Positions 1 through 64,000 of a stretch of DNA of 64,000 nt are shown in pieces. Under the pieces are notes generated by a model that worked only from the letters and a program-made list of their open reading frames with translations, was not told where the DNA came from and did not search any database. This stretch comes from Synechococcus sp. HK05. Its GTDB lineage: Bacteria > Cyanobacteriota > Cyanobacteriia > PCC-6307 > Cyanobiaceae. Made by a program: the position numbers and the translations under genes. Positions within the stretch are counted from its first letter, which is position 1. Each line of letters begins with the position of its first letter. The stretch spans positions 257,069-321,068 of the forward strand of contig NZ_JAHRXJ010000002.1 in NCBI RefSeq assembly GCF_019104765.1, given 5' to 3'.

Positions 1-2
1 GG

Positions 3-2459
3 TTCCAGCCCTTGGGAGGGGCTTTGAGCGGCAAGGGACAGCTCGATCTGCAACCGCTCTGGATCAGCGGCGCGATCCGCCTGGATCGGCCCCAGCTGCT
101 GGGGCTGTATGGCCGCAGCCTCAGCGCCAGCGGCACCTACCGCCAGGGCCGCTACAGCGCTGAAGGCAGCTGGCGGGGCGATGAAGACGACAGCGTGGCT
201 CTGCGTTTGCGCGGTGAGCAGGGCGGCCGGCTCTGGGCCCGTTTTGAAGCGCGGCGCTTCGGCACCAACACCCTGCAGGAGCTCTGGCGTTCTGCGGCGC
301 TCTGGCGCGTTGGCCCCCCGCGCTGGAGCGGGTCGGCTGCGGATCTTCAGGGCCTGGCCATCAACACCTTTGGGCTCAGCCTCAACGATCAGCTGCAGGC
401 GTTGGATCTGGCCCAGCAGCAGCTCGCCGCGGTGCTGCAGAAGCAGCGCAGCGGCAGGGATCGCCTCGATCCCCGCCAGCTGCAAGCCCTGGTGGATGCG
501 GATCTCACCTTGATGGGGCCCTCCATCCATCGGCTCTCGCTCAACCTGGAGGCGAGCGGCCATGTGTGGCTGCGCGGCAGCGACCGGGATCAGGCGCTCA
601 CTGAAGCTCCTGTTGCGCTGAGCCTGCAGGGCCCCCTCGACGGGCCCACCAGCTTCTCGGTGGAGCATCTCCCCCTGGCGTTGCTGGCCTTGTTCACCAC
701 CGTGCCCGATGGCTTCACGGGTGGTTTGTCAGCCAAAGGGCGCTACGCCCTCGGGGATGGTCGGCGCCGGCCTGAACTGCAGCTGGCCCTGGCGCTGCAG
801 GATGCCTCCCTGGCCGGCCAACCCTTGCGGCTGGAGCGCGGTGATCTGGCGCTGGAGAACGGCAATCTCAACCTGGATTGGTCGTTGCGCAGCGATGGCG
901 CAGCCAACAGCATCGATCTCAAAGGCACGGTGCCCCTCCAGCCATCCAGCGAGGCGCTGGAGTTGCGGGTGGCCAGCCGCGGCGATGGCTTGCAGTTCCT
1001 CTCAGTGCTGGGGGGCTCAGGCTTCCAATGGCAGGAGGGCAGCGCTGACCTGCAGCTGCTTGTGCGCGGTTCCCTCCAGGCCCCTGTGGCCAACGGCTTC
1101 TTGCGCTTCCGCAATGGGGTACTGCAGGTGGCCGGGCAGACGATGCGCGAGCTGGAGGCCACGGTGCTCTTCGATTTCAGCGAGCTCGAGCTGCAGCAGC
1201 TCACGGCCCGTGTGGGGGAGAAGGGAGAGATCAGCGGCTCCGGCCAGTTGGGACTGATGCAGGCCATCGCGGATCAACCGCGGCCGCTGAGGTTGCAGGT
1301 GAAGCAGGTGCCCTTCAAAGTGCCGCGTCTGCAGGCCCAGGCCGATGGCGAGGTGCTGGTGTCTGGTTCACTGCGCCGGCTGCAGCTCGGTGGCGAGATC
1401 CAGATCAGCAGCGGAAGTCTCAATGTTCAGCCCGGTGGCCTGGCGACAGCGTCGAATCCCACGCAGCCGGTGAGTGTGGCCCAACTCGCGGAGCAGCGTT
1501 GGAACTTCCAGGAGCCTTTGGTGGTGATGGGTCAGCAGATGGAGGGCGATACCAGCCGCGATCTGCGCTCCGCAGTGCCGAACCTGCCCTTCCTGGGCTT
1601 CAACAATCTGCGGGTGCGGCTCGGGCCGGATCTGCGGGTCAGTGTTCCCAACCTGCTCAACTTCAACACCGGCGGCCTGCTCACCCTGCGCGGAGGGCTC
1701 GATCCCTCACTCGAGGTGATCGGGGTGGTGCGGCTGCTCAAGGGCCGGCTCAGCCTCTTCACCACCACCTTCAGCCTCGATCCCGATGCGGCCAACGTGG
1801 CGGTGTTCACCCCCAGTCTCGGCCTGATTCCCTACGTGGATGTCGCGCTGCGGACCCGTGTCTCCGACACGTTGATGGCGGCCAATACCTCCAGTGAGGT
1901 GAATCTCTACAACTGGAATGTGTCCGCCGCCGACTCGATTGATCAGCTGCAACTGGTCAAGGTGCGCGTGGAGGCTTCCGGTCCGGCGGATCGCCTCTCC
2001 CAGAACATCCGTGTGAGCAGTACACCGCCGTTGTCGCAGGAGCGTTTGCTGGCCCTGATCGGCGGCAACTCCCTTGTGGGTTTGGCCAGCGGTAACGCCG
2101 GGGCTGCTCTGGCCACAGTGCTGGGCCAATCGCTGCTCTCTCCCGTGGTGAGTGGCCTGAGCGATGCCTTCGGACAGCGTCTGACCTTCGCGATTTACCC
2201 CACCTATTTCATCCCCCAGGTGGACGCCACTTCAGAACGGAATTCCCGCCAGCTGCCTTCTGAGCTTGTGCTGGGCACTGAGATTGGTCTGGATATCACT
2301 GAGCGCTTTAACTTCTCCGTTCTGGCGGCTCCCAATCGCAGTGATCTGCCGCCACAGCTCACCCTCAACTACCAGGCCAGTCAGCAGCTGGGCGTGCAGA
2401 CCTCGATTGATACTCAGGGCCGCTGGCAGAGCCAGTTGCAGCTGCTCTTCCGCTTCTAA
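3..2459 (+). CDS. tamB: TamB-like translocation/assembly protein, 3' part (5' end outside window)
   Basis: The reading frame is open from the first bases of the window, so the true start lies upstream; about 818 codons are visible. The protein is a long run of repetitive beta-strand sequence of the AsmA/TamB type. It ends in the conserved TamB (DUF490) C-terminal domain, with the IGGNSLVGL-type segment and a terminal beta-strand closing in LLFRF, as expected for a part that contacts the outer membrane. In the family, TamB spans the periplasm and helps outer-membrane protein or lipid transport. The visible C-terminus is intact. The gene is followed after 9 bp by a ROK kinase gene on the same strand, probably co-transcribed. 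Family assignment is firm; the transported substrate is not known from sequence. Confidence 0.88.
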   Translation, partial: FQPLGGALSGKGQLDLQPLWISGAIRLDRPQLLGLYGRSLSASGTYRQGRYSAEGSWRGDEDDSVALRLRGEQGGRLWARFEARRFGTNTLQELWRSAALWRVGPPRWSGSAADLQGLAINTFGLSLNDQLQALDLAQQQLAAVLQKQRSGRDRLDPRQLQALVDADLTLMGPSIHRLSLNLEASGHVWLRGSDRDQALTEAPVALSLQGPLDGPTSFSVEHLPLALLALFTTVPDGFTGGLSAKGRYALGDGRRRPELQLALALQDASLAGQPLRLERGDLALENGNLNLDWSLRSDGAANSIDLKGTVPLQPSSEALELRVASRGDGLQFLSVLGGSGFQWQEGSADLQLLVRGSLQAPVANGFLRFRNGVLQVAGQTMRELEATVLFDFSELELQQLTARVGEKGEISGSGQLGLMQAIADQPRPLRLQVKQVPFKVPRLQAQADGEVLVSGSLRRLQLGGEIQISSGSLNVQPGGLATASNPTQPVSVAQLAEQRWNFQEPLVVMGQQMEGDTSRDLRSAVPNLPFLGFNNLRVRLGPDLRVSVPNLLNFNTGGLLTLRGGLDPSLEVIGVVRLLKGRLSLFTTTFSLDPDAANVAVFTPSLGLIPYVDVALRTRVSDTLMAANTSSEVNLYNWNVSAADSIDQLQLVKVRVEASGPADRLSQNIRVSSTPPLSQERLLALIGGNSLVGLASGNAGAALATVLGQSLLSPVVSGLSDAFGQRLTFAIYPTYFIPQVDATSERNSRQLPSELVLGTEIGLDITERFNFSVLAAPNRSDLPPQLTLNYQASQQLGVQTSIDTQGRWQSQLQLLFRF

Positions 2460-2468
2460 GTTGCTGCC

Positions 2469-3368
2469 ATGGCCCAGTTGATCGGCGTGGATCTGGGCGG
2501 CACGGCGATCAAGCTGGGCCGCTTCAGCCTGGAGGGAGAGCTGCTGGCGGAGTTGGAGGTGCCTACGCCCCAGCCGCCCATGCCCGGTGCCGTGGTGATC
2601 GCGATCGTGGAGGCGGTGCAGCAGCTCGACCCCGATCGGCTGGCCTCCTGCGTGGGGCTGGGCTTGCCCGGGCCGATGGATGCGGCGGGTCGCGTGGCGC
2701 GGGTGTGCATCAACCTGCCGGGCTGGGAGCAGGTTCCCCTCGCCGAGTGGCTGGAGCCCCAGTTGCAGCGGCGCGTCACCCTCGCCAACGACGGCAATTG
2801 CGCCGTGGTGGGCGAGGCCTGGCAGGGCGCTGCCAAGGGCTACCAACACGTGCTGTTGCTCACGCTGGGCACCGGTGTAGGCGGCGGTGTGTTGCTCGAT
2901 GGCCGTTTGTTCACGGGCCATGGCGGCGCCGCGGCGGAGCCCGGCCTGATCTGCATCGATCCCGATGGTCCGGCCTGCAACAGCGGCAACCGCGGATCCC
3001 TGGAGCAGTTCTGCAGCATCGGCGCCTTGGCCCGCCAGTCGCCCTTCACTCCCCACGAGCTGTGCCAGCGGGCGGATCTTGGCGATCCCGAAGCGTCGGC
3101 GATCTGGCAGCGCTTCGGGCGCCACCTGGGGGTGGGATTGAGTTCCTTGATCTATGTGCTCACCCCCGAGCTGGTGTTGATCGGTGGCGGCCTGAGTGCG
3201 GCGAGCCACCATTTCCTGCCGAGCGCCCTGGCGGAAGTGGAGCAACGGGTGCAGCGCGAGAGCCGCCAGGGGCTTGAGATTCGCCGTTGTGCCCTCGGCA
3301 ATGGGGCCGGTCGCCTCGGTGCCGCCCGTTTGGCCCGCGATCGTCTGCTCCATAGCCGGCTGGGATGA
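2469..3368 (+). CDS. ROK family sugar kinase-like protein
   Basis: A 299-aa ROK protein. The N-terminal phosphate loop [10 protein letters not shown] (residues 8-17), the catalytic-Asp segment NDGN (Asp108) and the nucleotide loop GTGVGGG (134-140) are all present. The usual ROK zinc-binding CxCGxxGCxE motif is reduced to a single Cys170 followed by NSGNRGSLE, so zinc binding is probably lost. It could phosphorylate glucose or an amino sugar. A second, unrelated glucokinase-type gene lies at 14395-15393, so this one may have a different substrate. It overlaps the next gene, proA, in an ATGA arrangement. Family call is firm, substrate is not. Confidence 0.85.
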
Positions 3369-4696
3369 TGCGCCCAGTGCCCACTACGCCTGTGAGCGTT
3401 CCCGATCCCACCCCTGATCTGCTGCAACGGGCGGCCGCCGTGCGGCAGGCCGCCATGGCGCTGGGCCGCCTCAGCGATCAGCAGCGCCGCCAGGCCGTGG
3501 AGGCGATGGCCGCGGCGTTGGAAGCCGCTGCCGATCAGATCGTGGCGGCCAACCAAGCCGATCTCAACGCTGCCGCGGCCGACGGTCTGGCTCCCGCCCT
3601 GGTGGCGCGCCTCAAGCTCGATGCCGCCAAGTTGGCCGCCGCGATTGAAGGGGTGCGCCAGGTGGCTCAGCTCCCCGATCCACTCGGGGTGCGCCAGCTG
3701 CACCGCGAACTGGATCAAGGTTTGCTGTTGGAGCGCGTCAGCGTTCCCCTAGGGGTGCTCGGGGTGATCTTTGAGGCCAGGCCCGATGCGGTGATGCAGA
3801 TCGCATCGCTGGCGATCCGCTCCGGCAACGGGGCCATGCTGAAAGGCGGCCGGGAAGCGAGCCGCAGCTGTGCGGCCATCCTCGATGCCCTGCGCGCCGG
3901 CCTCGCCACCAGTGCCGTGGAGCCGCAGGCGCTGGAGCTGCTCACCTCCCGCGAGGAGAGCCTGGGTTTGCTCAAGCTCGATGGGCTGGTGGATCTGATC
4001 ATTCCCCGCGGCTCCAACGAGCTGGTGCGCTTCATTCAGGACAACACCCGTATTCCGGTGCTGGGCCATGCCGATGGCATCTGCCATCTCTATGTCGACC
4101 GCGAGGTTGACATTGAACAGGCGGTACGCATCGCCATCGATGCGAAAACCCAATACCCCGCCGCCTGCAACGCCATCGAAACCTTGCTGCTGCATGAGGA
4201 GAGTGCTGCGGCGTTCCTAACGGCGGCCCTGCCGGCCTTTGCCGCCGCTGGTGTGGAACTGCGAGGCGATGCAGCGGCCCAGAGGCTTGGCGTGAGCCAC
4301 AGCGCCGCTGACGACGATTGGCGCCGTGAATACTCCGACCTCGTGCTTGCCGTGCGGGTGGTGAGCTCACTCGATCAGGCGCTTGATCACATCGGACGCT
4401 TTGGCTCGCGCCACACCGAAGCGATCTGCACCACCAATGCCGACACCGCTGAGACGTTCCTGCGCAGTGTTGACAGTGCCGGTGTGTACGCCAACTGCTC
4501 CACGCGCTTCGCCGATGGCTTCCGCTACGGCTTTGGCGCCGAGGTGGGCATCTCCACCCAAACCTTGCCGCCGCGAGGGCCCGTGGGCTTGGAGGGGCTG
4601 GTCACCTATCGCTATTGGATGCGCGGCAACGGCCACATTGCGGCCGATTACGCCTGCGGTGAGCGCAGCTTCACCCACCGCGATCTGCCGTTGTGA
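3365..4696 (+). CDS. proA: gamma-glutamyl phosphate reductase
   Basis: A 443-aa NADPH-dependent reductase of the aldehyde dehydrogenase superfamily. It converts gamma-glutamyl phosphate to glutamate-5-semialdehyde in proline synthesis. The catalytic cysteine is Cys268 in [12 protein letters not shown]. The ALKGGREA-type motif appears as MLKGGREAS, and the C-terminal segment [11 protein letters not shown] is typical. The start ATG overlaps the ROK stop codon by 4 bp. An internal ATG follows immediately and would change the start by one codon. The stop codon overlaps the GTG start of folB. Length matches the family. Confidence 0.96.
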
Positions 4697-5067
4697 GCGA
4701 GGCTGCCGATCGGGTGGTCGTGCGTGGCCTCCGGCTCTGGGCCCATGTGGGGGTTCTGGAGCACGAGCGCCGCACGGGCCAGTGGTTTGAGCTGGATTTC
4801 AGCCTGGGATTCTCCATGGCCGCCGCTGCCGCTGCCGATGATCTGAGCCAGACCCTCGACTACAGCCGTGCGATTCAGGCCCTGCAGCTTCAGGCCCGAA
4901 CCCTGCGCTGTCTCACGCTCGAGCACTGGAGCGATCGAATTCTGGAGCTGTTGGAAGAGCTGTATGGGCTGGTTCCGATTTGGTTGGAACTGCGTAAATG
5001 TCAGGCCCCAGTGCCCGGATTCTCCGGCATCGTGGCGGTGCAACGCTCCCGGCGCTGGTTGCCATGA
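4693..5067 (+). CDS. folB: dihydroneopterin aldolase
   Basis: A 124-aa FolB protein that cleaves 7,8-dihydroneopterin to 6-hydroxymethyl-dihydropterin and glycolaldehyde in folate synthesis. Family features seen are the N-terminal [15 protein letters not shown] region with its substrate-binding Glu, the central LDYS segment and the C-terminal [11 protein letters not shown] with the catalytic Lys. The start is GTG, overlapping the proA stop codon; the next gene starts inside the folB stop (ATGA). Such tight packing indicates translational coupling in one operon, although proline and folate synthesis are not functionally linked. Confidence 0.93.
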
Positions 5068-5684
5068 GCCGTCCGCTGGTGTTGTTGCATGGCCTCTGGG
5101 ACACACCACGCCTGTTTCGCCGCTTAGAGGAGGAACTGTTGCGGCGCAACCCGGCGCTGGAGCTCTATGCCCCTCACCTGCCCCATCGGCTCGGGATGGT
5201 GCCGATCCGTGAGTTGGCGTCCCAGCTTGCAGCTTTGCTGGAGGCGCGTTTTGGACCCAGGCAGGAGCTTGATCTGTTCGGCTTTTCCATGGGCGGTGTG
5301 ATTGGCCGCACCTGGTTGCAAGAGCACGAGGGTTGGCAGCGCACACGCCGTTTTGTCTGTCTGGGAAGCCCGCAGAACGGCACCCTCACAGCCCAACTGG
5401 TGCCCAGGCGGTGGTTTGGAGGCATTGCCGACATGAAGATCGGCAGTGCCCTGTTGCGCGATCTACGCAGCCAGGCGCCGCTGCTCGCCGGTTTGGAGTG
5501 CCACAGCCTGTTCACCTCCACCGATCTCACGGTGGTGCCAGGTTGGCGGGCGGTGTTGCCGCTGGGATCGCGCCAGCCGGTGCCGGTGTTCACCCACCGG
5601 CAGTTGATCGTTCATCCGCGGGCGATTCGCGCCCTGGCGGATGTGCTGTTGGCTGTTGATGGCGTTCAGCAGCCCGGCACTTGA
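5064..5684 (+). CDS. alpha/beta-hydrolase, small lipase-like
   Basis: A 206-aa alpha/beta-hydrolase fold protein. The oxyanion segment LLHGLW is near residue 7, and the nucleophile elbow is GFSMGG with Ser75. A catalytic His is plausible in the C-terminal QLIVHPR segment. It resembles the short cyanobacterial triacylglycerol-lipase/acyltransferase-like proteins with no signal peptide. The ATG at 5064 is preferred because it forms an ATGA overlap with folB; a longer reading frame upstream runs inside folB and would be a non-homologous extension. Substrate is unknown. Confidence 0.85.
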   Translation: MSRPLVLLHGLWDTPRLFRRLEEELLRRNPALELYAPHLPHRLGMVPIRELASQLAALLEARFGPRQELDLFGFSMGGVIGRTWLQEHEGWQRTRRFVCLGSPQNGTLTAQLVPRRWFGGIADMKIGSALLRDLRSQAPLLAGLECHSLFTSTDLTVVPGWRAVLPLGSRQPVPVFTHRQLIVHPRAIRALADVLLAVDGVQQPGT

Positions 5685-5737
5685 TTGCCAGAGCTGGCGA
5701 TCCCGGCTAACAGAAGGACAGATCACCGTTCACCGCC

Positions 5738-6436
5738 ATGTGCTTTTCGGCGTCCGCGAGCTTTACGGCCTCAGCGGTGTTGATGCCTCTTGGCCTTTAC
5801 AGCACCCATCTCGCCCGCAGCAATCAGCAACCGAATTACGTTCCGCTGGCTCTGGTTCCCTTCTTCTTCGGGGTGCAGCAATTTGTGGAGGGGTTGGAGT
5901 GGACGGCCCTGGATCAGGGCCGCATTGAGCCACTCACCACCTTGGCTGGATTGGGTTTTTTGTTCTTTGCGTATTGCTTCTGGATGGTGTGGATACCCTG
6001 GAGCGCCTGGTCGATCAGTCGCAGCACCGATTCCCATGGCTTGCAACATCGGTTGCGCTGGGTGGCGATCGTGAGCACGGTGATGGGTGTGGCGTTTTAT
6101 CTGCCGGTTTTGTTCGATCCACCGGCCGTGCAGCCGGCTGTGCACAGCACCGGGCGCTTGCTTTATGACATCTCCAATCTGCACAGCATCGTGCATAACT
6201 TTGTGAATACCGAGCCGGTGGGTGAGTTGGTGTATTGGGGCTTCATCGTGTTGCCTCTTCTGGCGGTGGCCGACAAGGCTGTGAAATTGTTTGGTGTGTT
6301 GATCTTTGTCTCGATCTTTCTCACATGGCTCACCTACAGCGCCACCTTTAATTCCGTGTGGTGCTTCTACTGTGCCGTGCTGTCGATCGTGGTGCTCTGG
6401 ATCGTGAATCGTCCCCAGCTTCGCCATGCTCGGTGA
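5738..6436 (+). CDS. multi-pass membrane protein with MCFSASASF N-terminus (DUF6629-like)
   Basis: A 232-aa hydrophobic protein with about six or seven predicted membrane segments. It opens with MCFSASASF, a signature I associate with an uncharacterised family, probably DUF6629; that name is from memory and should be checked. Conserved-looking polar residues inside the membrane region include QQFVEGLEW and the HSIVHNF histidines. It is the first of three genes that overlap one another (next start at 6426) and presumably form an operon. The DNA looks less GC-rich than the flanking genes. Function unknown. Confidence 0.75.
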   Translation: MCFSASASFTASAVLMPLGLYSTHLARSNQQPNYVPLALVPFFFGVQQFVEGLEWTALDQGRIEPLTTLAGLGFLFFAYCFWMVWIPWSAWSISRSTDSHGLQHRLRWVAIVSTVMGVAFYLPVLFDPPAVQPAVHSTGRLLYDISNLHSIVHNFVNTEPVGELVYWGFIVLPLLAVADKAVKLFGVLIFVSIFLTWLTYSATFNSVWCFYCAVLSIVVLWIVNRPQLRHAR

Positions 6437-6980
6437 GTGGCTCGATCCGATTGAGCGGGGTCTCGATGCCCTGGGTGGCTGGATGGTTGAGGCTGATTTC
6501 GGCTTGGGGCTGCTGTTGGTGGTGGGGGTTTCGATGTCGTTATCCCATGTGTTTGCGCTGTTGGCCAATCGCCTCACCACCCGCCAGATCCTCTGGCGCC
6601 TGAGCCTTGATGCCCTGATGCTGGCGGTGGCCTTTCTGCTCACCAGCTCCATCGACATGGTGCTCTTGAGGCTCTACGGCTCGAATCCTGTGCATCCCAG
6701 CGCCTTTGTGGATGGCATTGCCACCTGTTTGCTGCCGGCCTGTTTTTATCTGGCGGTGGCTGCTCCCTACATCGGTGAAACGATCGGGCTGGTGATCTGG
6801 GTGATGATGCACCTCAACGTGATCACGTTTGTGCATGTGCGCTTTGGTTTGTCGTGGGATCAGAGCGTGATCCTGTGCACGCCGGGATATGTTTTGGCTG
6901 TGGTGTTGGTTGGGCTGTTGTTTCGCCAGAGTTGGCAACGCAGTTATGCGATGCTGGCTTCGGAGCTGGGGGTGCCATGA
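6426..6980 (+). CDS. multi-pass membrane protein of unknown function
   Basis: A 184-aa protein with about four or five hydrophobic segments, at roughly residues 26-45, 60-80, 95-125 and 150-170. I do not recognise the family. The fold could be Yip1-like, but no motif supports that. Its start lies 11 bp inside the upstream membrane gene and its stop overlaps the next gene start by 4 bp (ATGA), so the three are very probably co-translated. This is the middle part of the cassette and may be a membrane partner of the two neighbours. Confidence 0.75.
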   Translation: MLGEWLDPIERGLDALGGWMVEADFGLGLLLVVGVSMSLSHVFALLANRLTTRQILWRLSLDALMLAVAFLLTSSIDMVLLRLYGSNPVHPSAFVDGIATCLLPACFYLAVAAPYIGETIGLVIWVMMHLNVITFVHVRFGLSWDQSVILCTPGYVLAVVLVGLLFRQSWQRSYAMLASELGVP

Positions 6981-8092
6981 GCACGGCCAGCCGCGTGCTC
7001 CCTTGGGTTCAGCGCTTCAATCTGAAGCTGCTGATTTTGGTGCTGGCGGTTGGCTTGGGTATCAATCTGATCGGCGTCGGCCATCTCCTGCTGGCCCTGC
7101 GCAACTTGCTCACGCCGGATGATCTGCGCATTCTGCTGCAGTTTAGTGGGCTCTTGCTGTTGGTGCTGATCCCCGCGGCCGGCATCTATTCGTTGGTGAG
7201 TGAATTCGCCTTCTGGGAAGGCTGGTTGGATGGCCTGCCGGCCCCGGCCAGCCTGTTTCCTTCTGCCGAACGTGCGGATGCATCGGCTTCCGGCGCTGCG
7301 GATCGCTGTTATCTCGTTTATCTCGATGGCATTCACCAATTGGAGCGGGATCACCCGCCGCGGGTGTCTGCCTTTCTGGAGGTGTTGGAGCAGCACCTGC
7401 CTGCCCATTCCACGTTGGTGCGTGGCTTGGAAACCTACACCGTGATGCCCGTTGCTTTGGCGGAAGATGCCGGTAGTGCCTGGTTTTGGAGGCGGTTGTT
7501 TGCCTTGCAGGAGCAGCACCCCAATGCTTGGATCCAGCTGTTGGCCGCCGTGTTGGTTCAGGCCAATAATGTGATCAAAGTGGGGATCTCCTCGGATCGG
7601 CGTTATGGCCCGATCCTCAATTACGAATTGGCTTTGAAGATTAGTTTGCGTTTGGCAGAAGCTGGATTTCGCCCCGGTGGAGCTGATTCGATTGTGCTGT
7701 TGGGCTATAGCGGGGGTGCCGAGATGGCGATGGGGGTGGGCGATTACCTCCGCCGCATCACCCATTCAGCCGTCAGCATTGTGAGCTTTTGCGGGGTCTT
7801 TAGCGGCAACCAGGTCCTGCATCAACTTGCTGGCATCACTCAGATCGTGGGGAGCAACGATCCGGTGGCCGCCTTCGGACGCCTGGCCTATCCGGGGCGC
7901 TTGCCCCTGCTGCCCCTCTCCAATTGGAACAAGGCCTGGGCCCAGGGCCGGATTCAGCGGCGGGAGATTGCTGGCCTCAATCACAACGGCGACCAAGGCC
8001 CCTTTGCCGATCGCTATCGCCTGCCGGTGGTTCAGGCGATTGTGGCGGCGCTGCCAGCGTCAGCTGTTGCACCAGCGCAAACGGACTGCTAA
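6977..8092 (+). CDS. membrane-anchored alpha/beta-hydrolase-like protein, unknown function
   Basis: A 371-aa protein. Two N-terminal membrane segments (about residues 16-38 and 50-72) are followed by a soluble domain. That domain has a serine-hydrolase-like elbow, LLGYSGGAEMA, a possible acid in GSNDPVA and a possible His in GLNHNGD. These would fit a catalytic triad, but the spacing was judged by eye only. The ATG at 6977 is chosen for its ATGA overlap with the upstream gene; the longer frame upstream is a shadow. The last 116 bp overlap the 3' end of the convergent gene on the other strand. Confidence 0.75.
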   Translation: MSTASRVLPWVQRFNLKLLILVLAVGLGINLIGVGHLLLALRNLLTPDDLRILLQFSGLLLLVLIPAAGIYSLVSEFAFWEGWLDGLPAPASLFPSAERADASASGAADRCYLVYLDGIHQLERDHPPRVSAFLEVLEQHLPAHSTLVRGLETYTVMPVALAEDAGSAWFWRRLFALQEQHPNAWIQLLAAVLVQANNVIKVGISSDRRYGPILNYELALKISLRLAEAGFRPGGADSIVLLGYSGGAEMAMGVGDYLRRITHSAVSIVSFCGVFSGNQVLHQLAGITQIVGSNDPVAAFGRLAYPGRLPLLPLSNWNKAWAQGRIQRREIAGLNHNGDQGPFADRYRLPVVQAIVAALPASAVAPAQTDC

Positions 8093-9446
8093 TTGGTTGG
8101 CACTGGCGCAAGCGCTGCAGTGCCTCATCGGCTGCGTTGCCGTGCAAGCTGCCGTCGTGGGGTAACTCGAGCAGGGCCTGGTGGTAGGCCTGCAGCCAGG
8201 GCCCCGCTTGCGGCTTCAGCTGTGTGGAGCGCCGCAGCAACCGCTCGCGCCAGATGCCGCCCATCAGCACCGGGAACAGCTGACAGCGCCCCTCCATCAC
8301 CTGCTGAATCAGGGCCGAGCTGTCGATGCAGAAGCCCAGCGATCCGTAGCCACCCTTCACCAGCTGCTGCTCGCTCGCCTCGATGTTGTGCACCAGGGCA
8401 ATCACCTCGCAGAGGTCGAGCAGTTGCAGGAGGCGTTCGCCTCTGTAGGTCTCCCCGAGGTAGCGAACCGTGCCGTTATGGCGATCGTTCTGCCAGGGGC
8501 GATGCAGGTCGTTGAGGCCCGCCCAGCCGCAGAGCCCCTCGGTGCCTTGGTAGTACTGCAGCCGGATCCACACGTGGTCCAGGCGCAGGTTCAGTTCTAG
8601 GCAGCTGTGGGGCAAGAGGGCCCGGCGTTCCTGGCCGTCGTCTCCCAGGAGGCCCGTGCGGATGGGCAGGGCCAGGGGCACCTGGCTCCACCCCCCCTGC
8701 TCCAAGGGCAGGCTGGCCCCAAGCCCGAAGCTGGCCACGCTGCAGCGCAGGCGAGCCTCAGCCTGCCAGCCCTGTTGCTGCAAGTGTTGAAGCCAGGCGC
8801 CGCTGCTGCTGCATCCATCGATGCTCCAGGGTGATGCCTCGCTGCCGGGGCGCTGCAGGCGATTGGCCCCCAGCCGGTTCAACACCCGGGCGGTGAGGCC
8901 ATTGCGGCGGCGCTCGCCGGCGGCTTGCTCAAAGTGCAGCCCCACGTTGTGCCAGAGCAGCCCGCCACTGAGGGGGCGGCTGCTGGTGGGTATCCCGCCG
9001 GCAGCCTCGTCAGCCGGTTCATCGCTCGAGCTGGCGAGCAAGGCCTGCAGCTGCTGCGGAAGAGCCGGCTGGCCCTGGCTGCTCCAGAGCGCCAGGGGAT
9101 CGGAATCGCCGTTGGCCGATGGCGGCAGCAGGTGGGGCAGGTCGTCGGCAAGGGCGGCAAGCAGAGCCGGCGTGAGCAGGCCACGCTCCAGCAGCCCCGC
9201 CAGGGCCTGCAGCCGTGCCGGCAGCTGGGCGGGCGCCAGCTTCCAGCGGCTTGGCAAGAGCCAGAGCAGCGGCAGCAGCTGCGGTTTGTGGCAATCCTCT
9301 GCCAGTCGCTTCAGCCAATCAGCGCGGCTGAGCCCAGAGCGAAACACACTGCGCTCCAGCGCTTCCTCCAAGCCGGTGAGCGGCACCTCGCAGGGCCACG
9401 GCTCCACCAGCGCTAGTGGATCGGTATCACGAAGCAGGGGCGCCAT
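7977..9446 (-). CDS. conserved hypothetical protein, about 489 aa
   Basis: A long, soluble, Leu- and Gln-rich protein I cannot assign to a family. It has no signal peptide, no membrane segment and no nucleotide-binding loop. Two parts look structured: an N-terminal Leu-rich helical half (about residues 30-150) and a C-terminal half (about 165-450) with aromatic- and Arg-rich stretches such as LDHVWIRLQYYQG and NDRHNGTVRYLGE. Its C-terminal 38 codons overlap the 3' end of the convergent hydrolase gene. It begins 38 bp after the oligopeptidase stop codon read in its own direction, so the two may be co-transcribed. Confidence 0.7.
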   Translation of the reverse strand: MAPLLRDTDPLALVEPWPCEVPLTGLEEALERSVFRSGLSRADWLKRLAEDCHKPQLLPLLWLLPSRWKLAPAQLPARLQALAGLLERGLLTPALLAALADDLPHLLPPSANGDSDPLALWSSQGQPALPQQLQALLASSSDEPADEAAGGIPTSSRPLSGGLLWHNVGLHFEQAAGERRRNGLTARVLNRLGANRLQRPGSEASPWSIDGCSSSGAWLQHLQQQGWQAEARLRCSVASFGLGASLPLEQGGWSQVPLALPIRTGLLGDDGQERRALLPHSCLELNLRLDHVWIRLQYYQGTEGLCGWAGLNDLHRPWQNDRHNGTVRYLGETYRGERLLQLLDLCEVIALVHNIEASEQQLVKGGYGSLGFCIDSSALIQQVMEGRCQLFPVLMGGIWRERLLRRSTQLKPQAGPWLQAYHQALLELPHDGSLHGNAADEALQRLRQCQPISSPFALVQQLTLAAPPQSPEPPAGDSDRQRGLGRRCD

Positions 9447-9484
9447 CGAGGTTCGATCAACGCCCCATCCTGTGTCGACTCGCC

Positions 9485-11599
9485 TTAGACGGCTACCAAC
9501 CCGGAATGGCGAATCAGGGCATCGCTGCTGGGTTGCCGGCCGCGGAACGCTTCAAACACCGCTTTGGGATCCAGGCTTCCACCGAGGCTCAGCACGGTGT
9601 CGCGAAAGCGGCGACCGGTTTCGCGGATCTGCGCTTCGTTCTCGAGTCCCACCTCTTCAAAGGCGCTGAACGCATCGGCGCTCAGCACTTCAGCCCACTT
9701 GTAGGAGTAGTAGCCGGCTGCATAACCACCGGCAAAGATGTGGCCGAAGGAGCAGAGGAAGGCGTCCTCATCGATCGGAGCAAGCACTGTGGTGCGTTCA
9801 GCGATGGCGCGGCGCAACTGCTCAGGGCTCTGGCCGCAATCTGGATGCCACTGGCTGTGCAGCCGTAGATCCACCAGGGCGAAGTGCACTTGCCGCAGCG
9901 TGGCGGAGCCGCCCATGAACGTGCGCGCTGCCAGCAGCTTGCGGTACTCCTCCTCCGGCAGGGCCTCGCCGCTCTGCCAGTGGCGGGCCATTCCCATCAA
10001 CGTGGCGCGGTCGTAGCACCAGTTCTCCATGAACTGGCTGGGCAGCTCCACCGCATCCCATTCCACGCCGTTGATCCCGGCGGCCTGGGGACGCTCAACA
10101 GTGGTGAGCATGTGCTGGAGGCCGTGGCCGAACTCGTGGAAGAGGGTTTCCACCTCCTCGAAGGTCATCAGGCTGGGGGTGTCCCCCACCGGCGGGCTCT
10201 GGTTGCAGATCAGGTAAGCCACCGGCAGCACCGGCGTTCCATCGGCGTTGCGGGAGCGCACGAGGCATTCATCCATCCAGGCCCCGCCGCGCTTGCTGCC
10301 GGGGCGGCTGTAGGGGTCGAGGTAAAAGGCCGCCAGCGGCTGCCCGCCATCGAGGATGCGGAAGTAGCGCACATCGCTGTGCCATACCGGTGCCTCGCCG
10401 TCGGCAGCTTCGATGCTGATCCCGAACAGGCGTTGGCACAGGCCGAACAGTCCCTCCAACACCTGGGGCAGCGGGAAGTAGGGCCGTAGCGCTTCGCTGT
10501 CGAGCTCGAAGCTCTCCTGGCGCAGTTTTTCGGCCCAGAAGCTCACATCCCACGGCTGCAGATCAGTGGCCTCTGCGGCACCCACACGCTGGGCGCATTC
10601 CGCCAGGGCCGTCAGCTCCTGCTGGGCTACGGGGTAGGCGGCATCGCGCAGCTCCTCGAGCAGGGCCTCTACAGCGGCTTCGGAGTCGGCCATCTTGGCG
10701 GCCAGGCTCACCTCCGCCCAGTTGGCATAGCCGAGGCGGCGGGCTTGCTCTCCCCGCAGGGTGAGGATGCGCTCGATCAGTGGCCAGTTGTTGAGGGCAT
10801 CACCGTTGTTGCCGGAGGCGCGGCTCACATGGGCCCGGTACACCTGTTCGCGGAGGTCGCGGCGGCGGCTGTATTTGAGGAAGGGGGCGTAACGGGGCAT
10901 GTCGAGCCCCAGGAGCCAAGGACCTGTCTCCGCCGTGGCATCGGCGTCGCCGGCCTGGCGGGCCGCCTGGGCCAGCTGATCCAACAGGCTGGTGGGAAGG
11001 CCGTCGATCTCGGCTGGGTCGCTCAGTTTCAGGGTCCAGCCGTTGGTGGCATCGAGCACCTGGTTGCCGAAGCGGGTGGAGAGCTCGGCCAGCTCCTGGC
11101 TGGCGGCATTGAAGGCCTCCTGTTCGCTACCGCTCAGGCCCACCCCCCGCAGCTGCATGTCGCGCAATTCGGCCGCCAGGATCCGCTGCTGGGTGGGATC
11201 GAGGGCCTGCTTGTGCTGCGCCAGCTGCTCGAGGGCGCGATAGATCACCTGGCTTTGGCCAGCGCGGTTGCCGAACTGCACCACTGCCGCCTGCTGGGCA
11301 GCATGGGCTTCCCGGAGTTCAGGGCTGTTGCACACCCCATTGAGGTGGCTCACCACCCCCCAACTCCAGCGCAGCCGCTCCCCCAGGCGCTGAAGGGGAT
11401 CCATCACCGCGGCCCAGGTGAGCGCCGTAGCTGCGCCCATGGCCTGCTGGAGCCCCTGTTCCAGTGCGGAGAGCTCCTCGGAGAGCTCCGTGATCAGCTT
11501 GGGGATCTCGCTGCTCACCGCCTCAGGCGTGATCGCCTCAAAGCGGGGGAGCCCCTCACCGCGCAGGATCTCGGGGCGTGATGCGGTGGCGCTGCTCAT
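9485..11599 (-). CDS. prlC: M3 family oligopeptidase (oligopeptidase A type)
   Basis: A 704-aa zinc metallopeptidase of family M3. The zinc motif is HEFGH at residues 488-492 within TLFHEFGHGLQHML, with the third-ligand Glu expected about 25 residues downstream. Family role: cytosolic degradation of short peptides, including cleaved signal peptides. Length agrees with bacterial PrlC/Dcp relatives of about 680-700 aa. It lies between ndhD and the unknown 489-aa gene, all on the reverse strand. The symbol prlC is by family resemblance; dcp is the alternative. Confidence 0.92.
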   Translation of the reverse strand: MSSATASRPEILRGEGLPRFEAITPEAVSSEIPKLITELSEELSALEQGLQQAMGAATALTWAAVMDPLQRLGERLRWSWGVVSHLNGVCNSPELREAHAAQQAAVVQFGNRAGQSQVIYRALEQLAQHKQALDPTQQRILAAELRDMQLRGVGLSGSEQEAFNAASQELAELSTRFGNQVLDATNGWTLKLSDPAEIDGLPTSLLDQLAQAARQAGDADATAETGPWLLGLDMPRYAPFLKYSRRRDLREQVYRAHVSRASGNNGDALNNWPLIERILTLRGEQARRLGYANWAEVSLAAKMADSEAAVEALLEELRDAAYPVAQQELTALAECAQRVGAAEATDLQPWDVSFWAEKLRQESFELDSEALRPYFPLPQVLEGLFGLCQRLFGISIEAADGEAPVWHSDVRYFRILDGGQPLAAFYLDPYSRPGSKRGGAWMDECLVRSRNADGTPVLPVAYLICNQSPPVGDTPSLMTFEEVETLFHEFGHGLQHMLTTVERPQAAGINGVEWDAVELPSQFMENWCYDRATLMGMARHWQSGEALPEEEYRKLLAARTFMGGSATLRQVHFALVDLRLHSQWHPDCGQSPEQLRRAIAERTTVLAPIDEDAFLCSFGHIFAGGYAAGYYSYKWAEVLSADAFSAFEEVGLENEAQIRETGRRFRDTVLSLGGSLDPKAVFEAFRGRQPSSDALIRHSGLVAV

Positions 11600-11651
11600 A
11601 GGCCTGGGCGGATCAGCACCATTCCAGCCTGTGGATCAACGCCGATGCGGT

Positions 11652-13274
<1,623 letters not shown>

Positions 13275-13381
13275 GAAGACCTCATCGCATTGATGGCTGC
13301 TCCTGTCCGAGGATCAGGCCATGAGAGGAGTGAATCTAACAGCTGGGTATTTCTACTTAGGCCGTTTGGGGCTTGGCTTTT

Positions 13382-13399
13382 GGGCCTCTGGTGAGGCCC
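13382..13399. repeat. stem-loop between thrB 3' end and ndhD 5' end
   Basis: Two perfect 7-bp arms (GGGCCTC and GAGGCCC) separated by a 4-base loop lie just after the thrB stop codon. There is no T-run on either side that would make a classical intrinsic terminator. It may be a weak or factor-assisted terminator or an mRNA 3'-end stabiliser for thrB. The rest of the 126-bp gap shows no convincing promoter that I can call. Confidence 0.4.
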
Positions 13400-13400
13400 A

Positions 13401-14363
13401 TCAGGGGCTGGTGGTGTCGCGGTCGGGGATGGTGTTCCAGCGGCTGCCAGCCTGCTGCAGCTGAAGAACTTCAGCGCGCGAGGCCACACCTTCGCTTTCC
13501 CAGGCCCGCACCATCGCCCGTCGCACGGCGCCGGCCTGATCACGATTGGCCAGCGCGAGAATGCTCGGGCCAGCGCCGCTAATCACGCAGCCCCAGGCGC
13601 CCGCCTGCAGGGCGGCTTCGCGCACCTGACGCCCACCCTGGATCAGGCCCCAGCGATAGGGCTCATGGATGCGGTCGTGCATGCCATCGGCGATCAGGTC
13701 GCCGTTGCCCGTGCGCAGCCCCTGCAGCAGCAGCGTCAGCGAGCCCAGGTTGGTCACCGCATCCGCGATCGAAATCGCCTTCGGCATCACTCGCCGCGCT
13801 TCGCTTGTGGAAAGGCGGATCGAGGGGATGGCCACCACCGCCAGCACCTCGGGCGACCACTCGCAGCGCACCACCCGCCAGCGGTGGGAGGCCGCCTTGG
13901 CGGTCATGCAGAGACCACCCAGCAGCGAGGGCACCACGTTGTCGGGGTGGCCCTCAATATCAATGGCCAGCTCGAGCAGTTTTTCGCGGCTGAGGGGCTC
14001 GCCAATCAGGGCGTTCGCGCCCATCAATCCGGCCACGATCGCCGTGGCACTGCTGCCCAGCCCCCGGGCCGGGGGCACCGCCAGCCGCACCCGCGCTTCG
14101 ATGGCGATCGGCTGCTCGCCCGCTTCTTTCCACACCCGCTGGGCGGCGCGGTACACGAGGTTGTCGGGGCCGCCCCGCAGGTGAGAGCCCTCGCTCCCTT
14201 CAATCACCAGCTCGAAGCGCTCGCCATCGCCTTCGATGCAGCGCATCTCAAAGCGATTGTTGAGATCCAGGGCGGCCCCCAGACAGTCAAAGCCGGGGCC
14301 CAGGTTGGCTGTCGTGGCGGGAACATCCACCACAACCCCCTGGCCGATGCGGGGGCGGACCAT
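13401..14363 (-). CDS. thrB: homoserine kinase
   Basis: A 320-aa GHMP-family kinase that phosphorylates homoserine with ATP in threonine synthesis. The N-terminal PATTANLGPGFDCLG segment is diagnostic for ThrB. The GHMP ATP loop PPARGLGSSATA is at about residues 97-108, and the C-terminal motif appears as WGCVISGAGPSILAL. It is separated by 31 bp from glk, which precedes it on the same strand, and thrS lies before glk. The three are probably one transcription unit, although kinase, glucokinase and tRNA synthetase have no shared pathway apart from threonine. Confidence 0.96.
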   Translation of the reverse strand: MVRPRIGQGVVVDVPATTANLGPGFDCLGAALDLNNRFEMRCIEGDGERFELVIEGSEGSHLRGGPDNLVYRAAQRVWKEAGEQPIAIEARVRLAVPPARGLGSSATAIVAGLMGANALIGEPLSREKLLELAIDIEGHPDNVVPSLLGGLCMTAKAASHRWRVVRCEWSPEVLAVVAIPSIRLSTSEARRVMPKAISIADAVTNLGSLTLLLQGLRTGNGDLIADGMHDRIHEPYRWGLIQGGRQVREAALQAGAWGCVISGAGPSILALANRDQAGAVRRAMVRAWESEGVASRAEVLQLQQAGSRWNTIPDRDTTSP

Positions 14364-14394
14364 ACGGTCGGTTCTGCTGGGGCCAGTGTCCCAC

Positions 14395-15393
14395 TCAGCC
14401 CATCAGCATCCGGGCGCGGCAGGCGGCACTGAACAGCCCGGCCTCCGGATCGGTCAGGGCCAGCACCGGCACCTGCTCGAGCACCGTGCTGAGGCGTCCT
14501 TTCTGCAGCAGTGGGCCCAGAAACGCGGGGGATTGCAGTTCCTCCAGCAGTTTTCCCGCTGTGCCGCCGCCCACCCACAGGCCCCCGCTGCAAAGGGTTT
14601 GCAGGGCCAGGTCACCGGCGGTGCTGCCGTAGGCGCCCAGCCAGAGATCCATGGCGCGGCGGGCCAGGGGATCACCGGCCGCCGCTGCCGTGGCGGTGGC
14701 CGCGGGGCGCTCGGTGCTGTCCACCCTGGCCAGGGGATGGCCTTCGGCTGAGGGGTCTGTGGCCAGCAGCCACCGCATGACATCTCCCAGACCCGTGCCG
14801 CTCACGACCCGCTCGATCGACACCCGTTCGATCTGCAGATCCTGCTTGAGCCAGCCTTTCAGCTGCCATTCCGCCTCGTTGCGCGGCGCGAATTCGGCGT
14901 GGGAGGCCTCACTGGCCATGGCTTGCAGCCCCTGGGCCGTGGGCACACCGATCGCCACCCCCAATCCGGTGCCAGCGCCAAGAATGGCGACTGGCGCCTG
15001 GGGATCACTGCCCCCTGCTGCGGGCTTCAGCAGGCAGTGTTGATCGGCCTGCACGTGGGGCAGGCCATAAATCAGCACGGCGAAATCGTTCACCAGATCC
15101 ACCTGCTCCAGCCCGCAGCGATGGGCTAGGGCTGTCTGCTCCAGCTGCCAGGGAAGGTTGGTGAGCTTCACGCGGCCCTGCCGCACGGGCCCAGCAACGG
15201 CGAAGCAGGCATGGCTCGGCCGGCTTGACGCCGGTTCGGCGGCCAGAAAGTGATTCACCAGGTCGCCGAAATCGGCCCAGTCCGCCGACACAAACCGCTC
15301 GGTGCGCTGCTGGCGCAGCTGGCCGCCATCCAGCGTGTAAGTCGCCAGAAGGGTTTTGGTGCCGCCGATGTCGCCGGCCAGAAGGGTGGTCAT
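14395..15393 (-). CDS. glk: glucokinase (hexokinase-superfamily Glk type)
   Basis: A 332-aa bacterial glucokinase. It starts with the phosphate-binding GDIGGTKTLLA (residues 7-17). The middle of the protein has VNDFAV with the catalytic Asp and LGAGTGLGVAIG, the second nucleotide loop. It makes glucose-6-phosphate from glucose and ATP. Its start codon overlaps the thrS stop codon, so translation is probably coupled. It is distinct from the ROK kinase at 2469-3368. Length fits the family. Confidence 0.94.
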   Translation of the reverse strand: MTTLLAGDIGGTKTLLATYTLDGGQLRQQRTERFVSADWADFGDLVNHFLAAEPASSRPSHACFAVAGPVRQGRVKLTNLPWQLEQTALAHRCGLEQVDLVNDFAVLIYGLPHVQADQHCLLKPAAGGSDPQAPVAILGAGTGLGVAIGVPTAQGLQAMASEASHAEFAPRNEAEWQLKGWLKQDLQIERVSIERVVSGTGLGDVMRWLLATDPSAEGHPLARVDSTERPAATATAAAAGDPLARRAMDLWLGAYGSTAGDLALQTLCSGGLWVGGGTAGKLLEELQSPAFLGPLLQKGRLSTVLEQVPVLALTDPEAGLFSAACRARMLMG

Positions 15394-17237
15394 CAGCCCA
15401 GGGGCAGACCTGCACTCCGATCCTGATTGGCGCGGCTCGCTGCTGCCACCAGATCAGCCAGGGCCACACTGCCCAGATCGCCGTCACGCCGGCTGCGCAG
15501 GCTGATCTGGCCGCTTTCGGCCTCTTTGGCGCCGATCACCCCAAGCACCGGGATTTTCATCTGCTCGCCGTTGCGAATCAACTTGCCGAGGCGATCGCCG
15601 GAGTGGTCGATGCTGGCGCGCACCCCCGCGGCCTGAAGCTGGGCTGCAACGCCGGCGGCGTAATCGCGCACCTCATCGGTGACCGGCAGCAGCCTGATCT
15701 GCTCGGGCGCCAGCCAGAAGGGGAAGTCGCCGGCGTAGTTCTCGGTCATGATCCCGAAGAACCGCTCCAGCGAACCGAAGATGGCGCGGTGGATCATGAT
15801 CGGCCGCTGCCTAGAGCCATCGGCGGCCACGTACTCCAGATCAAACCGTTCTGGAAGGTTGAAATCGAGCTGAATGGTGGAGCACTGCCACATCCGGCCG
15901 ATGGCATCTTCAATTTTCAGGTCGATCTTGGGGCCGTAGAAGGCGCCGCCACCCTCATCGATTTTGTAGGCCCATCCCTTCCTATCCAGAGCCTCGATCA
16001 GGCCTTGGGTGGCCAACTCCCACACGGCGTCTTCGCCGATCGATTTCTCCGGCCGGGTGGAGAGGTTGATTTCGTAGTGGCGGAAATCGAAGGTGGAGAG
16101 GATCTGCTCGGTGAGATTCAGGATCGCAAGGATCTCGTCGGAGATCTGCTCCGGCAGGCAGAACACGTGGGCGTCGTCCTGGGTGAAGCCGCGTACGCGC
16201 ATCAGGCCGTGCATCACGCCCGGGCGCTCGTAGCGGTACACCGTGCCCAGCTCAGCCCAGCGGATCGGCAGTTCCCGATAGCTGCGCAACGTGCTGGCGT
16301 AGGTGAGCACGTGGAACGGGCAGTTCATCGGCTTGAGCTGGTATTCCCGCTCGTCCACCTGCATCGGGCCAAACATGCTCTCGCTGTAGAAGTCGAGGTG
16401 GCCTGAGGTTTTCCAGAGGCTGATATCGGCCACGTGCGGCGTGTAGAGCAGCTCGTAGCCGGCGGCGAAGTGCAGTTCGCGCCAGAGGTTTTCGATCAGC
16501 AGGCGCATGCGGGCGCCGCGGGGGTGCCAGAACACCAGGCCTGCACCGGCCTCATCTTCGATCGAGAACAGATCGAGATCGGTGCCGATGCGGCGGTGGT
16601 CGCGGCGCTTGGCTTCCTCCTGGCGGCGCTTGTATTCGGCCAGCTGCTCGGGGGTTTCCCAGGCGGTGCCGTAGATGCGCTGCAGCTGGGCGTTGTTTTC
16701 ATCGCCGCGCCAGTAGGCCCCGGCCACGCTTTCGAGCTCGAAGGCTTTGGCGTTGAGCTCACTGGTGTTGGCCACGTGCGGGCCTGCGCAGAGATCCCAC
16801 CACTCCTCACCGAGGGTGTAGAGCGTGATCGGCTCCTGGATCCCCACCAGGATTTCCAGCTTGTAGGGCTCGTTCTGGGCCTTGATCTTGGCCTCCGCCT
16901 CAGCGCGGCTCACCTCGAGGCGCTCGAGCGGCAGCTTCTTATTGATGATCTTGATCATCTCCTTCTTGATGGCCTTGAGATCGGCCTCGGTGAAGGGATC
17001 GGGGCTGTCGAAGTCGTAGTAGAAGCCGTTTTCGGTCCATGGACCGATCGTCACCTGCGCCTTCGGAAACAGGCGCTGTACTGCCATGGCCATCACGTGG
17101 CTCATCGAGTGGCGGATGCGCAGCAGCTGGTCGCTTTCGCTGGTTTTTGGCAGCTGCAGCGCAGGGGCTTCTGTGGTGGCCGTGGTGGTTGCGACGCTGC
17201 CGGAGGAACGGGTTGCGGCAGGGCGGGTCGCGGTCAC
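15393..17237 (-). CDS. thrS: threonyl-tRNA synthetase (TGS-less form)
   Basis: A 614-aa class II synthetase that charges tRNA-Thr. After about 25 low-complexity residues the sequence enters directly the N2 editing-type domain (RHSMSHVMAMAVQ, with the HxxxH-type motif). It continues with the catalytic core (MNCPFHVLTY, RYERPGVMHGL, GGAFYGPKID) and the C-terminal anticodon domain (SGDRLGKLIRNGEQ). The usual N-terminal TGS domain of about 60 residues is absent. I remember the same absence from related marine Synechococcus proteins, so it is probably a clade trait and not a truncation. The start codon is not certain within the first 30 residues. Confidence 0.95.
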   Translation of the reverse strand: MTATRPAATRSSGSVATTTATTEAPALQLPKTSESDQLLRIRHSMSHVMAMAVQRLFPKAQVTIGPWTENGFYYDFDSPDPFTEADLKAIKKEMIKIINKKLPLERLEVSRAEAEAKIKAQNEPYKLEILVGIQEPITLYTLGEEWWDLCAGPHVANTSELNAKAFELESVAGAYWRGDENNAQLQRIYGTAWETPEQLAEYKRRQEEAKRRDHRRIGTDLDLFSIEDEAGAGLVFWHPRGARMRLLIENLWRELHFAAGYELLYTPHVADISLWKTSGHLDFYSESMFGPMQVDEREYQLKPMNCPFHVLTYASTLRSYRELPIRWAELGTVYRYERPGVMHGLMRVRGFTQDDAHVFCLPEQISDEILAILNLTEQILSTFDFRHYEINLSTRPEKSIGEDAVWELATQGLIEALDRKGWAYKIDEGGGAFYGPKIDLKIEDAIGRMWQCSTIQLDFNLPERFDLEYVAADGSRQRPIMIHRAIFGSLERFFGIMTENYAGDFPFWLAPEQIRLLPVTDEVRDYAAGVAAQLQAAGVRASIDHSGDRLGKLIRNGEQMKIPVLGVIGAKEAESGQISLRSRRDGDLGSVALADLVAAASRANQDRSAGLPLG

Positions 17238-17301
17238 GGCTGTGGGGTAGCAACCCTGATCCTACGCAGGGGATTTGGGCCGATTCCTACGCTGCGCCGT
17301 G

Positions 17302-17697
17302 ATGGACTCCTCCTTGCCGCCTCCCCCCGCTCAGCCACCTGGGCCCGATCCGGATGCAGAGCCGGCTCAGTTGCTGGATCAGCTGCTGCAGTCGTTGTTC
17401 GACGACTTCTGCTTTTGGTTTCAGCGTGGGTTGGTGTTGCTGGAGCTCACACCCGATCACCTGCTGCCTGCCGCTGAGCAGCAGTCGCTGCGCCTCAAGC
17501 TCGAGGAAGCGCTGCAGGCCATCGCGGCCACCCGCGCCCTGCGGGCGGCCTGCACCACGCCGATGGCTGTGGATATGGATGCCATGGCCCCCTGGCATCG
17601 CCTGATGATGCGGGTGTGGAACCTGTCGTCGATGTTGCGCATCGCCGGGGTGGCCTTGCCCCCCGATGGACGGGGCGACACCGAGCCTCAGGCCTGA
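17302..17697 (+). CDS. DUF2605 family protein
   Basis: A 131-aa protein restricted, as far as I know, to cyanobacteria. The DUF2605 pattern is visible: an acidic LLDQLLQSLFDDFCFWFQRGLVLLE-type helix, a second helix with EEALQAIAATRAL, and a C-terminal MAPWHRLMMRVWNL segment. There is no signal peptide or membrane span and the function is unknown. ATG 17302 is taken as the start because upstream codons in frame run into the divergent thrS leader. The gene converges on the lysozyme-like gene, with a 10-bp overlap of 3' ends. Confidence 0.82.
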   Translation: MDSSLPPPPAQPPGPDPDAEPAQLLDQLLQSLFDDFCFWFQRGLVLLELTPDHLLPAAEQQSLRLKLEEALQAIAATRALRAACTTPMAVDMDAMAPWHRLMMRVWNLSSMLRIAGVALPPDGRGDTEPQA

Positions 17698-18374
17698 TCG
17701 GCCAGGGCTTTGAGGTTGCTGCTGTAAAAGCGCTGCAGTTCATCAGCTTGTTTCACCGGCTGCCCATAGGCGCTGCGTCCGGCGAGGGTGGGGAATGAGG
17801 CCCATTCCCGCGCCAGCACAGCCATGGCTTCCCGGGTGAGTCCCTGGTCGTCGATGTGCTCGAGCATCCCGCGGCGGTCAACCAGATAGAGGGCCGCCTG
17901 GTCCTGGTTGTCCGGATCAAAGCTCGCCAGTTGCAACTTGCTCGCGGCCTCGCTCCAGGTGGTGGGCAGGAATTGGTAAGCGCCGGCCGCAGCACTCGTG
18001 TAGCGCTTCACCACCACGATCTCCGGATGCCGTTCCAGGCTCTCGAAGCGTCCGCCCCCGTACAGCGTGCGGTAGCCGGCAGGGCCCTGCTTCCAGGTGC
18101 CCTCCGCGTAGCGAATCGTGTTGAGCAGGGCGCGCCGTTGCGGCGTGATGGCGTAAGTGGCCGTGCTGTTGGCGGCGGCGCTGCTCACCTCGGCGGCCTG
18201 CTGGCGTCCCTGGGAGGGGGCCACCAGGGGCCCTGCGGCTAGGAGCAAGAGCCCCAGGGCTGTGGCGACTCCGGTGGCAGGGGCCGGGCGGGAGGTGGAC
18301 GGCAGATGACGACGCAAACGCAAGGGCAGCACGACAAGGTCTGACGAGCCTGGAGCTGCGGAGGGGGGTGGCAC
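17688..18374 (-). CDS. lambda-endolysin-type (GH104-like) lysozyme-fold protein, membrane-anchored or exported
   Basis: A 228-aa protein. A basic N-terminus with a hydrophobic segment (about residues 33-55) suggests export or anchoring. The catalytic domain (about 80-225) resembles the phage lambda R transglycosylase fold. It has RYAEGTW with the candidate catalytic Glu91, GGGRFESLERHPEIVV, SAAAGAYQFLPTTW, NQDQAALYLVDRRG and WASFPTLAG. In that family the enzyme cleaves the MurNAc-GlcNAc bond. Its setting among housekeeping genes, without holin or other phage genes, suggests a domesticated cell-wall enzyme. The start is a GTG and could lie further in. Confidence 0.75.
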   Translation of the reverse strand: MPPPSAAPGSSDLVVLPLRLRRHLPSTSRPAPATGVATALGLLLLAAGPLVAPSQGRQQAAEVSSAAANSTATYAITPQRRALLNTIRYAEGTWKQGPAGYRTLYGGGRFESLERHPEIVVVKRYTSAAAGAYQFLPTTWSEAASKLQLASFDPDNQDQAALYLVDRRGMLEHIDDQGLTREAMAVLAREWASFPTLAGRSAYGQPVKQADELQRFYSSNLKALADQA

Positions 18375-18549
18375 GAGAGCCGCTCAACCGGTCTGGACAA
18401 ACGAGACGCAGATGTGCTTTAAGCGGAGTCGCGCCCTTGAGACGCGGCTGCGACTGCCGAGATGGGGTTGTGCCGGTTGCGGCGCCGTCAGCGGGAACGA
18501 TCAGGCGCCTTTATCTTTTCTTTGGGATTGATCACCCTGGAGGCGGGCT

Positions 18550-19578
18550 TCAGGGGCGCGGGAGGAAGCCCAGGGCTTGGCGCGTGCGCTCCAGGGTGGC
18601 TTCTGCCACCGCGTTGGCGCGCTCGCTGCCCTGCTGCAGCACCCGATCCAGCTCTGCTGCATCGCTGCTCAGGGCGGCGTAGCGCTCCTGGATGGGGCGC
18701 AAGGCTTCCACCAGTGTTTCGGCGAGCAGGGGCTTGAACTGTCCCCAGCCCATGGAGGCGCATTCCGCGGCGGCAGCCTCGCGGCCTTTGCCGCTCAGCA
18801 GGGCGTAGAGACCCAGCAGGTTGTCGGTTTCGGGCCGCTCGGGGTTTCCGAATTCCAGCCCCATGATCGGATCGGTTTTGGCCCGCTTCACCTTTTTGGT
18901 GATCAGCTCTGGCGGGTCGAGCAGGTTGATGCGCGAGCCCTCGTTGGGATCGCTCTTGCTCATCTTGCTGCGGCCATCGGTGAGGCTCATCACCCGCGCC
19001 CCCTCTTTCAGAATCAGGGGTTCGGGCACCTTCAGCACAGGGATCGGTTCGCCTTCAGCATCCTTCGGGGCGAAGCGGGCGTTGATCCGTTGCTGGGCGA
19101 TGTCACGGGCCAGCTCCAGATGTTGCTTCTGGTCTTCGCCCACCGGCACCAGGTCGGCGTCATACAAAAGGATGTCGGCGGCCATCAACACCGGGTAATC
19201 CAGCAGGCCCACCGACACCTGGTCGCCCTGCTTCACCGCTTTCTCCTTGAACTGAATCATCCGCTCCAGCCAGTTGAGCGGAGTGACGCAGTTCAGCAGC
19301 CAGCAGAGTTCGCTGTGGGCCGGCACATGGCTCTGCACGAACACCGTGGCCTTCGCGGGATCAATGCCGCAGGCCAGATAAAGGGCTGCCGTACTGCGGG
19401 TATCGGCCGCCAGTTGCTCCGGGTTGTGGGGAACCGTGATTGCATGCAGGTCCACCACACAAAAGAACGTGTCGTGGCTGTCCTGCAGGTCCACCCAGTT
19501 GCGGATGGCGCCGAGCCAGTTGCCCAGGTGCAGTGATCCGGTGGGTTGAACCCCTGAGAGAACCCGGGCCCTTGGCAT
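18550..19578 (-). CDS. trpS: tryptophanyl-tRNA synthetase
   Basis: A 342-aa class I synthetase that charges tRNA-Trp. The HIGH-type signature is PTGSLHLGNW (residues 12-21) and the KMSKS loop is RSKMSKSDPNEG near residue 205. The length is normal for bacterial TrpS. An RG-rich protein gene lies 65 bp upstream on the same strand. Downstream, a 175-bp gap before the lysozyme-like gene holds no gene I accept and no clear terminator. Confidence 0.97.
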   Translation of the reverse strand: MPRARVLSGVQPTGSLHLGNWLGAIRNWVDLQDSHDTFFCVVDLHAITVPHNPEQLAADTRSTAALYLACGIDPAKATVFVQSHVPAHSELCWLLNCVTPLNWLERMIQFKEKAVKQGDQVSVGLLDYPVLMAADILLYDADLVPVGEDQKQHLELARDIAQQRINARFAPKDAEGEPIPVLKVPEPLILKEGARVMSLTDGRSKMSKSDPNEGSRINLLDPPELITKKVKRAKTDPIMGLEFGNPERPETDNLLGLYALLSGKGREAAAAECASMGWGQFKPLLAETLVEALRPIQERYAALSSDAAELDRVLQQGSERANAVAEATLERTRQALGFLPRP

Positions 19579-19643
19579 CGGTGGTGTCTGGCGAGTCGCC
19601 GGATTCTGCCTGGAGACCGATCCGGCGAACCCGCCCTTGGCAA

Positions 19644-20105
19644 TCAGGCTTCAGCCTCGGTGGCGCCAGCTTCAGGGGCCACATCGGCGGGCTCCTCGGC
19701 TTCGGCAACCACCTCCGGTGCCGCTGTCACGGGCTTGGCCGGGCGGGCGAAGGGGTTCGGGCGGTTGGAGGCCGGGCGCTCGCCGCGCTCAGGGCGGGGG
19801 CCACGGCGCTCGCCGCCGGGGCGGCCACCACCGCTGGCCCGGTGCTGGGCCACCACCTCATCGAGCTTGCCCTCGTCGAGCAGCTGGGCCACCGTGCGGA
19901 TGGACAGGCCCAGGGCCGCCACCGTGGAGCGCAGGCCAAAGGCTTCCTGCACGGCACGGGCGGCACGCATTTCGTTGTCGCTCAGGCGGATGCGGAAGCC
20001 GCCGGCTTCACGACCGCCACCATCGCGGGATCCACCACCCTGACGGGGACCACGGTCACCGCGGAAGCGGTCGTTCGAGCTGGGTTGGAAATCGCCGTCG
20101 GCCAT
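19644..20105 (-). CDS. RG-rich protein with small central helical domain, unknown function
   Basis: A 153-aa protein in three parts. Residues 1-37 are rich in Gly, Arg and Asp, with RGG-like repeats. Residues 38-88 look folded and helical (FRIRLSDNEMRAARAVQ through VAQLLDEGKLDEVV), perhaps helix-turn-helix-like. Residues 89-153 are another RG/ERG stretch that turns into an acidic Ala/Glu/Pro tail. The arrangement recalls RNA-binding or nucleoid-associated proteins, but no known family was recognised. It is placed between trpS and a small unknown gene. Confidence 0.65.
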   Translation of the reverse strand: MADGDFQPSSNDRFRGDRGPRQGGGSRDGGGREAGGFRIRLSDNEMRAARAVQEAFGLRSTVAALGLSIRTVAQLLDEGKLDEVVAQHRASGGGRPGGERRGPRPERGERPASNRPNPFARPAKPVTAAPEVVAEAEEPADVAPEAGATEAEA

Positions 20106-20153
20106 GGCGGCACACCTGCATGATCAGGCGCAAGTGTGCCCTATGGCTGGTGG

Positions 20154-20636
20154 TCAGGGCCAGCACCACTCCAGCCGGTGGTGTTCTGGGTTGCCGTGGC
20201 GCGCCAGCACCAGCAGCGGAACCGGATTGGGGCCTTCGGCTTCGATCAACTGGCGGTAGCGCTCCAGCAGATGCAGGTAGGCGCTGAGGGTCCAGCCGTG
20301 GTGCCCCCGCTCCTGGGCTTCCCAGAAGCGCCTGAGGGCCTGGCTGCAGCTGTGGCGCCCGAATTCGTCCCAACACAGCTCCTGGGCTTCCAGATGGTCC
20401 ACCCCCTGCTGGCGCAGCTCCCGGAAGCGCACCAGTTCCGGCGCGTCGCCGCTGCTGTCGGGTGGCAACACCTGAGCAAGGTCTTCTACACGCACCCGCT
20501 GCAGCTGCAGCCAGCAGCGATCAAGCAGCAGCACCGGCAGGGCGCCATGCCAGCGCCTCTGCTGTTGCTGCACGCCGAGCAGCTCGCTCAGCTGGCGCTG
20601 CAGCCGCGGTGTCAACGCGTTGACCCGTTCAGCCAT
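20154..20636 (-). CDS. conserved hypothetical protein, 160 aa
   Basis: A soluble protein starting MAERVNALTPRLQRQL, rich in Leu, Gln and Trp, ending in HHRLEWCWP. No domain was recognised. The start at 20636 is selected because it overlaps the stop codon of the cation transporter gene by 8 bp. The longer upstream frame is a shadow of that gene. Central features are LCWDEFGRHSCSQALRRFWEAQ and a C-terminal LLVLARHGNPEH. Tight coupling to the metal transporter suggests shared expression; function unknown. Confidence 0.6.
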   Translation of the reverse strand: MAERVNALTPRLQRQLSELLGVQQQQRRWHGALPVLLLDRCWLQLQRVRVEDLAQVLPPDSSGDAPELVRFRELRQQGVDHLEAQELCWDEFGRHSCSQALRRFWEAQERGHHGWTLSAYLHLLERYRQLIEAEGPNPVPLLVLARHGNPEHHRLEWCWP

Positions 20637-21579
20637 GGGCGCCGCGGAAGGTGATGTCGGCGATGGCGTACTCGCGCGGCTCGAGATGAATGGTGCATCG
20701 CACCGGGCCAAAGCGGGCTTCGAGATGTTCTTCCACCAGTTCGGTGATGCGGTGGGCGGTCGGCAGATCGTTGGCATCCACCACCATGTGCAACTCAATG
20801 AACACCCGCTGACCCAGCACGCCGCGGCTGGCGATGTCGTGCACGTTGAGCACGCCGGGCACCGTCATCGCCACTTCATGGATGGCTTCTGGAGCGATGG
20901 CGATCTGGTCCACCAACCAGGGCAGGTTGCTGGAGAGCACCTGCCAGCAGGCGCGCACCAGCAGCACACAGAGCGGCACCGCCATGGCCACATCCAGCCA
21001 GGTCACGCCGAGCAGCAGCACACCCGCCAAGCCGAGCAGCACCACCACCGTTGTCCAGATGTCGCTGGTGGTGTGTTTGGCATCTGCCAGCAGCAGCTGG
21101 CTGCCCAGTCGCCGGCCTTCGCTGCGCTCGTAACCGGCCAGCAACAGGTTGCAGCCCAGCACGATCAACAAGAGCAGCAGGTCTTGTCCATCCAATCGAA
21201 GGGGCGGCAGGCCTGCGGCGATGCGCTCCACCGAGGTTTTGAGAATTTCGAAGGCGGTGAACAGGATGAAGCCAGCAATGGCCAAGGCCCCTAGCCCTTC
21301 GTATTTGTCGTGGCCGTAGGGATGGTCGCGATCCGGCTTGGGATCGGAGAGCCCATTGGTGATCAGGCCCAGCAGGCTGCTCAGGCCGTCGGTGGCGCTG
21401 TGCATGGCATCAGCCAGCACCGCCAGGGAGCCGCTGAGCAGGCCGATCACCAGTTTCAGCAAGGTCATCGACACATTCACCGCCAGGGCGATGAGCAGCA
21501 CCCGCTGCACCCCTCGGCGGTTGTCATCCCGCTGCAGCGCCGAGCCTGATGGCGCTCCGCCCGTGCTGGCGACTCCCAT
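20629..21579 (-). CDS. cation diffusion facilitator family metal transporter
   Basis: A 316-aa CDF transporter with six expected membrane segments and a cytoplasmic C-terminal domain. Metal-site motifs are LADAMHSATDG in the second segment and ADAKHTTSDIW in the fifth, both with Asp and HxxxD arrangement. The loop DPKPDRDHPYGHDKYE is typical of the family. It exports divalent metal (Zn, Co, Fe or Mn) in exchange for protons; the metal is not readable here. The start at 21579 (MGVAS) is preferred; an in-frame GTG lies 30 bp further upstream. Confidence 0.92.
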   Translation of the reverse strand: MGVASTGGAPSGSALQRDDNRRGVQRVLLIALAVNVSMTLLKLVIGLLSGSLAVLADAMHSATDGLSSLLGLITNGLSDPKPDRDHPYGHDKYEGLGALAIAGFILFTAFEILKTSVERIAAGLPPLRLDGQDLLLLLIVLGCNLLLAGYERSEGRRLGSQLLLADAKHTTSDIWTTVVVLLGLAGVLLLGVTWLDVAMAVPLCVLLVRACWQVLSSNLPWLVDQIAIAPEAIHEVAMTVPGVLNVHDIASRGVLGQRVFIELHMVVDANDLPTAHRITELVEEHLEARFGPVRCTIHLEPREYAIADITFRGAHG

Positions 21580-21680
21580 GGCCCGGCAGGCTGGCAACAG
21601 TGACACCAAGGTATTGGGTCTGGGCAGTGCACACCAGCTGAGCTAAAGAGAACCGGCGCATCCGCTGGACCCTGCAGCCG

Positions 21681-23060
21681 TTGATCTCGCCACCGGCCCC
21701 CTCTGCCTCCCCCTCGTTGGTCTCTGCGGCGTTGCTCCAGCCGTTGCGCCGCTTCTGGCCGCTGGCGGCCGGTTTGGGCGGTGGTGTGATCCTGTTGGAG
21801 AGCAGCCGCGGCACCCTCTCCTCGCTGATCAGCCTCAGTGCTGCAGCCGCTGGACTGTGGCTGCTCAGCGGTCGCTTACGGCCATCTGGCCGGGCCCTGC
21901 CCACCAGCGTGGAGGGATGGCTCGAGCGTTGCCAGGCCGTGTTGGAGAGTTTTGAGCGGCTCGAGCTGGAGAGCGATCCGCTGGCGCAGCAGCAGCGCCG
22001 GGACCAGCTGGAGCAGTGGCGTGAGCGCCAGGCCGACCCCCACCTGCACTTGGCGCTCGTGGGCAGCGGTGGCTGGAGCGAGGCGCTGCAGGTGCAGCTG
22101 CTCCAGCACTGCCCTTCGCCGGTGCCCCTGCGGGTGCTGCGCAGTCAGCCCCTCCCTCCGGCCAGTGCGCAGTGGCAGTGGCCCGAGGCGTTCCGCCGCT
22201 GCGATCTGGTGGTGTATCGCCTGGCCCTGCCGCTGTCGGCGGCGGACCTGCGTTGGCTCGAGGCGTTGCCCCAGGGCCAGCAGGTGCTGCTGTTGGTGGA
22301 TCGGCCGGCTGGCGATTGGGGGCTGGCCTTGCATCAGCTCCAGCGCCAGCTCCCCAGCCACCTCAATGAGCAGTGCTGGCCCTGGTCGCCCGAGGCGATC
22401 GACACCTGCGCCCGTGATCTGCAACCACTCGCCGCTGCCGTGGCGGCTCTGGGCCCGGAGCGGTTGCGGCAGACCCAGCAGCGTTGTTTGGAAGACCTGC
22501 ACAGCAGCTGGCAGGTGGCGCTGGAAACGCTGCGGCGCCGCCATTGGCAGCAGCTGGTGCAGCGCACCCAGTGGACAGTGGCCGCCGGGGTGGTGGTCGC
22601 CCCGCTTCCGAGCCTGGATCTGCTGGTGCTCGCTGCGGCCAATGGCCTGATGCTGCAGGAGATGGCTCGGTTGTGGGATTGCCCCTGGTCGCTGGAGCAA
22701 CTGCAGGCCGCCGCGTTGCATCTGGCCAAGGCCTGTTTGGCCTTGGGGGTGGTGGAGTGGAGCAGCCAGGCCTTGGCTGCTCTCGTGAAGTTGCACGGAG
22801 CCACCTGGCTGGTGGGTGGCGCCCTGCAGGCCCTCAGCGCTGCCTATCTCACCCGTGTGGTGGGGCGCGCCATGGCCGACTACATGGCCCTGGCGGCCGG
22901 GGTGCCGGAGGCCGAGTTGGAGCGGCTGTTGCAGCAGCAGGCGCCGGTGTTGGTGGCCCGAGCAGCCGAGGAGGAAAAACTCGATTGGACAGGTTTCCTC
23001 CAACAGGCGCAGCAGTGGCTGCAACAGAGCGGCACCCAAGCAACTCACACAACTTCATGA
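21681..23060 (+). CDS. DUF697 membrane protein with degenerate GTPase-like region
   Basis: A 459-aa protein. A hydrophobic hairpin at about residues 24-63 is followed by a soluble region where a GTPase G domain would sit. The P-loop position reads LALVGSGGWSEAL (about 124-136) without the Lys-Ser/Thr needed for nucleotide binding. The C-terminal part (about 300-410) matches DUF697, with membrane segments in VVVAPLPSLDLLVLAAANGLMLQE. The start is a TTG and is uncertain. The stop codon lies within a perfect inverted repeat that precedes psbA. It is divergent from the CDF gene. Function unknown. Confidence 0.75.
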   Translation: MISPPAPSASPSLVSAALLQPLRRFWPLAAGLGGGVILLESSRGTLSSLISLSAAAAGLWLLSGRLRPSGRALPTSVEGWLERCQAVLESFERLELESDPLAQQQRRDQLEQWRERQADPHLHLALVGSGGWSEALQVQLLQHCPSPVPLRVLRSQPLPPASAQWQWPEAFRRCDLVVYRLALPLSAADLRWLEALPQGQQVLLLVDRPAGDWGLALHQLQRQLPSHLNEQCWPWSPEAIDTCARDLQPLAAAVAALGPERLRQTQQRCLEDLHSSWQVALETLRRRHWQQLVQRTQWTVAAGVVVAPLPSLDLLVLAAANGLMLQEMARLWDCPWSLEQLQAAALHLAKACLALGVVEWSSQALAALVKLHGATWLVGGALQALSAAYLTRVVGRAMADYMALAAGVPEAELERLLQQQAPVLVARAAEEEKLDWTGFLQQAQQWLQQSGTQATHTTS

Positions 23061-23100
23061 AGGCTTCATGAACTGCTTCATGAAGTTGTGTGAGTTGCTT
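23038..23100. repeat. perfect 25-bp inverted repeat with three TTCATGAA palindromes
   Basis: The arms at 23038-23062 and 23076-23100 are exact reverse complements over 25 bases, with a 13-base loop. TTCATGAA, itself a palindrome, occurs at 23054, 23065 and 23077, that is, at 11- and 12-bp steps or about one helical turn. The left arm includes the stop codon of the DUF697 gene. No long T-run follows directly, though TTTTT occurs about 10 bases downstream. It may be a terminator for the upstream gene, an operator for psbA, or both. Confidence 0.85.
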
Positions 23101-23152
23101 TGAACTTAATTTTTGCTTCCGGGAATCTTTTTCTGAGCTCCGTAGCGTGGCC

Positions 23153-23170
23153 GTGCCACATCTGTGGCAC
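23153..23170 (+). promoter_or_regulatory. hairpin in the presumed psbA leader
   Basis: GTGCCACA and TGTGGCAC face each other with two bases between, 34 bases before the psbA start codon. If transcribed it would form a compact hairpin in the 5' leader. Cyanobacterial psbA mRNAs are known for leader-based control of stability and translation, so this is a plausible element. Transcription start and -10/-35 boxes could not be fixed in the 104 bp between the long inverted repeat and the gene. Confidence 0.5.
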
Positions 23171-23204
23171 ACGCTCTCTTCGGCTCGTAAGAGTCAGCTG
23201 ATTC

Positions 23205-24281
23205 ATGACCACTGCCCTTCGCAGCGGCCGCTCCAGCTCCTGGTCACAATTCTGTGAGTGGGTCACCAGCACCGACAACCGCATTTATGTGGGTTGGTTC
23301 GGTGTGCTGATGATTCCCTGCCTGCTGTCGGCCACCATCTGTTTCATCGTTGCCTTCATCGCCGCTCCGCCGGTGGACATCGATGGCATTCGTGAGCCCG
23401 TTGCCGGCTCGTTCATCTACGGCAACAACATCATTTCCGGCGCTGTGATCCCCAGCAGCAATGCCATCGGCCTGCACTTCTATCCCATCTGGGAAGCGGC
23501 TTCTCTCGATGAGTGGCTGTACAACGGCGGCCCCTACCAGCTGGTGGTGTTCCACTTCCTGCTGGGCATCTCCTGCTACATGGGTCGTCAGTGGGAGCTC
23601 TCCTACCGCCTGGGCATGCGCCCCTGGATCTGTGTGGCCTACAGCGCTCCGCTGTCGGCTGCCTTTGCGGTGTTCCTGATCTATCCCTTCGGTCAGGGCT
23701 CCTTCTCCGATGGCATGCCCCTCGGCATCAGCGGCACCTTCAATTTCATGTTGGTGTTCCAGGCTGAGCACAACATCCTGATGCACCCGTTCCACATGCT
23801 GGGTGTGGCCGGTGTGTTCGGCGGCAGCCTGTTCTCCGCCATGCATGGTTCGCTGGTGACCTCCTCCCTGGTGCGTGAAACCACCGAAACGGAGAGCCAG
23901 AACTACGGCTACAAGTTCGGCCAAGAGGAAGAGACCTACAACATCGTGGCTGCCCACGGTTACTTCGGTCGCCTGATCTTCCAATACGCCAGCTTCAACA
24001 ACAGCCGCAGCCTGCATTTCTTCCTGGGTGCCTGGCCTGTGGTGGGCATCTGGTTCACCTCCATGGGCGTGAGCACCATGGCGTTCAACCTGAACGGCTT
24101 CAACTTCAACCAGTCAGTCCTGGATTCCCAGGGCAAGGTGGTCAACACCTGGGCTGACGTGCTCAACCGCGCCAACCTGGGCATGGAAGTGATGCACGAG
24201 CGCAACGCTCACAACTTCCCGCTGGATCTGGCTGCCACCCAGTCGATCCCCGTGGCTCTCACCGCTCCGGCGATCGGTTGA
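23205..24281 (+). CDS. psbA: photosystem II reaction-centre protein D1
   Basis: A 358-aa D1 protein that binds P680 chlorophylls, pheophytin, QB and the Mn cluster in thylakoid photosystem II. Sequence is near-universal from residue 20 onward. The residue that separates standard and high-light isoforms is Gln here (Gln129 in this numbering, equivalent to position 130), so this is the D1:1-type copy. The N-terminus is one residue shorter than in the beta-cyanobacterial proteins I remember. The C-terminal extension after the mature Ala is present ([17 protein letters not shown]), as needed for CtpA processing. Other psbA copies are expected elsewhere in the genome. Confidence 0.98.
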
Positions 24282-24318
24282 TCCAGTTCCGGCTCGGGCC
24301 GATGGCCCGGCTGTTGTG

Positions 24319-24342
24319 CCCCCGCTGCGGCGGGGGTTTTTT
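24319..24342 (+). terminator. intrinsic terminator of psbA
   Basis: A 7-bp GC stem (CCCCCGC / GCGGGGG) with a TGCG loop is followed by six T residues. It lies 38 bp after the psbA stop codon. It is the strongest intrinsic terminator seen in the window. The next gene on the same strand begins only 9 bp after the T-run. Confidence 0.88.
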
Positions 24343-24351
24343 AATGCCTCG

Positions 24352-25023
24352 ATGCCCGACGCCCCTTCCCTCGACAATCCCTGCCTGGTGGACGGGCCGG
24401 ATGCGGCTCCCGCCACGCTGCTGCTTGCCCATGGCGCTGGCGCGCCCATGGACAGCCCCTTCTTGCAGACCATCGCCACCGGCTTGGCCGAGCGGGGCTG
24501 GCAGGTGCTGCGCTTTGAATTTCCCTATATGGCCCAGGCTCGCCGCCTCGGCCAGCGCCGCGCTCCCGACAGGCAACCCGTTCTGCTGCAGAGCTGGCGC
24601 GATCAGGTGGCTCGTGCGGCGGACCATGGACCCCTGTTCATCGGCGGTAAATCCATGGGCGGGCGCATGGCCAGCCTGGTGCTCGATGAGCTGGCGGCGG
24701 CGAATCCGGTGTTGGCTTGCCTGTGCTTTGGCTATCCCTTTCATCCCCCGGGGAAGCCAGATGCGCTCCGGATCGAGCATCTGCAAACCCTGCGGCATCC
24801 CTGCCTGGTGCTGCAGGGGGAGCGCGACACCTTTGGGCGACGCGCGGAGGTGGAGGCTTATGCGTTGAGCCCAGCCGTTCAAGTGCAGTGGATCGCCGAT
24901 GGCGACCACAGCTTTAAACCCACGAAGCGCTCTGGTTTCAGCGAGAGCGGCAATCTGCAGCAGGCCATCGCTGCCGCCGATCAGTTCATGACTTCGTGTT
25001 GTCGAGATCGCTCGGGCGGCTGA
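24352..25023 (+). CDS. alpha/beta-hydrolase of the KANL3/Tex30 type
   Basis: A 223-aa protein with LLLAHGAGAPMDSPF near the start, the nucleophile elbow GGKSMGGRMAS (Ser101) and a C-terminal Asp/His pair in LQGERDTFG and GDHSFK. This matches the small dienelactone-hydrolase-like KANL3/Tex30 family, whose substrates are mostly unknown. ATG 24352 is the sensible start; an earlier GTG lies inside the psbA terminator. No Shine-Dalgarno sequence is visible. Expression may depend on read-through of the terminator. Its last 38 bp overlap a small reverse ORF. Confidence 0.83.
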   Translation: MPDAPSLDNPCLVDGPDAAPATLLLAHGAGAPMDSPFLQTIATGLAERGWQVLRFEFPYMAQARRLGQRRAPDRQPVLLQSWRDQVARAADHGPLFIGGKSMGGRMASLVLDELAAANPVLACLCFGYPFHPPGKPDALRIEHLQTLRHPCLVLQGERDTFGRRAEVEAYALSPAVQVQWIADGDHSFKPTKRSGFSESGNLQQAIAAADQFMTSCCRDRSGG

Positions 25024-25102
25024 GCACGAACAGCACGCCGCCGGTAAGGGCCAGGCCAATCAGCACCATGGCGGTGATCGCGGTGCTGTAGTCGGTCTGC
25101 AT
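24986..25102 (-). CDS. small single-span membrane protein, 38 aa
   Basis: Read on the reverse strand this ORF gives MQTDYSTAITAMVLIGLAL, then TGGVLFVLSRPSDLDNTKS. A short polar start, one membrane helix (about residues 8-27) and a charged tail resemble the many tiny subunits of thylakoid complexes (Psb, Pet, Ndh small subunits). I could not match it to a named one. It overlaps the 3' end of the convergent hydrolase gene by 38 bp. The reading frame keeps good membrane-protein character throughout, which argues against chance. Confidence 0.6.
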   Translation of the reverse strand: MQTDYSTAITAMVLIGLALTGGVLFVLSRPSDLDNTKS

Positions 25103-25129
25103 GGCGGCGTAACGAAGTGTTAATGCAGC

Positions 25130-25810
25130 CTAGGCGACTTGCGGGAAGGCCTCCAGCGCGTTGGCCAGGCTGATGGGCTGCAGGTCAGCCGAGCTGGTCA
25201 CTTCAATGATCCGGCCGATCGAGGCCGGCGTGGCCAGCGCCTCCACGCAGCAGCGCGCCACCAGTCGCCGCGGAATCGAGGCGCTGTCCTGCTGGTCCGC
25301 TGGGCTGTAGCGAATGCCCTCCTGCTCCAGATCCGCCTCCCGTTCGGATAGGCCTCCGGGTCGGATCACAGTCCAATCCAGCCCGCTGCGCTCAAGGCTG
25401 CGCTCCCCCACCCGCTTCCACACCAGGATCAAGCCGAACAGGTTGAGCGGATGGCGCCAGCGGCCTGCACACAGGGAGCTCACCAGCACCACCCGCCGGA
25501 TGCCCAGGCGCTGGCAGCTCTCCACTTGATGCTGCACGCCCCAGGCATCCACCCGCATCGGCCCGCTGAGATCCACCGAGGGTCGAGCACCCGTGGCGAT
25601 CACCAAGCCGTGGCAGCCCTGAAGAGCTGCATCGAGAGCTGTTCGATCGCTCAAGCGCAGCCGAACCACCGGACAATCCCGCAGTGCTTCCGGCACCTGC
25701 GAGTGCTCCTGCAGCAGCAACCGCGGTTGATCCCCAGCGCGCAGTAGCTCCTCGGCAATGCGCCATCCGGTTTTGCCCGAGGCTCCACTCACGGCAATCG
25801 TGCGAGACAT
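25130..25810 (-). CDS. NAD(P)-binding epimerase/NmrA-like SDR protein
   Basis: A 226-aa atypical short-chain dehydrogenase. The Rossmann motif VSGASGKTGWRIAEELL begins at residue 7, and the middle has VVLVSSLCAGRW and LDWTVIRPGGLSE, as in Ycf39/NmrA-like proteins. It likely binds NADP(H). Relatives act in photosystem assembly or as redox sensors, but no specific role can be read here. ATG 25810 directly precedes the dinucleotide fold, so it is preferred over the longer upstream frame. The 38-aa ORF lies 27 bp downstream on the same strand. Confidence 0.85.
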   Translation of the reverse strand: MSRTIAVSGASGKTGWRIAEELLRAGDQPRLLLQEHSQVPEALRDCPVVRLRLSDRTALDAALQGCHGLVIATGARPSVDLSGPMRVDAWGVQHQVESCQRLGIRRVVLVSSLCAGRWRHPLNLFGLILVWKRVGERSLERSGLDWTVIRPGGLSEREADLEQEGIRYSPADQQDSASIPRRLVARCCVEALATPASIGRIIEVTSSADLQPISLANALEAFPQVA

Positions 25811-25855
25811 GGCGGCCAGATGGCGTGCAATAGGAAGGCAGTATCGCGGCTCGGT

Positions 25856-26077
25856 ATGAACCGTTGGCATCCCCATGAGCCCGACGACGGCGACTGGCCC
25901 GTGGATCGGGGACGGCCCCTGGGGCTTCGCCTGTTGGCGTTGCTGGGGGCCTTCTCGTTTGTGATGCTTGGGCTCAGCAGCTTGGCGCCGTTGCTGCACC
26001 CGCCCCAACGCCGCCCACCGGCCCTGCCAGAGCCGCCATCAGTGGGTCTGTTGCGTTGGCTGGGGAGACCCGCGTGA
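25856..26077 (+). CDS. small single-span membrane protein, 73 aa
   Basis: A short protein with a charged N-terminus (HPHEPDDGDWPVDRGRP), one hydrophobic segment at about residues 22-46 and a Pro-rich tail. No family was recognised. Its stop codon overlaps the GTG start of the glycosyltransferase gene, which suggests coupled expression and perhaps a partner role. An in-frame ATG 36 bp upstream is possible but lies close to the divergent epimerase start. Confidence 0.6.
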   Translation: MNRWHPHEPDDGDWPVDRGRPLGLRLLALLGAFSFVMLGLSSLAPLLHPPQRRPPALPEPPSVGLLRWLGRPA

Positions 26078-27291
26078 GCGCTCTGAAAACCACTCTTCTG
26101 CTTCCGCTTGTGCTGGTGGGCTTGGCCGTAGCCGCCTGCCTTGGTCTGTTGATCCTGTTGGCTGGGCTCCAGCGCGTGTTTGCGGTGGCTCCGCGTTTGT
26201 CTGTGGTGCCCGCTGATCAGCAAGGACCTGCCGTGTCACTCACGGTGGTGATCCCGGCCTACAACGAGGCCGCCACGATCGAGGCTTGCGTGAGCCATGT
26301 GCTGGCCAGTGCAGCGCCGTGTGCCTCCTGGCAGCTCGTGGTGGTCGACGACGATTCCACGGATGCGACGGCCTCCCTCGCGGCAGCCGCAGCTGCTGCC
26401 AGCGGTTGCCCGCCGGAGCGATGGCGTGTGCTGCAGGCCGGGCCCAGGCCGGCCGGTCAACGCTGGGTGGGTAAGAACTGGGCCTGCACCCAGGCCGCCG
26501 AGCAGACCCAGAGCGACTGGCTGCTGTTCATCGATGCTGACGTGCGCTTGCAGCCGGATGCTTTGCGGCGCGCCCTGGTGCAGGCCCAGCACGACCAGGC
26601 GGATCTGCTGAGCCTGGCGCCGCGGCTGGGATGCAGCTGTTTGGCCGAATGGATGGTGCAGCCGATCATGGCCAGCCTGCTGGGCCTGGGTTTTCCGATT
26701 CAGGCCGCCAACGATCCGGCCAGCCCGGTGGCGTTTGCCGCCGGGCCGTTCATGTTGTTCCGCCGCTCGGCTTACGCGGAGATCGGCGGGCATCGCGCCC
26801 TCGCCGCAGAGGTGGTGGAGGATCTGGCCCTGGCACGCCGAATCAAAGCGCAGGGTCTCAGGCTGCGTTATCTGCTCGGGCTCGATGTGGCTGAGCTCAA
26901 CATGTATCCCAACTTCGCTGCTCTCTGGGAGGGCTGGAGCAAAAACTGGTTCCTCGGGCTGGATTCCAGCGTTCCAAAAGCCTTAGCTGCTGCCGGCGTG
27001 GTGGTGTTGATGTTCAGCGGGCCGTGGTTGTTGCTCGGCGCTGGCTTGTTGCTGCGTTGGTGGATGCCGCTGCAGGGCAGCTGGTGGCTTGGTGTGGTGA
27101 TGCTTTCGGGATCTGGCGTACTTCTGCAGCTAGCCCTGCGTCTGTGGAGCCGGCGCCAGTTTCAGGTGCCGCTCCGGCTGTGGTGGTTGATGGGGGCCGG
27201 CGGCCTGGTGGTGGGTGCCCTGGGTCCCACATCGGTGTGGCGCACTCTCACGGGCCGCGGCTGGACCTGGAAAGGACGATCCCTCGCTTGA
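26074..27291 (+). CDS. family 2 glycosyltransferase, membrane-bound (HpnB/CrtQ-like)
   Basis: A 405-aa protein. An N-terminal membrane segment (about residues 5-30) is followed by a GT-A domain with VVIPAYNEAATIEACV, VVVDDDSTDAT and the DxD-type LLFIDADVRLQ. The GQRWVGKNWACTQA segment and the LLSLAPRLGCSCLAEW region resemble hopene-associated and carotenoid glycosyltransferases. The C-terminal 130 residues hold three or four membrane spans. It probably transfers a sugar to a membrane lipid or carotenoid. The GTG start overlaps the small upstream gene. Confidence 0.87.
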   Translation: MSALKTTLLLPLVLVGLAVAACLGLLILLAGLQRVFAVAPRLSVVPADQQGPAVSLTVVIPAYNEAATIEACVSHVLASAAPCASWQLVVVDDDSTDATASLAAAAAAASGCPPERWRVLQAGPRPAGQRWVGKNWACTQAAEQTQSDWLLFIDADVRLQPDALRRALVQAQHDQADLLSLAPRLGCSCLAEWMVQPIMASLLGLGFPIQAANDPASPVAFAAGPFMLFRRSAYAEIGGHRALAAEVVEDLALARRIKAQGLRLRYLLGLDVAELNMYPNFAALWEGWSKNWFLGLDSSVPKALAAAGVVVLMFSGPWLLLGAGLLLRWWMPLQGSWWLGVVMLSGSGVLLQLALRLWSRRQFQVPLRLWWLMGAGGLVVGALGPTSVWRTLTGRGWTWKGRSLA

Positions 27292-27385
27292 TGGCGCAGC
27301 AGCAGATCACCCGGACAGGTAGCAACAGCGACAGCTTCAGACAATCTTCCGCTCATCCGCTGCTGCGGGGCCAGTCCACAACGCT

Positions 27386-27622
27386 TTGGGCTCCTTAGCG
27401 TTGGGCCGTTCCAGCAATGCCTCGGTGTCGGATCAACCCTGTTCCGAAGTGGATCGTTCCATCCAGCCCGCCAGCTTGAAGTGGCAATCGGATGGAGAGT
27501 TATCGCAGCAGGATGTGTTCAACCTGGTGTGCCAGCTCCGCTCCGTTGAGCCTGGGCAAACCTGCAATGAGCTGTGGCGTCTCGGTCAGAAGTACCCCAA
27601 ATCAGCATCGCCCTCCGGCTGA
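27386..27622 (+). CDS. doubtful small ORF in a 394-bp gap before mntC
   Basis: The stretch from 27292 to about 27685 contains no gene I can support firmly. This 78-codon TTG-started frame is the best candidate. Its last half (SQQDVFNLVCQLRSVEPGQTC to LGQKYP) looks like real soluble protein, while the first half is low-complexity Ser-rich. No ribosome binding site precedes it. I looked for a yybP-ykoY manganese riboswitch in this gap because of the Mn transporter downstream and saw none. Confidence 0.25.
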   Translation: MGSLALGRSSNASVSDQPCSEVDRSIQPASLKWQSDGELSQQDVFNLVCQLRSVEPGQTCNELWRLGQKYPKSASPSG

Positions 27623-27685
27623 TTGTTGCGGCCTCTCCCTGCCGCCGCGTTTGGTGAGATCCGCTACTTAAGATCACCCAAGCGC

Positions 27686-28657
27686 TTGATCCACCCTTTG
27701 GCTTCAGTGTTTGCAGCTGTTGCCGCACGGGGTGTACCCGCACTCTTGGTCGGGTTGTTGGTGGGTTGCTCAACGCCCGCTCCGCGATCCCCGACGGCTG
27801 AGCCTGGTGCAGCTCAAAAGCCCGTGGTGCTCGCCACCTTCACGGTGCTGGCCGACATGGCCCGGCAGGTGGCCGGTGATCGCCTGGAGGTGCGCTCGAT
27901 CACCAAGCCTGGCGCTGAGATCCATGGCTATGAGCCCACCCCCAGCGATCTTGAGGCGGCTCAGGGCGCCAATTTGATCGTGGAAAACGGTTTGGGTCTG
28001 GAGCGCTGGGCCGCCCGCTTCGTGGCCGCCTCCGGACAGGCCACAACCCTCACCCTCAGCCAGGGGTTGGAGCCGTTGTTGATCGAAGGGGATGTGTATG
28101 CCGGCAAGCCGAACCCCCACGCCTGGATGTCGCCCAAGCGGGCTGAGCACTACGTGGATCGGCTGGTGGAGGGCTTCAGTCAGTTGGATCCCGCCGGTGC
28201 TCCTGGTTTTCGGGACCGGGGGCTGGCCTACAAGCAAAAGCTCCGCGCCCTCGATGCCGAGCTGCGATCGGCCTTGGCCGGTGTGCCCCCCAGTCAGCGG
28301 CTGTTGGTCACCTGTGAAGGCGCCTTCAGTTACCTCGCCCGCGACTACGGCCTCGATGAGGCGTATCTCTGGCCGGTGAATGCTGAAACCCAGGTCACCC
28401 CGCGGCGATTGGTCCGCCTGATCAACACGGTGAAGCAGCGGCAGGTGCCCGCCGTGTTTTGCGAGAGCACCGTGAGCGCTGAGGCGCAGCGCGAAGTGGC
28501 CAGGGCTACGGGCGCCCAATTCGGGGGTACCTTCTACGTGGACTCCCTCTCGGGGAGCGGCGGCCCAGCCCCCAGCCTTCTGGCTTTGCAACGCCACAAC
28601 GTGAACTTGATCGTGCAAGGTCTGAGCCGACCGCCTGCCGCGAGGCCAGCGCCATGA
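27686..28657 (+). CDS. mntC: manganese ABC transporter substrate-binding lipoprotein
   Basis: A cluster A-I metal-binding protein with a lipobox LLVGC near the N-terminus, so it is exported and lipid-anchored. Metal ligands can be read in EIHGYEPTPSD (His), NPHAWMSPK (His), CEGAFSYLARDYG (Glu) and FYVDSLS (Asp). The His-His-Glu-Asp set is that of Mn/Fe binders such as MntC/PsaA; zinc binders have a third His. The start is uncertain: TTG 27686, TTG 27698, GTG 27707 and TTG 27623 are all in frame. It overlaps mntA by 4 bp in an operon with the ATPase and permease. Confidence 0.88.
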   Translation: MIHPLASVFAAVAARGVPALLVGLLVGCSTPAPRSPTAEPGAAQKPVVLATFTVLADMARQVAGDRLEVRSITKPGAEIHGYEPTPSDLEAAQGANLIVENGLGLERWAARFVAASGQATTLTLSQGLEPLLIEGDVYAGKPNPHAWMSPKRAEHYVDRLVEGFSQLDPAGAPGFRDRGLAYKQKLRALDAELRSALAGVPPSQRLLVTCEGAFSYLARDYGLDEAYLWPVNAETQVTPRRLVRLINTVKQRQVPAVFCESTVSAEAQREVARATGAQFGGTFYVDSLSGSGGPAPSLLALQRHNVNLIVQGLSRPPAARPAP

Positions 28658-29406
28658 GCGTGCGCTACGTCCCAGCAGCTGCCCCCCGGATTGAGGTGGA
28701 GCAGTTGTGCGTGGATTACAACGGCACTGTGGCGCTCTACGACGCCGATCTCACCCTCCCCGCCGGCTGCATTTGCGGGTTGGTGGGCATGAATGGCGCC
28801 GGGAAATCCACTCTGTTCAAGGCGCTCACCGGATTCGTGCGCCCTTCCCATGGCCGCATCCGCATCAATGGCCAGCCCGTGCTGGCCGCTCAGCGCGATC
28901 AGGCGGTGGCCTACGTGCCCCAGAGCGAAGGGATCGACTGCAACTTCCCGATTTCGGTTTGGGATGTGGTGATGATGGGCCGCTACGGCTCGATGAACGT
29001 GCTGCGCTGGCCCCGGCAATCCGACCGGGTGGCCGTGCGCGATGCCCTGCAGCGGGTGGATCTGCTCGATCTGGCCCAGCGCCCGATCGGGGCGCTCTCG
29101 GGCGGTCAGCGCAAGCGGGCCTTTCTGGCCCGGGCCATTGCCCAGCGGGCCTCGGTGTTGCTGCTGGATGAACCGTTCAACGGCGTGGATGTGCGCACGG
29201 AGCAGTTGATGGCCCAGCTGTTTCTGCAGTTCCGCCAGGAGGGCCGCACGATCCTGATCTCCACCCATGATCTGGGCCACATCCGTGATTTCTGTGATCT
29301 GGTGGTGCTGATCAACCGCACCGTGCTGGCCTATGGCGAAACCAGTGCCGTGTTTACTCCGGAAAATCTGGCGCGCGCGTTCGGCGGGATGGTGCCCAAG
29401 TCATGA
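28654..29406 (+). CDS. mntA: manganese ABC transporter ATPase
   Basis: A 250-aa cytoplasmic ATPase. Walker A is GMNGAGKST, the signature is LSGGQRKR, and Walker B is LLLDEPFNGVD, the EPFxGVD form typical of Mn/Zn/Fe chelate importers. The switch His is in ISTHDLGH. The gene overlaps both mntC (ATGA) and mntB (ATGA). Metal specificity follows from the ligand set of the adjacent binding protein. Confidence 0.93.
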   Translation: MSVRYVPAAAPRIEVEQLCVDYNGTVALYDADLTLPAGCICGLVGMNGAGKSTLFKALTGFVRPSHGRIRINGQPVLAAQRDQAVAYVPQSEGIDCNFPISVWDVVMMGRYGSMNVLRWPRQSDRVAVRDALQRVDLLDLAQRPIGALSGGQRKRAFLARAIAQRASVLLLDEPFNGVDVRTEQLMAQLFLQFRQEGRTILISTHDLGHIRDFCDLVVLINRTVLAYGETSAVFTPENLARAFGGMVPKS

Positions 29407-30239
29407 CTTGGCTGCTCGAACCCCTCAGCCACGCCTTCATGGTGAAGGCCCTGCTGGTGAGCGCCCTGGTGGGAGGGGTGTGTGGTCTGCTCTCCTGCTA
29501 CATGACGCTCAAGGGCTGGGCTCTGATGGGCGATGCCGTGTCGCACGCGGTGATGCCGGGTGTGGTGGTGGCCTATGCCCTGGGGCTGCCGTTTTCGCTT
29601 GGAGCGTTCGTGTTCGGTGTGGGCTCAGTGGCGGCGATCGGTTTCGTGAAGCAGAAGTCGCGCATCAAGGAGGACACGGTGATCGGCCTGGTGTTCACCG
29701 GGTTCTTTGCTCTCGGCCTGGTGTTGGTGTCGAAGGTGCGCAGCAATATTGATCTCACCCACATCCTGTTTGGCAATGTGCTCGGCATCTCGGGTTCTGA
29801 TATCCAGCAGACCCTGCTGATCTCCGCCCTGGTGATCACGCTGCTGCTGGTGTTTCGCCGTGACCTGCTGCTGTTCTGTTTCGACCCCACCCACGCCCGC
29901 TCGATCGGCATCAACACCGGCCTGCTGCACTACATGTTGCTGTCGGTGCTCTCGCTCACCGCTGTGGCCGGTCTGCAGACCGTGGGCGTGATCCTGGTGG
30001 TGGCGATGCTGGTCACCCCCGGTGCCACCGCCTATCTGCTCACAGATCGCTTCGATCGGATGACGCTGCTCGCCATCGCCAGCAGCGTGCTCTCCAGCCT
30101 GCTGGGCGTGTATGTGAGCTACTGGACTGACAGCTCAACCGCCGGCTGCATCGTGCTGGCGCAGACGGCCCTGTTCCTGCTTGCTTTCCTGTTCGCGCCC
30201 CGCTACGGCATTCTCCGGGGCCATCAGCCCCAGGCCTGA
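29403..30239 (+). CDS. mntB: manganese ABC transporter permease
   Basis: A 278-aa ABC-3 type permease with about eight or nine membrane segments. Family features include GWALMGDAVSHAVMPGVVVAY near residue 40, GLQTVGVILVVAMLVTPGATAYLL near residue 190, and an acidic/polar loop. It forms the channel of the mntCAB importer in the plasma membrane. It is the last gene of the operon; the following 87 bp to the lipase gene show no clear terminator. Confidence 0.93.
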   Translation: MTWLLEPLSHAFMVKALLVSALVGGVCGLLSCYMTLKGWALMGDAVSHAVMPGVVVAYALGLPFSLGAFVFGVGSVAAIGFVKQKSRIKEDTVIGLVFTGFFALGLVLVSKVRSNIDLTHILFGNVLGISGSDIQQTLLISALVITLLLVFRRDLLLFCFDPTHARSIGINTGLLHYMLLSVLSLTAVAGLQTVGVILVVAMLVTPGATAYLLTDRFDRMTLLAIASSVLSSLLGVYVSYWTDSSTAGCIVLAQTALFLLAFLFAPRYGILRGHQPQA

Positions 30240-30326
30240 CGAGCCCTGCCAGCAACTGGATTGTTAAAAGCTGGTAATTGTTGTCTTCCCCGTGGCTAAG
30301 AAGCAGTTGTTTGTGCCATCAGCCTG

Positions 30327-31691
30327 GTGAACCCGATTGCAACGCGTGCCCTTCTGGCCGTCGTGTCTGGCTTGCTGCCGCTCACCTCGCTGCCGCCAAG
30401 CCTGGCTGCCGGTGCGTTCCCTGGTGTGGACGCCACCCAGCCGAGTGCGGCTGAAGCCACCAGTCCTTCGATTTATCTGCCGCCCTTCTACAAAGCCACC
30501 GATCGCCTCGATCCGAAGGGCAAGCCTCTGGGCACCGTGCTCGCTTCTGAGCCCGTGAGCTCTCAGGTGCCGGGCTCCAAGGCCTGGCGGCTGGCGTATG
30601 TGTCGAGCGATCCGGCCGGGCGCCGCCATGTGGTGACCGGCTTCATCGTGGTGCCGGATGGTCCGGCGCCGGCGGGTGGCCGCAAGCTGCTGGCCTGGGC
30701 CCATGGCACCACCGGCACGGCCCGCCGCTGCGGCCCATCGCAGTATCAACAACCGGCTCAACCCCTCAATCAATACCTGCTGCCCACAGGCACCACCTGG
30801 AGTGATGTGGGCCTTCCCGCCATGGAGCCACTGCTGAAGCAGGGCTACGTGATTGTGGCCACCGATTACCAGGGCTTGGGCGGTCCTGGAGAGCATCAGT
30901 ACGCCTTGCCGGCGAGCAATGGCATGGATGTGATCAATGCGCTGCGCGCCGCGCGCGACTTCAAGCCTGCGGCTGCTGGGCCACGCGCTGTGGTGTATGG
31001 CTGGAGTCAGGGCGGCGGGGCCACGATTGGTGCGGCTGGCTTGGTGGAGTATGTGAAGCGAGCCGATGCCGTGGCTCCGCTCGACATTCTCGGATTTGTG
31101 GCGATGGCACCAGAGGATTTCGGTGTTGAGATGGCGGCCGTAAACACGGAGGCTGAGGCGTCGCGGGAACTACAGACAGTGAATCAGCAGTTGGGAACCA
31201 ATGTGTTTAATTTCACCCATCTGGCGATGATGTATTGGGGTGCAGCGGCGGCGAATCCTTCCCTCAAGCTGAGTGATCTGTTTACAGAGCAGGCTGTGCC
31301 TGCGCTCAACGGCATGATGCAGCGCAAGTGTATGCATGAGTTGAGTGCCACCATGAATTATTGGTATGCCGATGCGTATCCTTCTCTGTTGAAGTCGAAG
31401 CCCACCAATGCGTTGGCTTGGTTGAATACGATCAAGAATCTCTCCCCTGGGCTTAAGCCAATTGCCCCCGTGGTGATCTATTGGGGCAACCAAGACACGG
31501 TGGTGCCGCCGGAGATGCACAAGCTCTACTTCGAAGCGGCCTGCAAGCAGGGTGCCGTGATGAGCCGGATTGAGTTGCCGGGCAACAACACCCACTTCAG
31601 TACACCGGCCTCTTCGCAGCCCTACTTCCTGCCTTGGATCGCCGATCGCTTCGCGGGCAAGCCCGTGGCCAACGGTTGTCCGCCTGCATGA
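30327..31691 (+). CDS. secreted lipase/esterase, LIP family-like
   Basis: A 454-aa protein with a signal peptide (hydrophobic residues 8-28 ending in LAAGAF). It has an alpha/beta-hydrolase domain of the secretory-lipase type known from Candida LIP enzymes and actinobacteria. Catalytic elements are GWSQGG with Ser227, an Asp in GNQDTVVPPEMH and a His in NNTHFSTP. Cysteines in RRCGPSQ, RKCMHE, EAACKQ and the C-terminus could form disulfides. The last third is visibly less GC-rich than its neighbours. The start is GTG. It probably hydrolyses lipid esters outside the cytoplasm; substrate unproven. Confidence 0.8.
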   Translation: MNPIATRALLAVVSGLLPLTSLPPSLAAGAFPGVDATQPSAAEATSPSIYLPPFYKATDRLDPKGKPLGTVLASEPVSSQVPGSKAWRLAYVSSDPAGRRHVVTGFIVVPDGPAPAGGRKLLAWAHGTTGTARRCGPSQYQQPAQPLNQYLLPTGTTWSDVGLPAMEPLLKQGYVIVATDYQGLGGPGEHQYALPASNGMDVINALRAARDFKPAAAGPRAVVYGWSQGGGATIGAAGLVEYVKRADAVAPLDILGFVAMAPEDFGVEMAAVNTEAEASRELQTVNQQLGTNVFNFTHLAMMYWGAAAANPSLKLSDLFTEQAVPALNGMMQRKCMHELSATMNYWYADAYPSLLKSKPTNALAWLNTIKNLSPGLKPIAPVVIYWGNQDTVVPPEMHKLYFEAACKQGAVMSRIELPGNNTHFSTPASSQPYFLPWIADRFAGKPVANGCPPA

Positions 31692-31714
31692 TGTGCTGCT
31701 GAAAGCGCACGGCC

Positions 31715-32884
31715 ATGTCCACCAGTTCCATCGCTGAACAACGCTGGAACTGGTGGCCGCTGCTGCCCCTCTACCCCTATGGCCGGCGCCGCACGCTGGT
31801 GCGCGAGCTGATTCCAGATCAGCTCTGGAGCTTTGAGCAGCTCCAGGGTGTGTTCTATGTGGCGGTGCCGATCCGGATGACGGTGGCGCGGGTGCCAGGT
31901 GGGCTGATGCTCTACGCCCCGGTGCCCCCCACCCGGGAGGTGCTGCAGGCGTTGCGGGATCTGGAGCAGCGCCATGGGCCGGTGCGCAGCATCGTTCTGC
32001 CCACCGCCTCTGGCCTCGAGCACAAGCTGCCGGTGCCGGCGATGGCGCGCGCCTTTCCGCAGGCTGAGGTGTGGGTCACGCCGGGCCAATGGAGTTTTCC
32101 CGTGCAGTTGCCCCTGGCTTGGCTGGGTTTTCCGGCCCGGCGGATACGGGTTCTGGGTGAGGACGGCACACCCCACAGCGATGCACTGGAGTGGATCTCC
32201 CTGGGCCCGATTGATCTGGGGCTGGGTCGTTTTCAGGAGTTGGCTTGTTTGCATCGGCCTAGCGGTGCCCTGCTGCTCACCGATGCCCTGGTGGCGATCA
32301 ATACCGAGCCGCCTGAGGTGTTCGAGCTCGACCCCGCGCCCCTGTTGTTCCACGCCCGTGACCGGGGTGATCAGCCCATGGAGGACACGCCGGAACTGCG
32401 CTTGCGGGGCTGGCAGCGACTGGCGCTCTTCGCCTCTTACCTCAGGCCCGCTGCCTTGGAGGTGCCGCGGCTGAGCACGTTGCTGCAGCAGGCGTTCCGG
32501 CCCGGTTGCCGCAATCCGCGCAGCTATTTCGGGATCTATCCATTCCACTGGAGCTCCAGCTCAACAGAAGCCTTTACAGAGCTCCAGCCCCAGCCAGGCG
32601 GTCTGCGCATCGCGCCGGTTCTAGAGCGTTTGGTGTTCCCCCGCACCCAGGGCCTGATCGTGGCCTGGTTGCGCCAACTGGCCCGCCTGGAGGATCTGCG
32701 CTGGGTGGTGCCGGCCCACTACGACGCACCGGTGGCTTGCAGCGCAGAGCGCCTGCAGGCCTTGGCCGATGAACTAGAGCAGCGGGACTGGGCACCCAGT
32801 GAAGGCAACTGGGCTTACCTCGCCGGGATCGATCAGCTGTTGTTGCGGCTGGGTGTTGTGCCCGAGCAGCCGGAAGCAGGCTGA
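31715..32884 (+). CDS. DUF4336 family protein
   Basis: A 389-aa protein of the plant/cyanobacterial DUF4336 family, a metallo-beta-lactamase-like fold. N-terminal WNWWPLLPLYPYGRRRTLVRELIP is characteristic. The later parts RIRVLGEDGTPHSDALEW, GALLLTDALVAIN and WVVPAHYDAPV are where metal-site residues would lie, but the canonical HxHxDH motif is not present. There is no signal peptide. It starts 23 bp after the lipase stop and converges with the DUF760 gene with no gap. Biochemical role unknown. Confidence 0.8.
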   Translation: MSTSSIAEQRWNWWPLLPLYPYGRRRTLVRELIPDQLWSFEQLQGVFYVAVPIRMTVARVPGGLMLYAPVPPTREVLQALRDLEQRHGPVRSIVLPTASGLEHKLPVPAMARAFPQAEVWVTPGQWSFPVQLPLAWLGFPARRIRVLGEDGTPHSDALEWISLGPIDLGLGRFQELACLHRPSGALLLTDALVAINTEPPEVFELDPAPLLFHARDRGDQPMEDTPELRLRGWQRLALFASYLRPAALEVPRLSTLLQQAFRPGCRNPRSYFGIYPFHWSSSSTEAFTELQPQPGGLRIAPVLERLVFPRTQGLIVAWLRQLARLEDLRWVVPAHYDAPVACSAERLQALADELEQRDWAPSEGNWAYLAGIDQLLLRLGVVPEQPEAG

Positions 32885-33226
32885 CTAGAGCTTTAGTTCC
32901 CCGGGATCAGCGTCGGCCTCAGGGAACAGGGTGGCTTCCAGTTCCATGCGCTGTTCCATCTGACGCAGGAAGTAGCCGGTCATCATCGCGGAGGCGAGCA
33001 AACCGGCCAGGTGGTCACGGTTGGCCGTGATCTTCACGTCGAAGTGTTCGCCTGGCAGCACGCCGAGGAGGCCCTGCACGTTGTGGCGAATGATGTCTTG
33101 GATATCGCTGCTGGCGGAGCGAGCCACGCGCTGCAGCACATCCGGCGATTGTTCCTGCAGGTACTGAATCAGCGAATTGGTGCTGATTGCTTCGCTGTCG
33201 CTCGTCAGGAACTCCGGGTTAAACAT
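32885..33226 (-). CDS. DUF760 family protein
   Basis: A 113-aa soluble protein of a family shared by cyanobacteria and plastids. It has LIQYLQEQSPDVLQRVARSAS, then IIRHNVQGLLGVLPGEHFDV, and MMTGYFLRQMEQRMELE; all are typical. The function in cyanobacteria is not established. The chosen ATG 33226 gives MFNPEFLTSDSEA; the longer upstream frame reads through lepB and is a shadow. It lies 29 bp after lepB on the same strand. Confidence 0.88.
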   Translation of the reverse strand: MFNPEFLTSDSEAISTNSLIQYLQEQSPDVLQRVARSASSDIQDIIRHNVQGLLGVLPGEHFDVKITANRDHLAGLLASAMMTGYFLRQMEQRMELEATLFPEADADPGELKL

Positions 33227-33255
33227 TCCGGTGTGCTCCGCGTCACGGCTGCACC

Positions 33256-33858
33256 CTACCCCAGCTCTTCGTCTCGTTCGAGACCGTTGAGGTCGGAGAA
33301 CCGAATCGGACCGAGGCGATCCAGCGGCCAGTAGCGGAACACGGCGGTGCCGATCACCGCCTGGCGCGGTAGCGGACCCCACACATGGGAATCGAGGCTG
33401 GCATTGCGGTTGTCCCCCAGCACCAGCAGCTCTCCATCCGGCACGGTCAGCGGACCGAAGCGGTAGTCGATCGGCTCCTGGCGCCATGGTTCCGCCACAG
33501 CCAGGCCGTTACGTAACAGCGCTCCATCGCGCACTTCCACCACATCACCCGGCTGAGCCACCACCCGCTTGATCAGCGCCGCTTGGGGGTCGTACCCCGC
33601 CTCCACCAGCACCGGCGGTGCATGAAACACCACGATCGTGCCGTTGGGCAGGGGCCGCTCCAGCCGCGGCCGCAGCTTTTCCACCAACACCCTGTCCTGC
33701 AACTGCAGCGTGGGCAGCATCGAGCCGGAGGGAATCCAGCGCGGTTCGATCACAAGCCAGCGCAGCAGCACGGCCACGGCCAACCAAAGCAGCACAGACC
33801 GCCAACCCTTCAGCGCTGATCCCCCCGCAGGAGAGGGATCGCTGGAGCTGCTCTTCAT
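33256..33858 (-). CDS. lepB: signal peptidase I
   Basis: A 200-aa type I signal peptidase that removes export signals on the outer face of the membrane. A single N-terminal membrane anchor (about residues 19-36) is followed by the catalytic Ser46 in IPSGSMLPTL and Lys97 in ALIKRVVAQPGD. The C-terminal box GDNRNASLDSHVWGPL is complete. An ATG 18 bp further upstream is equally possible as the start. It is divergent from menD with fewer than 50 bp between starts. Confidence 0.95.
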   Translation of the reverse strand: MKSSSSDPSPAGGSALKGWRSVLLWLAVAVLLRWLVIEPRWIPSGSMLPTLQLQDRVLVEKLRPRLERPLPNGTIVVFHAPPVLVEAGYDPQAALIKRVVAQPGDVVEVRDGALLRNGLAVAEPWRQEPIDYRFGPLTVPDGELLVLGDNRNASLDSHVWGPLPRQAVIGTAVFRYWPLDRLGPIRFSDLNGLERDEELG

Positions 33859-33906
33859 GGCCGCTTCGGTGAGCATGATCGCCACATCCTGAACAACGCA
33901 CCGCCG

Positions 33907-35703
33907 GTGCCCACCCCTCCAGCCCACCGTTGCAGCGCCGGCGACAACCTCAGGGCTGCCCTCACCCTGCTGGACACCCTGCAGCGCCTGGGGTTGCGCC
34001 GCTTGGTGCTCTGCCCAGGCAGCCGTTCGGCCCCTCTGGCGGTGGCCGCCGGGCTGCTGGAGAGCCGAGGCCTGGCCTTGATTCCGGCGGTGGATGAGCG
34101 CTCGGCGGCGTTTCTGGCCTTGGGGTTTGGCCGGGCTGATGGGGTGCCGGCCGCGGTAGTCACCACCTCCGGCAGTGCCGTGGCCAACCTCCTGCCCGCC
34201 GTGGTGGAAGCCGATCACGGTGCGGTGCCGCTCCTGCTGCTTAGCGCCGATCGCCCGGCCCGCCTGAAGGGCTGCGGTGCCAATCAAACGGTGAATCAAG
34301 AGGCGTTCCTGGCGCCCTGTTGCCGTTGGATGGCCGCCGGCGACCCCCGCGGTCTGGCGGCCATGTCAGCCCAACGCCTCTGCGCCCTGGCCGAGCGCGC
34401 CTGGGCCGCCGCCCTGGCTGCACCGGTGGGACCTGTGCATCTCAATCTTCCGTTCGATGAACCGCTGCATGCATCGGCGCAGCAGATCGATGCGGAGTGG
34501 GCCCGCTGCGACGCCTCCTCCGTTGTTTGGGAGCAGGCGCCGGCGGCTGTCGCTGAGAAGCCCGTGGAGCGTGCTGCGGATGTGCTGGATCCCGATCAGC
34601 CTGGGGCCGTGGTGGTTGGCCCCTGGCGGGCGCCGGCAGCCCTGCTCGAGCCCTTCGCCCAGGCGTTGCTGCGCTGGCAGCGGCGGAGTGGTTGGCCGGT
34701 GCTGGCCGATGGGTTGTCAGGCCTGCGGGGCTGGCCTGGGCTGCAGCTGGTGCATGGCTACGACCTGTTGCTCGGCGAAGGCCATGCCATTCCGGCGGCA
34801 CCGCAACTGCTGCGGCTCGGTTCGATGCCCGCCAGCCGGCGCCTCCAACAGTGGATCGCCGCCAGCTCTGGCCCGCAGCTGCTGATCACGGAGGGCGACC
34901 CACGCAACCTTGATGCCACCGGCACCGCCAGCCAGCAGATCGCGGGCGGGCTGGCGGCATGGCTCGATGGCCTGAGCGATGGTTCCCCCAGTGCCACCAG
35001 CCAGGCGTTCTGCGCGGCGTGGCTGGCGGCCGATCAGCAGCTGCAACAGCAACTGGATCAGCGCTGGCTGGCCGATGGCGCCATGAAGCCCGTGTGTGAA
35101 CCCGCCCTGGCCCGGGCCCTGAGCCGCCTGCTGCCCGCGGCTGAACCGCTGATGCTGGCCAGCAGCAGCCCCGTGCGCGATTGGGAGAGCTTTGCAGCCG
35201 CCGATGCACCCCAGCGGCCGGTGTTTGGTTTTCGCGGTGCCTCCGGCATCGATGGCACGCTGTCCATGGCCGCCGGGCTGGCCATGAGCCTTGGCTGCAC
35301 CACCTTGCTCAGTGGTGATCTGGCGCTGCTTCACGACGCCAACGGCTGGCTCTGGCGTGAGGTGCTGGCAGCTGCACAGGCACGGCTCACCGTGGTGCTG
35401 GTGGATAACGCCGGCGGCGGCATTTTTGAGCAGCTGCCGATCCGCACGGGTCCGCAGCTGGATTTCGAGCGGCTGTTTGCCATGCCGCAGCAGCTCGATC
35501 ACAGCGCCCTGGCCGCCGGCTACGGCATTCCTGCCCGGGCGATCACCAGCCTTGATCAGCTCGCGGCTGGCCTGCAGTGGGCCGCCCAACAGCCCATGGC
35601 TCTGCTGCATCTGCGCACCGATCGCCAGGCCGATGCGGCGCTGCGGCACCAGCTTCGCCGCGCCATGCCGCCGCACAATGGCCTCTATTCACCAGGGGTT
35701 TGA
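33907..35703 (+). CDS. menD: SEPHCHC synthase (phylloquinone/menaquinone synthesis)
   Basis: A 598-aa thiamine-diphosphate enzyme that joins 2-oxoglutarate and isochorismate. The N-terminal [14 protein letters not shown], the LLSADRP segment and the C-terminal TPP region [14 protein letters not shown] with [11 protein letters not shown] are all present. In cyanobacteria this pathway makes phylloquinone for photosystem I. The start is GTG. Its stop codon shares a base with the ATG of menB, so the two pathway genes are coupled. Confidence 0.96.
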
Positions 35704-36563
35704 TGGCGGCAACACCCTCAGCCGAGCCGGCAATCGCATGGCAGCCCCAGGGCTCTTATGCCGACATCCTGTTCGACCTCAGCAATGAGGGCATCGCCCG
35801 GATCACGATTAACCGCCCGCACAAGCGCAACGCCTTCCGTCCCCAGACGGTGATGGAGCTGTTCGATGCGTTCTCGCGCGTGCGCGATAACCCTCGGATC
35901 GGCGTGGTGCTGTTCACCGGTGCCGGTCCCGCCGCCGATGGCGGCTATGCCTTCTGTGCCGGCGGTGATCAGAGTGTGCGCGGCGATGGCGGCTATGTGG
36001 GCGACGACGGCCTGCCGCGGCTGAATGTGCTCGACCTACAGCGGTTGATCCGCAGCCTGCCCAAGGTGGTGATCGCCTTGGTTGCCGGCTACGCCATCGG
36101 CGGCGGCCAGGTGCTGCATCTGCTCTGTGATTTGAGCCTGGCGGCGGAGAATGCCGTGTTCGGACAGACCGGCCCGAAGGTGGGCAGCTTCGATGGCGGC
36201 TTCGGTGCCGGTTATCTGGCGCGGCTGGTGGGGCAGCGCAAGGCGCGCGAGATCTGGTTCCTCTGCCGGCAGTACGGCGCGGCTGAGGCTCTGGAGATGG
36301 GCCTGGTGAATGCGGTGGTGCCGCTGGAGCAGCTGGAGGCTGAAGGCGTGCGCTGGGCCCGCGAGGTGTTGCAGCACAGCCCCACGGCGATCCGCTGCCT
36401 CAAGGCCGCCTTCAACGCCGAAACCGACGGCATGGCCGGCATTCAGGAGCTGGCGGGCCAGGCCACCCATCTTTTCTATCGAACCGAAGAGGGGCAGGAG
36501 GGGCGTAACGCCTTCCTGGAGAAGCGAGCTCCGGATTTTTCCGATTCCCCTTGGCTGCCTTAG
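35703..36563 (+). CDS. menB: 1,4-dihydroxy-2-naphthoyl-CoA synthase
   Basis: A 286-aa crotonase-fold enzyme that closes the naphthoquinone ring in phylloquinone synthesis. It has [16 protein letters not shown], the oxyanion-hole segment [11 protein letters not shown], and [24 protein letters not shown], the usual MenB signature. The start ATG overlaps the last base of the menD stop. A longer in-frame extension upstream lies within menD and is rejected. Confidence 0.97.
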
Positions 36564-36606
36564 GGCGCCGGGCTGGCTAGCAGTTGGTGAGAGTGCTCTT
36601 GTTGCT

Positions 36607-37227
36607 GTGACAGCACGTCGTTTGTCTGATCGCCGTCGGCCGCTCTGGCTGGCCGCCCTCGCCGCCAGTGCGCTTCCTCTGGCCTCTCCTGCTCTCGCCC
36701 GTGAGCCCGATCCGATTCCCCCGCCGGCGCCGGTGATCAGCGACGACGTGGCCCTCAGCCGCATTCCCTCCGACCTGATGGACGACGAGGGGCTGCACCT
36801 GGTGCTGGATCGCCGCACCCGCCAACTGATGGTGCTCAAGGATGGCCGGATGCTGCGCCGCTATCCCGCCGCGGTGGGCACCGAGGGCTGGGAAACGCCG
36901 GCGGGGCGCCATCAGGTGCTGGAGATGGTGGCCGAACCGATCTGGGAGCATCCGGGTAATGGCAAGCAGGTGGGACCCGGCCCGAAGAATCCCCTCGGCT
37001 CCCGCTGGATCGGCTTTTACCGCGACTGCACCCCCCGCCAGAACGCCTGGGATGGCGAGCGCTATCTGAGCGTGGATGGCTGCACCGTGGCGGGCTTCCA
37101 CGGCACGCCCCACCGCTGGACCGTCGGCCGCGCTGTGTCTCATGGTTGCGTGCGGCTGTTTGAGGAGAACGTGCAGGAGGTGTTTGAGCTGGTTCAAGTA
37201 GGCACACCGGTGACGGTGCTGCCCTGA
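36607..37227 (+). CDS. L,D-transpeptidase (YkuD domain), exported
   Basis: A 206-aa protein with an N-terminal signal segment (basic RRLSDRRR followed by a hydrophobic run ending in ASPALA). The YkuD catalytic domain has [20 protein letters not shown] with nucleophile Cys181 and preceding His165. It would cross-link peptidoglycan (3-3 links) or attach proteins to it in the periplasm. The start is GTG. It lies 43 bp after menB and 41 bp before glgA, so a separate promoter is possible but not visible. Confidence 0.9.
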
Positions 37228-37268
37228 AACCACCCGTAGAGTTGCGCGCACTTTCAGCCGGATTCCCC

Positions 37269-38807
37269 ATGCGGGTGCTGTTTGCCGCAGCCGAATGCGC
37301 CCCGATGGTGAAGGTGGGGGGCATGGGCGATGTGGTGGGTTCCCTGCCGCCGGCCCTGACGCCCCTCGGCCATGACGTGCGCCTGATCATGCCGGGCTAT
37401 GGCCGGCTCTGGAGTCAGCTCGACATCCCCGGCGAGCCCATCTGGCGCGGCCACACCATGGGCACCGACTTTGCGGTGTACGAAACCCGCCACCCCAGCA
37501 ATGGCCTGCCGCTCTATCTGGTGGGCCATCCAGTGTTCGATCCCGAACGCATCTACGGCGGCGAAGACGAAGACTGGCGCTTCACCTTCTTCGCCAGTGC
37601 TACCGCCGAGTTCGCCTGGAACCACTGGAAGCCCGACATCCTCCATTGCCATGACTGGCACACCGGCATGATCCCGGTGTGGATGCACCAAGACCCGGAG
37701 ATCAGCACGGTCTTCACCATCCACAACCTCAAATACCAGGGTCCCTGGCGCTGGAAGCTCGACCGGATGACCTGGTGCCCCTGGTATATGCAGGGCGATC
37801 ACACCATGGCGGCGGCGCTGCTCTATGCCGATCGGGTGAATGCGGTGTCTCCCACCTACGCCCAGGAGATCCGCACCTCCGAATACGGCGAGCAGCTCGA
37901 GGGATTGCTGAATTACATCAGCGGCAAGCTGCGCGGCATCCTCAACGGTATCGATCAGGCCGCCTGGAATCCCGCCACCGATTCCACCCTTCCTGCCAAC
38001 TTCAGCGTTGGTGATCTAGCGGGCAAGGCCGAGTGCAAGCGGGTGCTTCAGGAACGCATGGGCCTGGCGGTGAATCCCGACACCTACCTGATGGGTCTGG
38101 TGAGCCGGCTCGTGGATCAGAAGGGCGTGGATCTGCTGCTGCAGGTGGCCGACCGGGTGCTCGCTTACTCCGATACCCAGTTCGTGGTGCTGGGCACGGG
38201 TGATCGCCACATCGAGTCAGGTCTGTGGCAGATGGCAGCCCGCCATCCGGGCCGCTTCGCCGTGTTCCTCACCTACGACGACGCCCTGTCGCGTTTGATC
38301 TACGCCGGGAGTGATGCCTTCTTGATGCCGAGCCGCTTCGAGCCTTGCGGCATCAGCCAGATGCTGGCGATGCGTTATGGCTCGATCCCCGTGGTGCGGC
38401 GTGTGGGCGGCCTGGTGGACACGGTGCCACCCCATGTGCCCAACGATCACACTGGCACGGGCTTCTGCTTCGATCGCTACGACCCGCTCGACTTCTACAC
38501 CTCGATCGTGCGCTCCTGGGAGGCGTATCGCCATGGTGAAAGCTGGCGTGAGCTGCAACGGCGGGCGATGAGCGCCGATTACAGCTGGGATCGCTCTGCT
38601 CTTGAGTACGACCGGATGTACAAGGAGGTGAAGGGTGTGAAGGAACCCACCCCCGATGCCGAGGCGGTGGAGCAGTTCTCCCGCGGCCAGGACGCCGACC
38701 CCAGCCTCCAGGGCGGCGGTCAGCCTCCCGCTGAGGTTGGGGCCGCTTCTGCGGGCAGCGGCTTGCTGAATCCGCTTTCTCTGCTGCGCCGCCGCGGCGG
38801 ACGTTGA
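37269..38807 (+). CDS. glgA: glycogen synthase
   Basis: A 512-aa GT5 glycogen synthase using ADP-glucose. The N-terminal [13 protein letters not shown] holds the ADP-glucose-binding Lys15. The C-terminal half has [11 protein letters not shown] and the nearby [10 protein letters not shown] box. The last 45 residues (after about 465) form a Pro/Gln/Gly-rich tail beyond the usual end of the enzyme. ATG 37269 fits the family start; an upstream ATG at 37242 would add nine residues. Confidence 0.96.
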
Positions 38808-38816
38808 TGCTCTGGG

Positions 38817-39647
38817 ATGGCCCTGTCACCGCCTGAGGGCCCGTCCCAGCTGCCATCCGAATCCGAGCAGTCCGCCCAGCGCGATCTGCCGGCCACCTAC
38901 CGCAACCCCTGGTCCACCCTGGGCGAGAACCTCGAGGCGGTGGCAGCCGATTCTCGGTTGCGCCTGCAGGAACTCCTGCGGCGCAATGGCCAAGGCAGCC
39001 TTTGGCGGCCCGGTTGGTGGCCGGTGGATCTGGCGCCGCTGTTCTGGCCTCTCGTGCTGGCACTCGCGCTTGCGCTGCTGCTCTGGCTGGGCTTTCTGGG
39101 GGGCGCTGCGATTCGGCGGTTCAACACTCCCAGCAACACCCCAGGTAGCGCGTCGAGCAGCCCCGCATCGCTCGAGGTGGAGGCTCCCTCGATCGGGCCC
39201 GAACCAGAGCTTGCTGAAGCAGAGCCCGCTGTTGCACAACCGGCTGAAACAGAGCCTGAGCGCTTAGCGGATGAGGCATCCGCTTCCCCACAGAAGCAGC
39301 CGCTCACCACGCCGGAGGAAACCCTGCAGGCGTTGGAAGCGGAGCCTGCCGTTGCGCCAGAACCGCTGGATGCCCTGGCAGAGCTCGTGCAGCGGCCCGG
39401 CGCCGATGGCTTGTTGATCAACGCGCTGGCCTCCGAGGATCAGCTCACCTTGGTGTTCCAGGTGGCAGGCGGTTTTACGGCCCTACCCACGGCAGATCAG
39501 CAGCGCTATGCCGAGCAGTGGCAGCTGTGGGCTGCGGATCTCGGATATGACCACGTGGAGCTGCGCGATTCCCGTGCTGGCCTGCTGGCCCGAGATGCGT
39601 TGGTGGGCGCCGGCATGATCGTGCTCAATCCGTTGTCCAGCCCCTAG
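38817..39647 (+). CDS. single-span membrane protein with acidic Pro/Glu linker, unknown
   Basis: A 276-aa protein in four parts: a polar N-terminal region with YRNPWSTLGENLEAV; one membrane span at about 73-98; a long low-complexity linker rich in Glu, Ala and Pro (about 100-185); and a folded C-terminal domain (about 186-276, DALAELVQRPG onward). No family was recognised. It starts 9 bp after glgA and ends 4 bp before murF, which suggests co-transcription and perhaps an envelope role. Confidence 0.65.
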   Translation: MALSPPEGPSQLPSESEQSAQRDLPATYRNPWSTLGENLEAVAADSRLRLQELLRRNGQGSLWRPGWWPVDLAPLFWPLVLALALALLLWLGFLGGAAIRRFNTPSNTPGSASSSPASLEVEAPSIGPEPELAEAEPAVAQPAETEPERLADEASASPQKQPLTTPEETLQALEAEPAVAPEPLDALAELVQRPGADGLLINALASEDQLTLVFQVAGGFTALPTADQQRYAEQWQLWAADLGYDHVELRDSRAGLLARDALVGAGMIVLNPLSSP

Positions 39648-39651
39648 TCCG

Positions 39652-41016
39652 ATGCAGCTTGGCGCTTTGATCGCATGCTGGGGTGAACCCGGCGGAGCTC
39701 AGAGCGCTGCGCTCGACCCTGCAGCGCCAGTGGGCCCCATCTGCACCGACAGCCGCCAGCTGCAGGGCGGGGAGTTGTTTATTCCTTTGGTGGGTGAGCG
39801 CTTTGATGGTCACCACTTTTTGGCGCAGGCAGCTGCCCTAGGGGTGCAGGCGGCTGTGGTGCAACGTGACCGCGCAGGAGACGTTCCCCCTGGATTGCTC
39901 CATTGGCTCGTGGATGACACCCTCGATGCCTACCAGCAGTTGGCGTTGCTGCACCGACGTCAACTGTCCGCACCGGTGGTAGCCGTGACCGGCTCGGCGG
40001 GGAAGACCACCACCCGCGAGCTGATTCGCTCCGCCCTGGGGCCCTTGGGGCCAGTGATGGCCAGCAGCGGCAACGAAAACAACGACATCGGCGTGCCTCT
40101 CACGCTCCTGAAGGCCGGCCCTGAACACCGGGCCGTGGTGGTGGAGATGGGCATGCGCGGCCTGGGCGAGATCGAGCGCCTCAGCGCCGCCGCTGAACCG
40201 GATGTGGCGGTGATCACCAACATCGGCACCGCCCATATCGGCCGTTTGGGCAGCCGCGAGGCAATCGCCACCGCGAAGTGTGAGATCACCAGCCAGCTCA
40301 AGCCCGATGGCCTGCTGGTGATCCCTGCCGGGGATCCCCTGTTGGAGGCCGCGCTGGCCCGGGTGTGGAGCGGCAGGGTCTGCCGGGTGGCGCTCAGGGA
40401 TGAGCCAGCCGCTGAGCAGGCTGATCTGATCGGTGGCCTGGATCCGGCCGGTGAGCAACTGCAGCTGGAGGGCCAGTGGCTGCAGCTGCCGCTGGCGGGG
40501 CGACACAACGCCCGCAATCTGTTGGTGGCGCTGGCGGTGGCGCGGGAGCTCGGGGTGCCGCTCGCCGCCCTGGCTGAGTTGCAGGTGGAGGTGCCAGGCG
40601 GCCGTAACCGCCGGCTCGAACGCGGCGGACTCACGCTGCTGGATGAGACCTACAACGCCTCCCCGGAAGCGGTGCTGGCGGCCCTCGATCTACTGGCGGC
40701 TCAACCGGGCCGTCGTTTCGCGGTGCTCGGCACGATGCTGGAGCTTGGCGAGCAGAGTGTGGCTCTGCATCGCCAGGTGGCCGAGCGTGCCGTTGCCCTG
40801 GGGCTCGATGGGTTGGTGGTGGTGAGCCAGGGCGCCGAAGCAGAGGCGATGGCGGCGGCGGCGGCTCCACTGAGCCGCCTGGCGGTGGTGGCACAGCCAG
40901 AGCAGGCCGCAGAGCCGCTCGCTGCCTGGCTGCAGCGCGGTGATGTGCTGCTGCTCAAGGCCAGCCGCGGGGTGGCGCTGGAGCAACTGATTCCGCTACT
41001 ACCGGAGCAGATCTGA
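39652..41016 (+). CDS. murF: UDP-MurNAc-tripeptide:D-alanyl-D-alanine ligase
   Basis: A 454-aa Mur ligase that adds D-Ala-D-Ala to the peptidoglycan precursor in the cytoplasm. The ATP loop is GSAGKTTTRE (Gly114-Thr121 region), the central GNENNDIGVPLTLL is typical, and the C-terminal domain has DETYNASPEAVLAAL. It lies 10 bp before the Coq4-like gene. Length is normal. Confidence 0.96.
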   Translation: MQLGALIACWGEPGGAQSAALDPAAPVGPICTDSRQLQGGELFIPLVGERFDGHHFLAQAAALGVQAAVVQRDRAGDVPPGLLHWLVDDTLDAYQQLALLHRRQLSAPVVAVTGSAGKTTTRELIRSALGPLGPVMASSGNENNDIGVPLTLLKAGPEHRAVVVEMGMRGLGEIERLSAAAEPDVAVITNIGTAHIGRLGSREAIATAKCEITSQLKPDGLLVIPAGDPLLEAALARVWSGRVCRVALRDEPAAEQADLIGGLDPAGEQLQLEGQWLQLPLAGRHNARNLLVALAVARELGVPLAALAELQVEVPGGRNRRLERGGLTLLDETYNASPEAVLAALDLLAAQPGRRFAVLGTMLELGEQSVALHRQVAERAVALGLDGLVVVSQGAEAEAMAAAAAPLSRLAVVAQPEQAAEPLAAWLQRGDVLLLKASRGVALEQLIPLLPEQI

Positions 41017-41026
41017 GCCGAACGCC

Positions 41027-41674
41027 GTGTTGTTCAACCTGAAGCAACGCCTCCAGTCGTTGCGCATGGTGGCCGGCCTGGCCGAGTTCCTCAAGCAACC
41101 CGACTCGCTTGAGAGTGTGTTCAAGGTGTCGGCCAGCCTGAAGAACAGCGCCCTTTCGGCGCAGATGTTCCGGCATCTGCTCACCCAGCCGGCGATGGCG
41201 GCGTTGGTGGCTCAGCAGTGGCGTCCGGCGCCGATCGATCTGGAGGCGCTGGAGCAGCTGCCGCAGGGCAGCCTCGGGCACACCTATGCCCACCAGCTGC
41301 GCAGCCTGGGCCTCACGCCCAACAGCCTGATCGATCCCAACCCGATCACCAGCCCGCAGGACTATGTGACCCACCGCCTGCGCGAGACCCACGACATCGT
41401 TCACGTGCTCACCGGCTTCGGGGTGGATGGTGCCGGTGAGCTGGGGCTGCAGGCGTTCAACTTGGCGCAGAACCGTTCACCCCTGGCGGTGCTGCTGATC
41501 TTTGGTGGCATGCTTTCGGCCCTGCAGAACGATGAGCCGCTCGAACCGTTGCTCTCCGCCCTGGCCCGGGGTTTTGAGCTCGGTCTCAAGGCCGAGTGCT
41601 TGATCGCCCAGAAGCTGGAGGAGGGCTGGGAGCGCCCCCTGGCCGACTGGCAGCGTCAGTTGCGGCTGGCCTAG
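41027..41674 (+). CDS. Coq4 family protein
   Basis: A 215-aa protein. The Coq4 metal-binding motif HDxxH-(11)-E is exact: His122, Asp123, His126 and Glu138 in [17 protein letters not shown]. The family binds zinc and in mitochondria organises or catalyses a step of ubiquinone synthesis. Cyanobacteria make plastoquinone and phylloquinone, so the role here must differ. The start is GTG. The stop codon overlaps that of glmU on the opposite strand through the palindrome CTAG. Confidence 0.88.
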
Positions 41675-43020
41675 GCGGGCGGCTGCCAGTTCTCCTTCAC
41701 CAGCTGCTTGGCGCGGCCCAAGGCCAGAGCCCCGCTGGCCACATCTTTGGTGAGGGTGGAGCCGGCGCCCACGGTCACGTTGGCCCCCAGGGTGATCGGT
41801 GCCACCAGCACGCTGTTGGCGCCCGTTTTGCTGCCGGCACCGATCACGGTGCGGTGTTTGTTCACGCCGTCGTAATTGGCGGTGATCGTGCCGGCCCCCA
41901 CATTCACATCAGCGCCCAGCTCGGCATCGCCGATGTAGCTGAGGTGGTTCACCTTGCAGCCCGCCGCCAGGGTGCTCTTTTTGATCTCCACGAAGTTGCC
42001 CACGCGGCAGCCCTCAGCCAGATCGGCGCCGGGGCGCAGCTGGGCGAAGGGGCCGATGGCGCAATCGCTGGCCACGGCGGCATCGCGCACCACGGAGTAG
42101 ACGATCTCCACCCGATCGCCGATGCGGGCGTTGTCGATCAGGCTGCCGGGGCCAATGCGGCAGCCCTCGCCGATCACGGCCTCACCGCGGAAATGGCACT
42201 GGGGCTCCACCACCACATCTCGGCCAAAGCGGGTGCCATCGCTGAGGGTGCAGCTGGCGGGATCCACGAAGCTCACCCCCTCGGCCATCCAGTGGCGCCG
42301 CAGCCGGTCCTGGATCACGGCTTCGCATTGGGAGAGCTGATAGCGATCGTTGATGCCGTTGATCTCATCGGCATCGGCCACCTCCACATGCATGGCCGGG
42401 CTGAGCATCCCCACCGTGTCGGTGAGGTAGAGCTCGCCTTGGTCGTTGTTGGTGTTGAGGGTGGGGAGCACCGCCGCCAGCTGCTTCCAGTTGAAGCAGT
42501 AGATGCCGGCATTGATCAGATTGTTGCCGCGCTGGGCCTCGCTGCAGTCGCGGTGCTCCACGATCGCCGACACCTGGCCATCGCTGCCTGCGAACACGCG
42601 CCCGTAGCCGGTGGGATCGCTCAGCCGGGCCGTGAGCAGCGTCACCGCCGCACCGCTGCTGCGGTGCCGTTCCAGCAGGTTGGCGATGGTCTCGTCCCGC
42701 AGCAGCGGCACGTCGCCGTTGAGCACCAGCAGTTCGCCGTCGAACCCGGCCAGGGGTTCAAGCAATTGCTGCACGGCATGGCCCGTGCCGTTTTGGGGCT
42801 GCTGCAGCACAAACTCGAGCCCTGGGCGATGGGCCAACGACTGCTCCACTCGTTCAGCCTGATGCCCCACGATCAGGATCTGCCGCTGGGGCTCCAGACC
42901 CGTGCAGCTGGCCAGCACCCGCTCCACCAGGGTGGCTCCCGCCAGCGGCTGGAGCACCTTCGGTAGATCGCTCTTCATGCGGGTGCCCTTTCCGGCGGCC
43001 AACACGGCAACGGCGAGCAT
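41671..43020 (-). CDS. glmU: bifunctional UDP-N-acetylglucosamine pyrophosphorylase/glucosamine-1-phosphate acetyltransferase
   Basis: A 449-aa enzyme that makes UDP-GlcNAc for peptidoglycan and lipopolysaccharide. The N-terminal uridylyltransferase has [19 protein letters not shown] (residues 4-22). The C-terminal half is a left-handed beta-helix of hexapeptide repeats, ending with [17 protein letters not shown] and [16 protein letters not shown]. Length is typical. It begins 28 bp downstream of the MnmC-like gene on the same strand. Confidence 0.97.
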
Positions 43021-43048
43021 CAGCGGTGGAGCACAACTGGGCGGGAAT

Positions 43049-43948
43049 CTACTGGTGGTTGCTGGAGCTCAACCCCCAGCGTCGCCGCCAGGCGCCGGTG
43101 GCTTCAATGCCACCGGCAGCCATCGCTGTTGCTTGAGCCAGCTGCCGCTCCCGCAGGATCGTGGCTCGATCGCTGCTGCCGCTGGGATCGCGGTAGGGCT
43201 CGGCCGCATTGGTGTGGAGGTGCTCCTCCTCCATCGCGCTCAGGGGCCGCAATTGGGCCGCCCCTTCCAGCGAGCTCGGGCTGGCAGCGGTGCCACCGCT
43301 CCAGTCGTTGGCTTGTTTCAGCAGGCCTGAGGGGGCGCTGATGCTGGCAATCTCCAACCCGGCCTCCCGCAGCGATCGCCGGATCGCGGCCGCACTGCAA
43401 TAGGTGAGCAAACGGCCGCTGGGCCGCAGGAGCGCCGCCAACCCGCCTAGAAATTCAAGGGCCCACAGCTGCGGGCAGCGGCTGGGGGAAAACGCATCCA
43501 TCAAGATCAGATCGAAACAGCCCCGCTGACCATCCAGCAGGTGGGGCAGCTGGCGGCGGGCATCGCCCCAGAGCATCTGCGGGCTTTGACTCAGCTCCGC
43601 CAGCTGCTGCAGGGTTTTGGGCTGCCATTGGTTGCAGAAGCCTGGATCGGCCAGGGCCAGTGCGATGGGTTCAGGGTCGAGCTCCAGGCCCCACCAGTTG
43701 AGCTGGAGCCCGCGGGCGGTGCAGGCCTCCAGCAGCGCAGCGGTGTTGCAGCCCGTGCCCACACACACATCGAGCACCTGCAGGGTGCTGCCAGGTCTCC
43801 AGCGCTCGAGCTGAGCTGGGGCTACGAATTTGGCCTGTGCTTCGCTCAGGGCGCCAAGGCCGCTGTGGAAGCCTTCGCCCACTTCGCGGCTGAACAGGCT
43901 GAAGCTGCCGTCGGCCGTGCGCCGCGGTTCAAGCCTGGAGCCGCTCAA
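43049..43948 (-). CDS. MnmC-type methyltransferase (DUF752), single-domain
   Basis: A 299-aa SAM-dependent methyltransferase. It has the MnmC1 entry [16 protein letters not shown], a SAM loop [17 protein letters not shown], and the [15 protein letters not shown] motif used in tRNA mnm5s2U formation. The FAD oxidoreductase half of two-domain MnmC is absent, as in other cyanobacteria and plants. It likely methylates the wobble-uridine nm5 group. It overlaps the 3' end of aroA by 20 bp. Confidence 0.88.
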
Positions 43949-45236
43949 GGTCGCTCCAGAACTCGGGGTACGACACCGCTGCCGCCTCCGGCCGGTGGAG
44001 CTGGGTGGCTCCCGTGGCGATTTGCGCGGCCACCGCCAGGCTCATCGCCACGCGGTGATCGGTTTCGCTGTCCACCTCGGCGCCGCGCAGCTGCACCCCG
44101 CCCTGGATTGTCATGCCGTCGTCGAACTCCTCGATCAGGGCGCCCATCGCGCCGAGCTGGCGGGCCATCACCGCCAGGCGATCGGTTTCCTTCACCCGCA
44201 GTTCTTCCGCGCCGCTGACGCGGCTCACCCCTTCGGCGCAGCAAGCCGCCACCGCCAGCACGGGGATTTCATCCACCAGGCGCGGGATCAGATCGGCACC
44301 GATCTCAAAGGCCTGCAACGGGCCGTGGGTCACCCGCAGATCGCCCACCGGTTCGCCGGCCACATCCCGCTGGTTGAGCACCTCGATGCGGGCACCCATT
44401 TGCTCCAACACATCGAGGATGCCGGTGCGGCTGGGGTTGAGCCCCACGTTTTCCACGGTGAGATCAGCTCCAGGGGTGATGGCACCCGCCACCAGCCAGA
44501 AGGCCGCCGAGCTGATGTCGCCGGGCACCACAACGGCCTGGCCGCGTAGGCGCTGGCCGGGGGTCAGGGTGACTTCGGTGTTGCCGGGGCCGCCAACGCT
44601 GAGTTCAGCGCCAAAGGCCCGCAGCATCCGCTCGCTGTGATCACGGCTTTGCACCGGTTCGATCACGGTGGTGGGACCATCAGCGGTGAGGGCGGCCAGC
44701 AGGATGGCGCTCTTCACCTGGGCCGAAGCCACCGGAGTGCGGATGGTGCTGCCGCGCAGGCTCTGGCCCTGAATCGCCAGCGGTGCCAGGTTGCCGCCGC
44801 TGCGGCCGGCGATCGTGGCCCCCATCTCCGCCAACGGGCCGCCCACCCGCTTCATCGGCCGGCGCCGCAGGGACTCATCGCCCGTGAGCACGAAGTGGCG
44901 CCCGGCTCGGCCCGCCAACAGGCCCAGCATCAGCCGCATGGTGGTGCCGGAGTTGCCGCAATCGAGCACGCTCTCCGGCTCCTGGAAGCCATCGAGCCCC
45001 ACGCCTTGCACCGTCACCATCTGACCGGCTTCGATCGCCGACACCTCCACCCCCATGGCCCGCAGGCAGGCGGCGGTGCTGAGGGGATCTTCCGCTGGAA
45101 GCAGGCCCTCGATGGTGGTGGTGCCGTCAGCAATCGCGCCGAACAGCAGCGAGCGGTGAGAAATCGATTTGTCGCCCGGTACGCGCACCGTGCCCTTGAG
45201 GCTGCGACCTGCGGAGGTTCCCAGGGCGAGGGGCAT
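43929..45236 (-). CDS. aroA: 3-phosphoshikimate 1-carboxyvinyltransferase
   Basis: A 435-aa EPSP synthase that joins PEP and shikimate-3-phosphate in aromatic amino acid synthesis. [36 protein letters not shown] and [13 protein letters not shown] are conserved. The sequence LLAGRAG in place of LLAG with a Gly-Ala pair is within normal variation. ATG 45236 gives a family-length protein; an upstream ATG would add 11 residues. It lies 38 bp after the Rrf2 gene on the same strand. Confidence 0.96.
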
Positions 45237-45274
45237 GGCTGACGCGTGGAGTGCAGCGAGCGTAGGCATCGGCC

Positions 45275-45721
45275 TCAGCCGAGCATCAAGCCGCCGTCGC
45301 CGCTGAGGGTTTCGCGGCAGCTGCGCAGATCAAATAGCAGTTCCTCGAGGTTGAACTGCAGCAGCTCCCGCTCCATGGCCCGCTGCAGGCGCCGGGCCAT
45401 GGAGCGCAGCACCTGCTCCTCGGCCCGGTTGCTGTCAGGGACGTCGGGTTCGATCAGCTGGATGTCGGCTCCCACAGCCGCCAGCACCTCGGCCACCGCG
45501 ATGGCGGCGGGCTGCCGTTGCAGCCGGTAGCCCCCCAAGCGCCCGCGGCGGGCCTCCACCAGGCCGGCCCGCCGCAGCTGCAGCAGCAACTGCTCGAGCA
45601 TCGGGGCCGGCAAGGCCTGAGCGGCGGCGATCTCAGTCACGGAACGCCATTGCTGCGGTGCTTCAGCCAGCTCCAGCAGCGCTTGCAGGGCCTGCTGTCC
45701 GCTGCGGCGCAGCAGGGTCAT
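45275..45721 (-). CDS. Rrf2 family transcriptional regulator
   Basis: A 148-aa winged-helix regulator. The N-terminal helix-turn-helix covers about residues 26-60, with [29 protein letters not shown], then [14 protein letters not shown] as the wing. The iron-sulfur cysteines of IscR-type members are absent: the expected region (about residues 90-105) has none, and only one Cys occurs, near the C-terminus. It may respond to something other than a cluster. Its start overlaps the stop of the UbiD-like gene, so the two are coupled. Confidence 0.85.
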
Positions 45722-47271
45722 CCCGCTTTGGCCAGCCGCTCGAGCACCTGTTCCAGCGCGTAGCCGAACAGCGCTGGATCGGGATCGTTCTGGCCCACAT
45801 CGGCCAGGCCCAGTTCGGCCCAGCGCGCATCCAGGCGCGCCTCCAGTTCCACCGGACGGCTGAGGGGTTCACCCCAGGGGTGGTTGCGCTCAGGGCCGAG
45901 CTTGGTGGTGGCGTCGATCGCCAGGCGGCCACCGAGGCCCAGCTGCTCGCTGGCGAAATCGAGGGTGTCGAAGGGGGTGTCCTCCACCACGATCAGATCC
46001 CGCTGCGGATCCACCAGGGCACTGATCGCCCAGATCACCTGGCGTGGATCGCGGATGTTGATGGATTTGTCCACCACCACCACGAACTTGGTGTATGTGA
46101 ACTGGGGCAGGGCCGTCCAGAACGCCATGGCGGCGCGCTTGGCCTGGCCGGGGTAGGCCTTGTCGATCGCGATCACGGCCAGCTTGTAGCTGAGGCCCTC
46201 CATCGGCAGGAAGAAATCCACGATCTCCGGGATCTGCTGCCGCAGGATCGGCGTGTAGATGCGGTTGAGGGCGATGGCGAGCATCGCGTCCTCCTTGGGA
46301 GGCCGGCCGCTGAAGGTGGTGAAGTAAATCGGGTTGCGCCGTTGGGTGACGCACTGGATGCGCACCAGCGGTGAGGGTTCCACGCCGCCGTAGAAGCCCA
46401 TGTGATCGCCGAAGGGGCCATCAGCCAGCTCCTCCCCCGGCGTGATCGTGCCTTCGAGCACCACTTCGCTGTGGCTGGGCACTTCCAGGTTCACCGTTTT
46501 GCACTTGGCCAGCCGGACGCCTTCGCCGGCATAGAGGCCGGCAAACAGCCACTCGCTCAGCTGCACGGGGATCGGTGTGGCCGCCGCCATCACCAGCAGC
46601 GGATGCACGCCGATGGCGATGGCGATCTCCAGCTTCTTGCCGAGGGCCGCCGCCTTGCGCAGGTGGCGCGCACCGCCGCGCACGCTCAGCCAGTGCACGG
46701 TCATCGTGTTGATCGACTGCTGCTGCAGCCGGTACACCCCCACATTCGGGGTGCCGGTTTCTGGGTCTTTGGTGATCACCAGGCCCAGGGTGAGGATGCG
46801 GCCGCCATCGCCCGGCCAGGGGCGCAGCAGGGGCAGCGCATCGAGGTTCACCGCCTCACCCTTGAACACCTCCTGGCGGCAGGGGGGCGTGAGATCAAGG
46901 TCGGGGCGTGCCTTCAGCACGTCGAGCAGCACCGAGCCGAAGCGCAACGCCTCACGGGCGCCTTTGGGAGGCCGCGGTTGCTGGAGCAGGGCCAGGCGCT
47001 CACCGAGCGCCTCCAGCTCCTCGGGCCGCTCCATGCCCATGCTCCAGAGAACCCGCTCCTGGGTGCCCATCAAATTGATCGCCACCGGCATCGCGCTGCC
47101 GATCACGTTCTCGAACAGCAGCGCCGGCCCGCCGCAGCTCAGCACCCGGTCGGCGATCGCCGCCAACTCCAGATCCGGATCCACTGGAGCCGTGATGCGG
47201 CGCAGCTGACCGCGCTCCTCCAGCAGCTTCAGAAACCCGCGCAGGTCGCGCTGCGAACCCATTGCCTGCAA
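45718..47271 (-). CDS. UbiD family decarboxylase
   Basis: A 517-aa prenyl-FMN-dependent decarboxylase of the UbiD type. It has GSQRDLRGFLKLLEERGQL at the start, KTVNLEVPSHSEVVLEG in the middle with the catalytic Glu region, and PFGDHMGFYGG. Homologues in cyanobacteria have been linked to plastoquinone synthesis from 4-hydroxybenzoate. No ubiX gene is adjacent. It is upstream of, and overlaps, the Rrf2 gene. The start may be the fourth codon (ATG 47262). Confidence 0.9.
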   Translation of the reverse strand: MQAMGSQRDLRGFLKLLEERGQLRRITAPVDPDLELAAIADRVLSCGGPALLFENVIGSAMPVAINLMGTQERVLWSMGMERPEELEALGERLALLQQPRPPKGAREALRFGSVLLDVLKARPDLDLTPPCRQEVFKGEAVNLDALPLLRPWPGDGGRILTLGLVITKDPETGTPNVGVYRLQQQSINTMTVHWLSVRGGARHLRKAAALGKKLEIAIAIGVHPLLVMAAATPIPVQLSEWLFAGLYAGEGVRLAKCKTVNLEVPSHSEVVLEGTITPGEELADGPFGDHMGFYGGVEPSPLVRIQCVTQRRNPIYFTTFSGRPPKEDAMLAIALNRIYTPILRQQIPEIVDFFLPMEGLSYKLAVIAIDKAYPGQAKRAAMAFWTALPQFTYTKFVVVVDKSINIRDPRQVIWAISALVDPQRDLIVVEDTPFDTLDFASEQLGLGGRLAIDATTKLGPERNHPWGEPLSRPVELEARLDARWAELGLADVGQNDPDPALFGYALEQVLERLAKAG

Positions 47272-47322
47272 AGCGCCACCGTGTGGTGCCTACTGTGACG
47301 CACCCCTTCCGCCACTGCGGCC

Positions 47323-48078
47323 GTGCAGATCTCCTATTTCCACACCTCTGAGTGCGTGCCGGCCGTGCGCCCTGTGGCCGAGGGCGGCCCCGATGCGGCG
47401 GTGGTGATCGATGTGCTGCGGGCCACCACCACGATTGCCTGGTCGCTGGAGAACGGTGCGGAGGCGATCCAGGCCTTTGCTGATCTGGGCGAACTGGATG
47501 CCACGGCGGCCGCTTGGCCGGCGGAGCGCCGCCTGCGGGCCGGTGAGCGCGGCGGCAAGCGGGTGGATGGCTACGACCTGGGCAATTCCCCGTTGGCGGT
47601 GACGCCGGAGCTGGTGGGGGGCAAGCGCATTTTCATGAGCACCACCAATGGCACCCGCTCGCTGGAGGCGGTGAAAGCCGTGCCGCTGCTGGTGACGGCC
47701 TGCCTGCCCAACCGCACCGCCGTGGCCCGCCGCCTGATCGAGCGCGATTGCCGCCAGGTGTGGATCGTGGGCAGCGGCTGGGAAGGCGATTACTCCCTGG
47801 AAGACAGCCTGGCGGCTGGTGCTGTGGTGTCGGCGGCGCTGGAGCTGGCGGTGTCGCCCCACGTGGGTGTGCGCTGCGCCAACGATGAGGCCCTGGCGGC
47901 CCTGGCCCTCTGGCAGCAATGGCACACCGACACCGAAACCTGCCTGCGGGCCGCCAGCCACGGCCAACGCCTGATCGGCATCGGCAACCACGACGTCGAC
48001 TTCGCCTGCTGCGCCGCTGTGGACAACCTCACGATCGTGCCCACCCAGACCAGCCCCGGAGTGCTCCAGGGGGCCTGA
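47323..48078 (+). CDS. comB: 2-phosphosulfolactate phosphatase family protein
   Basis: A 251-aa ComB-type Mg-dependent phosphatase. [20 protein letters not shown] near the N-terminus, [14 protein letters not shown] and [18 protein letters not shown] are the family landmarks. Family members make sulfolactate in coenzyme M synthesis; in cyanobacteria, which lack coenzyme M, the true substrate is unclear. The start is GTG and is divergent from the UbiD gene with 51 bp between starts. Confidence 0.9.
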
Positions 48079-48127
48079 GGGCCCTTGCCGGCACCCTTAC
48101 AGTGCGCGGATCGGTAAAACGCAAGCG

Positions 48128-48946
48128 GTGACAAGCTTTCTGGCAGCAGCGATCCAGCTCACCAGCACCGCTGATCCCGACGCGAACTTCGCGGCGGCGG
48201 AGGAGCAGATCGATCTGGCGGTTCGCCGCGGCGCCGAACTGGTGGGGCTGCCCGAAAACTTCGCCTTCATGGGCGATGACGAGCACCGCCTCGAGATCGC
48301 CCCTCAGCTGGCCGAGCGGGCCCAGCAGTTTTTGATCACCATGGCCCGCCGCTACCAGGTAACGCTCCTGGGCGGTGGCTACCCCGTGCCGGCTGGAGAG
48401 CGGCTCACCAGCAACCGCGCCGAGCTGGTGGGCAAAGACGGCCAGATCCTCGCCCGCTACGACAAGATCCACCTCTTCGATGTGGACCTCCCCGACGGCA
48501 ACACCTACCGGGAGTCGGCCACGGTGCAGCCCGGCGACGCGCTGCCGCCGGTGGTGGATGTGCCTGGCCTCTGCCGCGTGGGTCTCTCTATCTGTTACGA
48601 CGTGCGCTTCCCCGAGCTCTACCGGCATCTGGCCAGCGCCGGTGCGGATGTGTTGTTCATTCCGGCGGCCTTCACCGCTTTCACCGGCAAGGACCACTGG
48701 CAGGTGCTGCTGCAGGCCCGCGCCATTGAAAACACGGCCTACGTGCTGGCTCCGGCCCAGACCGGTCATCACGGCGGCCGCCGCCAGACTCACGGCCATG
48801 CCCTGGTGATCGATCCCTGGGGAACGGTGCTCTCGGATGCGGGCAGCGCTCCCGGTCAGGCTGTGGCACCGGTGGATGTGCAACACCGCCAGCGCATTCA
48901 GGCCCAGATGCCGAGCCTGCAGCACCGGCGCCCGGCCCTGTTCTGA
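48128..48946 (+). CDS. carbon-nitrogen hydrolase (Nit1/Nit2-like)
   Basis: A 272-aa nitrilase-superfamily amidase with the full catalytic triad: Glu43 in LPENFAF, Lys113 in YDKIHLFD and Cys156 in SICYDVRFPE. KIHLFDVDLPDGNTYRES is typical of deaminated-glutathione amidase (Nit1). It probably repairs deaminated glutathione or hydrolyses a related omega-amide. The start is GTG. It ends 3 bp before the amidase gene, likely in one operon with comB. Confidence 0.92.
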   Translation: MTSFLAAAIQLTSTADPDANFAAAEEQIDLAVRRGAELVGLPENFAFMGDDEHRLEIAPQLAERAQQFLITMARRYQVTLLGGGYPVPAGERLTSNRAELVGKDGQILARYDKIHLFDVDLPDGNTYRESATVQPGDALPPVVDVPGLCRVGLSICYDVRFPELYRHLASAGADVLFIPAAFTAFTGKDHWQVLLQARAIENTAYVLAPAQTGHHGGRRQTHGHALVIDPWGTVLSDAGSAPGQAVAPVDVQHRQRIQAQMPSLQHRRPALF

Positions 48947-48949
48947 GCT

Positions 48950-50062
48950 GTGAGGGCGTTGTTCTCCTCCCGCCTGTGGGCGCGTTTGTCGGGGCTGGCC
49001 TTGGCCGCTTCAGTTCCGATCGTGTGCCTGGCTTCAGCGTTGCCAGCGTGGGCGGGCAGTGCCCTGGCCGCCTGGCGGATCAACCGCTCTGGTGCGCTTG
49101 AGCTGCGCACGCCACCTGGCACCAGCATCGAAGCCTTCTTTGAGGAGGGTCGTGGCCTGGTGGGCCCCAAGCTCTGGCTGGATCTGCCGGGTGCCCCCTC
49201 CCGCAGCCGCAGCGTGCGCGGCAATGGCGCCATTCGTGAAGTGCGGGTCGGTCGGCCCACTGACAACACCACGCGGCTGGTGGTGGAATTTCGTCCGGGC
49301 ACCAAGCTCGACCCCGCGGAGTTGCGTTTGGTGGGCACCAGCGCCGACCGCTGGCAGATGCAGCTGGGTGAGGTGGTGAGTGGCATCAACCCCTTCGGTG
49401 AGGGTGACCTGGATGCGCCATCCACGCCGAGTTGGCGGGCGCGTCCACCGGGCGCTGGGGTGCCCACCGGGCCGATGCCCTCGCTGGAAGGGCTGCCCAG
49501 CGTGCCGCGCGATCGCTACAAGGTGGTGATTGATCCCGGGCATGGCGGCCCTGACCCCGGGGCTGTGGGCATCAAGGGCTTGCGGGAAACCGATGTGGTG
49601 CTCGATGTGAGCTTGCAGGTGGCGCAGATCCTGCAGGCCAAAGGTGTGCAGGTGCTGCTCACCCGCACTTCGGAAGTGGATGTTGATCTCCCGCCCCGGG
49701 TGGCCCTCGCCAACAACAACCGGGCTGATCTGTTTTTGAGCATTCATGCCAATGCGCTGAGCATGTCGCGCCCGGATGTGAACGGCATCGAAACCTTCTA
49801 TTTCCAAGACGGGCCCTCCAAACGGCTGGCGGAGGCGGTGCAGCTGCAGATGCTGCGGGTGTCCCCGGGGAGCCCTGATCGGGGCGCACGCCCGGGTCGC
49901 TTCTTTGTGATTCGCCGCACCGTGATGCCGGCGGCCCTGGCGGAGATGGGCTTTGTCACGGGTCAGCTCGATGCGCCGCGCCTGGCGGACCCTGCGTTCC
50001 GGCGGCGGATGGCCGTGGCCATTGCCACCGGCTTGCTCAATTACCTGGTCGCCAATCCATGA
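48950..50062 (+). CDS. amiC: N-acetylmuramoyl-L-alanine amidase with AMIN domain
   Basis: A 370-aa exported cell-wall amidase. A signal peptide (residues 1-36, ending in PAWAG) is followed by an AMIN-type beta domain at about 40-140, a Pro-rich linker, and an Amidase_3 domain from about 190. The zinc motif is VVIDPGHGGPDPGAVG (His198), with SIHANAL for a second His. It cleaves the amide link of peptidoglycan in the periplasm, typically for cell separation. The start is GTG. It overlaps murI by 4 bp. Confidence 0.92.
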   Translation: MRALFSSRLWARLSGLALAASVPIVCLASALPAWAGSALAAWRINRSGALELRTPPGTSIEAFFEEGRGLVGPKLWLDLPGAPSRSRSVRGNGAIREVRVGRPTDNTTRLVVEFRPGTKLDPAELRLVGTSADRWQMQLGEVVSGINPFGEGDLDAPSTPSWRARPPGAGVPTGPMPSLEGLPSVPRDRYKVVIDPGHGGPDPGAVGIKGLRETDVVLDVSLQVAQILQAKGVQVLLTRTSEVDVDLPPRVALANNNRADLFLSIHANALSMSRPDVNGIETFYFQDGPSKRLAEAVQLQMLRVSPGSPDRGARPGRFFVIRRTVMPAALAEMGFVTGQLDAPRLADPAFRRRMAVAIATGLLNYLVANP

Positions 50063-50877
50063 GCGGCGCACCCATCGGCATCTTTGATTCCGGCTTGGGG
50101 GGCTTGAGTGTCTGGCGGCAGGTGGTGCATCACCTGCCTGGTGAATCGGTGATCTACCTGGCGGATCAGGCCCATGTGCCCTACGGGCAGCGATCGGCTG
50201 AGGAGATCCAGGCCTACTGCAATGAGATTGCGGCGCAGTTGATCAGCATGGGCTGCAAGGCGATTGTGGTGGCCTGCAACACCGCTTCAGCCGTGGCGCT
50301 GGAGCCGTTGCGTGGGGCCTTTCCGCAGCTGCCGATCCTGGGGCTGGAACCCGCTGTGAAGCCCGCTGTGGAGCTCACGCGCAGCGGTGTGGTGGGAGTG
50401 ATGGCTACACCGGCCACTTTCCAGGGTGAGCTCTACCGAGCCACCGTGGGGCGCTGGGCCGGTGATGTGCAGGTGGTGGAGCAGGTGTGCATTGGCCTGG
50501 CCGATCTTGTGGAGATGGGCGAGCTGGAGGGGGAACGCTGTGATGCCCTGCTGCGCAGTTTTCTCAACCCAATGCTCAAGGCCGGCGCCGACACGATCGT
50601 GCTGGGGTGCACCCACTACCCGTTTGTGATTGAGGCGATTCGACGGTTGGTTGGGCCTGGCCTGGCTGTGCTGGATCCAGCCCCAGCTGTGGCACGCCAT
50701 CTGGGAGAGGTGCTGGCTGCTCAGGGGTTGCTGAGCGGCGGCTCCGGCGGGCGGGAGCTGCGCTTTTTCACGAGCGCCCAACCCGAGCGGTTTGATCGCG
50801 CGGTGGCCCGGCTGGTGGGTGCCCGTTGCATCAGTCAGCCCCTGGTCTGGCATCAGGGGCATTTGCATCACAGATGA
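50059..50877 (+). CDS. murI: glutamate racemase
   Basis: A 272-aa cofactor-independent racemase making D-glutamate for peptidoglycan. The two catalytic cysteines are in VVACNTASA and LGCTHYPF, and DSGLGGLSVWR lies at the start. It overlaps the amidase gene (ATGA), so two cell-wall genes are translated together. It is followed after 51 bp by the prenyl synthase gene. Confidence 0.96.
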   Translation: MSGAPIGIFDSGLGGLSVWRQVVHHLPGESVIYLADQAHVPYGQRSAEEIQAYCNEIAAQLISMGCKAIVVACNTASAVALEPLRGAFPQLPILGLEPAVKPAVELTRSGVVGVMATPATFQGELYRATVGRWAGDVQVVEQVCIGLADLVEMGELEGERCDALLRSFLNPMLKAGADTIVLGCTHYPFVIEAIRRLVGPGLAVLDPAPAVARHLGEVLAAQGLLSGGSGGRELRFFTSAQPERFDRAVARLVGARCISQPLVWHQGHLHHR

Positions 50878-50928
50878 GCCAGCGCCAGCCAGGGTGCGCC
50901 TCCTAGGATTCGGCCACCGCAGGGGGTC

Positions 50929-51900
50929 ATGGCCACGGTTGCAGAGCTGCTTCAGCCCGTCGAGGCCGACCTCGAGGCCCTGCTGAGCGATCTGCGCAGC
51001 CTGATCGGAGCGGGGCACCCGATCCTTCAGGCTGCTGCAGAGCATCTGTTCAGCGCCGGAGGCAAGCGCCTGCGCCCCGGCATCGTGCTGCTGGTGTCAC
51101 GAGCGCTGGCCGCCGATGGCGAGCTCACCGCACGCCACCGGCGCCTGGCGGAGATCACTGAGATGATCCACACCGCCTCGCTCGTGCACGACGACGTGGT
51201 GGATGAAGCCAGTACCCGTCGCGGTGTGGACACCGTGCACAGCCGCTTCAACCACCGGGTGGCTGTGTTGGCCGGCGATTTTCTATTTGCCCAGGCCAGC
51301 TGGCATCTCGCCAACCTCGATGACCTCGAGGTGGTGAAGCTGCTGTCCCGCGTGATCATGGACCTCGCCGACGGTGAGGTGAAGCAGGGCCTGTTCCGCT
51401 ACGACACCGGCCAGAGCTTCGAGACCTACCTCGAAAAGAGCTACTGCAAAACCGCCTCATTGATCGCCAACAGCGCCCGCGCTGCAGGTGTGCTGAGCGG
51501 CCTTCCCGCCCACCAGCTCGATGAGCTGTACCGCTTCGGCCGCCAGCTGGGTTTGGCCTTCCAGGTGGTCGACGACATTCTCGATTTCACCGGCAGCGAT
51601 CAGCAGCTGGGTAAACCCGCCGCCAGTGACCTGGCCACGGGTTATCTCACCGCCCCAGCCCTGTATGCCCTCGAGGAGCACCCTGCACTGGCCGGGCTGA
51701 TTGAGCGGGAGTTCAGCGAAGACGGCGATCTCGATCAAGCCCTCGAGCTTGTGCGCAACAGCCAGGCCATCCAGCGCTCCCGTGCTCTCGCTGAAGGGTT
51801 CGCGAACGAGGCGCGTGAGTCCATTAGCTGGCTGCCCGCCTCGGATTGCCGCAGTGCCCTGCTGGCGCTGCCGGAGTTTGTGCTCAGCCGGCTCTACTGA
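50929..51900 (+). CDS. sds: long-chain trans-prenyl diphosphate synthase (solanesyl type)
   Basis: A 323-aa E-type prenyl synthase. The first Asp-rich motif appears as LVHDDVVDEASTRRG and the second as VVDDILDFTG. The length and the sequence around the first motif are those of cyanobacterial solanesyl-diphosphate synthases, which supply the plastoquinone side chain. Product length was not derived from structure. The gene's 3' end overlaps the HAD gene by 7 bp on the opposite strand. Confidence 0.9.
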   Translation: MATVAELLQPVEADLEALLSDLRSLIGAGHPILQAAAEHLFSAGGKRLRPGIVLLVSRALAADGELTARHRRLAEITEMIHTASLVHDDVVDEASTRRGVDTVHSRFNHRVAVLAGDFLFAQASWHLANLDDLEVVKLLSRVIMDLADGEVKQGLFRYDTGQSFETYLEKSYCKTASLIANSARAAGVLSGLPAHQLDELYRFGRQLGLAFQVVDDILDFTGSDQQLGKPAASDLATGYLTAPALYALEEHPALAGLIEREFSEDGDLDQALELVRNSQAIQRSRALAEGFANEARESISWLPASDCRSALLALPEFVLSRLY

Positions 51901-52568
51901 AGCGCCGCGATCACCTCAGCCAAGCTGACGAGGAAGCGGTCAATCCCGGGATACAGCGCACGGCGTTGCTCAGCATTGAGGTGGTTGGGGGGCAGCACAT
52001 GCACGTGGCATCCCGCTGCACGGGCCGCCTGCACGCCTGCTGGTGAATCTTCAAAGGCCCAGCAGTGTTGGGCATCCACGCCCAATCGCTCAGCCGCCAG
52101 CAGGAACACATCCGGTGCCGGTTTGCCCTGGCCCAGATGGGGGTCATCGCCGTGCACCCGCACGCTGATGGCGGCCAGCCAGGGATGGGGTGACGCCTTG
52201 AGGGCCACGGCGGCCTTGGAACTGCTGGTGGCCAGGGCCATGGGAATGCCCAAGGCCCCGCAGCGTTCCACCAGCTCCGGTGCCCCTGGCATCGGTGCGG
52301 CCTGGACCAGCAGCGCCTCGGCGATGGGCTGGCGCACGGCCAGCAGGGCATCGCGGCTGGGGGCCGGGTTGGCACCATCCGCGCTGATCCACTGCCGCAC
52401 CTGATCGGCGCAGTCGTGGCGGCGGCGACCCCGCAGGGCCAACAGCTCAGCGGGAGTCAGGGGCCTGCCGAAATGGCTGGAGGCCTGCTGCCAGGCTTCC
52501 GCATGCAGCGGTTCGGTGTCGAGCAGCAGCCCGTCGAGATCGAACAGGCAGGCGGCGGGGCGGACCAT
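51894..52568 (-). CDS. HAD superfamily hydrolase (beta-phosphoglucomutase-like)
   Basis: A 224-aa HAD phosphatase. Motif I is CLFDLDGLLLDTEPLH near residue 8, motif II is LATSSSKAAV, and the C-terminal FEDSPAGVQAARAAG is motif IV. The cap domain is the helical subclass I type, as in beta-phosphoglucomutase and sugar-phosphate phosphatases. The substrate is unknown. The start at 52568 (MVRPAA) is preferred; an ATG 39 bp upstream is possible. Confidence 0.9.
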   Translation of the reverse strand: MVRPAACLFDLDGLLLDTEPLHAEAWQQASSHFGRPLTPAELLALRGRRRHDCADQVRQWISADGANPAPSRDALLAVRQPIAEALLVQAAPMPGAPELVERCGALGIPMALATSSSKAAVALKASPHPWLAAISVRVHGDDPHLGQGKPAPDVFLLAAERLGVDAQHCWAFEDSPAGVQAARAAGCHVHVLPPNHLNAEQRRALYPGIDRFLVSLAEVIAALQ

Positions 52569-52678
52569 CCACCCATCCTGAATCAGCACCGATCCGCCTG
52601 CGCCCATTACAGGCCTGCCGCTTGAGCGCTCAAGCCCCTTGCTGGCTCGCTTGAATGGGCGCGCCTGCCCCTGCCCGC

Positions 52679-54673
52679 ATGTCTGAGGCCCAGACCAGCC
52701 CCGCTGCCTCCACCACGATCGAATCGGTGCTGCAGGAGCAGCGGGTGTTTGAGCCGCCGGCCGCGTTGGCGGCCGGTGCCGCGATCGGGTCGCTGGAGGC
52801 CTACCGACAGGTGGCCGCGCAGGCTCAGCAGGACCCGGATCAGTTCTGGGGCGAGGCCGCCCGGCGTGAGTTGCACTGGTTCGAACCGTTTCACACGGTG
52901 CTCGATTGGAGCAATCCCCCGTTTGCGCGTTGGTTTGAAGGCGGCACCACCAACCTCAGCTACAACTGCCTCGATCGCCATCTCGAGGGGCCCCGCGCCG
53001 ACAAGACAGCGCTGATCTGGGAAGGAGAACCCGGCGATACCCGCACCTTCACCTACCGGCAGCTGCACGCCGAGGTGTGCAAGGCGGCCAATGCGCTCAA
53101 GGCGCTCGGCATCGGCAAGGGCGATCTGGTGGCGCTTTACATGCCGATGGTGCCGGAGGCGGCGATCGCCATGCTCGCCTGCGCCCGCATCGGTGCGCCC
53201 CATTCCGTGGTGTTCGGTGGGTTTTCGGCTGACGCCCTGCGTGATCGCCTGATCGATGGCGAGGCCAAGGCGGTGATCACCGCCGATGGCGGCTTCCGCA
53301 AGGACAAGCCAGTGCCGCTCAAGCCCGCCGTGGATGAGGCCCTCGGCAGCAACGGTGGTGCGCCGAGCGTTGAGCACGTGCTGGTGGTGAAGCGCATCGA
53401 GAGCGATTGCCCGATGCAGACCGGCCGCGACCACTGGTGGCACGACGTGGTGGACGCCCAGAGCGCCGACTGCCCCGCTGCGCCCATGGCGAGTGAAGAC
53501 CGGCTGTTCGTGCTCTACACCTCAGGGTCTACGGGCAAACCCAAAGGGGTGGTGCACACCACTGCTGGTTACAACCTCTGGGCCCATCTCACCTTCCAGT
53601 GGATTTTTGATCTCAAGGAGAACGACATCCACTGGTGCACCGCCGATGTGGGCTGGATCACGGGGCACAGCTACATCGTCTACGGCCCGTTGTCGAACGG
53701 CGCCACCACGGTGATGTACGAGGGTGCGCCGCGCCCCAGCAAGCCCGGTGCCTTCTGGGAGGTAATCCAGAAGCACAAGTGCACGATCTTTTACACCGCC
53801 CCCACGGCGATCCGCGCCTTCATGAAGAGCGGCCGCGAGGTGCCGGACCAATACGACATGAGTTCGCTGCGCATCCTCGGCACCGTGGGTGAGCCGATCA
53901 ACCCCGAGGCCTGGATCTGGTATCGCGATGTGATCGGCGGCAACCGCTGCCCGATCGTGGATACCTGGTGGCAGACCGAAACCGGCGGCGTGATGATCAG
54001 CCCCCTTCCGGGCGCCACCCCCACCAAGCCCGGATCCGCCACCCTACCGTTGCCTGGCATCCAGGCCGACATCGTCGACCACGACGGCAACTCCCAGCCC
54101 GCTGATCAGGGGGGCTACCTCGCGATCCGCCGTCCCTGGCCAGGAATGATGCGCACCGTGCACGGTGACCCCGATCGCTTCCGCAAGAGCTACTGGGAGG
54201 AGATTCGCCCCGCCGATGGCTCCTGGCTTTACTTCGCCGGCGATGGTGCTCGCCGTGACAGCGATGGCTACTTCTGGGTGATGGGCCGCGTGGACGACGT
54301 GATCAACGTGAGCGGCCACCGCCTCGGCACGATGGAGATCGAGAGCGCCCTGGTGAGCCATCCGGCCGTGGCCGAAGCGGCCGTGGTGGGCCGGCCTGAT
54401 GAGCTCAAGGGTGAAGGGATTGTGGCTTTTGTGACCCTGGAGGCCGGCCGCAGCGGAGACGACGCCCTGATCGCTGACCTGCGCGGCCATGTGGGCAAGG
54501 AGATCGGGCCGATCGCACGCCCCGATGTGATCAAGTTCAGCGATGCCCTGCCGAAAACCCGCAGTGGCAAGATCATGCGCCGCATTCTGCGTTCGTTGGC
54601 TGCGGGCCAGGAGGTGAGCGGCGACACCTCCACCCTTGAGGATCGCTCCGTGCTCGACGCACTGCGCGTCTGA
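52679..54673 (+). CDS. acs: acetyl-CoA synthetase
   Basis: A 664-aa AMP-forming ligase that makes acetyl-CoA from acetate. The adenylation motif [15 protein letters not shown], the WWQTETGG box and the C-terminal [11 protein letters not shown] with the acylated Lys are all present, so control by Lys acetylation is likely. An ATG 24 bp further upstream could also start the protein. It abuts the convergent DUF1350 gene with no spacing (TGA followed directly by TCA). Confidence 0.96.
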
Positions 54674-55399
54674 TCAGGGTTGGCGACGCGCCGGTTGCCA
54701 CCAACGGCAGATCGTCTCCGCGAGCGAGTCGATCTGCCGTTGCCGGGCCGGATCATCGGCCCAGCTGCCCAGCAGGTTTTGGCGCAGGCCAGCGCTGGCT
54801 GGCGTGAGGTGATCCCCCGGCCGCTCCAGCAGCTCGGAGTGATCGTCAGGCCGTTGTTGCAGCACCGCCAGCAGCCTCGGCGACTGGTCGATGCCATCGC
54901 GGTTGAAGCGCACCAGCAGGTTGTTGGGCTGTCGGTAGTTCGCACCCACCAGCCGCAGGGTTTCGCTGGGGGAGGGGCTGAATTCGCTCTGGATGCCCAG
55001 CCGCGGCCCCAGTTCCGCCAACAGTGGCACGCTGCGTTCGGCTGAGAAGTTGTTGAAGCTCAGTGCCGCCAGGCCGCTGCAGCCGCGGCCATTGTCGGGG
55101 GCGAGCAGGTGAAGCTTGCAGCCCAGGCTGTGGCCCAAGCGCAGGGCAGCCAGGCTTTCAGGGCGGGCGGATCGGAACAGTTTCCAGGCCTCGTTGGCCT
55201 GGGCCTGATGATCAAAGCCCGGCACATAACTCCAGGCCTGGATCGCCAGGCCGCGCCGGCTGAGGGCCTCCAGCAGGCGGCGGTAGCTGAGTTGCGGCGT
55301 GGCGGCCAGATAGCTGCCACCGATGAACTGCACCAGCCCGAGGGGGGCTCCCCCTTCAGGTTCCAGACACCAAAGGCTGCCCCGCTGGCGCCAGCTCAT
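54674..55399 (-). CDS. DUF1350 family protein (alpha/beta-hydrolase-like)
   Basis: A 241-aa protein with the DUF1350 pattern VQFIGGSYLAATPQLSYRRLLE, WSYVPGFDHQAQANEAW and LGHSLGCKLHLL. The last has the Gly-His-Ser-Leu-Gly nucleophile elbow of serine hydrolases. The family is shared by cyanobacteria and plastids and has no proven function. Its start overlaps the stop of the peroxiredoxin gene by 4 bp on the same strand. Confidence 0.88.
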   Translation of the reverse strand: MSWRQRGSLWCLEPEGGAPLGLVQFIGGSYLAATPQLSYRRLLEALSRRGLAIQAWSYVPGFDHQAQANEAWKLFRSARPESLAALRLGHSLGCKLHLLAPDNGRGCSGLAALSFNNFSAERSVPLLAELGPRLGIQSEFSPSPSETLRLVGANYRQPNNLLVRFNRDGIDQSPRLLAVLQQRPDDHSELLERPGDHLTPASAGLRQNLLGSWADDPARQRQIDSLAETICRWWQPARRQP

Positions 55400-55917
55400 G
55401 GCTGTTGCAAGGCCTTGAGGGCCTCGATGGCCTCGCGGCGGTGGGCCGGCCCATCGAGGAGGTTGTTGAACACATGCCGAATCACACCGTCGCCATCGAT
55501 CACGTAGGTGACGCGGCCCGGCAGCAGTCCCAGCACGCTGGGCACTCCGAAGGCCTTGCGCAGCTGATTGCCTTTGTCCACCAGGAGGGGATAGGGAAGG
55601 TTGTGGCGCTGGGCAAAGCGTTGATGGCTGGCTGCGTCATCGCCGCTCACCCCCCACACCTCGGCCCCCAGGGCCTGAAGATCGCTGTAGCTGTCGCGAA
55701 AGGCGCAGGCCTCCATGGTGCAGCCGGGGGTGTCGTCCTTGGGATAGAAGAACAGCACCAGGGCTTTGCCGCCGAGTTGATCGCTGCGTTGTTCGGTGCC
55801 GTTCTGATCGGTGAGGGCAATGAGGGGTGCGCGATCGCCGCGGCTCAGGGCTGCTGCCAAGACGGTTGGGAGAGGCTGGCGAAACCCTAGGCAGGGCCTG
55901 GCGCGGCCTGGGATCAT
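55396..55917 (-). CDS. peroxiredoxin Q (BCP type)
   Basis: A 173-aa thiol peroxidase. The PrxQ signature is FFYPKDDTPGCTMEACAFRD with peroxidatic Cys66 and resolving Cys71. A short N-terminal extension before RGDRAPLIALTD has a weakly hydrophobic run and could target the lumen or membrane, which is uncertain. It is divergent from the exonuclease gene, with 21 bp between the starts, so the two must share a very compact promoter region. It likely detoxifies peroxides with thioredoxin. Confidence 0.92.
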   Translation of the reverse strand: MIPGRARPCLGFRQPLPTVLAAALSRGDRAPLIALTDQNGTEQRSDQLGGKALVLFFYPKDDTPGCTMEACAFRDSYSDLQALGAEVWGVSGDDAASHQRFAQRHNLPYPLLVDKGNQLRKAFGVPSVLGLLPGRVTYVIDGDGVIRHVFNNLLDGPAHRREAIEALKALQQP

Positions 55918-55938
55918 GAAGCCGACGCGCAGCGCTCC

Positions 55939-56847
55939 ATGGACCCGGCCGAACCCCCGCAACCCTGGGAGCAGGTGGACTTGCTGAGCCTGATGCAGGC
56001 TCCGACCGAGAAGAAGGCGCTCGAGCCTGAGATCGAGCCCGTGATCGAGCCCGAGCCCGAGCCCGTCGCTGACCCTGAACCTCGCGCCGAGCCTGATCCA
56101 GCGCCCCAAGCTGAAGCGCCGCCTGAGATCGGCTCGCCGCTTGTGCCCCAGCGGCTCTTGATCCTTGATACGGAAACCACCGGCCTCGACCCGCAGCGCG
56201 ACCGTTGCATTGAGGTGGGCGCGGTGCTGTTCGATGTGCCCCGCCGTTCTGTGCTGGCCCAGGTGTCTTTCCTGCTGCCCTGCGAGCACAATCCTGCCCA
56301 GGCGGTGAACGGCATTGATCCCGTACTCACCCAGCAGCCCCAACCCTGGCAGCAGGGCCTTGATTGGTTTGAGGCTTTATTGGCTGCTGCCGATGTGGTG
56401 GTGGCGCACAACGCGGCGTTTGATCGCCAGTGGTTTGGGATTGCTCCCCTGCCCGCGATCCATCAGCCTTGGCTTTGCTCGATGGAGGACATCCGCTGGC
56501 CTGCGGATCGCCACCTCCGCTCGAACCCATCGGTGCGGGATCTGGCGCTCGCCTATGGCGTGCCGGTGTGGGCCGCCCATCGCGCCCTCACCGACTGCAT
56601 CTATTTGGCCCAGGTGTTTGAGCGTTGCAGCGATCTTGAGCAGCTGCTCCAACAGGGCCTGGAGCCCCGTCGGCTCTACCGCGCCCGCTTGTCCTATGAG
56701 GAGCGTCATAAAGCTCGCGAAGCCGGGTTCCGCTGGAATGAGCCGGTGAGTGGGGCCTGGAGCCGTCGCCTGTCGGAGCGGGAGGCGGCGTTGCTCAGTT
56801 TCCCTGTGGTGCCGGTGGAGGGGGAGCAGCAACGCCGTTCGGCCTAA
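55939..56847 (+). CDS. DEDDh 3'-5' exonuclease, DnaQ/ExoX-like, with acidic N-terminal repeats
   Basis: A 302-aa protein. Residues 28-64 form an acidic Glu-Pro repeat region. The exonuclease domain starts at LLILDTETTGLD (Asp77, Glu79), followed by VVAHNAAFDRQWF (third Asp) and AAHRALTDC (His and last Asp). All five DEDDh residues appear to be present. A short C-terminal motif, ERHKAREAGFRWN, resembles one found after the exonuclease domain in ExoX-like and DUF3820 proteins. It may take part in DNA repair or proofreading. Confidence 0.87.
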   Translation: MDPAEPPQPWEQVDLLSLMQAPTEKKALEPEIEPVIEPEPEPVADPEPRAEPDPAPQAEAPPEIGSPLVPQRLLILDTETTGLDPQRDRCIEVGAVLFDVPRRSVLAQVSFLLPCEHNPAQAVNGIDPVLTQQPQPWQQGLDWFEALLAAADVVVAHNAAFDRQWFGIAPLPAIHQPWLCSMEDIRWPADRHLRSNPSVRDLALAYGVPVWAAHRALTDCIYLAQVFERCSDLEQLLQQGLEPRRLYRARLSYEERHKAREAGFRWNEPVSGAWSRRLSEREAALLSFPVVPVEGEQQRRSA

Positions 56848-56951
56848 GCGCTCCACTGGTTTTCCTTCATCTATAGGAAGGTGAAACGCTGCTTTTCATT
56901 GCCCTGGGCATTTGCGGCCATGGTGTGGATGAAGCTTCGAGGTTGTGTGCG

Positions 56952-57203
56952 ATGGCCGTTTCCGCCCGCGGACACCCCCGCCATCCCCCCCCAGTGCATC
57001 AGCGGGTGCAGCGCTGGCAAGACACCCGCACCTGGGCTCGGCTCATCCGTGAAGCCGAGGCGCTTTGGCATGTGGATGTGCGCGACCTGCGCCGTCTAGG
57101 CGCGCTGGAGTTGTCGCAGTTGCTGGAGGAAGTGCCCCCCAGCCTTCGCCCGCGTGTGAACCGTTGGCTGGCTTGCTATCGGGTGCACACCCGGTTGCAG
57201 TAA
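56952..57203 (+). CDS. small basic protein, 83 aa, unknown
   Basis: A short soluble protein rich in Arg and His in its N-terminal 30 residues, then amphipathic helices (TWARLIREAEALWHVDVRDLRR, LELSQLLEEVPPSLRPRV). No family was recognised. In-frame upstream start codons exist, but ATG 56952 gives the cleanest protein. The 104 bp between the exonuclease and this gene contain no clear promoter. Confidence 0.55.
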   Translation: MAVSARGHPRHPPPVHQRVQRWQDTRTWARLIREAEALWHVDVRDLRRLGALELSQLLEEVPPSLRPRVNRWLACYRVHTRLQ

Positions 57204-57230
57204 ACGCTGCGTGATCGCTGCGAAGGCATA

Positions 57231-57254
57231 AAAAAACCACCCCGAGGGGTGGTT
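57231..57254 (-). terminator. intrinsic terminator after tRNA-Pro
   Basis: On the reverse strand AACCACCCC is followed by two bases, then GGGGTGGTT, and then a run of T residues. The stem begins 16 bp after the tRNA 3' end. Since the same DNA read forward lacks a T-run on the correct side, it acts on the reverse strand. Confidence 0.85.
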
Positions 57255-57269
57255 GAGAGCCGGTTGCAA

Positions 57270-57343
57270 TCGGAGCGGCGGGATTTGAACCCACGACCCC
57301 CACTACCCCAAAGTGGTGCGCTACCAAGCTGCGCTACGCCCCG
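57270..57343 (-). tRNA. tRNA-Pro (anticodon GGG)
   Basis: A 74-nt cloverleaf. The acceptor stem is CGGGGCG paired with CGCTCCG (one G-U pair) and the discriminator is A. The D stem is GCGC, the anticodon stem CCACT/AGTGG with loop TTGGGGT (anticodon at 57307-57309), and the T arm GTGGG TTCAAAT CCCGC. CCA is not encoded. It reads codons CCC and CCT. Confidence 0.97.
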
Positions 57344-57354
57344 GCGAGAAAGAA

Positions 57355-57363
57355 ATTATCACA
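57355..57363 (-). promoter_or_regulatory. extended -10 promoter element for tRNA-Pro
   Basis: On the reverse strand TGTGATAAT forms an extended -10 box (TGn plus a five-of-six match to TATAAT). Its end lies 11 bp before the tRNA 5' end, which leaves room for a start point and a short leader. No good -35 box is visible 17 bp upstream. The element contains the stop codon of the preceding Rho_N-like gene. Confidence 0.45.
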
Positions 57364-57718
57364 GCGCCTTCCCGCGCCTGGCCTGGATTTTGCGCAGAAG
57401 GGAGGCGGTGAGTTCCTCCCGGTTGAGGGTGCTGTAACCCCAGAGGCGCAGCGCCCGAGCGAGCTCCCGGAGCTCCCGGAGCGTCATGGCCGCCAGCCGC
57501 AGTTCTGGAACGCGCTGCCAGGCGGAACTGGTCATCGGCAGCTCGCTGCCGCTTCGCCCGCCCCGTAGGCCTGCGAGGGCTCCATCGGCCATCCATTCGG
57601 GCACGAGCACAAACAGCACGGCCAGCAGGCCGTAGAGCTCCACCAGTCCCTTGGGCAGCGGATGGAGCTGGCGCTGAGGCTTCGGATCCACGCTGTTGCT
57701 GAGGGATGGGCGCGGCAT
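57359..57718 (-). CDS. protein with membrane segment and C-terminal Rho_N/SAP-like domain
   Basis: A 119-aa protein. A Leu-rich hydrophobic segment (ELYGLLAVLFVLVPEWM, about residues 26-42) may be a membrane helix. The C-terminal 45 residues, MTLRELRELARALRLWGYSTLNREELTASLLRKI, match the pattern of the Rho N-terminal (SAP-like) domain, which binds nucleic acid in Rho and other proteins. The overall combination is not one I recognise. A GTG 27 bp further upstream could also be used. It ends 15 bp before tRNA-Pro on the same strand. Confidence 0.65.
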   Translation of the reverse strand: MPRPSLSNSVDPKPQRQLHPLPKGLVELYGLLAVLFVLVPEWMADGALAGLRGGRSGSELPMTSSAWQRVPELRLAAMTLRELRELARALRLWGYSTLNREELTASLLRKIQARRGKAL

Positions 57719-57765
57719 CCATGCCGCCGGGGCATTGTCACCCACGAGCCTGGGATCTTGTTGGC

Positions 57766-57972
57766 TCAGATCAACTCGGCCTTGCCTTGGCCCGGTAGCC
57801 GTGGCTGTTGCGGGGCAGGCGCTGATTTGGGTGAAAGGGGGGCTGCATCACGCCATTGCAGGGCGGGTTCCGGCGATGGCGCCAGCCGCACAAACCAGAA
57901 CACCAGGGCAAACACCAACCCCAGGGTGATCAGCATCCCGAGGATCACGGTGCGGTCGGGTAGGGGATTCAT
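57766..57972 (-). CDS. small single-span membrane protein, 68 aa
   Basis: A short protein with one membrane helix near residues 9-29 (VILGMLITLGLVFALVFWFV) and a Pro/Ala-rich hydrophilic tail. No family was recognised. It lies 7 bp after the MliC-like gene and 47 bp before the Rho_N-like gene, in the same reverse unit as msrA. Confidence 0.65.
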   Translation of the reverse strand: MNPLPDRTVILGMLITLGLVFALVFWFVRLAPSPEPALQWRDAAPLSPKSAPAPQQPRLPGQGKAELI

Positions 57973-57979
57973 CCGGGAT

Positions 57980-58270
57980 TCAGGCTTGATCGGTGCGGGT
58001 GCACTGGAGCTTGCGTCGGCCCTGCTCCAGGGTGAGGCTGTCGCCCCAGAGGATCAGTTCCATCGCATCGCTGCCGTAGCGCACACCAGGCTGGCTGCTC
58101 GCCACGCGAAAGAGGGTGAAGCGGTTGCGACCGCTGATCAACGACGCCTGGGCATCGTTGCGCTCCACCACCAGCACACCCTGATCGCCACACAGGAAGC
58201 GCTCGCGGGTGTCGTAGTCCTCCCACCAGGGGCTGCTGAGGGCCAGCAATGGCAGCAATAGAGCAATCAC
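57980..58270 (-). CDS. MliC-like protein (lysozyme inhibitor fold), exported
   Basis: A 96-aa protein. A short hydrophobic N-terminus (VIALLLPLLALSS) would act as a signal peptide. The rest follows the MliC/PliC pattern: FLCGDQGVLVVER with the first Cys, then SSQPGVRYGSDAMELILWGDSLTLEQ, and a final KLQC. In that family the SGxxY-like loop blocks the active site of c-type lysozyme, and two cysteines form the disulfide. The loop here is SQPGVRY. The start is a GTG 7 bp downstream of msrA. Role in this organism unknown. Confidence 0.62.
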   Translation of the reverse strand: MIALLLPLLALSSPWWEDYDTRERFLCGDQGVLVVERNDAQASLISGRNRFTLFRVASSQPGVRYGSDAMELILWGDSLTLEQGRRKLQCTRTDQA

Positions 58271-58277
58271 AACGCCG

Positions 58278-59033
58278 TTACAAGCGGATGGGAGCGTTGT
58301 CACCGCGCAGCACGCAGTGATCGATCGACCAGTCGTAGTGGCTCCACACCGAGGCGGGCAACTTGTAGGCGCTGCCTTCGAAGGCATCCAGCAGCACACC
58401 GCTGGGGCGAGCGGAGCAGTAGGGGCGGCTGCCGGGGCGAGCCAGATACTGCTGGTGGTAAGTCTCCGCGAAGAAAAAGGGTTTGCCGGTTGCGATCTCC
58501 GTGGTGATCGCTCCCTTGCCGTTGGCGTTGAGCAGCTCCTGGTAGCGATCGCAGGAGGCTTTGGCGATCCGGAGGAGCTCAGGCTCCATCACATAGACGG
58601 CCGAGCGGTATTGCGTGCCCGTGTCGTTGCCTTGTGCCATGCCCTGGGTGGGGTCGTGGCATTCCCAGAACAGCTTCAGCAGATCGCTGAAATCAACGGC
58701 ATTCACATCCCACACCACCCGCACCACTTCGGTGTGCCCGGTGCGGCCGGAGCACACTTCCTCATAGGTGGGGTTGGGGGTGTAGCCACCGGCGTACCCC
58801 ACGGCGGTGCTGATCACACCGGGCAGGCGCCAGAACCCCTTCTCCGCGCCCCAGAAACAGCCGCAGCCGAAGAGGGCTTCCTGCTGGCTTGTGCTGAGCG
58901 GTGCTTTCAGGGCTGTGCCGAGCACCACATGGCGATCGGCCGTGGCGATGGGGGTGCTGCGGCCGGGTAGGGCGGCATCGGGAGCGATCAGCGCGCCCTT
59001 GGTTCCGCCCAGTCCCTGAAACAGTCCGAACAC
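58278..59033 (-). CDS. msrA: peptide methionine sulfoxide reductase A
   Basis: A 251-aa MsrA that repairs oxidised methionine (S-sulfoxide). The active-site motif is GCFWG with Cys59, followed by [12 protein letters not shown], then [16 protein letters not shown] with the recycling-Cys region. It carries about 35 extra N-terminal residues before the enzyme fold and a C-terminal extension with CVLRGDNAP. It is the first gene of a reverse unit of four genes and the tRNA. No signal peptide is seen. Confidence 0.95.
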
Positions 59034-59072
59034 TGATGCCGCAGCCGATGTGGTGAGGTCAGCCTACGGCGC

Positions 59073-59327
59073 TCAACCTTGTGGTGCGCCCGGCTCCAGG
59101 GCGATGTGGTTGAGCAGGGTGGTGGTGAAGGCAAAGAGCAGAAAGGGCAGCGAGAGCACCAGGATCAACCCCACACCCACCAGGGCAAACAAGGGTTTGC
59201 TGGCGCCCATCAGTGCCAGGCCAGCGGCCAGGCTCACGAAGATCACCAGCATCCAAATCAGGATCTGGCCGTAGATATCGCCGAAGGTGAGGGTGCAGCG
59301 CAGGCGATAGGGCACACCGGTGGTCAT
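59073..59327 (-). CDS. small two-span membrane protein, 84 aa
   Basis: A protein with two membrane helices, at about residues 18-42 and 45-68, and short polar ends. A Gly/Ala-rich first helix (MLVIFVSLAAGLALMG) and a Leu-rich second are separated by a short loop. No family was recognised. It lies between the ABC exporter and msrA on the same strand, with a 102-bp gap upstream that holds no gene. Confidence 0.65.
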   Translation of the reverse strand: MTTGVPYRLRCTLTFGDIYGQILIWMLVIFVSLAAGLALMGASKPLFALVGVGLILVLSLPFLLFAFTTTLLNHIALEPGAPQG

Positions 59328-59429
59328 GGCAGCGGCGCGGAGCGTTCCACCAGCTAAGCCACGGCTGAGCGCCTTGTCTGGTGACAGGCACAGAGTGTGA
59401 CCGAATGCGCGGGAGGCTTGCCGGTTCTG

Positions 59430-61196
59430 TTAAGCAGCCCGGCTCAACTGCTGCTCCGCCTGCTCTCGCTCCCACAGGCGCCGGTAGGTGCCGCTTTGTT
59501 GCACCAGCTCGTTGTGGTGGCCCTGTTGCACGAGACGGCCGCCATCCATCACCAGGATGCGATCGCAGGCGGCGGCGGCCGAGAGCTGGTGGCTGATCAT
59601 CAGGATCGTGCGGTCCTGCTGGCTGCGCACCGATTGCAGGATGTCGGCGGCGGTGTTGTTGTCCACGCTGGCGAGGGCGTCGTCGAGCACCAGCAGAGGC
59701 GCCTGGACCAACAGGGCCCGGCCTAGGGCCGTGCGCTGGCGCTGACCACCACTCAGGGTGATGCCGCGTTCGCCCACGAGCGTGCTGTAGCCATCGGGGA
59801 AACCGCGGATATCGCCCTCGAGCCGCGCCTGGATCGCTGCTGCTTCCACCTGCTCTTGGCCGGCGTTGGGTTCGCCGTAGCGCAGGTTGTCGGCCAGGGT
59901 GGCCGTGAACAGATACCCCTCTTGGGGCACCAGAGCCACCTGGTGACGCAGCTGTTGGAGCTCCACCTGGGTGATGTCGGTGCCGTTGAGGAACAGCGTT
60001 CCCTCCGGCACCTCCACCATGCGGCCCAGGGCCCGGGCCAGGGTGGTTTTGCCGCAGCCCACGGGCCCCACCACCGCCACCAGTTCGCCAGGCTCCAGCC
60101 GGAAGCTCACGCCATCGAGGGCCAGGCGCTCCGCCTCGGGGTAGCGCAGGCAGAGGTTGCGGGCCTCCACAGCGGCGGCGCGGCGGCCGGCCACTTGAGG
60201 CGGCGCGACCTCCACGGGTTGCGGCGGTGAGGTCACCCGCGGTTTGCGCCGCAGCAGCTCTTCCACCCGCTCGAGGCTCACCTGGCCGGTTTGGAAGGTG
60301 TTGAGGGTGAAGCCCAGCAGCGCCGTGGGGAACACCAGGCGCTCCACATAAAGGATCAGCGCCACCAGATCGCCAATGCTCAGCCGCCCGGTTTCCAGTT
60401 GGCCGCTGCCCAGGGCGAGCAGCAGCAGCAGGCTCACCGAGGAGATGCCCTCCAGCAGCGGGAACAAGGTGCTGCGGGTGCGAGCCAGTTGCAGCGCATC
60501 GTCGCGGTAGCGGCGATTGCGGCTTTCGAAGGCCAGGCGTTCGGTGGCTTCCTGGCCGTAGATCTTGATGGCATTGATCCCGGAGAGGTCTTCCTGGATC
60601 AGATCGCTCAGCTGCGCTAGGGCCTCTTGCTGGCGCCGCTGCTGGCGCATCATGCGCCCGCCGAACAGGCGCACAGTCACCAGCATCAACGGGTACAGCC
60701 CCACTGCCGCCAGGCTCAACAGGGGGTCGATGGCGAGCATCGCCGGCAGGGTGAGGGCATAGGCCAGCACCGTGTTGGTGAGGCTGAGCACCGCAAAACC
60801 CAGCAGGCGCCGCACGTTCTCCACGTCGCTGGTGGCGCGGCTGATCACTTCTCCGCTGCCGGTGGTCTGCACCCAGCCCGGCTCCTGGCGGAGCATGTGC
60901 TCAAAAATCTGTTGCTTGAGGCTTGCCTCCACCTGGCGCCCCACGCCGAACACCAACATGCGCGACCAGAGGCGCACCCCCCCCATCAAGGTGGCCAGAA
61001 CGATGATCAGCGCGGCCTGGCGCAGCACATCGCTGAAGGTGAAGCCATCCTGCAGGTCGTCGATCACACCCCGCACCAGCAGTGGCAGCGCCACGCTGAG
61101 CAGGTTCACCACCACCAACGCCGCCACACCCAGCAGCACCGTGCGGCGATAGGGCCGCAGGTAGCGCCCGATCAATCCGAACCGGATGGCTGCCAT
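59430..61196 (-). CDS. ABC exporter, fused permease and ATPase (half-transporter)
   Basis: A 588-aa half-size exporter. Six membrane segments fill about residues 15-310. The ATPase domain (about 345-580) has Walker A GPVGCGKTT, the signature LSGGQRQR and Walker B VLDDALASVD. The Walker B acid is Asp where most exporters have the catalytic Glu, a form seen in MdlA-like proteins that work as heterodimers. The substrate is unknown; lipid, drug or peptide export is possible. It is divergent from the DUF3288 gene. Confidence 0.92.
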   Translation of the reverse strand: MAAIRFGLIGRYLRPYRRTVLLGVAALVVVNLLSVALPLLVRGVIDDLQDGFTFSDVLRQAALIIVLATLMGGVRLWSRMLVFGVGRQVEASLKQQIFEHMLRQEPGWVQTTGSGEVISRATSDVENVRRLLGFAVLSLTNTVLAYALTLPAMLAIDPLLSLAAVGLYPLMLVTVRLFGGRMMRQQRRQQEALAQLSDLIQEDLSGINAIKIYGQEATERLAFESRNRRYRDDALQLARTRSTLFPLLEGISSVSLLLLLALGSGQLETGRLSIGDLVALILYVERLVFPTALLGFTLNTFQTGQVSLERVEELLRRKPRVTSPPQPVEVAPPQVAGRRAAAVEARNLCLRYPEAERLALDGVSFRLEPGELVAVVGPVGCGKTTLARALGRMVEVPEGTLFLNGTDITQVELQQLRHQVALVPQEGYLFTATLADNLRYGEPNAGQEQVEAAAIQARLEGDIRGFPDGYSTLVGERGITLSGGQRQRTALGRALLVQAPLLVLDDALASVDNNTAADILQSVRSQQDRTILMISHQLSAAAACDRILVMDGGRLVQQGHHNELVQQSGTYRRLWEREQAEQQLSRAA

Positions 61197-61249
61197 GTCA
61201 CACCGCAGGAAGCTGCCAACCTAGGGAGCCAGCCGAGCAGCGCGTTCTG

Positions 61250-61573
61250 ATGCCCGCCAGCGATCAGCCCGAGCAACAGCATCCTTTGTATGCATCGGAT
61301 CGTGAGTTGGTCGACGCCTTGCTGGCCACCGAGCAGCCAGCCGATGGCCAGTTGGTGGATCTGGGCCGGCTGCTGATGCGCTATGCCGGCTTCCCCGGTG
61401 CCATCGATCTTCAGGACGACCTGGAGAAGACCCTGCGCCTCTGGGGTCTGAGCCACGCGGAACTCAATCAACGCTGCCGCGCGATCTGGGCCTCTGGCTA
61501 CCGCCCTGGTGCTGAGGCGCAGGAGCAGGCCGTGGGCTCGGGCTTTGATACGGCCGATCAGGACAGTCCCTGA
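61250..61573 (+). CDS. DUF3288 family protein
   Basis: A 107-aa cyanobacterial protein. The DUF3288 pattern includes QQHPLYASDRELVDALLA, ELVDLGRLLMRY-like LVDLGRLLMRYAGFPGA and LEKTLRLWGLSHAELN, with RCRAIWASGYRP at the end of the core. Function unknown. The last 15 residues are a disordered acidic tail. It lies 37 bp before trpD. Confidence 0.85.
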   Translation: MPASDQPEQQHPLYASDRELVDALLATEQPADGQLVDLGRLLMRYAGFPGAIDLQDDLEKTLRLWGLSHAELNQRCRAIWASGYRPGAEAQEQAVGSGFDTADQDSP

Positions 61574-61610
61574 AGGTTTCTGCTACATCAGCCCCATCTG
61601 AGTGCTCCCC

Positions 61611-62645
61611 ATGGCCGCTGTTTCGTCCTGGCCCGCGCTGCTGGAGCAGCTGTTGCAGGGGGAGTCGCTGCAGGCAGACCAGGCCACAGCCCTGATGCAG
61701 GCCTGGCTCGCCGAAGAGCTGGAGCCGGTGCTCACCGGTGCCCTGCTGGCTGCCTTGCGGGCCAAGGGGGTGAACGGTGAGGAGCTTGCCGCCATGGCCC
61801 AGGTGCTGCGGCAGGCCTGCCCCTTGCCTGGGCCTCGCCCCGATCTGCCCCTGGTGGATACCTGCGGCACTGGAGGGGATGGGGCCAACACGTTCAACAT
61901 CTCCACGGCCGTTGCTTTTGTGGCGGCGGCCTGTGGCGCCCATGTGGCCAAACACGGCAACCGAAGCGCTAGCGGCAAGGTGGGCTCCGCTGATGTGCTC
62001 GAGGCGGCGGGGCTCAACCTCAAAGCCCCGCCCGAGCAGGTGGTGGCGGCGCTGGAGCCGGCGGGTGTCACCTTTCTGTTTGCCCCCGGCTGGCACCCGG
62101 CACTCGTGGGGCTGGCTCCGCTGCGCCGCGCCCTAGGGGTGCGCACGGTGTTCAACCTGCTCGGCCCGCTGGTGAATCCACTCCGCCCGGATACCCAAGT
62201 GCTGGGGGTGGGCGCTGCTGATCTGCTCGATCCCATGGCAGATGCGTTGGCTCGCCTGGGCCTGCGGCGGGCTGTGGTGGTGCACGGCCACGGCGGTCTT
62301 GATGAGGCGTCGCTCTCAGGCCCCAGTGAGCTGCGCCTGATCGAGGCGGGCTCGGTTCGCCGCGACACGATCACACCGGCTGCGCTGGGCTTGGCAGACG
62401 CGCCGATGCAGGCCCTGGTGGGCGGTGAGCTGGCTGAGAACCAGGCGATCCTGGAGGCGGTGCTGCAGGGGCGTGGCACGGCTGCGCAGCGCGATGTGGT
62501 CGCCCTCAACGCCGCCTTGGTGGTTTGGGCTGCCGGTTGCGCCGACTCCGTGGCAGCCGCCGTGCCGATGGCCCTAGGGGCCATGGCTGGCGGTGAAGCC
62601 TGGCAACGGTTTGAGCGCTTGCGCGCAGCCTTGGCCCCGCAGTAA
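61611..62645 (+). CDS. trpD: anthranilate phosphoribosyltransferase
   Basis: A 344-aa enzyme that transfers phosphoribose to anthranilate in tryptophan synthesis. The PRPP loop is TCGTGGDGANTFNIST, followed by KHGNRSASGKVGSADVLEA and LGPLVNPLRPD. ATG 61611 fits the family; a GTG three codons upstream is the alternative. It is 30 bp before carA. Length is typical. Confidence 0.97.
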   Translation: MAAVSSWPALLEQLLQGESLQADQATALMQAWLAEELEPVLTGALLAALRAKGVNGEELAAMAQVLRQACPLPGPRPDLPLVDTCGTGGDGANTFNISTAVAFVAAACGAHVAKHGNRSASGKVGSADVLEAAGLNLKAPPEQVVAALEPAGVTFLFAPGWHPALVGLAPLRRALGVRTVFNLLGPLVNPLRPDTQVLGVGAADLLDPMADALARLGLRRAVVVHGHGGLDEASLSGPSELRLIEAGSVRRDTITPAALGLADAPMQALVGGELAENQAILEAVLQGRGTAAQRDVVALNAALVVWAAGCADSVAAAVPMALGAMAGGEAWQRFERLRAALAPQ

Positions 62646-62675
62646 CACGGATCCGTTGGAGGGGATGATGGGTGC

Positions 62676-63818
62676 ATGACGACAGCTTCCCCATCCCCCG
62701 CCCTGCTCGTGCTGGCCGATGGCCTGGTGCTGCGCGGCGAATCCTTTGGCGCCTGCGGCACGGCGGTGGGTGAGGTGGTGTTCAACACCGGGATGAGCGG
62801 GTATCAGGAGGTGATGACCGACCCCAGCTACTCCGGTCAGCTGGTGACCTTCACCTATCCGGAACTGGGTAACACCGGCGTGAACAGCGCTGATCAGGAA
62901 GCCGATGCGCCCCACGTGCGCGGGGTGATCGCCCGTGAACTGGCGCCGGTGCCCAGCAACTGGCGCTGTGAAGACACGCTGGAGGCCTGGTTGCAACGCC
63001 ACAACGTGGTGGGCATCCGCGGCATCGACACGCGCGCCTTGGTGCGCCATCTGCGCGAAGGGGGCGCCATCAACGGTGCCATCAGCACCGACGGCAGCAG
63101 CCCCCAACAGCTGCTCAATCAGGTGCGCTCCGCACCCTCGATGGCAGGCCTCAATCTCGCTCAAACCGTGAGCACCGCCGCGCCTTACGACTGGAGCAGC
63201 CTTTGCCCTGCCGCGTTTGATCAGCGCCTGCAGAGCAATCCCGCCACTCCTTATCGGGTGGTGGCCATTGATTTCGGCATCAAGCGCGCCATTCTCGAGC
63301 GCCTGGCTGCCCATGGCTGCGCGATCACCGTGCTTCCCGCCGATGCCACCCTCGAGCAGGTGCTGGCTTTGCAGCCTGAGGGTGTGTTCCTCTCCAATGG
63401 CCCTGGAGATCCGTCGGCAGTGACCAGCGGCATCGAGCTGGCGCGGGGCCTGTTGGCCCAGAGCAACCTGCCGGTGTTCGGCATCTGCCTGGGCCACCAG
63501 ATTTTGGGTTTGGCGATGGGTGGTAGCACCTACAAGCTCGGTTACGGCCACCGCGGCCTCAACCACCCTTGCGGCAGCCCCGGTGTGGTGGAGATCACCA
63601 GCCAGAACCATGGCTTCGCCATCGATGCGGCCTCGCTGCCGGCCGATGCGGTGGAGGTCACGCACTTCAATCTCAACGACCGCACGGTGGCGGCGTTGGC
63701 CCACCGCCAGAAGCCTGTGTTTGGGGTGCAGTACCACCCGGAAGCCAGCCCTGGTCCCCACGACGCCGACCACCACTTCGCTCGCTTTGCGGCCTTGATG
63801 GCTGAGCGGCGCGCCTAG
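62676..63818 (+). CDS. carA: carbamoyl-phosphate synthase, small (glutaminase) chain
   Basis: A 380-aa subunit that provides ammonia from glutamine for carbamoyl phosphate in arginine and pyrimidine synthesis. The N-terminal domain has [21 protein letters not shown]. The class I glutaminase domain has [22 protein letters not shown] with the catalytic Cys, and [11 protein letters not shown] with the catalytic His-Glu. The large subunit gene is not in the window. Confidence 0.97.
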
Positions 63819-63896
63819 GGCACCCCTGGCGGCGCCCCGGGTTGTGCCGCATCGATGCAGCTTTGTTGCGGTCCTGTTCGTTCCGAAAACCGTCAT

Positions 63897-63902
63897 TACA
63901 CT
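63897..63902 (+). promoter_or_regulatory. possible -10 box upstream of the STAS-like gene
   Basis: TACACT matches TATAAT at four of six positions, within the 116-bp gap after carA. A recognisable -35 is lacking. It is listed only because the gap is the only sizeable one in this part of the window. Confidence 0.25.
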
Positions 63903-63934
63903 GCAGGCGCCCCAAACGTCAGAGGTCAGGAGCC

Positions 63935-64000
63935 ATCACTGATCTGCAGCGATTGACCGTGTCTCTGCGCGGTGGCTTTCAGCAGCAGGACGGCTGTCTG
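63935..64000 (+). CDS. start of an anti-sigma-factor-antagonist-like (STAS) gene, cut by the window end
   Basis: The visible frame reads TDLQRLTVSLRGGFQQQDGC, which matches the beginning of a STAS-domain protein I remember being encoded after carA in marine Synechococcus. No ATG or GTG is available at the expected position. The first codon of the conserved part is ATC, with GGAG only 4 bases before it. CTG 63944, TTG 63953 and GTG 63959 are in-frame alternatives. The rest of the gene is outside the window, so the family call rests on 22 residues. Confidence 0.5.
   Translation, partial: MTDLQRLTVSLRGGFQQQDGCL

Follow-up and report, generated by a model that had tools for sequence, protein, structure and literature searches.

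A predicted three-site operator array before the DUF697-linked psbA gene of Synechococcus sp. HK05 and related picocyanobacteria

The window analysed here, meaning the whole 64,000-nucleotide stretch of DNA (G000:C2:257069-321068), lies within the 2.53-Mb genome of Synechococcus sp. HK05. It carries a gene for a DUF697 protein followed on the same strand by psbA. At the end of the DUF697 gene and after it lie a perfect inverted repeat, three copies of the octamer TTCATGAA, an A/T-rich block, a −10-like hexamer and a small second inverted repeat (Table 1). The psbA transcription start would lie near position 23155, and the A/T-rich block is a possible upstream promoter element. At the presumed psbA start, relatives carry GCCGCATCTGCGGC in place of the window's GTGCCACATCTGTGGCAC, a change that resembles a compensated hairpin in the leader.

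Table 1. Features of the DUF697-psbA locus (window positions) and of the related psbD loci (locus and genome handles).
Feature	Position	Strand	Remark
DUF697 protein gene (PF05128)	21681-23060	+	upstream neighbour; start codon uncertain
Left arm, perfect inverted repeat	23038-23062	+	25 nt
Site 1, TTCATGAA	23054-23061	.	contains the DUF697 TGA; kept in relatives
Site 2, TTCATGAA	23065-23072	.	11 bp after site 1
Right arm, perfect inverted repeat	23076-23100	+	25 nt
Site 3, TTCATGAA	23077-23084	.	12 bp after site 2
A/T-rich block GAACTTAATTTTTGCTTC	23102-23119	+	well kept only within the window's genus, in most members
−10-like hexamer TAGCGT	23143-23148	+	58 nt after site 3
Inverted repeat GTGCCACATCTGTGGCAC	23153-23170	+	small, in the presumed psbA leader; from the sequence and the alignment of relatives
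psbA, D1 with Gln at the 130-type position (D1:1-like)	23205-24281	+	presumed target
psbD leaders with TTCATGRW-N2-KTTAC	L316, L323-L326, L340, L342, L209/L339, L330, L331, L333-L336, L338	reverse	
psbD neighbourhoods with an OmpR-type regulator gene and rpaB	G000:C11:619016-628323; G134 near 2689631; G216 near 2190100		

The arms of the large inverted repeat are exact over 25 bases, as the original prediction had stated; they are 100% complementary, with 13 nt between them. This is the longest perfect inverted repeat in the 64-kb window (gap of at most 20), where the runner-up has 14 bp; in 20 first-order Markov simulations of the window, perfect inverted repeats did not exceed 13 bp. For the claim that the stem is far longer than a normal terminator stem in this genome, the comparison covered the repeats within the window and a single terminator-like site downstream of psbA (8 pairs). 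The RNA fold of 23030-23125 showed −42.9 kcal/mol with z = −7.09, and 0 of 200 shuffles were equally stable. The DUF697 stop codon does lie inside the palindrome (TGA at 23058-23060). The predicted position just before psbA was correct, but the distance of 105 bp was not: 104 bases were counted to the ATG.

The three internal sites at 11- and 12-bp steps were likewise found where predicted, with TTCATGAA starting at 23054, 23065 and 23077. The window contains 4 copies of TTCATGAA against 0.44 expected, the fourth being at 53819, inside a long open frame. Each array site extends to the palindrome CTTCATGAAG.

The conservation of the three sites was assessed in 95 psbA upstream regions, all distinct and collected for their likeness to the window, with identical regions counted once and L027, L256 and L257 left out for want of a psbA match. 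An array was called at 20 or more of the 24 core positions, with gaps of 3 + 4 or 3 + 3. The array TTCATGAA-N3-TTCATGAA-N3/4-TTCATGAA stands before DUF697-linked psbA in 59 of the 95 regions, from four picocyanobacterial genera; because likeness to the window or to the pattern partly guided the sampling, such proportions are not population frequencies. The gaps are 3 and 4 in 47 of the 59 arrays and 3 and 3 in the other 12, and DUF697 adjoins the array in every case (59/59). The DUF697-psbA gene order is widely retained in relatives. The array is not universal, since 33 of 92 DUF697-linked psbA regions lack it; in genus g6, several regions carry a pair of sites spaced 13 bp apart, and no site is present in several genera. 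Absence from close relatives had been named as evidence against the element, and the TTCATGAA cluster at 11/12-bp steps is kept before the psbA of relatives. Between the window's genus and the other groups, identity over the 24 positions of the core is 90%. The left half of site 3 is altered in 25/59 arrays and its right half in 5/59.

The perfect 25-bp palindrome did not hold up as a unit. Among the 95 regions it was found in the window genome only, and the pairing between sites showed no covariation. The nearest relative found, whose D1 protein is 100% identical, has TTCATGAATCCTTCATGAAGTGCTTCATGAA at this place and repeats of at most 10 bp. The palindrome and the triple site are two different things, and the long palindrome is a local addition. 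Approximately 12-13 of its 25 bp would be explained by the array itself (AACTTCATGAAG ... CTTCATGAAGTT), which leaves the outer dozen as the unusual part. Perfect repeats longer than 14 bp occur in 2 of the 95 regions, the window (25) and G005 (27). G005, which belongs to another genus, carries a perfect palindrome, its arms 27 bp long, at the same DUF697-psbA place (G005:C1; L065/L225/L289), in different letters and round two TTCATGAA sites, and this palindrome is independent of that in the window. Its left arm is closer to relatives in 8 of 12 comparisons (up to 24/27, vs up to 20 for the right arm), its right arm in 3, with one tie; these scores make it likely that one arm was copied from the other. 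The arms of the window palindrome match relatives at 13-17/25 (left) and 17-19/25 (right), scores that do not settle a direction. The 25-bp palindrome is probably a recent extension by template switching between self-complementary sites, and a function of its own would not be required.

The register between the array and the psbA promoter is the strongest result of this analysis. A TA[AG]NNT hexamer lies exactly 58 nt past the end of site 3 in 49 of the 59 arrays, and in those 49 no second TA[AG]NNT occurs 40-75 nt after site 3. The remaining 10 arrays have TACNCT or TCATNT at the same 58-nt offset, hexamers that were noticed only after looking at that offset. The spacer between site 3 and the hexamer is poorly conserved between the window's genus and the others (mean identity 31%, minimum 17%). 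Between hexamer and ATG, the leader measures anything from 48 to 102 nt; relative to the DUF697 stop, the array is offset by −18 to +81. Since the 58-nt distance is fixed and the offset from the DUF697 stop is variable, the array keeps its register to the psbA promoter, not to DUF697. The alignments support a fixed distance to the promoter, as sites of a regulator should have.

In a profile search that scored the best 150 candidates per genome, the psbA locus came up with E ≤ 1.2e-5 in 22 of 25 congeners, where no place elsewhere did better than 0.0178. All 14 marine-type g5/g34/g35 genomes tested gave the locus too, against 0.0114 for the best place elsewhere. The three negative congeners, G227, G275 and G218, are assemblies of 270-470 contigs. 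The same search of five other genomes, with the same number of candidates, gave nothing below 0.04. No regulon of arrays was detected: the exact two-site pattern gave none elsewhere in the window's own genome, and the profile, over the best 150 candidates of each genome, gave no better than E = 0.0114 away from psbA. The relaxed exact pattern gave 45 loci in genome contigs, 20 of them picocyanobacterial. All 20 have psbA and/or DUF697 in the fetched stretch, and the 25 others (three other cyanobacteria) gave no psbA or DUF697 match. The relaxed pattern also matched three viral contigs; none had a psbA or DUF697 match, and carriage of the array by phages was rejected. The phage matches listed (20 of 40 records) cover query positions 335-401, which are psbA coding DNA.

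Within a genome, the array marks one psbA copy. In six congeners with several copies, it stands before 6 of 32, one per genome and always the DUF697-linked Gln-130 copy. The expectation of arrays before other psbA copies was not borne out, as they are absent from all 26 other copies of these congeners (21 Glu-130 and 5 divergent Gln-130), which score 11-15/24. In eight marine-type genomes the best psbA copy has the array (8/8); their 16 other copies all lack it, scoring at most 16, and three of these hold a single TTCATGAA. Among 113 distinct psbA copies with a readable residue, a sample biased toward the array, the array goes with Gln in 34 and Glu in 2, and its absence with Glu in 55 and Gln in 22. 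A strict Gln-130 rule is broken by L216 and L108, which have Glu at the 130-type position. In both, psbA lies beside DUF697 and the array and has a D1:1-like start, perhaps through gene conversion. As a separate observation, contigs C1, C8, C11, C13 and C14 of the window's own genome break within psbA- or psbD-like genes, as expected if near-identical copies collapsed in assembly.

In five small-genome relatives (L066, L067, L069, L070 and L071), DUF697 is present, no psbA lies in the fetched stretch, and no array follows DUF697. The five regions before psbA in L218-L222, also from small-genome relatives, hold no array either, and L068 has the DUF697-psbA pair with the array absent. The small-genome relatives that lack the array are presumably Prochlorococcus.

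A conserved RNA hairpin was set aside, as no site pair showed covariation: for hairpins 1-3, 1-2 and 2-3 (three named structures, 30 sequences), paired cells and covariation were not above those of shuffles. Flank permutation with the run-length measure gave p = 0.002-0.02 for sites 1-2 and 0.005-0.08 for sites 2-3, a signal counted as weak because the sequences are related. It gave nothing for sites 1-3 by this measure and mostly nothing by the five-position measure. No known RNA family was found at the array: the Rfam search of the window gave tRNA only, and microRNA matches were far below gathering scores and are chance matches to the long stem. PhotoRC-I RNA (RF01716) is, in the available excerpt of PMC2864571, a conserved element linked to cyanobacterial psbA, like the array, but it is an RNA structure, unlike the array. 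The window scored below its gathering threshold, with no match in 22800-23300 at E up to 10. Among the 14 loci given, PhotoRC-I was above threshold at L194 and L199, which are marine Glu-130 psbA loci, and not at the array-bearing loci or at L004, where another psbA copy of the own genome begins.

The own genome has 10 copies of the palindrome CTTCATGAAG. Two belong to the array, one lies in the leader of psbD, and the remaining 7 fall within open frames at least 111 codons long. A look for clusters before other light-regulated genes had also been suggested. No further cluster was found in the own genome by the exact two-site pattern or among the best 150 profile candidates; a single related site stands before one psbD copy. 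Fifteen genomes, from three genera, have this leader site or a near form of it, 8-11 nt upstream of the ATG. The reverse strand reads TTCATGRW-N2-KTTAC in 16 of 16 leaders from the 15 genomes, the leaders having been chosen for this site. In five marine-type genomes the psbC-followed psbD copy lacks the site, and for the site-bearing psbD of G273 the fetched stretch contains no start of psbC; we infer that the site-bearing psbD is the monocistronic copy in every genome. In three genomes, this psbD lies approximately 2 kb from an OmpR-type regulator gene and approximately 9 kb from rpaB. Many marine Glu-130 psbA promoters (L193-L208) have an octamer TTNNNNAA (TTCATRAA in some) 26 nt before a KTTACANT box. 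TTCATRAA as a fixed octamer of these promoters was not used, since only some copies hold it.

The conservation of the sites, the 58-nt register, the single locus and the lack of hairpin covariation indicate that this element is most likely an operator array and not a terminator. On this sequence evidence, a three-site operator array of the DUF697-linked, usually D1:1-type, psbA promoter is predicted with good confidence, and many freshwater and marine Synechococcus-type cyanobacteria share it; D1:1 is the everyday D1. A DNA-binding protein would sit on about the same helix face at all three sites, whose centres fall at about −97, −86 and −74 from the presumed start, and would control the promoter from upstream. 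Given the published repression of D1:1 psbA at noon in marine Synechococcus, the binder would most likely activate this gene in moderate light, and strong light or UV would remove or silence it.

Regarding the binder, a regulator other than RpaB is a serious candidate, with a chance approaching even. It could be a dimer on each CTTCATGAAG, dedicated to this promoter and perhaps to psbD. The extension of every site to this palindrome, the confinement to one locus per genome (best 150 candidates per genome) and the mismatch with the RpaB element described below favor it, and the genome encodes 15 OmpR-type DNA-binding domains as well as other regulator families. On the other hand, it comes without a candidate gene, and a symmetric dimer does not predict the unequal retention of the two halves of site 3. 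An OmpR-type direct-repeat reading would fit the sites as well as a dimer on each palindrome does.

RpaB itself, an OmpR-family protein, is the likeliest single binder, though a tentative choice, with TTCATGAA read as a variant half-site of its HLR1 element. In the available excerpt of PMC13421787, the RpaB-bound HLR1 is KTTACAWW-N2-KTTACAWW, and RpaB is a positive regulator of psbA1 in PCC 7942 and PCC 6803, where a site at about −66 to −45 goes with activation and one over the start site with repression. As far as this excerpt describes it, HLR1 resembles the array in having octamer repeats near photosystem gene promoters, upstream on the low-light D1 gene. The array differs in that TTCATGAA is not KTTACAWW, the octamers are three, the gaps are 3 and 3/4 rather than 2, and it would lie farther upstream, at about −101 to −71 relative to the presumed start, beyond the −66 to −45 zone. 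The two-octamer HLR1 consensus reached at best 10/16 positions in 22991-23205, and the array was rejected as HLR1 proper on this and on the 2-nt gap. RpaB is a candidate because the psbD leader reads TTCATGRW-N2-KTTAC in the HLR1 layout of octamer-N2-octamer, with one KTTAC half; its first octamer is off consensus. Both sites would follow the RpaB position rule, the one lying upstream of a low-light gene and the other close to the start of a high-light gene. The RpaB family NF045944 is present in the own genome (L396, 395 bits, cut-off 330; second protein L400, 353.7) and also in the array-less G010 (L376). As 15 OmpR-type domains were counted in the own genome, in a count of the OmpR type only, other OmpR members are also candidates.

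It is improbable that the element is a terminator or 3′-end hairpin of the DUF697 transcript, with a stem that ends or protects the mRNA and shields psbA from read-through. The stem resembles an intrinsic terminator in being long and downstream of a stop codon. It is very stable in the window genome and directly follows the DUF697 stop, TTTTT lies 10 bases after it, and G005 has its independent long palindrome at the same place. However, no T-run directly adjoins the stem, and the stem is not conserved: a long one is present in 2/95 regions only, the others having at most 14 bp. Its place is tied to the hexamer of the next promoter and varies relative to the DUF697 stop. Neither the absence of covariation nor that of an array after DUF697 in the five small-genome relatives without an adjoining psbA fits a terminator. 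The terminator scan admits loops of 3-8 only and is therefore no test of the 25-bp stem. As RNA, the very stable hairpin of the window genome may still affect the DUF697 mRNA. That octamers and stem are both functionless, the self-complementary octamers merely breeding palindromes by template switching, is very improbable: this would explain the long arms, and the G005 left arm matches relatives better in 8/12 as if the right were a copy, but the right arm is better in 3/12 with one tie, the direction in the window is unclear, and the conserved triple, the 58-nt register and the one-locus place are left unexplained.

The operator array bears on the exchange of D1:1 for D1:2, which excerpts of PMC3441193 and PMC7393227 give as a main light-stress response of Synechococcus. 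In WH7803, D1:1 psbA is repressed at noon and the D1:2 genes show the opposite; in Prochlorococcus, the D1:1-like psbA follows the pattern of D1:2 (PMC3441193, excerpt). In low-light cells, the monocistronic psbD responds to high light and UV with strong induction (PMC7393227, excerpt). No DNA signal marking the D1:1 gene was found in the open-licence literature searched, nor was the array found described there as a cis element, although its general kind is known. We speculate, with some hesitation, that this picocyanobacterial element separates D1:1 from D1:2: one regulator that reads TTCATGAA-type octamers would activate D1:1 psbA through three upstream sites and repress the monocistronic psbD through the leader site, and its release in strong light would swap the photosystem II core. 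If so, Prochlorococcus, without the linkage and the array, would express its D1:1-like psbA like a D1:2 gene, which matches the excerpt of PMC3441193. With a short element that belongs to a single gene, the D1:1/D1:2 exchange becomes open to testing. The array also illustrates how long perfect palindromes may grow out of short operator ones.
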